Positions 1-36,708 of a stretch of 36,708 nt of DNA are shown here, piece after piece. Below the pieces are notes generated by a model, which had not been told where the DNA came from, did no database searches, and saw only the letters and a list, made by a program, of their open reading frames with translations. Source of the DNA: an uncultured Chitinophagaceae bacterium (GTDB taxonomy: Bacteria; Bacteroidota; Bacteroidia; Chitinophagales; Chitinophagaceae); assembly GCA_903904335.1 (NCBI GenBank), contig CAIVCF010000170.1, positions 1 to 36,708 on the forward strand. The letters are read 5' to 3'. Position numbers and translations under genes: made by a program. The first letter of the stretch is position 1. Every line of letters begins with the position of its first letter.

Positions 1-47
1 TAAATATTAGCTTGCCATCACTTCTCATAATGTAAGTTTTTCAGAGT

Positions 48-79
48 AAAAGGTCTCATTCATAAGAATGAGGCCTTTT
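48..79. terminator. Rho-independent terminator of an upstream gene
   Basis: Inverted repeat with 14-nt arms (48-61 and 66-79, one G-U pair) around a 4-nt loop. It starts with A's and ends in a T-rich run, so it could work on both strands. It probably ends a gene lying left of the window. From 80 to 215 I see no gene. Confidence 0.7.
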
Positions 80-215
80 ATTTTTATTTTAATCTTCAGC
101 TTCAAATACTGGATTTAATCCCTGATCACGGAATTATATGGGGAAATCATGAGTGAGGAATAAACAATGAATAATTGCTTTCCTTTTATTGAAAACGCAA
201 ACAATAGGAAAAATT

Positions 216-482
216 TTACTTTTTGATCGCCTTTTTCTTAGCAACGGCTTTTTTCTTTTTAGCAATAATATTGGAAGATTTTGCAGGTTTGGGTTTACTT
301 TCCTTCTTTTTTCCCAACCCATGCGTTAATATCTTAAGAGCCTTTTTAATTCTATGCTCAAACTTTTTATTACTTAGTTCAGATTTCAATGTTGTAAAAA
401 TCAAAGCGAATTCCTTTTCAATATCGGGTAATGTATCGTTTTGAGTAACTATTACTTTTTTGCTTTCTTTTTTGATTGCCAT
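216..482 (-). CDS. small lysine-rich basic protein, histone H1-like tail
   Basis: An 88-residue protein with no recognised family. The first ~50 residues look like a short helical region. From about residue 56 the chain is almost only Lys, Ala, Pro and Ser, with KKK and AKKK blocks, and ends in KKAIKK. Such tails resemble the DNA-binding tails of bacterial histone H1-like proteins, so nucleic-acid binding is an inference from composition only. It is transcribed alone on the minus strand. The leader just upstream (483-640) holds two perfect inverted repeats that could be regulatory. Composition makes a chance ORF less likely, because the Lys-rich reading continues to a clean stop and the start ATG is well placed. 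Confidence 0.65.
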   Translation of the reverse strand: MAIKKESKKVIVTQNDTLPDIEKEFALIFTTLKSELSNKKFEHRIKKALKILTHGLGKKKESKPKPAKSSNIIAKKKKAVAKKKAIKK

Positions 483-500
483 ATTGTCTAATGTTTAAAC

Positions 501-538
501 AAACTTAACAATTAAATAATATTGTCAATGTTAAGTTT
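501..538. repeat. 10-bp perfect inverted repeat in the leader of the lysine-rich gene
   Basis: Arms aaacttaaca (501-510) and tgttaagttt (529-538) are exact reverse complements around an AT-rich 18-nt spacer. The dyad lies 19-56 nt before the start codon at 482 of the minus-strand small gene. It could be an operator or an mRNA hairpin; the sequence does not decide. Confidence 0.5.
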
Positions 539-583
539 TGGTACCAACATCATTCGAAGTTCTGTGGAGATTAAACAAAAGTG

Positions 584-617
584 ATTTCAGTTATGCAAAA
601 TTCAACACAACTGAAAT
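584..617. repeat. 9-bp perfect inverted repeat, possible weak terminator or operator
   Basis: Arms atttcagtt (584-592) and aactgaaat (609-617) flank a 16-nt spacer. It lies downstream of the stop of the minus-strand phosphatase (680) and upstream of the lysine-rich gene. There is no T-run, so a classic terminator is unlikely. Confidence 0.4.
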
Positions 618-679
618 TGAATATAACAATCCCAATAGGTTTTAAAAATAATACTACCTTTTCTGAGATTCGATTAGTC

Positions 680-1795
680 TTATTTATCATTCAATGTAAC
701 AACAACCGGTTCCGTAATTGCTTTTGAAAATAAAGAAACAATCGGTTCTGCCACGCTATGATTTGTTGTAAATTGAAATCCTAAGAAAGCGGCAATAGTA
801 GAAGCGATCTGCTTTTGATATAGTTGACTTGCAGTTTTTATTTCACCCAACGGAGAAGTGTCCGGACCAATTACCGCAAACCATATTTGTCCTGATTCCT
901 TAATATTACCACCATGATCTGTCCAGTTATCCTTATTGATATCCCCTCTTCCGTGATCACAGGTGATGATCAAAGTGGTCTTATTTTTATATGTTGGAGA
1001 TGATTGGATCAAGTTCCATAAATTTTCGATCATCCTGTCTTCAGCATAAGCACTTTTCAGGTATTGATCATATTCACCGGCATGTGCAAAATCATCCGTT
1101 TCATCAAAAGCAATGTATAATACTTTGGGCTGGTAGGTCTTCCAATATTCACGTGCAGCGAAATAAGTGAGTATATCTGGTCTTACATCAATTGGTTTTG
1201 CAGTCAGGAACTGCATTTCATTAATGAGTTTAAGATTACTGTTACTGAATCTTAAACTATCAATATCAGCATTTACATAAAGTCCGCTTCTTTTTTGATT
1301 TAAGATAAAAGGAAATACATCCCAGGTAGCGAAAGCGGCTACTTTATTTTTGTAATTAGCCTGCTTATTAATAAACTCTAAAACATTCTCATTCTTGTTT
1401 AATATTTTATTATTAGAATTTACTTCTTTATCAGGGTAGCCGGTAAAAAGTTCGTTATAGCCGGGATAGGAAAAGAAATAAGGGTTGGCATTATTTACAT
1501 TGTTATCATAATTACGATTGCCGTAAATCTGCCCTTGTTTGGCAACAACAGACCATAGGAAAGGGAATAATTTTTTTCTTCTTTCATTGATACTGTCATT
1601 CCAGAAACTGCGATAGGTTGAAATATATTCTTTTGTAAACCGCTTATCTTTTAATAAAACTTTATCTGCACCGCCAAAAACTTCCTGCCAACGCATACCG
1701 TCTAAGGTTACGATAACAATATTCTCACTCTTTGTTTGGGCAGTCAGTTGAGACTCGATCATCAATAAGAATGAAAGAAGGCAAATGAATTTCAT
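680..1795 (-). CDS. secreted alkaline-phosphatase-superfamily hydrolase (phosphodiesterase/sulfatase-like)
   Basis: A 371-residue protein from the preferred ATG at 1795; an in-frame ATG at 1816 would add seven residues. The later start gives a clean signal peptide (KFICLLSFLLMIESQLTAQ). The mature part starts with the superfamily metal-site strand IVTLDGMRWQEVFGG. Next comes a likely nucleophile region, SYPGYNELFTG (residues ~109-119 from this start). Then follow the paired metal motifs FDETDDFAHAGEYD (~231-243) and ITCDHGRGD...DHGG (~277-295). This is the Asp/His pattern of two-zinc alkaline phosphatases, nucleotide pyrophosphatases and sulfatases. The substrate is unknown. It is third in a minus-strand run after DedA and a glycosyltransferase, so a role in envelope phosphate or lipid-linked sugar metabolism is possible but inferred. 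Confidence 0.8.
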   Translation of the reverse strand: MKFICLLSFLLMIESQLTAQTKSENIVIVTLDGMRWQEVFGGADKVLLKDKRFTKEYISTYRSFWNDSINERRKKLFPFLWSVVAKQGQIYGNRNYDNNVNNANPYFFSYPGYNELFTGYPDKEVNSNNKILNKNENVLEFINKQANYKNKVAAFATWDVFPFILNQKRSGLYVNADIDSLRFSNSNLKLINEMQFLTAKPIDVRPDILTYFAAREYWKTYQPKVLYIAFDETDDFAHAGEYDQYLKSAYAEDRMIENLWNLIQSSPTYKNKTTLIITCDHGRGDINKDNWTDHGGNIKESGQIWFAVIGPDTSPLGEIKTASQLYQKQIASTIAAFLGFQFTTNHSVAEPIVSLFSKAITEPVVVTLNDK

Positions 1796-1902
1796 GGGTT
1801 TAGTTTTTCTATACACGAAATTCTGTTTCCAATATGAATTTGCGGTATTAAGAAGATTACCGATTCATTATCGCATCATTAAATAATTGTTTCGCTGAAA
1901 GC

Positions 1903-2676
1903 TTATCGGGGATGTATTAACTCAATGCTCTCATTGATCTTGATTCTGTTTAAAAAAATCACGTCAAAAAAGGCCCTGCGGTATTTCTTTTGAACATGAT
2001 TGAAGCCGAGTGCAGCAAAGCGGCGTGAAGAAGTTTTAAGTATTAAACGATGAGAGTATTCGATCCAGCCAAAACGTGATACTCTTTTGGCAACATCCAC
2101 ATCATCTCCATAAAATGTAAGATCAACATTATAACCTCCGGCTTTTTTTAAAACAGCAGCATCAATAAAACTATTGCCACCAATCATGATACCGCCGCGT
2201 TGATTCAGTTGAACGATGCAGTTAATGATCGGATAAAATATTAGCTGTGCCAGCAAAGTAAATTGCCGTCTGAAAAAAGAAGTATCAAAATAATCATAGG
2301 GACCTGTAACAGCAACCACTTTATTTTTCTGTAATTGTTGAACTCCCTCAGAAATCCAATCCGGCGAAGGAATGCAGTCTGCATCCAATTGTGCAATGAT
2401 ATCTCCGGTCGCCATCTTTCTTCCGCATTCACGTGCAAAATTGGTTCCCCGCCTTCCTTCAAATGCAAGATTAATCATTTCGGAAGATCCGGGATGTTCT
2501 TTTATAAATTTTTGTATAGCATCTTCTGTATCATCAGTTGAAGCATTATTCACAACAATCACTTCAAAATTTGTATAATTCTGTGATAGAATTGCTTTCA
2601 ATGTTTTGCTGATATATTGTGCTTCATTAAAAGCCGGTATCAATACAGATACCCTTTTTGTTTTCTTGGTAGTCAT
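1903..2676 (-). CDS. family 2 glycosyltransferase
   Basis: A 257-residue GT-A fold protein that moves a sugar from a nucleotide-sugar donor to an unknown acceptor. The N-terminus is typical of GT2 (VSVLIPAFNEAQYISKTL). A VVNNASTDDT stretch follows, then the metal-binding D-x-D at QLDADC (residues 97-101) and an acceptor-side acidic motif, FYGDDVDVAKR (188-198). A hydrophobic stretch at ~140-156 may touch the membrane. The gene starts 13 bp after the DedA stop, so the two are very likely co-transcribed. The phosphatase gene follows after ~107 bp. The C-terminal FFDVIFLNRIK segment lacks the multiple membrane helices of polysaccharide synthases. Confidence 0.85.
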   Translation of the reverse strand: MTTKKTKRVSVLIPAFNEAQYISKTLKAILSQNYTNFEVIVVNNASTDDTEDAIQKFIKEHPGSSEMINLAFEGRRGTNFARECGRKMATGDIIAQLDADCIPSPDWISEGVQQLQKNKVVAVTGPYDYFDTSFFRRQFTLLAQLIFYPIINCIVQLNQRGGIMIGGNSFIDAAVLKKAGGYNVDLTFYGDDVDVAKRVSRFGWIEYSHRLILKTSSRRFAALGFNHVQKKYRRAFFDVIFLNRIKINESIELIHPR

Positions 2677-2689
2677 AAAAAAAGAAGCA

Positions 2690-3298
2690 TTAAACAGTTT
2701 TTAAAAAATATTTTTTGGTCCACGATTTTATGGAAACAATAAAAATAAAAGCCAATGGAATAATGATGAACCAATTTCTGATACCATCCATTTTTTCAAA
2801 CAGCAAATTCCAAAAAGGTCCTGCTATCCATCCTATCAGTACATATCCTCCACTCCAAACCAATGCAGATAACAATATCATGAATGCGTATTTTTTTATA
2901 CTGACATGAAGCATGCCTGCTACCACAGAAACATAGCCTCGCAGAAACGGGATTAATCTTCCGAAGAAAATATTCATAGCTCCTTTATTTCTCATTTTTA
3001 TTTTCAGCAATCGGATCATTCTGTAAGGAGCTGCCAGCCAATTGGGTTTGTGTTTCATCAGGAACGTACTGCAATAAAAAAATAGAATGTAAAGAATGAA
3101 GCTTCCGGAAATGTCTGCAGTTACAACAATTATCAATACTTTGAAAAGATCTAAGATGCCTTTATAAGCCAAGTATCCCGTATAGAGCAGCAACAATTCG
3201 TTTGGGAATGAAGGAATACCTATCTCCTGCAAGAACACTAAAAGGAAAATAGATAAATAGCCATACTCCATAATATAGTTTACTAATCCGGTGGGCAT
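2690..3298 (-). CDS. DedA family membrane protein (VTT/SNARE-associated domain)
   Basis: A 202-residue inner-membrane protein of the DedA family. Members are linked to flipping or transport of phospholipids and undecaprenyl phosphate. The N-terminal half has the re-entrant-loop pattern around EIGIPSFPNELLLLYTGYLAY (first 45 residues). The family motif G-R-(F/L)-(I/V)-P-x-x-R appears as FFGRLIPFLRGYVSVVAGM (~112-130), followed by further helices and WIAGPFWNLLF. Length matches the family (~200). It is first in a minus-strand run with a GT2 enzyme and a phosphatase-like protein, which suggests a joint role in lipid-linked envelope chemistry (inference). Confidence 0.87.
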   Translation of the reverse strand: MPTGLVNYIMEYGYLSIFLLVFLQEIGIPSFPNELLLLYTGYLAYKGILDLFKVLIIVVTADISGSFILYILFFYCSTFLMKHKPNWLAAPYRMIRLLKIKMRNKGAMNIFFGRLIPFLRGYVSVVAGMLHVSIKKYAFMILLSALVWSGGYVLIGWIAGPFWNLLFEKMDGIRNWFIIIPLAFIFIVSIKSWTKKYFLKTV

Positions 3299-3568
3299 AA
3301 AAAAATGGTTGACACTATAAATCAGCTAATGAAGTTGATACTTTCAGCATAATCTCAGATGAAGGAATTGTTATCTTAACAATAAATTTTTTGAAAGACT
3401 GTGCATTGTCGGTGGAAAAACCAAGCTATCTGCTCACCGATTATCAAATCATTATTTTATAATGATGAAATAGATAAGAGTTGTTTATGGGACTCTTAAT
3501 TGAGTAATAATCAGTGTATTTTCATTCTCGTTTACTTAATATTCATCGCCCCTGTAAATGATGTATTT

Positions 3569-4993
3569 ATGAAAATAAAATTCTTTTTTCTATTTGTAAT
3601 AGTTGCTTATACAACTGCAAGTGCACAAGGTATTTTTGTAAACAGTCCTTATCTGCAAATCGGAAATCATACTTCTGCAAATTCCATGCAAGTGCTTTGG
3701 CATGCTGCTCCTGTAAATGCAGAATGGAAATTAGAATATAGAAGTGCCGAACAAAAAAACTGGACAGCAAATGACACGATCTATTTTAATACAGTAGCCG
3801 TTGAAGGTATTGCTGCACATCGTGTGTATCATGCAGGCATCACTCATTTAATTGCAGGCAGTCAATTTAGTTATAGAATATGGAATAATGGAAAGATCGT
3901 TTTTACTGCTGATGCACAAGCTGTAAAAAAAGCCGATCAATCGTATCGTTTTGTTGCCTTTGGAGATATTGGTGCTGAAAAGCCAGACCAGAAGAGGCTT
4001 GCTGTGCAAGCATTTAAGGCGAAACCGGATTTTGTAGTTGTGCCGGGAGATATTGTGTATGAAAATGGCTTGATATCAGAATACAATCAAAAATTTTGGC
4101 CCGTTTATAATGCAGATAAATTAAATGATTCTGCTGCACCCATTATGCGTTCTGTTCCTTTCATTGCAGCAGTGGGTAATCATGATGCAGATAACAGGGA
4201 CTTAGATAAATTTCCTGATGCATTAGCTTATTATTTGTTTTGGGATCAACCACTCAATGGCCCATTGGGAAAAGAAGGCGGAACATTGGTTCCGGTCTTA
4301 AAAGGTTCAGATGCCCATAAAAAAGCATTCATAGATGCGGCAGGAGCAACTTATCCGCGTATGGCTAATTTTTCTTTTGACTATGGAAATGCACATTGGA
4401 CTGTTTTAGATGCAGATACTTATGTTGATTGGACTGATAAAGAATTAACCGATTGGGTAGCAAAAGATCTTTCTGCATCAAGAGATGCAGTTTGGCATTT
4501 TGTTATGTTTCATCATCCCGGTTTTAATTCTTCCAGAGAACATTATGAACAACAACAAATGCGATTATTGTCTCCCATTTTTGAGGCTGGAAAAGTAGAC
4601 GTTGTATTCAATGGTCATGCGCATAATTATCAAAGATCTTATCCACTGCTTTTTATCCCTGACAAAAAAGGAACCCTATTGGTTGGCGGTAAGGATAATA
4701 AAATCGTTCGCGGAAGAGTAGTGAACGGCAGATGGGTTTTAGATAAGACATATGATGGTAAAACTAACACTACAGCAAATGGTATTATTTATATTGTAAC
4801 AGGAGCAGGTGGACAAGAGTTGTATAATCCTGAACAGGAAGCTGACAGTGATAGCTGGCAGAAGTTCACTTATAAATTTATTTCAACTTTACATTCATTA
4901 ACTGTGGCAGATGTAGATGGGAAATCACTTACCATTCGTCAAGTAAGCGCTGAAGGAAAAGAAATAGACTCTTTTAAACTAACAAAGAAATAA
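3569..4993 (+). CDS. secreted purple-acid-phosphatase-like metallophosphoesterase
   Basis: A 474-residue exported phosphoesterase. A TTG-started reading frame opens at 3500, but the ATG at 3569 directly precedes a signal peptide (KIKFFFLFVIVAYTTASAQG), so I chose it. A fibronectin-like N-terminal domain (~25-115) of the type found in purple acid phosphatases is followed by the calcineurin-like catalytic domain. Its metal motifs are FGDIG (~131-135), PGDIVY (~159-164), GNHD (203-206), FHHPG (~313-317) and NGHAHNYQR (~347-355). Likely substrate: phosphate esters in the periplasm or outside the cell. It is convergent with the TonB-dependent receptor and shares a terminator with it. Confidence 0.88.
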   Translation: MKIKFFFLFVIVAYTTASAQGIFVNSPYLQIGNHTSANSMQVLWHAAPVNAEWKLEYRSAEQKNWTANDTIYFNTVAVEGIAAHRVYHAGITHLIAGSQFSYRIWNNGKIVFTADAQAVKKADQSYRFVAFGDIGAEKPDQKRLAVQAFKAKPDFVVVPGDIVYENGLISEYNQKFWPVYNADKLNDSAAPIMRSVPFIAAVGNHDADNRDLDKFPDALAYYLFWDQPLNGPLGKEGGTLVPVLKGSDAHKKAFIDAAGATYPRMANFSFDYGNAHWTVLDADTYVDWTDKELTDWVAKDLSASRDAVWHFVMFHHPGFNSSREHYEQQQMRLLSPIFEAGKVDVVFNGHAHNYQRSYPLLFIPDKKGTLLVGGKDNKIVRGRVVNGRWVLDKTYDGKTNTTANGIIYIVTGAGGQELYNPEQEADSDSWQKFTYKFISTLHSLTVADVDGKSLTIRQVSAEGKEIDSFKLTKK

Positions 4994-5036
4994 AAATATC
5001 ATTTCACTAAGCTTTCTATCTGATCAATGAAAAACT

Positions 5037-5064
5037 AAAGTGAGTTATTATAATGACTCACTTT
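5037..5064. terminator. bidirectional terminator between metallophosphoesterase and TonB receptor
   Basis: Arms aaagtgagttatta (5037-5050) and taatgactcacttt (5051-5064) pair with a single G-U, leaving a small loop. T's follow on the plus strand, and A's before it serve the minus strand. It sits between two convergent stops (4993 and 5074). Confidence 0.75.
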
Positions 5065-5073
5065 TTTATTTGA

Positions 5074-7539
5074 TTAATTCTCTGTTGGCGGAGTATATAA
5101 ATAGTTTTCTGATTCTTTTGGTTTGCTGAATTTAAGCTTTCCAAACTTATACGTAAAGCTGATGCCGAAAGAACGGTAGGGAATATCACGATAACTGTTT
5201 GTTACAAGATCATTTGCAATTGAAAGAATATCCTGATGAATGTATTGATTGAAAGCATTCACTACTACAACACCTATGCTACCTTTGTTATGAAAGAGTT
5301 GTTTGCGTGCAGCTAAAGTATAGGAATACATATTGGGTTGTCTTCCCTGCCATTTCATGCCCAGATTATAATTCCCGAAAGCCTCGGCAGTCCATTGATT
5401 ATTGAATACATAAGTTGCATTGATATTGGCTCTGAAGCCGAAGCTGGATGTATGCGATGGTGTCTCAAAAGGATTATCCATGGAACGATTGAAAATTTGC
5501 AGATTGGGTCGGATCGTCAAATGCTTATTCATTACTAAGGACATAGAAATATTAGTTCCTGCTTTTATTTCAGAACTGATATTCGCTCGGGATGTAACAG
5601 TTACATCCGTATAAGTAGAATCACCGATTTTATACGTTGGGTAATAAGTAATGAATGGTTTTATATCAGGGCTGTTTCTTTGAAAGAAAAATAAAATATT
5701 GATATTGGTTCCGTCTTCAAAAGATTTGTTATAACCCAATTCAAAGTTGTTGCCAATTTCAGGTTGAAGATTTGGATTACCCGTTGAGATATTATGCGGA
5801 TCACTCAAATTCATGAAAGGATTCAAATCACGAAAATCAGGTCTTTCAATGCGGTAAGAATAAGCAAACTTAATGGTTTGTCGGTTATTGAATGAATGAG
5901 ATATAACAAATGATGGCGCCCAATTATGATAATCCGGAATACTCACATTTGCGGCATTCGAATAACTGGCATTGCTCGTGGTGTATTCATAACGCATACC
6001 TGCTTTAATATCCAGATAATTGAATAGTGAAAATGTTGCAGAAACATAACCTGCATATATTCTGCGCCGATAATCAGAACTGTAAGATTGCGTTGTATCA
6101 ATCATATAATTGCTCGTAGCAGCATTCAGCATAAATACATCTGCATTGCTGATGATGGACTGTAAAACCGTTTTAAGTCCTGTTTCTACTAATACATCTT
6201 TTTTGACAGGTTGTGTATAATCAACTGAAAAATTTAGTTCATTTTCTTTTCCCGGATTAAAACTATGTGCACCTGCAAAAGCAGAACTGTTTGTTGTATA
6301 ATATTGCAATTGATCGTAGTAGGTATTGTTCCTGTCAAAACTTCCGCTGTAAGAAAATTCTAATTCCTGTTTTTCCTTTTTCAGTTTTCTCTTGTAAGCA
6401 AAACTGTTATCAAAAGTGTGTACTGAAAATTGATTGGTATAATTACGAAGACTGTTGATATTGCTCAGTTCATTTCCTGCAATATCATATTGAATAGCTG
6501 TTTGATCAATAATGCCATTACTTTGATTCCCAAAATGATTATAACCAAAGTTCACATTGATATTATCTTTCTTTGATACAGCCCAATCCATGCCAATTCC
6601 TGATTTGTAACCATTTCTGCTGAAGTTCGCATCACTCACTTGTAATAATCGGTTACTGCCTGAAGTAAATGTTGTTATACGATCCATGCCATTAGGAGTA
6701 ACCGCTTCTAATTGTGCATTGCCGCTGTAATACGCACTGATGCCAAAATTCTTTTTCTTCCAGTTGATGTTCACACTGCCATTTTCTAATCTTGTACCTG
6801 CTGATAAATTGATGTTCCCGTTAAAGCCTTCAATTTTATTTTTTTTGAGAATGATATTGATGATACCGCCAGTTCCTGATGCATCATATTTTGCGGAAGG
6901 ACTTGTGATCACTTCAATACTTTGTATCTGGCTGTTAGGAATAGATTGCAATGCATCTGCGACGCTGTTACCGAAAATGGCTGAAGGCTTTCCATCGATC
7001 AGAAAACGAATACTTGAATTACCCAACAATTCTACATTCCCGTCAGCATCAACTGTAACCATCGGTATCTTCTTTAATGCATCTGTTGCAACACCGCCTT
7101 GAGAAGTAATATCTTTTTCAACATTATAGACTAATTTATCGATCTTATTTTCAATAACGTGCTTGTTGCTGGTTACTGTTACATCAGCAAGTGTATTTGT
7201 TTTTTTTGCGATAAGAATATCTGTTATGATCTGATCAGCGTTGATAGAAATATTTTTAGTAAAGTCGGTATAACCTAAAAATTCAACACGGATAATATAT
7301 TTCCCTTTATAGATTTTCTCAATAATAAAATTCCCTTTTTTATCAGTAACGGTTCCGTTGATTACTTTTTTTGTACTGTCATTAATAATAGAAATGGTTG
7401 CATATTCAATGGGTTGCTTGGAAACAGCCTCCAATACTTTACCCGATACCTGAAAAATATCTGCGTGATTGCTTTTTTGCTGAGAAAATGTGCTGCTGAT
7501 AAAAAGAAACAGTACTGTGCAGATAAAAAATACCTTCAT
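5074..7539 (-). CDS. TonB-dependent outer-membrane receptor with carboxypeptidase-regulatory-like N-domain
   Basis: An 821-residue outer-membrane protein. A signal peptide (KVFFICTVLFLFISSTFSQ) precedes a CarboxypepD_reg-like beta-sandwich (~28-110, GKVLEAVSKQPIEYATISI). A plug domain (~115-225) follows, with LLGNSSIRFLIDGKPS and the TSPSAKYDASGTGGIINIIL signature. The rest is a beta-barrel of the outer-membrane beta-barrel type common in Bacteroidota. It ends in a short tail after FGISFTYKFGKL. There is no partner lipoprotein like SusD, so a polysaccharide-uptake locus is not supported. Both neighbours are metallophosphoesterases, so uptake of a phosphate ester or metal chelate is possible (inference from context). 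Confidence 0.88.
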   Translation of the reverse strand: MKVFFICTVLFLFISSTFSQQKSNHADIFQVSGKVLEAVSKQPIEYATISIINDSTKKVINGTVTDKKGNFIIEKIYKGKYIIRVEFLGYTDFTKNISINADQIITDILIAKKTNTLADVTVTSNKHVIENKIDKLVYNVEKDITSQGGVATDALKKIPMVTVDADGNVELLGNSSIRFLIDGKPSAIFGNSVADALQSIPNSQIQSIEVITSPSAKYDASGTGGIINIILKKNKIEGFNGNINLSAGTRLENGSVNINWKKKNFGISAYYSGNAQLEAVTPNGMDRITTFTSGSNRLLQVSDANFSRNGYKSGIGMDWAVSKKDNINVNFGYNHFGNQSNGIIDQTAIQYDIAGNELSNINSLRNYTNQFSVHTFDNSFAYKRKLKKEKQELEFSYSGSFDRNNTYYDQLQYYTTNSSAFAGAHSFNPGKENELNFSVDYTQPVKKDVLVETGLKTVLQSIISNADVFMLNAATSNYMIDTTQSYSSDYRRRIYAGYVSATFSLFNYLDIKAGMRYEYTTSNASYSNAANVSIPDYHNWAPSFVISHSFNNRQTIKFAYSYRIERPDFRDLNPFMNLSDPHNISTGNPNLQPEIGNNFELGYNKSFEDGTNINILFFFQRNSPDIKPFITYYPTYKIGDSTYTDVTVTSRANISSEIKAGTNISMSLVMNKHLTIRPNLQIFNRSMDNPFETPSHTSSFGFRANINATYVFNNQWTAEAFGNYNLGMKWQGRQPNMYSYTLAARKQLFHNKGSIGVVVVNAFNQYIHQDILSIANDLVTNSYRDIPYRSFGISFTYKFGKLKFSKPKESENYLYTPPTEN

Positions 7540-7624
7540 GAATATTATTTGGTTGATCGTAATGCTGCAAAAGAACAGCTAAATTCTGTATGAATTTTGA
7601 AGATTGAAATATTGCAGGAATGGG

Positions 7625-8592
7625 CTATTGTAAAGAAGTATTGATAGAAACTCCCCAATTTAAATCATTCGCTGAAGAATTAGATGGATTTGCATTCCAT
7701 AAGCATTCCCTCACCGTCATTATTTTTTTTTCAGTATCAATAGTGATCAATTCAAAAGCCAATTTTGTTTCATCTTTTGAAGAGTATCTTCCTTTCATAG
7801 GAGAATCTGCACGAAAACAGGGAAGAGAAATATTTTGATCCGGTCCAGTCCAATTATAATATTCTGTATAATTGGAATGTCCATGAAAATATGCTTTGAT
7901 ATTGGAATGTATTTTTATGAAACTCGCCAGCGCCCTTTGTTCAATGATAGCTTTGTCTTCTACAGATCTCCCGTCTTTGAAACCTTCTGTAACCAAATTC
8001 TCAAACTTGTCTTTTTCATTAATGGAATGATCTCCATTCGGATTCACAAAAAACCTTGCTTCCACATCAGGCATTGAATGGGTGAATAAAAAAACAGGAG
8101 TGGATATTGAAACAGACTGAAGGTCTTTTTCCATCCAAACCCTTTCTGAAGAATCGGGCCAGGCATCTACGAATACTAAATGGATGCCGCCGATATTTTT
8201 TGAGTAATGTATTTTATCAACGGAATAATTGAAATTATTTTCTGTTTTGGTAACAGAAGGTTGAATCATCAAATTATAGATACCAATCAAAGATGCTTTG
8301 TCTGTCAAAGGCATCATGAGCCTGTGATAACCGATGGCATTGCTGATATCATGATTACCCGGTGTGAGTAAGAGTTTTGTTTTATTCCCTTTCTTATCCG
8401 TTAAATGCAAATCATGAATATACTCTTCTTCAAATTCTTTCCATGAGGCAGTCGCAGATTGAATATCCTTTTCTTGTCGGTTACAAATATCTCCGGTAAT
8501 GATCCCTTTTAAAGCGATTCTATCTATACTGTCTTATACTGAAAACCCTTAGAAAGAGTATTCAGCCTGTTTGTCGCATAGTTGTTTGCCAT
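7625..8592 (-). pseudogene. metallophosphoesterase, 5'-truncated and frameshifted
   Basis: The frame to the stop at 7625 encodes a calcineurin-like phosphoesterase. It has LKGIITGD (a GD metal motif), LTPGNHD, LFTHSMPD and YFHGHSN, matching the second to last metal-binding motifs. This frame is open only from 8533, where it meets an upstream TAA. A second frame opens with ATG at 8592 (MANNYATNRLNTLSKGFQYKT) and runs to a TAG at 8524-8526. It ends exactly where the other begins. The two make a sensible joined protein if one base has been lost near 8527-8533. The D-x-H motif that should open the domain is absent from both frames. A TTG at 8410 would give 261 residues without the GD motif. I read it as a decaying gene; a sequencing error could explain the frameshift but not the missing D-x-H. 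Confidence 0.7.
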
Positions 8593-8695
8593 GGTAAAGG
8601 AGTTATTAAATATATTAAAAAATTAAATTAAAATAAATTACATATATGCATTTCGCTGATTTTTATCACTTTTTTTGAACATTAGGCAAACAAAC

Positions 8696-8726
8696 TTGTA
8701 TTGTTTTGGTTTTTGGTGTTTATTTG
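8696..8726 (+). promoter_or_regulatory. possible Bacteroidota-type promoter of glutamine synthetase III
   Basis: TTG at 8696-8698 is followed 20 nt later by TTTATTTG (8719-8726), seven of eight positions matching TAnnTTTG. The start codon is 21 nt further on, so the leader would be short. Pattern match only. Confidence 0.35.
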
Positions 8727-8747
8727 TAATCCTAAATTTTTAAAATT

Positions 8748-10940
8748 ATGTCATTAAGATTTCAAGCAATCAGCGACTTAACAAACGAACCAAATGTGGT
8801 TAATCAGGCAAATGCAAAGAAGATCACCAGCATTTTCGGCGAAAATGTTTTTACTTTAAAAACTGCACGCGAATACCTGAGTGATGAAGCGTATAAGAGT
8901 TTGATCGGCAGTATCAAGGGAGGTAAAAAAATCGATCGCGCTGTTGCAGGAAGTATCGCAATCGGCATCAGGGCATGGGCAGAAAGTAAAGGGGTAACAC
9001 ATTTTACACACTGGTTTCAACCCCTGACCGGAACGACAGCAGAAAAACATGACAGTTTCTTTTCTATAAAAAGTGATGGCACTGCCATTGAAGAATTTGA
9101 CGGCGCTGCTTTGATTCAGCAGGAACCGGATGCTTCTTCTTTCCCGAGCGGCGGCCTGCGTGCAACTTTTGAAGCAAGAGGTTATACAGCATGGGATCCA
9201 TCTTCTCCTGCATTCGTTATCGAGATCGGTCAGGGAAAAACTTTATGTATCCCAACCATTTTCATTTCATATACCGGCGAATCTTTAGATTATAAAGCAC
9301 CTTTATTAAAAGCATTGGAAGCTTTAAATAATGCAGCAGTTGATGTTGCCAATTATTTTGATAAGAATGTAACTAAAGTAACTGCGACCTTAGGTTGGGA
9401 ACAGGAATATTTTGTGATCGATGAAGGATTGGCAAATGCACGTCCCGACTTGGTGCAATGCGGACGTACCGTATTTGGTGCATCACCTGCAAAAGGCCAG
9501 CAATTGGAAGATCATTATTTCGGTTCTATTCCTGAAAGGGTTTATGCTTTCATGAGAGATTATGAAACCGAATGTTATAAATTAGGTATCCCGCTTAAAA
9601 CAAGGCATAATGAAGTGGCACCTTCTCAATTTGAAGTAGCTCCTATTTTTGAAGAAGTAAGTGTTGCCGTAGATCATAATTCTTTGTTGATGGATATCAT
9701 GGACAGAGTTGCACGTCGTCATAAATTACGTGTACTGGTTCATGAAAAACCATTTGCAGGAATCAATGGTAGCGGTAAACACAATAACTGGAGCATGGCC
9801 ACCGATACAGGTGTAAACTTGTTATCACCTGGCAAAACGCCAAAGACCAATTTGATGTTCCTTACTTTCTTTGTAAACACCATCAAAGCGGTTCATGATT
9901 ATGCTGATCTGTTAAGAGCATCGATTGCATCTGCAGGTAACGATCATCGTCTGGGCGCTAATGAAGCACCTCCTGCGATCATCTCTGTTTTCGTTGGACA
10001 ATATTTAGCAAAAGTATTGGGTGAAATTGAAACAAGAGTGGGTGATAAATTTGATGAACAGGATGAAGCCATTTTAAAATTGGATATTCATCGTTCTATT
10101 CCTGAATTATTATTGGATAATACCGACAGAAACAGAACTTCTCCTTTTGCATTCACCGGAAATAAATTTGAATTCCGTGCGGTGGGTTCTACTGCAAACT
10201 GCGCAAGTCCAATGACAGTTTTGAATACCATCTTAGCAGAAACATTAAAAGGATTTAAGAAAGATGTGGATGCATTAATTGAAAAAGGCGATAAGAAAGA
10301 AATTGCCATCATGCACATCATTCAAAAATATATTGTTGAAAGCAAAGCAGTATTATTTGAAGGTGATGGTTACAGCGACGAATGGCATCATGAAGCAGAA
10401 CGTCGCGGTTTACCGAATGTTCGCACAACACCTTTGGCATTAGATGCAATGGTTACTAAAAAAGCAAAACAGTTATTTGAAAGTAACCATATTTATACAC
10501 ATGCCGAATTAGAAGCAAGACATGAAATTGAATTGGAAAAATATACCAAGAAAGTTCAGATCGAAGCAAGGATCATTGGTGATCTTGCATTGAATCATAT
10601 CATTCCTGCTGCAGTTAAATATCAAAATACATTATTGGAAAATATCAATGGATTAAAAGCTGCCGGCTTACCTGAATCTGCTTACAAAAGTCAATTGTCT
10701 ATTGTTTCAAAAATCAGCGAGCACGTTCACATTATTTTTGAAAAAGTACATGCATTAGTGGAAGCAAGAAAAATTGCAAACGCAATCACTGATACAAGAA
10801 CAAAAGCAATTGCTTACAACAGTCAGGTGAAAGAAGCTTTCTTCGATGATATCCGTTACAATGTAGATAAGTTGGAACATTTGGTGGATGATGATTTCTG
10901 GAGTTTACCAAAATACAGAGAGATCCTTTTCCTGAGATAA
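8748..10940 (+). CDS. glnN: glutamine synthetase type III
   Basis: A 730-residue enzyme that makes glutamine from glutamate, ammonia and ATP in the cytoplasm. The length and N-terminus (SLRFQAISDL...) are those of the GSIII family, which is much longer than GSI (~470) and is typical of Bacteroidota. Visible active-site segments are GWEQEYFVID (~215-224, metal-binding Glu), RHNEVAPSQFEVAP (~285-298), NGSGKHNNWSM (~339-349, ATP/Glu site), GNDHRLGANEAPPAI (~397-411) and RNRTSPFAFTGNKFEFR (~460-476). The C-terminal ~200 residues are the helical GSIII extension. It is a single-gene unit with its own promoter-like box and terminator. No PII gene or ammonium transporter is adjacent. Confidence 0.96.
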   Translation: MSLRFQAISDLTNEPNVVNQANAKKITSIFGENVFTLKTAREYLSDEAYKSLIGSIKGGKKIDRAVAGSIAIGIRAWAESKGVTHFTHWFQPLTGTTAEKHDSFFSIKSDGTAIEEFDGAALIQQEPDASSFPSGGLRATFEARGYTAWDPSSPAFVIEIGQGKTLCIPTIFISYTGESLDYKAPLLKALEALNNAAVDVANYFDKNVTKVTATLGWEQEYFVIDEGLANARPDLVQCGRTVFGASPAKGQQLEDHYFGSIPERVYAFMRDYETECYKLGIPLKTRHNEVAPSQFEVAPIFEEVSVAVDHNSLLMDIMDRVARRHKLRVLVHEKPFAGINGSGKHNNWSMATDTGVNLLSPGKTPKTNLMFLTFFVNTIKAVHDYADLLRASIASAGNDHRLGANEAPPAIISVFVGQYLAKVLGEIETRVGDKFDEQDEAILKLDIHRSIPELLLDNTDRNRTSPFAFTGNKFEFRAVGSTANCASPMTVLNTILAETLKGFKKDVDALIEKGDKKEIAIMHIIQKYIVESKAVLFEGDGYSDEWHHEAERRGLPNVRTTPLALDAMVTKKAKQLFESNHIYTHAELEARHEIELEKYTKKVQIEARIIGDLALNHIIPAAVKYQNTLLENINGLKAAGLPESAYKSQLSIVSKISEHVHIIFEKVHALVEARKIANAITDTRTKAIAYNSQVKEAFFDDIRYNVDKLEHLVDDDFWSLPKYREILFLR

Positions 10941-10964
10941 TATTTAAACAATTAACAAAGCATG

Positions 10965-10997
10965 AAACCTTGTCAGAACAATCACTGACAGGGTTTT
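10965..10997 (+). terminator. Rho-independent terminator after glnN
   Basis: Stem 10965-10976 with 10985-10996 (one G-U pair), an 8-nt loop and a T-run, 25 nt after the glutamine synthetase stop. Confidence 0.75.
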
Positions 10998-11093
10998 TTA
11001 TTTATCAAAACCGAAAAGAAATAACCGTCCACCGAAAAATATGAGTTATATCCGATTTTCATTGTACTTTTTCATCACTAAAAAACAAAAATT

Positions 11094-11498
11094 ATGAAAA
11101 AAGTATTTTTCCTGATTGCTTTCTTTGTTACCTGCGCATTCACAACTGTCATAGCACAAGGCGGTGGTCAAATGGATCCTGCTGCACGTTTGGAAAGAAT
11201 GAAACAAATGTACAAACCGCAGTTGATCGAAAAAGCAAAGATCACTGATGCAGAAGCAGATAAAGTGGTTGCTATTGTTGCAGAAATGCAACCGAAAATG
11301 CGTCCTATTATGCAGGACCAAAGTTTAAGTGATGATGACAAAAAGAAAAAGATGGATGAACTGAATGCTGAAAGAACTAAAAAATTCAAAGACATTCCAT
11401 TAACTGATGATCAAGTAAAAGCAGTTGATGCTACATTATTAGAGATCAGAAAAAATATGATGCAGGGCGGTGGCCCTCGTCCGGGTGGCGGCAAATAA
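11094..11498 (+). CDS. small exported protein with a charged helical core and Gly-rich tail
   Basis: A 134-residue exported protein. A signal peptide (KKVFFLIAFFVTCAFTTVIAQG) precedes a helical, highly charged region (~30-120) rich in Lys, Asp and Met. The C-terminus is Gly/Pro-rich (MQGGGPRPGGGK). The repeated ITDAEADKV and LTDDQVKAV segments resemble the LTxxQ motif of Spy/CpxP-type periplasmic proteins, so a distant relation is possible. I cannot assign a function. It lies alone between two strong terminators, so it is probably its own transcription unit. Confidence 0.75.
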   Translation: MKKVFFLIAFFVTCAFTTVIAQGGGQMDPAARLERMKQMYKPQLIEKAKITDAEADKVVAIVAEMQPKMRPIMQDQSLSDDDKKKKMDELNAERTKKFKDIPLTDDQVKAVDATLLEIRKNMMQGGGPRPGGGK

Positions 11499-11511
11499 AT
11501 TATACCTGAAT

Positions 11512-11552
11512 AAAAAAATCCTCATCAAATAAAAATTGATGAGGATTTTTTT
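11512..11552. terminator. bidirectional terminator between small exported protein and accC
   Basis: Perfect 17-nt arms (11512-11528 and 11536-11552) with a 7-nt loop, A-run before and T-run after. It serves the plus-strand gene ending at 11498 and the minus-strand accC ending at 11571. Confidence 0.85.
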
Positions 11553-11570
11553 ATGTGCTAATTTTTATTA

Positions 11571-12908
11571 TCATTTCAATTTAAATCCTTCTAAGAATTT
11601 TGTAGTAAAATGTCCATTCCTGAAATCATCATTCTGCATTAATTGCAAATGAAATGGAATGGTTGTCTTCACGCCCTCGATCACATATTCACTCAATGCA
11701 CGATACATGGTATTGATGGCTTCTTCTCTTGTTTGTGCAACAGTAATAAGCTTACCGATCATTGAATCATAATAAGGAGGAATAACATAACCGGCGTAAA
11801 CATGACTGTCCACTCTAACACCATGACCACCCGGTGTATGTAATGTTGTTATTTTTCCCGGTGAAGGACGGAAATCATTGTAAGGATCTTCAGCATTGAT
11901 ACGGCACTCGATGGCATGCATCTTAGGTTCATAATCCTTACCGCTGATATGCCTTCCTGCAGCAATCAATATCTGTTCTTTGATCAGATCGAAATTGGTC
12001 ACTTCTTCTGTTACACAATGTTCCACCTGAATACGCGTATTCATTTCCATGAAATAAAAATCGCGATGCTTATCCACCAAAAACTCAATGGTGCCAACGC
12101 TTTCATAGTTGATTGCCTGAGCCGCTTTTTTTGCAGCATCACCCATTCTTTGTCGCAGATCAGGTGTCATAAAAGGTGATGGAGATTCTTCCACTAATTT
12201 CTGATGACGGCGTTGTATAGAGCAATCTCTTTCACTCAAGTGACTGATATTTCCATATTGATCACCTGCAATTTGAATTTCTATATGATGCGGTTCTTCT
12301 ACATATTTTTCGAGATAGATACCATCATTTTTAAAAGAACCTGCCGCTTCAATTTTTGCAGTGTTGTAAGCATTTTCCATCTGCCCTTCTTCCCAAACCA
12401 AACGCATCCCTTTACCACCACCACCGGCAGTTGCTTTTAAAATAACGGGATAACCTATTTCTTTTGCGATGGATTTTGCCTGTTCAACATTTTCCAATAA
12501 ACCATGACCGCCGGGTACAACGGGAACACCTGCTTTGATCATCGTTTCTTTTGCTGTAACCTTATCACCCATGGAATTGATCATTGAAGGTGTAGGCCCG
12601 ATAAACTTAATTCCGTAATCAGCACATATTTGAGAGAATTTGGCATTCTCTGCGAGAAATCCGTAACCTGGATGCACAGCATCGGCATTGGTGATCTCAG
12701 CAGCAGCCATGATATTCGGTATATTCAAATAAGAGTCCGCTCCGGAAGGTTTACCTATACAAACCGCTTCATCTGCAAAACGAACATGCAGACTGTCTTT
12801 ATCAGCGGTCGAATAAACCGCTACCGTTTTTATTCCCATTTCCCTGCAGGTTCTTATTACACGCAATGCAATTTCACCCCTGTTGGCAATTAATATTTTT
12901 TTGAACAT
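11571..12908 (-). CDS. accC: acetyl-CoA carboxylase, biotin carboxylase subunit
   Basis: A 445-residue cytoplasmic enzyme that carboxylates the biotin of the carrier protein using ATP and bicarbonate, the first half-reaction of fatty-acid synthesis. The N-terminal fold is [24 protein letters not shown]. The ATP-grasp glycine loop [14 protein letters not shown] is at ~159-172, the carboxylase signature ([10 protein letters not shown]) at ~288-297, and the C-terminal lobe includes [16 protein letters not shown]. Length matches the stand-alone AccC family (~450). accB lies directly upstream on the same strand with a 103-bp gap full of repeated words, so the two are probably co-transcribed as accB-accC. 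Confidence 0.96.
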
Positions 12909-12916
12909 TGATACAA

Positions 12917-13010
12917 TTTAGAATTAGAAAATGTGCGAATTGGCAAATAGGCAGATGTGCAGATTATATAACTGAATCAATTTTCGCATCCGCACATAAG
13001 CACATTTATC
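12917..13010. repeat. ATGTGC-word inverted repeat between accB and accC
   Basis: The 103-bp accB-accC gap carries AATGTGC (12930-12936) and GATGTGC (12954-12960) on the plus strand. The reverse complements GCACAT (12992-12997) and GCACATTT (13000-13007) follow. The outer 8-nt words pair perfectly, so the transcript could fold into a long imperfect hairpin. The whole gap reads as short related words and not as unique sequence. Confidence 0.55.
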
Positions 13011-13011
13011 A

Positions 13012-13491
13012 TTACGCCGGTTCTACCAGAAATAAGGGTTGATCGAATTCAACCGGACTGTTATCTTCCACCAATACTTTTACAATCTTGCCTTTTACCT
13101 CAGCTTCTATTTCATTGAAAAGTTTCATGGCTTCAATAATGCAAAGCACTTTACCTGGCTCGATGGATGAACCGATATCTACAAGGTTGGGTTTATCGGG
13201 TGATTGACGACGGTAGAATGTTCCGATCATCGGGCTCTTTATAGTAATTAAATTATCTGCTTTTGGAGCTGGTGCTGCAGCAGGCTGTGCAGGAGAAGGT
13301 GCTGCAGGAGCAGGAGGAGCTTGTTGTTGCGGACTCACATTATACACTTGTTGAGGTGCTGCTGCAACAGTTACAACCTGTTCTTCTTTTTGTTTGATGG
13401 TTACCTTGCCATCTTTGTCCTCAATACTGATTTCACCTATGTTACTTTTGTTTACAATCTTGATTAATTCGTGGATTTGTTTAAGGTCCAT
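13012..13491 (-). CDS. accB: acetyl-CoA carboxylase biotin carboxyl carrier protein
   Basis: A 159-residue carrier subunit that holds biotin for carboxyl transfer. An N-terminal helical segment is followed by an Ala/Pro/Gln linker (~45-77). The biotinyl domain (~80-159) begins ITIKSPMIGTFYRRQSPD. The biotin site is EAMKLFNEIEAE with Lys123; family members usually have Met-Asn where this has Leu-Phe-Asn after the lysine. It lies upstream of accC on the same strand and has a possible -7 box ~50 nt before its start. Confidence 0.95.
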   Translation of the reverse strand: MDLKQIHELIKIVNKSNIGEISIEDKDGKVTIKQKEEQVVTVAAAPQQVYNVSPQQQAPPAPAAPSPAQPAAAPAPKADNLITIKSPMIGTFYRRQSPDKPNLVDIGSSIEPGKVLCIIEAMKLFNEIEAEVKGKIVKVLVEDNSPVEFDQPLFLVEPA

Positions 13492-13540
13492 AAAGGCAAG
13501 TTTTTAGATAAAAAAGGGTTTTTTACTATGAAAAGCGGGG

Positions 13541-13547
13541 CAAAATA
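13541..13547 (-). promoter_or_regulatory. possible -7 box upstream of accB
   Basis: On the minus strand the site reads TATTTTG, a one-base-shorter match to TAnnTTTG, ~50 nt before the accB start at 13491. No clear -33 element is seen. Confidence 0.28.
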
Positions 13548-13639
13548 GCTAATTTTTGCTAAAAAATGGGGATTTTTATAAAAATAGAAAAATCTGCCTT
13601 TGTTAAATTATTACCCTATATTTCTCAGGTTGAGGCAAT

Positions 13640-13673
13640 AAAAAAAGGATGAAAATATTTTCATCCTTTTTTT
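13640..13673. terminator. terminator downstream of efp
   Basis: Perfect 16-nt arms (13640-13655 and 13658-13673) with A's before and T's after. It lies 13 nt past the efp stop on the minus strand and separates efp from accB. Confidence 0.85.
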
Positions 13674-13685
13674 ATTGCTAGTTTA

Positions 13686-14252
13686 TCATTCTTTTACTCT
13701 TTCAATGTATTCACCTGTCTTGGTATTGATACGGATCAATTCTCCTTCTTCAACAAATAAGGGAACATTTACCGTACCTCCGGTATCGATAGATGCAGGT
13801 TTTAATGCTCTTGTAGCGGTATCGCCGCGAAGGCCGGGCTCGCAATACGTAACACGGGCAACGATTTTTTCCGGTAATTCCGCACCAATCGGTTGCTCGG
13901 TCTCTGTATTAATAAATACAAAGATTTCACCGCCATCTTTCAGGAATCTTGGTGCATCGATCATTTCTTCTGCCAAAGCGATCTGTTCGAAAGTTTCGTT
14001 GTTCATTAAATTATAACCGCTCTCATCTTTGTACAAGAATTGATAGGCTTTCTTTTCAACACGAACAGGGAAAATATTTTCACCGCTGTTCCATGTTTTT
14101 TCAATGGAGCGATTGTTATCTACCCCTTTGAGTTTAGCCCAAACTTTAGCGGCGGCTCGAGCCGTTTTATTTTCGCCAAAGTCCACTACACTGTATAAAC
14201 TGCCGTCGAGCTTTAAAATCATACCGCGGCTGATATCTGCTGTTGATGCCAT
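13686..14252 (-). CDS. efp: elongation factor P with an unusual tip loop
   Basis: A 188-residue translation factor that relieves ribosome stalling at proline runs. The three-domain length and C-terminal half (GDTATRALKPASIDTGGTVN, ending in GEYIERVKE) are classic EF-P. The domain I tip, which carries the modified residue, reads FGENKTARAAAKVW. In alignment, Arg32 falls where Lys or Arg of the common P-G-K/R-G loop sits, but the flanking Pro and Gly are replaced by Thr and Ala. This T-A-R-A-A pattern looks more like the tip of the paralog EfpL/YeiP than like standard EF-P. It is a single gene with its own TAnnTTTG box and terminator. EF-P identity is certain; the loop comparison is from memory. 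Confidence 0.94.
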   Translation of the reverse strand: MASTADISRGMILKLDGSLYSVVDFGENKTARAAAKVWAKLKGVDNNRSIEKTWNSGENIFPVRVEKKAYQFLYKDESGYNLMNNETFEQIALAEEMIDAPRFLKDGGEIFVFINTETEQPIGAELPEKIVARVTYCEPGLRGDTATRALKPASIDTGGTVNVPLFVEEGELIRINTKTGEYIERVKE

Positions 14253-14270
14253 AATAAAAATTTAGAGCCG

Positions 14271-14278
14271 CAAAAGTA
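14271..14278 (-). promoter_or_regulatory. TAnnTTTG -7 box of efp
   Basis: On the minus strand the site reads TACTTTTG, an exact match to the Bacteroidota -7 consensus. It sits 19 nt before the efp start, giving a short leader. The -33 box is not obvious. Confidence 0.45.
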
Positions 14279-14415
14279 TGGATTGGGAACGAGATTTTGA
14301 GTTGTGCCATTTATCTTATTTTATTAGCAGCCTCGGGCAGCATTTGAAAAGGATGCTGCATCTCATTATTATAATCTGATGTTTTATTTTTTTAGGGAGG
14401 TAGTTTTAGTTTCAT

Positions 14416-14445
14416 ACCCGGAGCTTTCTAAGTTTCGGGTTTTTT
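14416..14445 (+). terminator. strong orphan Rho-independent terminator
   Basis: Stem 14416-14426 with 14430-14440 is 11 bp in RNA (two G-U pairs), with a 3-nt loop and then TTTTT. On the plus strand no protein gene precedes it, as efp points away. It may end a small RNA. Confidence 0.6.
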
Positions 14446-14629
14446 ATGCGTATTTATGAATGAATAAGGAAATATTTAGCTGCTCAGTTATTGAAAGTAC
14501 TTGTGTGTAACAGACTACTTTGGGGAGTGGCACAAGCATTGATGCGCTATGTTTCTGCTGCCGGTCGAAAAAAGCAATGAAAATTATACAATTTATTTTC
14601 TAAACACATAACGCTGCTTTGTTTTATCC

Positions 14630-14637
14630 TATTTTTG
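14630..14637 (+). promoter_or_regulatory. TAnnTTTG -7 box of sucD
   Basis: TATTTTTG matches the Bacteroidota -7 consensus exactly and lies 27 nt before the chosen ATG at 14664. This also argues against a start at 14619, which would fall before the box. Confidence 0.42.
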
Positions 14638-14663
14638 CGGCACAAAAATTTAATTTAAGCAAC

Positions 14664-15536
14664 ATGTCAGTATTAGTCAATAAGAATTCGAAGATATTAG
14701 TTCAGGGTTTTACCGGAACAGAAGGAACTTTTCATGCTACTCAAATGATCGAATACGGAACAAATGTGGTAGGCGGTGTAACACCTAATAAAGGCGGTAC
14801 AACCCATCTCGATAAACCTGTGTTCAATACAGTTGCTGATGCGGTTAAAGCTACCGGTGCCAATGTAAGTATCATTTTTGTGCCCCCGGCATTTGCTGCA
14901 GATGCCATTATGGAAGCTGCTGATTCCGGTATTGCATTAGTTGTTTGTATCACAGAAGGCATACCCGTGCAGGATATGGTTAAAGTGAAAAATTATTTAC
15001 AGAGCAAGAGTACAAGATTGATCGGGCCAAACTGTCCGGGTGTCATTACAGCCGATGAAGCAAAAGTGGGCATCATGCCGGGATTTATTTTTAAGAAAGG
15101 AAGGATCGGTATTGTTTCAAAATCAGGGACATTAACCTACGAAGCTGCTGATCAGGTTGTAAAAGCAGGATTGGGAATCAGCACTGCCATTGGTATTGGA
15201 GGCGATCCGATCATTGGCACCACCACCAAAGAAGCTGTTGAACTGTTTATGAATGATCCCGAAACGGATGGTATCATCATGATCGGTGAAATAGGCGGCA
15301 GCATGGAAGCTGATGCAGCAAACTGGATAAAAGATAATAAGAAAAAACCCGTTGTTGGTTTTATCGCCGGACAAACTGCTCCTGCCGGAAGAAGGATGGG
15401 TCATGCCGGAGCGATCATTGGTGGCGCAGATGATACTGCAGCAGCAAAAATGAAAATCATGACTGCCTGCGGAATCAACGTAGTGGCAAGTCCTGCTGAT
15501 ATCGGCAAAACAATGGCTGCTGTTTTAAAGAAATAA
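14664..15536 (+). CDS. sucD: succinate-CoA ligase (ADP/GDP-forming), alpha subunit
   Basis: A 290-residue TCA-cycle subunit that interconverts succinyl-CoA and succinate with nucleotide phosphorylation. The start at 14664 ([21 protein letters not shown]) gives the standard length, and an upstream frame to 14619 would cross the promoter-like box. CoA-binding Rossmann residues are in [10 protein letters not shown]. The ligase signature GGDPIIGTT is at ~180-188. The phosphohistidine is in [10 protein letters not shown] (around residue 247). The beta subunit sucC is not in this window, so the two subunits are unlinked or it lies further away. A perfect palindromic terminator follows. Confidence 0.96.
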
Positions 15537-15561
15537 AACCTATCACATAAACTATTACACT

Positions 15562-15588
15562 AAATACCGAATATTCGGTATTTTTTTT
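15562..15588 (+). terminator. palindromic terminator after sucD
   Basis: An uninterrupted palindrome, 15562-15583, centred on AATATT is followed by a long T-run, 26 nt after the sucD stop. Confidence 0.8.
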
Positions 15589-15658
15589 ATGCTGTGATGC
15601 CTGCACTTTTGTGTCAGGATAAGTTTAACAGTAACTTGTTCATTTTCACAGAGGGTAG

Positions 15659-15690
15659 GCTTGCGGTTTCTACTGCAAGCTTTTTCTTTT
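15659..15690 (+). terminator. second hairpin with T-run upstream of the A2M-like gene
   Basis: GCTTGC (15659-15664) pairs with GCAAGC (15675-15680) and is followed by TTTTTC. No gene lies between sucD's own terminator and this one, so it may be a backup or end a short transcript. Confidence 0.4.
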
Positions 15691-15760
15691 TCTTCAATTT
15701 AGCCATCTGCTTTCCTAAAAGTTTTGTTTAGTAGCTTTATTTATTATTCCTTTCCGTTTC

Positions 15761-16180
15761 ATGAAAAGAGTTATCATTTTTTTATCTGTACTTTTTATTT
15801 TGACTGATGTTGCAAATGCACAGCAACAAAAAGAATTAAGCATTCATTGTTCATTTCCCCAACAATTAAAAGCAGGAAGTAAAGTGAATCTGAAAGTGAT
15901 CATTTCACATACAATACAAAAAGAGCAAACGGGCAATCTGACACTCGAACTAACTGATGCAACTACTAAAAAAAGTGTAGATGGCTGGTTCCTTAATATT
16001 TTCCCTTTTCAATATTTCACTTCGATTAAGGGAGAAAATTTTACAACACAATTCCCGTTTACCATACCCTCTGATTATCATGGAAAGTTTATAATGACTC
16101 TAAAAGCAATTTGCGGAGATGCAAAAGATTCTCTGTGGCATTCATTTAATATTGCTTCTAAAATGATAAATCATGAGTAA
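15761..16180 (+). CDS. secreted single-domain protein resembling an alpha-2-macroglobulin MG domain
   Basis: A 139-residue exported protein. The signal peptide KRVIIFLSVLFILTDVANAQ is followed by one beta-sandwich domain. FPQQLKAGSKVNLKV, the GNLTLELTDATTKKSVDGWF stretch and the later FTIPSDYHGKFIMTLKA recall the macroglobulin-like domain of bacterial A2M-family proteins. In those, 'P-R-F-(L/F)-R-E-G-D' and 'L-E-L-x-D-A-x-T-G-K' segments occur in the same order. It lacks every other A2M part: bait region, thioester CxEQ motif and helical thioester domain. So it is a single detached domain or a convergently similar one. It overlaps the next gene by 8 bp, implying joint translation. Function unknown. 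Confidence 0.65.
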   Translation: MKRVIIFLSVLFILTDVANAQQQKELSIHCSFPQQLKAGSKVNLKVIISHTIQKEQTGNLTLELTDATTKKSVDGWFLNIFPFQYFTSIKGENFTTQFPFTIPSDYHGKFIMTLKAICGDAKDSLWHSFNIASKMINHE

Positions 16181-17246
16181 CATCCATGTTGATTATATCA
16201 TTCTCGGACAGGGTATCACCGGCACTTTTCTAAGTTATTATTTACAAAAAGCAGGGAAGAAAATCATAGTGATCGATGATGCTGAAATCTTTACTGCATC
16301 TCGTATTGCAAGCGGTGTGATCAACCCTGTTACAGGCAGGCGTGTTGTTGAAACATGGATGATCAACGATATCATGCCTTTTGCTGTAAATGCTTATCTG
16401 CAATTGGGAAATGAAATCAATGAATCGGTTATTCAGCAATGCAATGTGTTAAGTTTTCATGCAAGTGTACAAATGAAACAGGCATTTGAAGATCGTTTGC
16501 CTGATGATCATAAATATTTGCGCACACCATTAAACGAAGAATCATTACATCAATATTTTAATTTTTATCTTGGTGTGGGAGAAACCAATCCCTGCTATTT
16601 AGCGGATATTCAAATACTCTTATTGAGTTGGAAAAAAAAATTGCTCAACGATAATTTATTACTCGAAGAAAAATTTGATTGGGCAGATTGCATCATAACA
16701 GAAAACAACATCACTTATAAAAATATCGTTGCTGAAAAAATAATTTGTTGTGAAGGTTCGGCAGGTGTTCACAATCCTTATTTTACTTTATTGCCTTATG
16801 CAAAAAATAAAGGCGAAGTGATCATTGCAGAAATCCCTGATCTTCCAAGAACAAATATTTATAAACAAGGATTAACAATAGTACCCTGGAAAGAAAATTT
16901 ATTCTGGATCGGTTCACCATACGAATGGAATTATTCCGATACCAATCCAACAGCAGCATTTAAAATAAAAACACAATTACAATTACAGCAATGGTTAAAA
17001 TTGCCGTATAAAATTTTAGATCACTGGGCCGCTGAAAGACCCGCCAATGTTGAGCGACGGCCATTTGTAGGTTTGCATCCTTTAATGCCTTCTGTTGGTA
17101 TTTTAAACGGCATGGGAACCAAAGGTTGCTCGCTTGCTCCTTTCTTTGCAAACGAACTAACAGAATATCTTATCAACAACGCTCCTATCAATCCATTGGC
17201 AGATGTGAGAAGATTCTCAAAAGTTTTATCCCGCTCAATTTCATGA
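16173..17246 (+). CDS. FAD-dependent oxidoreductase (DAO family)
   Basis: A 357-residue flavoprotein of the D-amino-acid oxidase/glycine oxidase type. The FAD dinucleotide-binding motif is at the very start (VDYIILGQGITGTFLSYYL), followed by a short FAD-ribose segment IIVIDDAE. ASRIASGVINPVTGRR corresponds to the second conserved DAO motif. A late AAERPANVERRPFVGLHP and LNGMGTKGCSLAPFFA close the FAD site, as in this family. The substrate amine is unknown. Its start lies inside the end of the A2M-like gene (8-bp overlap), so the two are co-transcribed, an odd pairing of a secreted and a cytoplasmic protein. Confidence 0.85.
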   Translation: MSNIHVDYIILGQGITGTFLSYYLQKAGKKIIVIDDAEIFTASRIASGVINPVTGRRVVETWMINDIMPFAVNAYLQLGNEINESVIQQCNVLSFHASVQMKQAFEDRLPDDHKYLRTPLNEESLHQYFNFYLGVGETNPCYLADIQILLLSWKKKLLNDNLLLEEKFDWADCIITENNITYKNIVAEKIICCEGSAGVHNPYFTLLPYAKNKGEVIIAEIPDLPRTNIYKQGLTIVPWKENLFWIGSPYEWNYSDTNPTAAFKIKTQLQLQQWLKLPYKILDHWAAERPANVERRPFVGLHPLMPSVGILNGMGTKGCSLAPFFANELTEYLINNAPINPLADVRRFSKVLSRSIS

Positions 17247-17287
17247 TTTCTTATTTTTAGTTTTTCGCACTAAAATTCAAGAGAACC

Positions 17288-17695
17288 ATGAACAATACCC
17301 CAACCGAAGCTAATTACAGTATTCCGCTCAGTTATCGCAAAATGGAAAACCTTCATATTGTTTTCTGGTTATTTAAAGATATCAGTTGGTGCATGATCTG
17401 GCGACCATTGGGCATTGCCATGATTTTTCCAACTTTGATCATTTCAATAGTCATCGCATATCGAACCAGACAATACATGAGTGAATTATGCCATAATGTT
17501 GCTATCAGTTTTTGGATCACTGCCAATGCCTATTGGATGCTGAGTGAATTTTTTAAAATAGATGCTGATGTTGTTTACGGCGAAATCACGTATAAACATC
17601 TTGCCATCATTCCTTTTGCGATCGGGATTTTATTGCTTGGTTTTTATTATCTGATCTGGAAACCAAAACACCATAACGAGTTAGAAACGATGTAA
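17288..17695 (+). CDS. small integral membrane protein of unknown function
   Basis: A 135-residue protein with about four hydrophobic segments: ISWCMIWRPLGIAMIFPTLIIS, an adjoining IVIAYR end, VAISFWITANAYWMLSEFF and IIPFAIGILLLGFYYLIW. Aromatic residues (Trp, Tyr) are frequent at the membrane borders. The N-terminal ~20 residues and the last ten (KHHNELETM) are polar. No family recognised. It lies 41 bp after the FAD enzyme on the same strand, so it may belong to that operon, and ends 10 bp before the convergent MFS gene. Confidence 0.72.
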   Translation: MNNTPTEANYSIPLSYRKMENLHIVFWLFKDISWCMIWRPLGIAMIFPTLIISIVIAYRTRQYMSELCHNVAISFWITANAYWMLSEFFKIDADVVYGEITYKHLAIIPFAIGILLLGFYYLIWKPKHHNELETM

Positions 17696-17705
17696 AAAAT
17701 AATTT

Positions 17706-18854
17706 TTATTCTTCTTTCAATCTCGGCGCCATAAAATAAATACTGGCACCCAAACAGGCAATAACAGTAAATGAAATACGCAAACTAAATGCTTGCGCAA
17801 TATACCCGATGAGAGGCGGTCCCATTAAAAATCCGATAAAGCCAATGCTCGAAACAGCAGCAATAGCAAGGCTTGGCGCCATTTTTGTCGATCTTCCTGC
17901 CATCGCATAACACAGCGGCACTATTGCTGAAACTCCAAATCCCACCATTAAAAACCCTATTGTTGCTGTGATGATATATGGAAATAAAACGGACACTACT
18001 AATCCTGATGTGATTACGATTCCGCTCAACTGCAATACTTTTTTCGCACCGAACTTGATGATGAGTTTATCGCCAATAAATCTACCTGTTGCCATCGCAC
18101 TCATAAAAGAAACATAACCCAATGTTCTTAATTGTGCTGATGCAGCAATTACTTTCACAAAATAAACACCACTCCAGTCAAACATCGTTCCTTCGCAAAC
18201 CATACTTCCGAATGTGATAAATCCGATCACCAATAAATAAGTATCCGGTCTTACAAATAATTTGCTTTTATGTTTTGTTTTCACTTCATTTTTAAATGTA
18301 AAAGGATAAATACAAAATGCAATAGCCAAACCAACCGCACTCACCCACAAATAATGATACAAAGGATCGATGCTCATGCTCACCATAAATGTTCCGATCA
18401 ATGCACCGCTGAATCCGCCTAAACTCCATAAACCATGAAAGGAAGCCATGATGCTTCTTCCATACAATGATTCAATAGAAACAGCTTGTGTGTTTACACA
18501 GATATTCATCATATTACCGGTAACGCCGAAAAAATACAATTGAATAGCCAATGCCAGACTGCTGTTTGCCATACCAATACCTATCATTGAAACAGGGAAT
18601 AACATTGTTGCAAGAAATAAAATATTTCTACTCCCGAATTTTGCTACTAAATAACCTGATAGCGGCAAGCCGCTCATCGAACCCGCCGGTAATGCAAATA
18701 ATACCGAACCCAATGCCGCATCACTCAAATGCAAATGCGATTGTATATCGGGTATTCGGCTGGCCCAGCTTGCAAAACGAAGTCCTGATAAAAAAAAGAA
18801 AAAAGCCAAAGCAAATCGGTTCCTTCTTAACTCTGATATGTTTATTGGTTGCAT
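17706..18854 (-). CDS. MFS transporter
   Basis: A 382-residue inner-membrane transporter with about twelve hydrophobic segments. The N-terminal helices read LAFFFFLSGLRFASWASRIPDIQ, and the typical MFS loop between helices 2 and 3 is GYLVAKFGSRNILFLA. A second similar half begins with LRTLGYVSFMSAMATGRFIGDKLIIKFGAK. The 'WASRIPDIQ' opening and overall order recall the YbjJ-like branch of the MFS; the substrate is unknown. It is convergent with the small membrane protein (gap 10 bp) and divergent from aspS, with a ~200-bp region rich in short repeats between. Confidence 0.88.
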   Translation of the reverse strand: MQPINISELRRNRFALAFFFFLSGLRFASWASRIPDIQSHLHLSDAALGSVLFALPAGSMSGLPLSGYLVAKFGSRNILFLATMLFPVSMIGIGMANSSLALAIQLYFFGVTGNMMNICVNTQAVSIESLYGRSIMASFHGLWSLGGFSGALIGTFMVSMSIDPLYHYLWVSAVGLAIAFCIYPFTFKNEVKTKHKSKLFVRPDTYLLVIGFITFGSMVCEGTMFDWSGVYFVKVIAASAQLRTLGYVSFMSAMATGRFIGDKLIIKFGAKKVLQLSGIVITSGLVVSVLFPYIITATIGFLMVGFGVSAIVPLCYAMAGRSTKMAPSLAIAAVSSIGFIGFLMGPPLIGYIAQAFSLRISFTVIACLGASIYFMAPRLKEE

Positions 18855-18926
18855 GCTTATGCTGCAAAGATGAAACTTTAATGCTTAACTAACGCAGTTT
18901 ACACCTTAGCAAAAGCCCATTTCGCC

Positions 18927-18934
18927 TATATTTG
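18927..18934 (+). promoter_or_regulatory. TAnnTTTG -7 box, probable aspS promoter
   Basis: TATATTTG fits the Bacteroidota -7 consensus exactly. Transcription from here would leave a leader of roughly 115 nt before the aspS ATG at 19058, and the leader would include the word-repeat tract. Confidence 0.4.
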
Positions 18935-18950
18935 CAGCCCAATTAAGACC

Positions 18951-19057
18951 ATGTATGATGGCTGATGTAAGATGTATGATTTACGAATTCTTACAAATCT
19001 AACATCAGAAATCAGACATTAAAATCATAAATCTCAAATCATAAATTATAAATAAAA
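18951..19057. repeat. AT-rich word-repeat tract in the aspS leader
   Basis: The tract is built of related short words: ATGTATGAT at 18951-18959 and 18972-18980, then CTGATGT (18962-18968) with its complement ACATCAG (19002-19008), and several ATCATAAAT-type words up to the start codon. ATCTAACATCA (18997-19007) recurs in reverse at the rarA stop (26389-26399). It looks like an interspersed repeat family and not like unique leader sequence. Confidence 0.5.
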
Positions 19058-20923
19058 ATGTATCGTTCTCATACTTGTGGTGAATTAAGGATCGGTGATG
19101 TAAACAAAGAAGTAACATTATCAGGCTGGGTGCAGACTGTTAGGAAATTTGGCGCCATCACTTTTGTTGATCTGCGTGACCGTTACGGCATCACACAATT
19201 ATTATTTGGCGAAAGTTTGCAAAGTGAATTAGATGCAAATCCTTTGGGCCGTGAATTTGTGTTACAGGCAAAAGGAAAAGTGAATGAACGCAGCAATAAA
19301 AATGCAAATATTGCAACAGGTGAGATTGAAATTGTGGTGAGTGAATTTAAAATATTAAATAAATCTGCTGTTCCTCCTTTTACGATTCAGGATGATACGG
19401 ATGGTGGCGATGATCTGCGAATGAAATATCGTTACCTGGATCTGCGCAGAAATGCAGTGAAGAAAAATTTAGAATTGCGTTACGCAGTGGGTCGTTCCAC
19501 CAGAAATTATTTACACGAAAATAATTTCATGGATATTGAAACACCATTCTTGATTAAATCAACTCCCGAAGGTGCAAGAGATTTTGTGGTGCCATCAAGA
19601 ATGAATCCGGGGCAATTTTATGCATTACCTCAATCACCACAAACATTCAAGCAATTGTTGATGGTGAGTGGTTACGACCGTTATTATCAGATCGTGAAAT
19701 GCTTTCGTGACGAGGATCTGAGAGCTGATCGTCAGCCTGAATTCACGCAGATAGATTGTGAAATGAGTTTTGTAGAACAGGAAGATATTTTAAACATGTT
19801 TGAAGGTTTGGTAAAACGAATTTTTAAAGATGTCAAGAATATTGATTACACAGAAAAGGTGGAACGCATGAGTTGGGAAGAAGCGATGTGGCAGTTTGGA
19901 AATGATAAGCCCGACATCCGTTTCGGTATGAAGATCTGCAATTTAAAATTTCCGCAACATATTTTTCCAACAAAAGAAGATCAATCATCATTAATCAGCG
20001 CTGCTGATTTTAAAGTATTCGATGAAGCTGAAACTGTTGTTGCCATTGCTGTTCCCGGTTGCAGCGAATACACTCGCAAACAAACAGATGAAATAACTGA
20101 ATGGGTAAAACGTCCGCAAATCGGCATGAAAGGTCTGGTAACGATTAAGTGCAATGCCGACGGTACTTTTAAAAGCAGCGTTGATAAATTTTATACTGAA
20201 GAAAAATTAAAAGCGATTGCTGTTGCAACAAGTGCCAATGCAGGTGATCTAATTTTAATTTTAGCCGGTGCCGAAGAAAGAACCAGAAAAGCCATCAGTG
20301 AACTGCGTTTGGAAATGGGTAAACGTTTGGGCTTCAGAAAAGATAATGAATTCAAACTTTTATGGGTATTGGATTTTCCATTGTTTGAGTTTGCTTTGGA
20401 AGATCAGGATGGTGGTGGTGCAGGCCGTTGGGTAGCAAGGCATCATCCGTTCACAAGTCCGAAGCCTGATCATATTAATATCATGATCAACAATCATCCT
20501 AAAGTTGCAGACTTAGATAAATATTTAGAACATCCGTATGCCGGCATTAAAGCCAATGCGTATGATATGGTGTTGAACGGAAATGAAATTGGTGGTGGTT
20601 CTATCAGAATTTTTCAAAGAGAATTACAAGAAAAAATGTTTGCAGCTTTGGGAATGAATGAAGCTGAACAACAACATAAGTTTGGGTTTCTATTAGGTGC
20701 TTTTGAATATGGTGCTCCTCCGCATGGCGGACTGGCATTTGGTTTTGATCGCTTGTGTGCCATATTAGGCGGCAGTGAAAGTATCAGAGATTTTATTGCA
20801 TTTCCTAAAAATAATTCAGGAAGAGATGTGATGTTGGATGCACCTTCAACGATTGATGCAAAACAGTTTGATGAGTTGCAGATAAAGTTGGATTTGAAAC
20901 CCCCAACCCCTAAAGGGGAGTAA
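19058..20923 (+). CDS. aspS: aspartate-tRNA ligase
   Basis: A 621-residue class II synthetase that charges tRNA-Asp. The anticodon-binding OB domain is at ~1-110 ([21 protein letters not shown]). Class II motif 2 is seen as [19 protein letters not shown] (~212-230). The bacterial GAD insertion lies at ~290-410, and motif 3, [13 protein letters not shown], at ~562-574. It is somewhat longer than the E. coli enzyme (590). The last ~8 residues (KPPTPKGE) are encoded by a palindromic CCCC-TAAA-GGGG element, not by a conserved tail; the conserved protein ends around DELQIKLDL. Its own terminator follows. Confidence 0.96.
20897..20920 (+). repeat. C/G-rich palindromic element forming the 3' end of aspS
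   Basis: CCCC (20907-20910), TAAA and GGGG (20915-20918) form a compact hairpin preceded by a further CCCCC-AA run, in an otherwise AT-rich setting. It encodes the last residues of AspS just before the TAA at 20921. Confidence 0.55.
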
Positions 20924-20940
20924 GAAATAGTTTGGCTAAT

Positions 20941-20975
20941 AAAAAAACCTGTTGAAAGAATCAATAGGTTTTTTT
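20941..20975 (+). terminator. terminator after aspS
   Basis: 15-nt arms (20941-20955, 20961-20975) with one G-U pair and a 5-nt loop, ending in T's, 18 nt after the aspS stop. Confidence 0.82.
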
Positions 20976-21117
20976 ATTTTAATATGTTTCATTTCATAAT
21001 TAAATAGAATCTTTTTACTTCTTTCTCATTTTTTCCTATATTGAGCCAATGAACGATTGCTCACCATTCCGATGGTGATGCAATTTTTTTATTTCTGCCA
21101 AAAAACAAGACCCGCGT

Positions 21118-22563
21118 ATGACCTGCGAAGAGCTATTGAAACAATACTTCTTATATCCCGGTGTATGGGATGAAATGAATAATAACAATAGTATTCGTTC
21201 GCAATACAAAAAAGTGGTTGATGCATTGCAGCATTTTGATGTGGCTGCTTTACAGCATAAAGACAGGATCGCAGAAGAACTTTTCATGAATCAGGGAATC
21301 ACATTTACCGTATACAGCGATAATGCCGGTATCGAGAGGATCTTTCCATTTGATATTATTCCGAGAATCATTACAGCTGCAGAATGGGACCATATTGAAA
21401 AAGGAATCAACCAACGTTTAAGAGCATTGAATCTTTTTCTGAAAGATATTTACAATGAACAACTCATACTCAAAGACAAAATTGTTCCTGCCGAACTCAT
21501 TGCTTCCTGTCCGCATTACACAAGAGAAGTATTCGGCATCAAAGTGCCCCATGATATTTATGTGCATATCAGCGGTATTGATTTAATTCGCGGTGATGAT
21601 GGTACTTTTTATATTCTCGAAGATAATTTGCGTACTCCAAGCGGTGTAAGTTATATGCTCGAAAACAGAGAAGTCACCAAACGTATCTTCCCCGAAATGC
21701 TCGCAGAAAATAAAGTGCGGATGGTAAATAATTATCCGTTGTTATTGCATCAGATATTATTATCCTTAGCTCCGCAGCAGATCTCAAACCCAACCGTAGC
21801 ATTGCTTACACCGGGTGTGTTTAATTCGGCTTATTACGAACATACATTCCTGGCACGTCAAATGGGAATTGATCTGGTAGAGGGAAGAGACCTTGTTGTC
21901 GATAATCATAAAGTGTTTATGAAAACAACAAATGGTTTGCAACAAGTGCATGTTATTTACAGAAGAGTGGATGATGAATTTTTGGATCCTTTGGTTTTCA
22001 GACCCGATAGTGCCTTAGGTGTTCCGGGTTTAATTGGTGCGTACAGAAAAGGAAATGTTGCCATTGTAAATGCCATGGGTAATGGTGTGGCAGATGATAA
22101 AGCAGTATATGCTTATGTTCCAAACATGATCAGATATTATTTGAATGAAGAACCCATTTTGCCCAATGTTCCTACTTATCAAATGGGTGATACAGAAGCG
22201 AGAAAATATGTGTTTGATAATATTCACAATATGGTGATCAAACGCACGAACCAATCCGGTGGTTACGGAATGTTGATGGGCAACAGTGCACAAGAAAAAG
22301 AAATTGAAGAATTTGAAAAAGCAGTGGAAAATGATCCGCGAAGTTTTATTGCACAACCCATCATTAAATTATCAACCGTTCCTTGTTTTCTGGATGGAAA
22401 ATTTGTGGCCAGGCATGTTGATCTCCGTCCTTATGCATTGTGCGGACCGGATGGCGTTAAAATTGTTCCCGGCGGATTAACAAGGGTTGCATTGAAAGAA
22501 GGTTCATTGGTTGTTAATTCATCGCAAGGGGGCGGAAGTAAAGACACATGGGTGGTTGATTAG
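21118..22563 (+). CDS. circularly permuted ATP-grasp type 2 protein
   Basis: A 481-residue member of the circularly permuted ATP-grasp family (DUF404/DUF407 type), predicted to ligate or modify a peptide using ATP. Family hallmarks are RALNLFLKDIYNEQLIL (~101-117), GTFYILEDNLRTPSGVSYML (~162-181), RTNQSGGYGMLMG (~377-389), DLRPYALCGPDGVKIVPGG (~443-461) and the ending LVVNSSQGGGSKDTWVVD. Length is typical. It is first in a three-gene cassette with the alpha-E and transglutaminase-like genes (47- and 10-bp gaps). The natural substrate is not established in the family as far as I know. The cell location is probably the cytoplasm. Confidence 0.92.
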   Translation: MTCEELLKQYFLYPGVWDEMNNNNSIRSQYKKVVDALQHFDVAALQHKDRIAEELFMNQGITFTVYSDNAGIERIFPFDIIPRIITAAEWDHIEKGINQRLRALNLFLKDIYNEQLILKDKIVPAELIASCPHYTREVFGIKVPHDIYVHISGIDLIRGDDGTFYILEDNLRTPSGVSYMLENREVTKRIFPEMLAENKVRMVNNYPLLLHQILLSLAPQQISNPTVALLTPGVFNSAYYEHTFLARQMGIDLVEGRDLVVDNHKVFMKTTNGLQQVHVIYRRVDDEFLDPLVFRPDSALGVPGLIGAYRKGNVAIVNAMGNGVADDKAVYAYVPNMIRYYLNEEPILPNVPTYQMGDTEARKYVFDNIHNMVIKRTNQSGGYGMLMGNSAQEKEIEEFEKAVENDPRSFIAQPIIKLSTVPCFLDGKFVARHVDLRPYALCGPDGVKIVPGGLTRVALKEGSLVVNSSQGGGSKDTWVVD

Positions 22564-22569
22564 TTTCAA

Positions 22570-22593
22570 ATTACTAATTCATAATTTTTAATT
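22570..22593. repeat. AT-rich word shared with the tract at 27931
   Basis: This 24-nt stretch matches 27931-27954 at 21 of 24 positions, both beginning ATTACTAATT. It fills the gap between the ATP-grasp and alpha-E genes. Confidence 0.45.
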
Positions 22594-22610
22594 TATAATT
22601 ATCAAGATAA

Positions 22611-23552
22611 ATGTTAAGTAGGACTGCAGATTCAATGTTTTGGCTGAACCGCTACATGGAGCGAAGCGATGGATTATTGCGTGGCATCAAAACACATTAT
22701 ATTCTTTTGCTCGATAAAGGTGTGAATGAAAATCTGACCTGGCGGCCTATGCTGGAAATCTTTACCACCTGCAATGAAGAAGATGTATTGTCATTGGAAC
22801 ACAACACAGAAGCAGCTTTACAGAAATTAATATCCGATACCGATAATTTAAATTCTTTAAAAATTTTAATTACAAGAGCAAGAGAAAATGCAAGAGGTAT
22901 GCAGGATCATATTACCAAAGAAGTGTGGGAGCAGGTAAACCAGATGTATCACCTCATTAATCATTCAGCTCCTGATTCTCATTTAAGGGGATTTGAAGCC
23001 ATTAAAACGATTGATTCATTAACCAATGAATGCATCTTATACAACGGCGTTGCCGATACCACCATGCCACGCGGAATGGGATGGAATTTTATGAGCCTTG
23101 GCAAATACATTGAGCGATGTTTATTGACCATTGAAATGACGAATAAGTATTACAGCCTGATCGATTATACACTCGAAGAAGAAAAAGATATTTTACAATG
23201 GCGGCCGATGTTGTTGGCATTATCGGGTTATGAACTGCACCTCAAAACATATCGAAGCAGTGAACATAACCTGAATGCATTGCACCAGGTTTTATTTAAT
23301 GAAAATTTTACACGCAGTGTTTTATACACATTGCTAAGGGTGGATAAATATTTTAAAGAAGTGACAAAAGACAATAACAGCGAAGAAAAAGAGGCATTGA
23401 CCAAATGTTTGGGAAGGTTAGTAAGTAAATTGCAATACACCGATTTTGAGTCGATCAATCAGCTTACTTTGCAGAAATTCCTGAGCGAAACAAGAAAAGA
23501 ATTAGTGGAGTTCAGTAAAATGTTGGCGCAGTGTTTCTTTTCTTATTCCTAA
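22611..23552 (+). CDS. alpha-E domain protein
   Basis: A 313-residue all-helical protein of the alpha-E (DUF403) family. The diagnostic opening is MLSRTADSMFWLNRYMERSD. The internal repeat-like segments ITRARENARGMQDHITKEVW (~87-106) and GMGWNFMSLGKYIERC (~155-170) are typical of the family. No enzymatic motif is visible. It stands between the ATP-grasp and transglutaminase-like genes, and this order is widely conserved, so it is probably a partner of the ligase. It ends 10 bp before the transglutaminase-like gene. Confidence 0.92.
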   Translation: MLSRTADSMFWLNRYMERSDGLLRGIKTHYILLLDKGVNENLTWRPMLEIFTTCNEEDVLSLEHNTEAALQKLISDTDNLNSLKILITRARENARGMQDHITKEVWEQVNQMYHLINHSAPDSHLRGFEAIKTIDSLTNECILYNGVADTTMPRGMGWNFMSLGKYIERCLLTIEMTNKYYSLIDYTLEEEKDILQWRPMLLALSGYELHLKTYRSSEHNLNALHQVLFNENFTRSVLYTLLRVDKYFKEVTKDNNSEEKEALTKCLGRLVSKLQYTDFESINQLTLQKFLSETRKELVEFSKMLAQCFFSYS

Positions 23553-23562
23553 CTGAATTATT

Positions 23563-24513
23563 ATGCCGATTTTCAGAATACATCACATCACAAAATACGA
23601 GTACGACAGGCCGGTAAAAGAAAGTACCAACGAAATAAAAATATTTCCTTATCAATGTAATGATCAGGAAGTCTTGCAACATCAGTTAGATATTACAGGA
23701 GAACCCGAAATATTTCAATATCAGGATTATTGGGGAAATAAGATCGGTTTATTTAATGTGCTGGCACCGCATAAATCATTGATTATCGAAAGTCAGTTGA
23801 TCATCCGCACTACTTTACCCGAAGCATTTACGATTAATTTTATTTCGGGCTTTGATGAATTAAAAGAAGAAATAAAAGATAACCTGCAACTATTGGAACT
23901 GGCAAGGGCAGATACCATCAAATCGCAAAACAGCATTGATGAGATCATTACCATTTTAGATCCTTCTGATAAAAGTGTTGCCGAAACCGTAAAGAGCTGC
24001 AGTGAATTTATTTTTACTTATTTCAAATACATCAAAGGCATCACAACTATTGAAACTACCGTTGATGAAATTTTAGAACACCGTTCCGGTGTTTGTCAGG
24101 ACTTTGCACATGTGATGCTGCAAATACTGCGAACATTGAATATACCTTCCAGATATGTGAGTGGATATATTTGTCCCAACAAAAACGGGATGCGTGGTGA
24201 AGGTGCCACACATGCTTGGGTGGAGGCTTATATACCGGGTTATGGTTGGGCAGGTGTTGATCCTACCAATAATGTTTGGGTAACAAATACACACGTAAAA
24301 CTCGCTGTAGGCAATCATTTCAACGATTGCACACCTGCAAAGGGAACATTCAAGGGACCTGCCCGGCAAAAATTATCGGTTTATGTTTCTGTTGGTTATG
24401 AAGACGGGCATGTGTTTGAAGAAAAAACAAATGTACAAATGCTTACGGTTGCTGATAATGAAAAAGAATTGTTGATCGATGAAAATTTTATGGGGCAACA
24501 ACAGCAGCAATAA
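23563..24513 (+). CDS. transglutaminase-like cysteine protease family protein
   Basis: A 316-residue cytoplasmic protein without a signal peptide. An N-terminal beta domain (~1-95, PIFRIHHITKYEYDRPVKES) is the bacterial transglutaminase N-domain. The papain-like catalytic core follows, with the nucleophile Cys in RSGVCQDFAHVML (~174-186), His in ATHAWVEAY (~215-223) and Asp in AGVDPTNN (~229-236), so the triad is complete. The final ~50 residues include GPARQKLSVYVSVGYEDGH. It ends with a short GQQQQQ tail. Third gene of the cassette; likely hydrolyses or forms isopeptide-type bonds on the ligase product (inference). Confidence 0.92.
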   Translation: MPIFRIHHITKYEYDRPVKESTNEIKIFPYQCNDQEVLQHQLDITGEPEIFQYQDYWGNKIGLFNVLAPHKSLIIESQLIIRTTLPEAFTINFISGFDELKEEIKDNLQLLELARADTIKSQNSIDEIITILDPSDKSVAETVKSCSEFIFTYFKYIKGITTIETTVDEILEHRSGVCQDFAHVMLQILRTLNIPSRYVSGYICPNKNGMRGEGATHAWVEAYIPGYGWAGVDPTNNVWVTNTHVKLAVGNHFNDCTPAKGTFKGPARQKLSVYVSVGYEDGHVFEEKTNVQMLTVADNEKELLIDENFMGQQQQQ

Positions 24514-24586
24514 AATCAGATGCTTTCATTCTCAAATAAAATCAAACTCAAAAAAATAATGCATCTTGCAGTTATAAATTATTTAA

Positions 24587-25087
24587 ATGAACGGACACAA
24601 CGCATATAAAACGATCAGTTATATTTTATTGATCATTGGTGGCTTATTCGGATTTATGTGCTTTATCATGTTCTTCATGGCATTAGCAAATCCTTCTATA
24701 TTATTGCCTGTTATAATTATGATGGCAGTTGTTGCATATATCATTCTGAGTTTTATTTTTTTTAATAAGGGCATGTTACAGCTAAAGAAATTGAACCCTT
24801 CCTTGAGAAGCTGGATCAAAACCACTTCTTATTTTACTTTGTTTTTTTCTGTGAATATTTTGATCTCCGGCATTGTGTATTTATATAATCCTGTAAACCT
24901 TGCAGTGTTGATGGAACAAGGCTTTGCTGCACAAAAAGACATGCCGAAAGTATCTCCCGAATTCATTAATGGTGTTTTCAAGGGTACTTTATATTTCATG
25001 ATCTTTTTTGCCACCACACTGCTCATTCATGTTTTTGAGACCTTTAAGTTTCTGAAACTGTATGCAAATCTGTTCGAAAAGGAATAA
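24587..25087 (+). CDS. four-helix membrane protein, DUF5362-like
   Basis: A 166-residue membrane protein with four hydrophobic segments: ISYILLIIGGLFGFMCFIMFF, ILLPVIIMMAVVAYIILSFIFF, TTSYFTLFFSVNILISGIVYLY and GTLYFMIFFATTLLIHVFETF. The short cytoplasmic end is KFLKLYANLFEKE. It resembles small Bacteroidota membrane proteins of the DUF5362 type, but that is uncertain. It follows the transglutaminase-like gene by 73 bp and precedes rarA by 38 bp on the same strand, so it may be read through from the cassette. Confidence 0.7.
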   Translation: MNGHNAYKTISYILLIIGGLFGFMCFIMFFMALANPSILLPVIIMMAVVAYIILSFIFFNKGMLQLKKLNPSLRSWIKTTSYFTLFFSVNILISGIVYLYNPVNLAVLMEQGFAAQKDMPKVSPEFINGVFKGTLYFMIFFATTLLIHVFETFKFLKLYANLFEKE

Positions 25088-25125
25088 GTATTTTAAACGC
25101 TGGGCTTTTTCCTTAATTTTCCATT

Positions 25126-26391
25126 GTGAACTCCACTGCACCTTTAGCCGAAAGAATGCGTCCGATTACATTGGATGAATTGGTTGGACAAGAACATCTT
25201 ACCGGCAAAGGAAGTATTTTGCGCACGGCCATTGAACAGGGCAATATTCCTTCCATGATTTTATGGGGACCACCCGGTGTTGGTAAAACAACCATTGCCA
25301 ATATTATTGCAAACACTTTATCAGTTCCTTATTTTCAGTTGAGTGCCATCAGCAGTGGTGTGAAAGATGTAAGAGAAGTGATTGAAGAAGCAAAACAAAC
25401 ATCCGGATCCATTTTATTTATTGATGAAATACATCGTTTTAATAAAGGCCAGCAGGATGCATTATTGGGTGCTGTTGAAAAAGGTATCATCACTTTAATT
25501 GGTGCAACTACGGAGAATCCATCTTTCGAAGTGAATTCGGCATTGTTAAGCCGTTGTCAGGTCTATGTGTTGAGACCATTGCAGGAAAAGGGTTTGAAAG
25601 AACTGCTTCATCAAGCAATTACAAAAGATGAAATACTCAAACAAAATAAGATCGAATTAAAAGAAACAGAAGCTTTACTCAATATCAGTGGTGGTGATGC
25701 AAGAAAATTGTTGAATTTGTTGGAATTAATTGTAACATCAACCAACAAAAAAGAAATAACAATCACGGATGATTATGTGATGAATGTGGCGCAGAAAAAA
25801 ATTGCTTTGTATGATAAACAGGGCGAACAACATTACGATATCATTTCAGCATTCATTAAAAGTATGCGTGGCAGCGATCCCAACGGCGCAGTGTATTGGC
25901 TGGCCAGAATGATCGAAGGTGGTGAAGATGTAAAATTCATTGCACGCCGCATGTTGATATTTGCCAGTGAAGATGTGGGCAATGCCAATCCAAATGCATT
26001 ATTATTAGCCAATGCAACATTTGATGCAGTGAGTAAAATTGGTTATCCTGAATCAAGAATTATTTTAAGTCAGTGTGCCACTTATTTAGCATCGAGTGTA
26101 AAAAGTAATGCTGCTGTTGTTGCCATTATGGAAGCGCAACAAGCAGTACAACAAAATGGCGATTTGCCGGTGCCTTTGCACATCCGTAACGCACCCACCA
26201 AATTGATGAAAGATCTCGATTACGGAAAAAATTATCAATACTCACATCTCGGTGAAGGCAATTTTATTGAACAGGAATATTTGCCTGAAAAGCTTGCCGG
26301 AACTGCATTCTATAAGCCGGGTAATAATGCCAGAGAAAATGAATTGCGCAAATTTTTAAAAGAAAGATGGAAAGGGAAATATAATTATTGA
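25126..26391 (+). CDS. rarA: replication-associated recombination protein A (AAA+ ATPase)
   Basis: A 421-residue clamp-loader-like AAA+ ATPase that acts at stalled replication forks. The start is GTG at 25126, chosen because the family's [17 protein letters not shown] opening is preserved; an ATG at residue 11 would cut into it. Walker A is GPPGVGKTT (48-56), Walker [10 protein letters not shown] (~98-106), sensor 1 GATTEN, and the SRC box LLSRCQV. The C-terminal MgsA-type domain includes [20 protein letters not shown] and ends with the [14 protein letters not shown] tail. The stop codon TGA lies inside a word (TGATGTTAGAT, 26389-26399) that recurs in reverse in the aspS leader. Confidence 0.94.
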
Positions 26392-26427
26392 TGTTAGATG
26401 TTGGAATATAAATGCTGCCAATAGAAT

Positions 26428-26441
26428 CACTTGCACAAGTG
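26428..26441. repeat. small dyad CACTTG-CA-CAAGTG
   Basis: Perfect 6-bp arms with a 2-nt spacer in the rarA-M28 peptidase gap. It has no T-run, so it is not a terminator; it may belong to a dispersed repeat or a regulator site. Confidence 0.35.
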
Positions 26442-26527
26442 TGCGACGCAACAACAGCTGCCATTTGTACTAAAGCTTGTCCAATAAATAGTCTTCTTCC
26501 TTATCTTTAAACCTTAACTCCCGAATT

Positions 26528-27877
26528 ATGAGAAAAATATTTTTTTTACTTGCGTTATCATGTATCGTTTCATTTTCTTTTTCACAAAGCATTATAAACC
26601 GCGATGCAGAAATTGCATCGATGGTAAAAGAAGTATCGGCAGATTCTTTGCAATCATACATTAAATCAATGGTGGCTTACGGCACAAGACATACATTGAG
26701 TACACAAACAGATGCAAATAAAGGAATTGGAGCTGCGCGTAATTGGGTGTTGAGCAAATTCAATGAATTTGCAAAAAGATCGAACGGCAGATTGACCGCA
26801 TTCATTGATACCATCACGTATAAAGTGGATGGCAAGAGAGTGGATAAAGACATTATTCTGGGCAATGTGGTTGCTACTTTAAAAGGAACTGACGTAAATG
26901 ATAAACGGATCTTTTTAATCAGCGGCCATTTAGATTCTCGTCGCAGTAATGAGATGGACAGAGATAAAGATTCTCCAGGTGCCAATGATGATGGAAGCGG
27001 CTCTGCAGCTGTAATTGAATGTGCCAGAGTGATGAGCCAACATGGTTTTCCTGCTACGGTAATTTTTGTTACAGTAAGCGGAGAAGAACAAGGTTTATTA
27101 GGTGCACAATTTTTAGCGAATAAAGCAAAAAAAGAAAACTGGAGTATTGAAGCTGTGTTGAATAATGATATCATGGGCAGTAATAACAGCAGTGAAACAA
27201 ATATTATTGACAATACACACATTCGCGTTTTTAGTGAAGGATTGTCTGTATTGGATACCGGAAGAGTGGCTACCAACATCAGAAACCTTGGATTGGAAAA
27301 TGATGGCAGGGCAAGACAATTGGCGCGTTATGTAAAAGAGATCGGTGAACGGTATGTAGAGAATATTGAAGTGGTGATGGTGTATCGCAATGATCGTTTT
27401 TTACGTGGTGGTGATCATTCCCCGTTTGTACAGAATGGTTTTGCTGCAGTGAGAATTACGGAGATGAATGAAAATTATTATCATCAGCATCAGGATGTGC
27501 GAAAAGAAAATAATATTCAGTATGGTGATCTGACTGAGTTCATGGACTTCGAATATCTGAGAAAAAATACAGCCGTTAATTTAGCCAATCTTGCCAATTT
27601 GGCTAAAGCGCCATCTGTACCTGATGAAGTAAAAGTGCAAACAAGAAAATTAGAAAATTTTACTTCATTGAATTGGAAAGCTCCCAAGAACGGCAAAACA
27701 AAAGGTTATTATATTTTGATGAGAGAGACCACCAGTGCTGTTTGGCAAAAGAAATTTTATACTACTGAAACAGAATATAAATTGCCATACAGTAAAGACA
27801 ATTATTTTTTCGCAGTGCAAAGTGTAAGCGAAACAGGTAATGAAAGTTTGCCGGTGATACCAAGTGTGGCGAGATAA
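26528..27877 (+). CDS. secreted M28 family zinc peptidase with C-terminal fibronectin-like domain
   Basis: A 449-residue exported aminopeptidase-type enzyme. The signal peptide is RKIFFLLALSCIVSFSFSQ. The two-zinc M28 core shows ISGHLDSR (~130-137, His ligand), GANDDGSGSAA (~152-162, bridging Asp), SGEEQGLLGA (~183-192, catalytic Glu pair), LNNDIMG (Asp ligand) and GGDHSPF (~295-301, final His). The last ~85 residues (FTSLNWKAPKNG ... NYFFAVQSVSETGN) look like a fibronectin type III domain. No T9SS tail is visible, so it is probably periplasmic. A promoter-like TATCTTTA lies at 26502. It shares a terminator with the next, convergent gene. Confidence 0.9.
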   Translation: MRKIFFLLALSCIVSFSFSQSIINRDAEIASMVKEVSADSLQSYIKSMVAYGTRHTLSTQTDANKGIGAARNWVLSKFNEFAKRSNGRLTAFIDTITYKVDGKRVDKDIILGNVVATLKGTDVNDKRIFLISGHLDSRRSNEMDRDKDSPGANDDGSGSAAVIECARVMSQHGFPATVIFVTVSGEEQGLLGAQFLANKAKKENWSIEAVLNNDIMGSNNSSETNIIDNTHIRVFSEGLSVLDTGRVATNIRNLGLENDGRARQLARYVKEIGERYVENIEVVMVYRNDRFLRGGDHSPFVQNGFAAVRITEMNENYYHQHQDVRKENNIQYGDLTEFMDFEYLRKNTAVNLANLANLAKAPSVPDEVKVQTRKLENFTSLNWKAPKNGKTKGYYILMRETTSAVWQKKFYTTETEYKLPYSKDNYFFAVQSVSETGNESLPVIPSVAR

Positions 27878-27895
27878 AATAAAAATAATATCAAT

Positions 27896-27928
27896 AAAAA
27901 AAGCCATCATAGTCTGATGGCTTTTTTT
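27896..27928. terminator. bidirectional terminator between M28 peptidase and FAD protein
   Basis: Perfect 14-nt arms (27896-27909, 27915-27928), 5-nt loop, A-run and T-run. It lies between stops at 27877 (plus) and 27942 (minus). Confidence 0.87.
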
Positions 27929-27930
27929 TA

Positions 27931-27954
27931 ATTACTAATTATTAATTCTTAATT
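27931..27954. repeat. AT-rich word copy, overlapping the 3' end of the FAD gene
   Basis: 21 of 24 positions match 22570-22593. The last codons and stop of the minus-strand gene (ending at 27942) lie within the word. Confidence 0.45.
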
Positions 27955-29423
27955 GAAACAGGCACTAATCTCTCGGCAACTTTCTCTGTTTCTTCTGCGC
28001 CACGCATTCCACCTTCATGATATTCCGCATCTTCATTCACATTCCAGAGATCGTATAATTCATTACCTGGAATAATATTTTTAGCAGCAAGCATCGCTGT
28101 CATCATGCTGTGATCCTGATTATTGTATTTATGCATGCCGTTTCTTCCTACCAGATACAGTCCGGGATAGCCTTTCAGTGCTTCTCTTACAGCCTCGACA
28201 TTTGCTTTATACGAATGATCATACACAGGATAAGCTTTCGGCTGACGAACAACATAACCATCCACCACAGCCGATTGTTTAGTCAATCCAATCTCTTCAA
28301 TTTCTTTTTTTGCCAATGCAATTAATGTTTCATTGCTGCTCGTCCACATACCATCTCCTTCAAAACAAAAATATTCCAAGCCGTAACATGCCATGCTTTG
28401 ATCAGGCACCATATAAGGGCTCCAACTTTTGAAGTTTTGTATCCTTCCCACTTTCACGTTCGGATCATGAATGTATATCCAGTTATCTGTAAATGCATCT
28501 TCATCTTTACAAATTAAAACCACCGTAATAAAATCACGATACTTTAAATCTTGTGATGCTTTAAATGCTTTCTCCGGAAATTTAGGATAAGTTGATGCAA
28601 CTAATTCTCTCATCGGTGCAGATGACAGCACATAATCAAATCCTCCCAAAGTATCGCCATTGCTGGTTTTCACACTCCACTTACCATCAGCCAAATGAAT
28701 TTCTTTAATGCCCGTATTCATTTCAATCTTCACTCCTAATGCTTCACTTTTTTCTACGCAACGTTCCCACATCATTCCCGGACCTTTCTTCGGATAACGG
28801 AATGAGTCGATCAATGTTTTAATGATCTTATCCTTATCACTGTCTTTTGCGGAAGGTTTGAACAAAGCATTCCATATCGCACTGCTTAATGATAAACCTT
28901 TGATTCTTTGTGCAGCCCAATCAGCAGAAATTTCATTGCAGGGAATGCCCCAAACTTTTTCTGTGTAGGTTTTAAAAAATATGTTGAATAATCTTCTCCC
29001 GAATTGATTCACTACCCAATCTTCAAAATTGGTTGGATCCTTTACCGGAAAAATTTTTGCTTTCAAATAACTTAACACACATAATGCACTTTGAATAATT
29101 CCTAATTTTCGCAATGCTTCAAATGCTGCCAATGGATATGCAAAAAATTTATGGTTATAATAAATACGAGAACTGCGAGGACGTTCGAGCATTTCATCAC
29201 TTAAAATCTCTGTCCAAAAATCTTCCACTTCTTTGCTCTTTGAAAAAAAACGGTGACCGCCAATATCAAAACTATAACCCTTGTATGTTTCAGTTCTTGA
29301 AATACCACCCACATAATGCGGATCTTTTTCAAACACCACCACATCCTGTTTGGCTTTACCTAATAAATAAGCAGCGGTCAATCCCGCAGGTCCTGCACCA
29401 ATGATGGCAATTTTTTTTGTCAT
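27942..29423 (-). CDS. NAD(P)/FAD-dependent oxidoreductase, UDP-galactopyranose-mutase-like
   Basis: A 493-residue flavoprotein. The start at 29423 gives [21 protein letters not shown], the complete FAD-binding fold. The frame stays open to 29528, but that part is encoded by a palindromic element and gives a basic non-conserved stretch, so I exclude it. Visible are [16 protein letters not shown] (FAD ribose), [19 protein letters not shown] (family signature of the UDP-galactopyranose mutase/amine-oxidase-like branch) and the final [21 protein letters not shown] (FAD site). Reaction unconfirmed; envelope sugar metabolism is possible. It is an isolated minus-strand gene. Confidence 0.85.
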
Positions 29424-29470
29424 GATAAAAATTTTATTCAACCGGCTCAATCTCTTCGGTCGGCTTCGTT

Positions 29471-29502
29471 GTGTCACTCTCCAAAGGAGTCCTCTTGGAC
29501 AC
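29471..29502. repeat. compact palindromic element upstream of the FAD gene
   Basis: Outer arms GTGTC (29471-29475) and GACAC (29498-29502) enclose an inner hairpin CTCC-AAA-GGAG (29479-29489). It resembles in design the CCCC-TAAA-GGGG element at the aspS end. Confidence 0.4.
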
Positions 29503-29605
29503 TTGTACAGCATATCACTATTCAACAAATAAACTAATAAACTGATTCAGTCGGCAAAATTGCAAAATAAAACCCGTTCTGCCATGCTTTTTACAAGCTT
29601 CACAA

Positions 29606-29613
29606 TAGATTTG
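29606..29613 (+). promoter_or_regulatory. TAnnTTTG -7 box of the GNAT gene
   Basis: TAGATTTG is an exact match to the consensus, 21 nt before the ATG at 29634. No clear -33 box. Confidence 0.4.
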
Positions 29614-29633
29614 CATTTTATCAAAAAACAAAT

Positions 29634-30092
29634 ATGCATCATTTAAAATACAAATGGGTCATTAAACCTTTCGAAAGCCTCATTCCTGTTGAATTGTATG
29701 AGATCTTACGTTTAAGAAGCGAAGTCTTTGTTGTAGAACAGAACTGTGTTTTTTTAGATATGGACAATAAAGACCCATTCGCGCTGCATTTGATGGGTTT
29801 TGATGGAGAAAATTTAGTGGCTTCTGCAAGATTGTTCGCTCCGGGGAAAGTGTATAAAGAAATGAGCATTGGCAGAGTCGTGTCCTCTCCTGCTTACAGA
29901 AAAAAAGGTGCAGGCAGAGAATTGATGCAGGTTGCCATCAAAGAGTCTTATCAATTATTCGGGGAATCACCTATCAAGATCGGTGCGCAATTATATCTTA
30001 AAAAATTTTATGAGTCCTTGGGATTTATACAAAGCGGCGATGTATATGATGAAGACGGGATCGATCATATTGAAATGATAAAACCCGTTTAA
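29634..30092 (+). CDS. ElaA-type GNAT N-acetyltransferase
   Basis: A 152-residue acyl-CoA-dependent acyltransferase. Its opening matches the ElaA subfamily, with KPFESLIPVELYEILRLRSE and VFVVEQNC...DMDNKDPFALHL. The GNAT acetyl-CoA loop is seen at IGRVVSSPAYRKKGAGRELM (~83-102). The acceptor is unknown. Its stop codon (30090-30092) overlaps the stop of the convergent T9SS gene: the four bases TTAA hold both stops. Confidence 0.88.
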   Translation: MHHLKYKWVIKPFESLIPVELYEILRLRSEVFVVEQNCVFLDMDNKDPFALHLMGFDGENLVASARLFAPGKVYKEMSIGRVVSSPAYRKKGAGRELMQVAIKESYQLFGESPIKIGAQLYLKKFYESLGFIQSGDVYDEDGIDHIEMIKPV

Positions 30093-32596
30093 TGTTTATC
30101 AACAAGAATTTTTTTCACTTGATATTGTATACTATCCCCTTGAATTGTCAACACATACATGTGTGAACCTTTCTGTGTTATGGTAAGAGGGATATTGTTG
30201 ATGCCTTTTATTGCATTCACTGTTGCAGCGGATATGATCTGACCTGTTGCAGGATCAATGATACGCAGTGTTAATATCGCATCAGTATCCGATTTTATGC
30301 TCGCTGTAAATTGCCCTGCTGTAGGGTTGGGAAATGTTTGCACTTCTCCTGCATCTGCCCTGTTATAATAATCGAACAGCTGTTTACTGAATAAAACATT
30401 GGCAATGGCTCCATTGAGATTTATGGTTGCACCGCCGGTTACTTCAAAAGCAAAAACAATCTGTACAATATCTTTCAGATCAATATTATTTTTATTTACT
30501 GCAGATATAAAATCATTAATGGAAATTGTATAATCTTTCGCATCAGCACTTAAGGGAATAAGATAATAATATTGATCAGAAAAATTTGTGATGCTGTTTT
30601 TTATTAAATAAACGCGCAGGTTAGTTTTTGCTCCGGATGCCGTAAAGCGAAGTGTTTTAAATCCTGTGAGGTCTTGCGGAACACCTCCACCCTTTAATAA
30701 TTTATATACCGAAATAAAATCTGCAGTAACTGCGCTGATCTGCACATTCCGCAATAAATGCAATTCAAATTCACTGTTATTTCTTGTGATCGTATCATTG
30801 GTAACAGTAAATTTTTGCATGGTTGCATTGGCGCTATTGAAGTCAGAACCCCAAACACCATCAGACATGAATACCACATCTTCCAATTGATTATTGATGT
30901 ACAATGAAAGTGTTGATTCCAAAGCATCATTTACAGGAACAGTAATTGCTGATATTGCATTGGCAGCGATCGTAAATGGAACAGTACGTTTGCTTGTTGT
31001 TGTACAGCTTTCATTGTTTCTGTCTTCTATTAAAAAATAACCATTGTTATTGTTAGTATTATTTTTTATTGAAAAATTCAAACTCATTCCATCCCGGTTA
31101 CCTGAAACAATATACGTAGAAGGCAATGCAGCAGAGGTTTTCAGCTGTTGTATAGGCATGATGGCATTGAACTTTGCCAATATTTCCAAAGCCATATCAA
31201 TACAATAATAAGGTGCTGCCCCCCAAACCTGGTAATTATATAAAGTGTCTTCTGCTGTGTAATCAGCATTCAGCCAGTTTGACTGGAAAGAAAAATTATT
31301 TCTTCCTGCTTTTTTCCCGATAGAGAAACTCATGCTGTATTCAATATTACCATCGGCTTGCAATAATGTATAGCGAACAAAATTAAAATTGCTTAATGTA
31401 AAATTACTCATACTTAATAACTGAGCGCCTTTTAATCTGTCGCAGATCGGTTTGGTGTGATCATACATCACACCCAATGTTTGTGTTGCAAAAGCGGCAG
31501 CACGACATTGTTGTTTGAAAGTAAAATCGATTGAACTTACATCCACCGCATTGGTAATGGAAGTAATATCCGTTGGTGTAGTGATATAACCTACAACACC
31601 TGAATCAGGAATAGAAGTAGGCATCATGTCGCTTAATTTTAAAGCACCGGTACCTGCACCAAAAGTTCTTGGCCTTGCTGCAGTATTTATCTGTTGAAAA
31701 TGATCATAATTGATTTCACCCAATTGATTGTTGAGTGCCTTATGATAAACTCTGTTTGTTAATGCATCTCCCAGGCTTTTACTTTCCAATCCGCCGCTGT
31801 TGCCTGAATAAGAAATATGCCCATCTGAAGTTAGATCAGGAATGCTGTCTAATTTATCAATACATGGAACAGGCAATAAAGTTGTAAAAAACAATACATC
31901 ATTAAAATCCTGATCGCTGCCATAACCATCTCTTCGCATATCTTCAAAACCAATCACGATCCTTCCTGATGCCGTATCATGCAGCATCACGGTATGTTTC
32001 TTTAAGGTTGAATCTGCTTCGGGATTAAATCTTGAATCAGAATACAGAATCCAATTACCGGAATTAACAGTTTGAGTAACATAATCCCAACCATTTGCCA
32101 ATAACACAAATCCAATGGAAGTATTAGGTCGAAAATTTCCGAGATAAACTTTATCACCCGGATTTAATCCACCACCAAAACCGCTTTTGGATGCATTCGG
32201 AAAAATAATATTGATCTTATTTGCAGGAGGTGGTGCAACCAATGGTGTATCCGTTGGAAAAGTATAATAGCCTAATACATTTTGATACGCTGCCCCTTCA
32301 TCTACAAATGTTACCCAAATATCAGACGGGCATTTTACACCAATTGTTTCCGTTCTTCCATCAGCAATCAATTGTGGATTGTAAACAGGTACTGATCTAT
32401 ATTCGGGCAATGTTGCTGAAATATTTGCTCTGAAAGTTACACCTACTGTATCACCCGGAATTACCAGATATTTTGGCGTACCATCATTGTAATAAGCTCC
32501 CATGTAATGATACTGTGCGTTGGCAATAAAATTTAGTATCAATAAAATTGACAGGTTGATGATTCGTAAAAGGGTTTTTGTATACTTCCTTTTCAT
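30089..32596 (-). CDS. large secreted DUF4114 protein with T9SS C-terminal sorting domain
   Basis: An 835-residue surface or secreted protein. The frame opens at 32650, but the ATG at 32596 (MKRKYTKTLLRIINLSILL) begins the signal peptide. Around residues ~210-240 is the DUF4114 core, with FEDMRRDGYGSDQDFNDVLF, an acidic calcium-type motif. The middle ~400 residues are not recognised. The last ~80 residues (FPNPTAGQFTASIK ... YQVKKILVDKH) are a type A T9SS sorting domain, so export through the outer membrane is expected. Function unknown; a beta-rich surface or adhesive protein is likely. Convergent with the GNAT gene. Confidence 0.85.
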   Translation of the reverse strand: MKRKYTKTLLRIINLSILLILNFIANAQYHYMGAYYNDGTPKYLVIPGDTVGVTFRANISATLPEYRSVPVYNPQLIADGRTETIGVKCPSDIWVTFVDEGAAYQNVLGYYTFPTDTPLVAPPPANKINIIFPNASKSGFGGGLNPGDKVYLGNFRPNTSIGFVLLANGWDYVTQTVNSGNWILYSDSRFNPEADSTLKKHTVMLHDTASGRIVIGFEDMRRDGYGSDQDFNDVLFFTTLLPVPCIDKLDSIPDLTSDGHISYSGNSGGLESKSLGDALTNRVYHKALNNQLGEINYDHFQQINTAARPRTFGAGTGALKLSDMMPTSIPDSGVVGYITTPTDITSITNAVDVSSIDFTFKQQCRAAAFATQTLGVMYDHTKPICDRLKGAQLLSMSNFTLSNFNFVRYTLLQADGNIEYSMSFSIGKKAGRNNFSFQSNWLNADYTAEDTLYNYQVWGAAPYYCIDMALEILAKFNAIMPIQQLKTSAALPSTYIVSGNRDGMSLNFSIKNNTNNNNGYFLIEDRNNESCTTTSKRTVPFTIAANAISAITVPVNDALESTLSLYINNQLEDVVFMSDGVWGSDFNSANATMQKFTVTNDTITRNNSEFELHLLRNVQISAVTADFISVYKLLKGGGVPQDLTGFKTLRFTASGAKTNLRVYLIKNSITNFSDQYYYLIPLSADAKDYTISINDFISAVNKNNIDLKDIVQIVFAFEVTGGATINLNGAIANVLFSKQLFDYYNRADAGEVQTFPNPTAGQFTASIKSDTDAILTLRIIDPATGQIISAATVNAIKGINNIPLTITQKGSHMYVLTIQGDSIQYQVKKILVDKH

Positions 32597-32898
32597 TAAA
32601 AATACTTTGTCATTTATAACCACTACAAAGTGAAAGAGAAAACTAAACACTATACATAGTTTTTATTGTTTTAATCTTGTAGTATTTTGTGCAAATTCGT
32701 GTAGTTTGTTTTATCATACCAGTTAAAATTCAGGTATTGGTTGAATTGTAAGAAGGAAGCCTCCTTTTGCAATTAAATTGGATTTGGTGATTGATTCTAA
32801 AACTGAACGACACGTATTACTAACCTGAAACTTATCCTTGTTCATAGGGGCAACCGTTACAACATAAAACACATATACATTTTGGGCCTACCCGTTAA
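32597..32898. other. intergenic region, nothing firm seen
   Basis: This ~300-bp region separates the minus-strand T9SS protein from the plus-strand small gene and must contain promoters for one or both. I see only AT-rich sequence and a short AAGGA...TCCTT dyad near 32752-32766. There is no exact TAnnTTTG box, RNA gene or open frame. Confidence 0.4.
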
Positions 32899-33537
32899 AT
32901 GCTGTTGCAACATTTATTCTCTGAATTTTTATTTGCAGCATATAATTTATATCTTCCTGAATATTTTACAAGTACAATGATCATTCGTTCAAAAAGCATT
33001 TCTTATCTGAAAGCAGGTTATCTGTTACACCTGATGACCTTATTGGAAATAACATTGTATGTTTTTGCATTTCAATATTTAAAAATCGGAGAATGGCTGA
33101 ATGCAGGAAATCTTTTTTGGAAGATCCTCTTGTTGCTTCCTTTTATGGTGGCGCCTTTCTTTCCTCAACTCGATGCTTATTCACGTTTTCAGAATTATAA
33201 ACAAATAAAAGACCATTTGTATTTACGTGGTTTTAAAATCAGGATATTAAAACCGTTCATACAATCCCGTTGTCAACGCGATGCAGCAATGCTTGCCGCA
33301 GAAGAATTAGGAATGAAAGCTGAATGCAAACAACATTTTTATGAACAGGGTTACAGATGGTATCATTTGCTGCCTGATTTTTTATTTACACATCCGCAAA
33401 CACTCTTCTGTAAGGCATTTTGGCTGAATACATTCTTTGCAAAAAAGTATTCTGCAAAGTATGATTATAAAAATATAAATAAAACAACTGCACAAAAAGA
33501 AACAAATGAAATTTCATTTTCTGAATTCGCAGCGTAA
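32899..33537 (+). CDS. hypothetical membrane-associated protein
   Basis: A 212-residue protein of unknown family. The start may be ATG 32899 or ATG 32977 (residue 27, MIIRSKSISYLKAGY). Two hydrophobic segments stand out: LMTLLEITLYVFAFQYL and WKILLLLPFMVAPFFPQL. The rest is a basic, aromatic-rich cytoplasmic part with three Cys (SRCQRDAAML, KAECKQHFY, TLFCKAF). The C-terminus overlaps the next small gene by 32 bp. Real coding status is likely from length and codon use, but I have no homolog in mind. Confidence 0.6.
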   Translation: MLLQHLFSEFLFAAYNLYLPEYFTSTMIIRSKSISYLKAGYLLHLMTLLEITLYVFAFQYLKIGEWLNAGNLFWKILLLLPFMVAPFFPQLDAYSRFQNYKQIKDHLYLRGFKIRILKPFIQSRCQRDAAMLAAEELGMKAECKQHFYEQGYRWYHLLPDFLFTHPQTLFCKAFWLNTFFAKKYSAKYDYKNINKTTAQKETNEISFSEFAA

Positions 33538-33733
33538 TAAAATTAAGGCAGTGAAAAATAAACAAAACAAAATATTGCTTGCAACTTCACTTATAATTAT
33601 TGGTTATTTATTAAATGCATTTGCTTGGATAACAAAAGAGGGACGTCCAATAAGTACAATCTGTCATTTATTTGGGATTGGATTAATTATTTGTGGATCA
33701 GCAGTCTTAACTTTTGCATTATTAAAAAAATGA
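33506..33733 (+). CDS. small two-helix membrane protein
   Basis: A 75-residue protein with two membrane helices (ILLATSLIIIGYLLNAFAWI and FGIGLIICGSAVLTFALL). The ATG at 33506 overlaps the preceding gene. An alternative GTG at 33551 starts just after that gene's stop and gives 60 residues. Basic N-terminus and short length are as in many unnamed inner-membrane proteins. Function unknown. Confidence 0.5.
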   Translation: MKFHFLNSQRNKIKAVKNKQNKILLATSLIIIGYLLNAFAWITKEGRPISTICHLFGIGLIICGSAVLTFALLKK

Positions 33734-33780
33734 TACTAAGAGAAATTATTTCAAAAATTTTTATCTTGTCGAACAAATTT

Positions 33781-36651
33781 TTAAACCAATTCTTCTTTCA
33801 AAAATTTTGCCGTAAAGCTTTCTTTGTTCCTGATCATTTCTTCGGGTGTTCCTTCAAATAAAATTCTGCCGCCACCATCACCACCTTCCGGGCCCAAATC
33901 AATGATATGATCAGCGAGTTTTATCACGTCCATATTATGTTCGATGATAAGAACAGAATTTCCTCTGTCAACTAACTTACTCACAACGTCCATCAATAAT
34001 TTAATGTCCTGAAAATGCAAGCCAGTTGTGGGTTCATCCAAAATATAAAATGTTTTACCGGTATCTTTTTTACCGAGTTCAGTTGAAAGTTTTACACGCT
34101 GTGCTTCACCGCCACTCAATGTTACAGCCGATTGGCCTAAAGTGATATAACCCAAACCAACATCTTGCAATACTTTTATTTTACGATACAGCCAGGGTAC
34201 CGCCTGAAAGAAATCGCAGGCTTCATCAACTGTCATATCCAACACATCGCTGATGGATTTCCCTTTGTAACGAATTTCTAAAGTTTCGCGATTGTATCTC
34301 TTGCCATTGCATTTTTCGCAATGCACGTACACATCAGGCAAGAAATTCATTTCAATAACACGCATGCCGCCACCTTCGCAAACATCACATCTTCCCGTTT
34401 TTACATTGAATGAAAATCGGCCTGCATTGTAACCACGGATCTTCGCTTCGGGCACTGATGCAAACAAGGTTCTGATCTCGGTAAAGAATCCGCAATAAGT
34501 GGCAGGGTTACTTCTTGGTGTTCTGCCAATAGGTGATTGATCGATCTCAATTACCTTATCAATATATTCCAAACCCTTAATGGTTTTGAATTCCATTGCA
34601 TTCCCCTTACTATCATAACAATGCTTCGCTAATAGTGGATATAATGTTTCATTGATCAAAGTTGATTTGCCACTACCACTCACACCACTTACCACTATTA
34701 GTTTTCCGAGTGGAAATTTTACACTCACATTCTTTAAATTATTTCCATTAGAACCATTCAATTCCAAAAATTTTCCATTTCCTTTTCTTCTTTCTTTCGG
34801 AATTGGAATGGATTTATTTCCGTTTAAATATTGTGCTGTTTCGGAACCTGAATGAAGAACCTCTTTTGGCGTTCCTTGTGCAACAATGGCACCGCCATGC
34901 TTACCTGCTTTGGGTCCGATGTCAACCAAATAATCAGAAGCCAGCATGATATCTTTATCATGTTCAACAACCAACACACTATTACCGATATCGCGTAAAT
35001 TCTTTAATGCTTCTATCAACCGATGATTATCTCTTTGGTGCAAACCAATACTTGGCTCATCCAAAATATACGTGATGCCCTGTAATTGCGAACCGATCTG
35101 TGTAGCTAATCGAATGCGCTGCGATTCACCACCACTCAAGGTTTTAGAAGGGCGGCTTAATGAGAGATAAGTCAACCCCACATCTAATAAAAATTGTAAG
35201 CGTTCTCTGATCTCTTTTAAAATATCTTTTGCAATGCTATTTTGTTTATTGCTTAACCTTTTTTCAATTCCAGTAAACCAAACCAACAATTTATCCAAAT
35301 TCATGTCGCTTAACTCAGCAATATTCTTTTCATCTACTTTAAACCACAAACTTTCTTTCTTTAATCTATGCCCATTGCATGATGGGCAAACAGAAAGCTG
35401 CATATATGTTTCTACCCATGTTCTTAATCCATCATTGCTTTGGGTGGATGTAAACCATCGCTTCAGCATGGGAATAATTCCTTCGTAGCTACCGGTAAAA
35501 GTTTGCGGGATTGTTTCATCATCCAGATTCATCTCTAAACCCGGACTGATATTTTGATCACCATACAACAACAAATTCAATTGTGATCCAGAAAGATCTT
35601 CAATTGGCTTATCTAAACTTATTTTATGTTTCTTAGCGAATACTACTACCTGTTGATAAACACTTGCATCTCTTTCACCACCCAATGCATGAATACCGCC
35701 TTCTTTTACGGTTTTTGTTTTATCGGGGATCACCTCATCCATATCGATGGTATACACATTGCCCAAACCTTTACAGGTTGGACAAGCACCATAAGGCGAA
35801 TTGAATGAAAATGCGTTAGGGCTGGGTTCTTCGTAACTGATACCTGTATCTTCACACATCAATTGTTTGGAATACTGAATGGTTTTATTAGTATCATTCA
35901 ATAATAAAAACATTAATTCCTTTCCCATTTTTAAACTTTGTTGCACACTCTGACTTAAACGAACGCGCATATCATCCGTAACTGCCAAGCGATCTATCAC
36001 CACTTCAATATCGTGAATTTTATAACGATCAACCTGCATTCTTGCCGTTAAGTCCAACACTTCACCATCCACTCTTACTTTTAGAAATCCTTTTTTGCGA
36101 ATGTCCTCAAACAATTCGCGATAATGTCCTTTACGACCACGAATCAATGGAGCTAAAACAGAAATCTTTTTGCCACGATATTTTTCAAAAATATTTTGTA
36201 CAATTTCTTCTTCACTGAACTTCACCATTTTTTTACCCGTGTTATAACTGTATGCTTCGCCGATCCTTGCGAATAATAATCGCATGAAATCATACACTTC
36301 AGTAACAGTCCCAACGGTTGAACGCGGATTTTTATTCGTAGTCTTTTGTTCAATGGAAATTACCGGGGATAAACCTGTTATTTTATCAACATCAGGCCTT
36401 TCCATATCGCCCATAAATTGTCTTGCGTAGGCACTGAAACTTTCCATGTACCTGCGCTGACCTTCATTATAAATTGTATCAAATGCCAGAGAAGATTTTC
36501 CGCTGCCGCTAACACCTGTAAAAACAACCAATTTATTTTTAGGAATAGAAATATCAATATTCTTCAAATTATGTTCACGGGCACCATACACTTCAATACG
36601 TTCATCTTTCTGTTCAATCAGAGTTTCTATTATTTTTTTTCCCTTTGCCAT
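33781..36651 (-). CDS. uvrA: excinuclease ABC subunit A
   Basis: A 956-residue nucleotide-excision-repair ATPase that, with UvrB, finds DNA damage. Two ABC modules are visible. The first has Walker A GVSGSGKSSLAF (~45-56), the zinc-finger pairs CPTC and CPSC, and the signature LSGGESQRIRL. The second has Walker A VSGVSGSGKSTL, CDVCEGGG and CEKCNGKRY zinc ligands, and LSGGEAQRVKLS. Length is as expected (~940-960). It is a lone minus-strand gene; a weak TATCTTTA promoter-like box lies upstream near 36663-36670. Confidence 0.97.
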   Translation of the reverse strand: MAKGKKIIETLIEQKDERIEVYGAREHNLKNIDISIPKNKLVVFTGVSGSGKSSLAFDTIYNEGQRRYMESFSAYARQFMGDMERPDVDKITGLSPVISIEQKTTNKNPRSTVGTVTEVYDFMRLLFARIGEAYSYNTGKKMVKFSEEEIVQNIFEKYRGKKISVLAPLIRGRKGHYRELFEDIRKKGFLKVRVDGEVLDLTARMQVDRYKIHDIEVVIDRLAVTDDMRVRLSQSVQQSLKMGKELMFLLLNDTNKTIQYSKQLMCEDTGISYEEPSPNAFSFNSPYGACPTCKGLGNVYTIDMDEVIPDKTKTVKEGGIHALGGERDASVYQQVVVFAKKHKISLDKPIEDLSGSQLNLLLYGDQNISPGLEMNLDDETIPQTFTGSYEGIIPMLKRWFTSTQSNDGLRTWVETYMQLSVCPSCNGHRLKKESLWFKVDEKNIAELSDMNLDKLLVWFTGIEKRLSNKQNSIAKDILKEIRERLQFLLDVGLTYLSLSRPSKTLSGGESQRIRLATQIGSQLQGITYILDEPSIGLHQRDNHRLIEALKNLRDIGNSVLVVEHDKDIMLASDYLVDIGPKAGKHGGAIVAQGTPKEVLHSGSETAQYLNGNKSIPIPKERRKGNGKFLELNGSNGNNLKNVSVKFPLGKLIVVSGVSGSGKSTLINETLYPLLAKHCYDSKGNAMEFKTIKGLEYIDKVIEIDQSPIGRTPRSNPATYCGFFTEIRTLFASVPEAKIRGYNAGRFSFNVKTGRCDVCEGGGMRVIEMNFLPDVYVHCEKCNGKRYNRETLEIRYKGKSISDVLDMTVDEACDFFQAVPWLYRKIKVLQDVGLGYITLGQSAVTLSGGEAQRVKLSTELGKKDTGKTFYILDEPTTGLHFQDIKLLMDVVSKLVDRGNSVLIIEHNMDVIKLADHIIDLGPEGGDGGGRILFEGTPEEMIRNKESFTAKFLKEELV

Positions 36652-36708
36652 AGTATTGAGGTAAAGATAAGAACAAGCTTTAAGCTAAAAAGTTTAGTTT
36701 TTAACACA

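What the first reader, a model, noticed from the sequence alone, without database searches (positions are those of the whole stretch)
15761..16180. Stand-alone alpha-2-macroglobulin-like domain, translated with an oxidoreductase
A signal peptide plus one domain resembling a bacterial A2M macroglobulin domain is encoded without bait or thioester regions. It overlaps the next gene, a cytoplasmic-looking FAD enzyme, by 8 bp. This could be a domain relic of a decayed A2M gene or a small secreted protein in its own right.
Basis: partly seen in the sequence, partly recalled or inferred. Interest (0 to 1): 0.5.

Follow-up and report, generated by a model that had tools for sequence, protein, structure and literature searches.

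The report
Lone domain left from A2M gene
In a family of freshwater and soil bacteria, a giant protein resembling our alpha-2-macroglobulin (a protease trap) has in many lineages shrunk to one small exported domain that is still kept intact by selection, which suggests that this domain has a job of its own.

Summary
The 139-aa ORF at 15761-16180 is real. It has a signal peptide plus one macroglobulin domain and overlaps a FAD-oxidoreductase gene by 8 bp. Pfam A2M alone misses it (E 0.11), but homology is firm. The same domain sits at about residues 1330-1450 of ~2,050-aa A2M proteins encoded in the same slot (sucD-[A2M]-FAD-orf135-AspS) in other genera. The AlphaFold model matches MG7 of complement C3/C4 (bacterial MG9; Z 11-12). 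The single-domain form is not peculiar to this genome: 46 of the 80 best named-genome loci carry it, all 46 frames intact, 44 of 46 between sucD and the FAD gene. dN/dS is 0.13-0.22, so it is a maintained gene, not a decaying relic. Intermediates exist at this locus: MG9 to C-terminus (636-760 aa) and MG9+bMG10 (266 aa). Every reduced form found keeps MG9, though the search used MG9 as bait. On an rpoB tree, full versus reduced needs 10 changes (8 forced), so reduction recurred. The MG9 tree instead groups most singles, so convergence or allele transfer stays open. Reduced forms lose residues conserved only in full-length proteins but keep VDGWFxNxFPxQYFT. I propose a trap-independent envelope binding function for that loop; inferred, not shown.

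The parts
15761..16180 (+). single-domain A2M-derived protein, 139 aa (signal peptide + MG9 domain)
   Evidence: ORF; orthologues; AF2 model pLDDT 89.6
15761..15820 (+). predicted signal peptide, residues 1-20, cleavage before Gln21
   Evidence: read from sequence by eye; Q21 is 90% or more conserved in 47 single-domain rows
15827..16165 (+). MG9 (vertebrate MG7) macroglobulin domain, residues 23-135
   Evidence: VIA-align 2 to C4/C3/CD109/TEP1 MG7, Z 11.0-11.8, about 2.3-2.7 A over 100-106 residues
15977..16021 (+). conserved loop VDGWFLNIFPFQYFT (residues 73-87)
   Evidence: 11 invariant columns in 17 single-domain proteins, 8 of them here; F81 in 24/24 reduced and 23/37 full
16173..17246 (+). 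FAD-dependent oxidoreductase (DAO, PF01266), overlaps the MG9 gene by 8 bp
   Evidence: 54.1 bits against a cut-off of 27.9; found next to full and reduced A2M forms alike
14619..15536 (+). sucD (succinyl-CoA synthetase alpha), left border of the conserved slot
   Evidence: name from sequence and recall; 82-96% identical orthologues border the slot
17288..17695 (+). orf135, conserved protein of unknown family, right border
   Evidence: no Pfam hit; syntenic
19058..20923 (+). aspS, outer right border of the conserved block
   Evidence: name recalled; syntenic

Best explanation
The gene is what remains of a ~2,050-aa thioester-type bacterial A2M encoded at the sucD-FAD locus: a signal peptide joined directly to MG9, the macroglobulin domain that carries the CUB/TED arm. 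The bait domain, the CUB/TED domains and the other MG domains are gone, so it cannot trap a protease. It is exported to the periplasm (predicted) as a stable beta-sandwich that, most likely, binds an envelope partner through the conserved loop VDGWFxNxFPxQYFT. That loop is an elaboration of this A2M orthologue and is the part selection keeps when the rest is discarded. Shown here: locus identity, domain identity, intact frames, purifying selection, loss of the full-length-only residues and retention of the loop. Inferred: export, partner binding, and that the same function existed in the full-length protein. Confidence in identity and origin is about 0.95; in the binding mechanism about 0.35.
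For: MG9 of full A2M is the match (E 4e-21 to 1e-8 for 10 of 10 full proteins compared, 26-41% identity). Full and reduced genes occupy the same slot. The full-length relative carries MG2, PF00207 and bMG10 above cut-off, and bait domain and MG4 slightly below. The C-terminal arm of a full-length relative folds onto Salmonella A2M (E 6e-24). The single domain folds onto C3/C4 MG7. dN/dS is 0.22 in the genus and 0.13-0.16 in three other lineages. R34 is present in 37/37 full and 1/24 reduced forms; G124 in 37/37 full and 1 of 22 reduced rows with a residue there; F81 in 23/37 full and 24/24 reduced. The paralogous ~1,810-aa A2M has a CxEQ thioester but no DGWF/QYFT (5 of 5 examined).
Against: No partner, localisation or activity is shown. 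The loop motif could be needed only for folding of this MG9 variant. In distant full-length A2Ms (G019, G034, G011) the loop differs, so it is not universal. Reduced forms were found with an MG9 query, so forms keeping another domain could be missed; a full-length query in 34 genomes found none, but 3 were cut by contig ends. dN/dS in the window's genus (0.22) is three times that of the FAD neighbour (0.07).
Confidence: 0.6

Rival explanations
1. Single origin: one lineage made the single-domain allele once and it then replaced full-length alleles elsewhere by transfer or recombination at the conserved flanks (or both coexisted ancestrally and were sorted), so the reduction was not repeated many times.
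For: The MG9 tree puts 14 of 17 singles on one side of a starred branch. The AU test rejects the species-tree pairing of single G272 with full G226 and of the g109 singles with g109 fulls (p 0.0024 both).
Against: 126 columns with long branches and parallel changes in clearly separate reduced lineages (G124 to S in g83, G020 and the singles) make convergence likely. G171 with its genus is not rejected (p 0.22), nor are the C-terminal forms in g5 and g11 (p 0.39, 0.28). The rpoB tree needs 10 changes, 8 forced. The locus tree pairs G272 with G226 (100*). No listed matching genome carried both forms: matches per genome were 1 except in G002, where one gene is split over two contigs.
Confidence: 0.35
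2. Functionless decaying relic, kept only by chance.
For: It is a fragment of a larger gene, evolves faster than its neighbours in the genus, and is commoner in smaller genomes (median 3.0 against 4.5 Mb).
Against: 46 of 46 single-domain frames intact; dN/dS 0.13-0.22; loop kept across at least ten genera.
Confidence: 0.05
3. A translational leader cistron whose main role is to drive coupled translation of the FAD enzyme, the protein itself being incidental.
For: Tight spacing to FAD in 44 of 44 loci that have it (-68 to +11 nt from the stop codon).
Against: Selection acts on amino acids. Two g66 singles lie away from FAD. FAD genes elsewhere lack any A2M-derived gene upstream (7 genomes: G008, G024, G009, G015, G022, G005, G031).
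Confidence: 0.07
4. An unrelated Ig-like secreted protein that resembles MG domains by fold only.
For: Pfam and PDB sequence searches are below threshold; other Ig-like domains also score Z above 10.
Against: Same locus, graded intermediates, and sequence E values to 4e-21 with full-length A2M.
Confidence: 0.02

Closest known systems
Bacterial A2M type I (E. coli ECAM, Salmonella SaA2M)
   Same: Same domain (MG9); full-length orthologues of the window protein have the A2M layout, most with CxEQ (32 of 37)
   Different: The window protein is one of about 13 domains; no bait, CUB or TED
Bacterial A2M type II (P. aeruginosa MagD, thioester-less; PMC5764988, passages read)
   Same: Some full-length orthologues here also lack CxEQ (5 of 37)
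   Different: MagD is full length (1,495 aa) and has partner genes; the window protein is one domain
Complement C3/C4, CD109, TEP1 MG7 domain
   Same: Predicted fold, Z 11.0-11.8
   Different: 9-16% identity; no multidomain context
'TED arm' of ECAM (TED, CUB, CTMG, MG9; PMC4498604, passages read)
   Same: The 636-760-aa reduced forms at this locus correspond to this arm; those of g11 keep CSEQ
   Different: The window form kept only MG9 of that arm

Membership tests
Alpha-2-macroglobulin family (protease-trapping inhibitor) | PF00207 A2M match above cut-off | tested here: not met
   12.8 bits, E 0.11, cut-off 21; 8 of 47 rows of A2 (window + 46 singles) match at E <= 0.1, best 4e-4
Alpha-2-macroglobulin family (protease-trapping inhibitor) | macroglobulin (MG) beta-sandwich fold | tested here: met
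   AF2 pLDDT 89.6; MG7 of C3/C4 Z 11-12
Alpha-2-macroglobulin family (protease-trapping inhibitor) | descent from a full-length A2M gene | tested here: met
   orthologous locus and BLAST E 4e-21
Alpha-2-macroglobulin family (protease-trapping inhibitor) | bait region | tested here: not met
   139-aa frame; a full-length query finds only its residues 1336-1478 in the window's genome, at this gene
Alpha-2-macroglobulin family (protease-trapping inhibitor) | thioester domain with CxEQ | tested here: not met
   no PF07678 in the 5 genus genomes; absent from the protein
Alpha-2-macroglobulin family (protease-trapping inhibitor) | protease inhibition or trapping | not testable with these tools
   biochemical
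Type II (thioester-less) bacterial A2M such as MagD | full set of MG domains with bait region but no CxEQ | tested here: not met
   single domain only

The most novel reading that the evidence does not exclude
MG9 of this Chitinophagaceae A2M has acquired a second, trap-independent function carried by the VDGWFxNxFPxQYFT loop. Because of it the protease trap could be thrown away at least eight times, by different routes (MG9 to C-terminus, MG9+bMG10, MG9 alone), with convergent loss of the inter-domain contact residues, and MG9 survived every time. It would be a natural domain-function dissection of an A2M.
Probability: 0.35. Interest if true: 0.7.

Novelty: new variant of a known kind. Interest (0 to 1): 0.5.

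Why it matters
A2Ms are known as large multidomain traps, and what bacteria use them for is largely unsettled. A lineage in which the gene is whittled down to the same single domain, with selection maintained, says which part does something that bacteria still need, and gives a small (about 12-kDa) protein on which that function could be tested. It also exposes a blind spot: these proteins fall below Pfam cut-offs, so they would not be recognised as A2M-derived.

Tried and rejected
Rejected: chance ORF; unrelated Ig-like protein; relic without function (see rivals). The 'oxidoreductase partner' idea is not supported as specific: the FAD gene follows full-length A2M too and lies without A2M in at least seven genomes. 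A TED or other A2M remnant elsewhere in the window's genome: none found (its one MG2 match lies in an 804-aa frame). Profile search of the PDB by sequence gave nothing. IQ-TREE codon models ran but printed no omega in the lines that I filtered, so the dN/dS values are NG86. The C-terminal-arm model (pLDDT 77.4) gave no coordinates to me, so contacts of the loop could not be measured.

Rows dropped: 12 of 61 loci from the concatenated tree for too little sequence. G153 (its rpoB piece has zero distance to that of another genus, probably contamination) and G101 (very long branch) were dropped from the final rpoB tree after being seen; with them the count was 10 changes and 5 forced (quick tree), without them 10 and 8 (careful tree). 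G081 and G101 were left out of the AU tests.

Biases: alignments A2/A3 come from a scan with the pattern N[IV]FPxQYFT, so conservation of those letters there is by construction; the motif claim rests on A1 and on the table. Reduced forms were sought with MG9. The match list is cut after about 150 rows, so counts from it are lower bounds. Genera compared in the trees were chosen because reduced or full forms were seen there. In one search, 5 of the 37 'full' rows are cut at a contig end (3) or split by frame (2).

Literature: searches listed nothing on single-domain A2M proteins in this family. One search (macroglobulin + Chitinophagaceae) found 0 papers; one search found 1 unrelated paper.

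Full report
Observation. The ORF at 15761-16180 (+) encodes 139 aa, begins with a signal peptide (by eye), and overlaps the FAD gene (16173-17246) by 8 bp. Pfam alone gives A2M PF00207 at E 0.11, 12.8 bits against a cut-off of 21. The PDB sequence search gives nothing relevant.

Homology. A genome search with the protein matched 25 of 59 relatives, mostly inside frames of about 2,000-2,100 aa; the window's own genus has the short form. Against ten full-length proteins the short protein aligns to residues ~1290-1446 with E 4e-21 to 1e-8. A full-length relative carries MG2, PF00207 and bMG10 above cut-off, and bait domain and MG4 slightly below. The C-terminal arm (MG9 to end) of another full-length relative, predicted from a 20-row alignment at pLDDT 77, matches Salmonella A2M (E 6e-24) and E. 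coli A2M. The single domain, predicted from a 46-row alignment at pLDDT 89.6, matches MG7 of C4, C3, CD109, CVF and TEP1 at Z 11.0-11.8 with 100-106 residues aligned; some other Ig-like domains (protein 4.2, factor XIII, a glucanotransferase) score as high or nearly so, so the structure supports but does not by itself prove the assignment. In the bacterial numbering of PMC4498604 (passages read) vertebrate MG2 and MG6 are MG4 and MG8, so MG7 is MG9 (my inference); that the C3 residues concerned are MG7 is recalled.

Locus. In other genera the ~2,050-aa gene lies in the same slot, sucD-[A2M]-FAD-orf135-(MFS)-AspS. In the window's genus the slot holds the 139-aa gene; G003 has a group of genes inserted between sucD and it. 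None of the five genus genomes has a PF00207 or PF07678 match anywhere, and in the window's genome a full-length A2M query finds only this domain.

Distribution. Among 394 family genomes 227 match. The 61 loci that I examined hold 17 single-domain genes, 6 MG9-to-C-terminus genes (636-760 aa; one, G230, cut by a contig end), 1 MG9+bMG10 gene (G020, 266 aa; bMG10 45.5 bits, cut-off 26.2) and 37 full-length genes, of which 3 are cut at contig ends and 2 split by frame. In the named-genome collection 180 loci matched and the best 80 were kept: 46 single (all frames intact), 25 full, 9 cut by contig ends; this set overlaps with the 61. 44 of 46 singles have sucD upstream and the FAD gene downstream at -68 to +11 nt from the stop codon. 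Named members include Sediminibacterium and Hydrotalea MAGs and freshwater Chitinophagaceae MAGs; full forms include Sediminibacterium salmoneum.

Selection. NG86 dN/dS of the mature part is 0.22 in the window's genus (FAD 0.07, sucD 0.05) and 0.13-0.16 in three other sets (FAD 0.11-0.13); Fisher tests on the three genus pairs give p 2e-9 to 4e-8. The gene is maintained but evolves faster than its neighbours in the genus.

History. Six groups that the tool codes as one genus hold both full and reduced forms (g5, g11, g66, g74, g88, g109). On an rpoB tree of 48 genomes, full versus reduced needs 10 changes (bootstrap range 9-11), 8 forced by well-supported branches. A four-gene locus tree gives 7 changes, 5 forced. 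Against this, the MG9 tree groups 14 of 17 singles by form, and the AU test rejects uniting single and full rows of g74 and of g109 (p 0.0024 each), while g5, g11 and g88 are not rejected. Parallel changes after reduction, seen also in clearly separate reduced lineages (G124 to S in g83 and G020), can produce this, but transfer of the short allele cannot be excluded. The full-length A2M tree places G226 with g11 (99*), which fits the locus tree and gives no sign that G226 regained its full gene recently. No listed matching genome carried both forms. Reduced forms tend to be in smaller genomes (median 3.0 Mb in 24 against 4.5 Mb in 37, Mann-Whitney p 1e-5, not corrected for kinship; exceptions G081 7.3 Mb, G251 5.7 Mb).

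What is kept and what is lost. In the table of 37 full and 24 reduced rows, R34 is in 37/37 full and 1/24 reduced; G124 is in 37/37 full and 1 of the 22 reduced rows that have a residue there (17 S, 2 T). These residues (R-F..E-D and DGEE) are probably inter-domain contacts (inference). The loop VDGWFxNxFPxQYFT behaves in the opposite way: F81 is in 23/37 full and 24/24 reduced, and 11 columns, 8 of them in this loop, are invariant in 17 singles found without the motif pattern. In distant full-length proteins the loop differs (G019, G034, G011), and the ~1,810-aa paralogue lacks it in 5 of 5 examined. The thioester motif CxEQ is present in 32 of 37 full forms, in both g11 C-terminal forms, and not in g83 or G251.

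Mechanism. The short protein cannot trap a protease: bait and thioester domains are absent. The best reading is an exported beta-sandwich that binds an envelope partner through the conserved loop, a function that also existed in the full protein. The FAD gene is probably an operon companion by synteny: it follows full and reduced forms alike and exists elsewhere without A2M. Every step beyond sequence, fold and selection is inference.

Controls on bias. A full-length query in 34 genomes (14 reduced, 20 without an MG9 match) found in the reduced ones only the MG9 region (in G081 also a match in a separate 1,937-aa frame), and in the others full-length or paralogous A2M, contig-cut pieces (G064, G016, G074) or nothing; no small remnant of another domain was seen. 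Sensitivity for small remnants of fast-evolving domains is limited.

Novelty. Known: full A2Ms of types I and II, and loss of large proteins, A2Ms named among them, in endosymbionts (PMC4007534, passages read). Paper searches listed nothing on single-domain A2M proteins in this family; the library holds only open-licence papers.

Noticed in passing
window 17288-17695 (+): orf135, a conserved protein (89-94% identical in the genus) syntenic with the FAD gene in much of the family, has no Pfam match at E <= 10.
   Followed up: no
L097, L098, L099 (G413, G370, G113), L041, L115: Full-length A2M of several Sediminibacterium-group and other genomes lack the CxEQ thioester motif although otherwise full length.
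   Followed up: partly
L032 (G014), L108 (G296): A signal peptide joined directly to MG9-CUB-TED-bMG10, with CSEQ kept: an isolated 'TED arm' of 760 aa.
   Followed up: partly
L086, L087 (G221, G158): Two single-domain genes with a longer C-terminal tail lie away from the sucD-FAD locus.
   Followed up: no
L242 (G153:C225): An rpoB piece with zero distance to that of another genus (G230), probably MAG contamination.
   Followed up: partly
L111 (G310), L112 (G360): Full-length A2M genes split over two frames, by sequencing error or true frameshift.
   Followed up: no
window 11094-11498 (+): 134-aa ORF with a possible signal peptide, next to the biotin carboxylase gene, with only a sub-threshold Pfam match (ANIS5_cation-bd, E 0.0016).
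   Followed up: no
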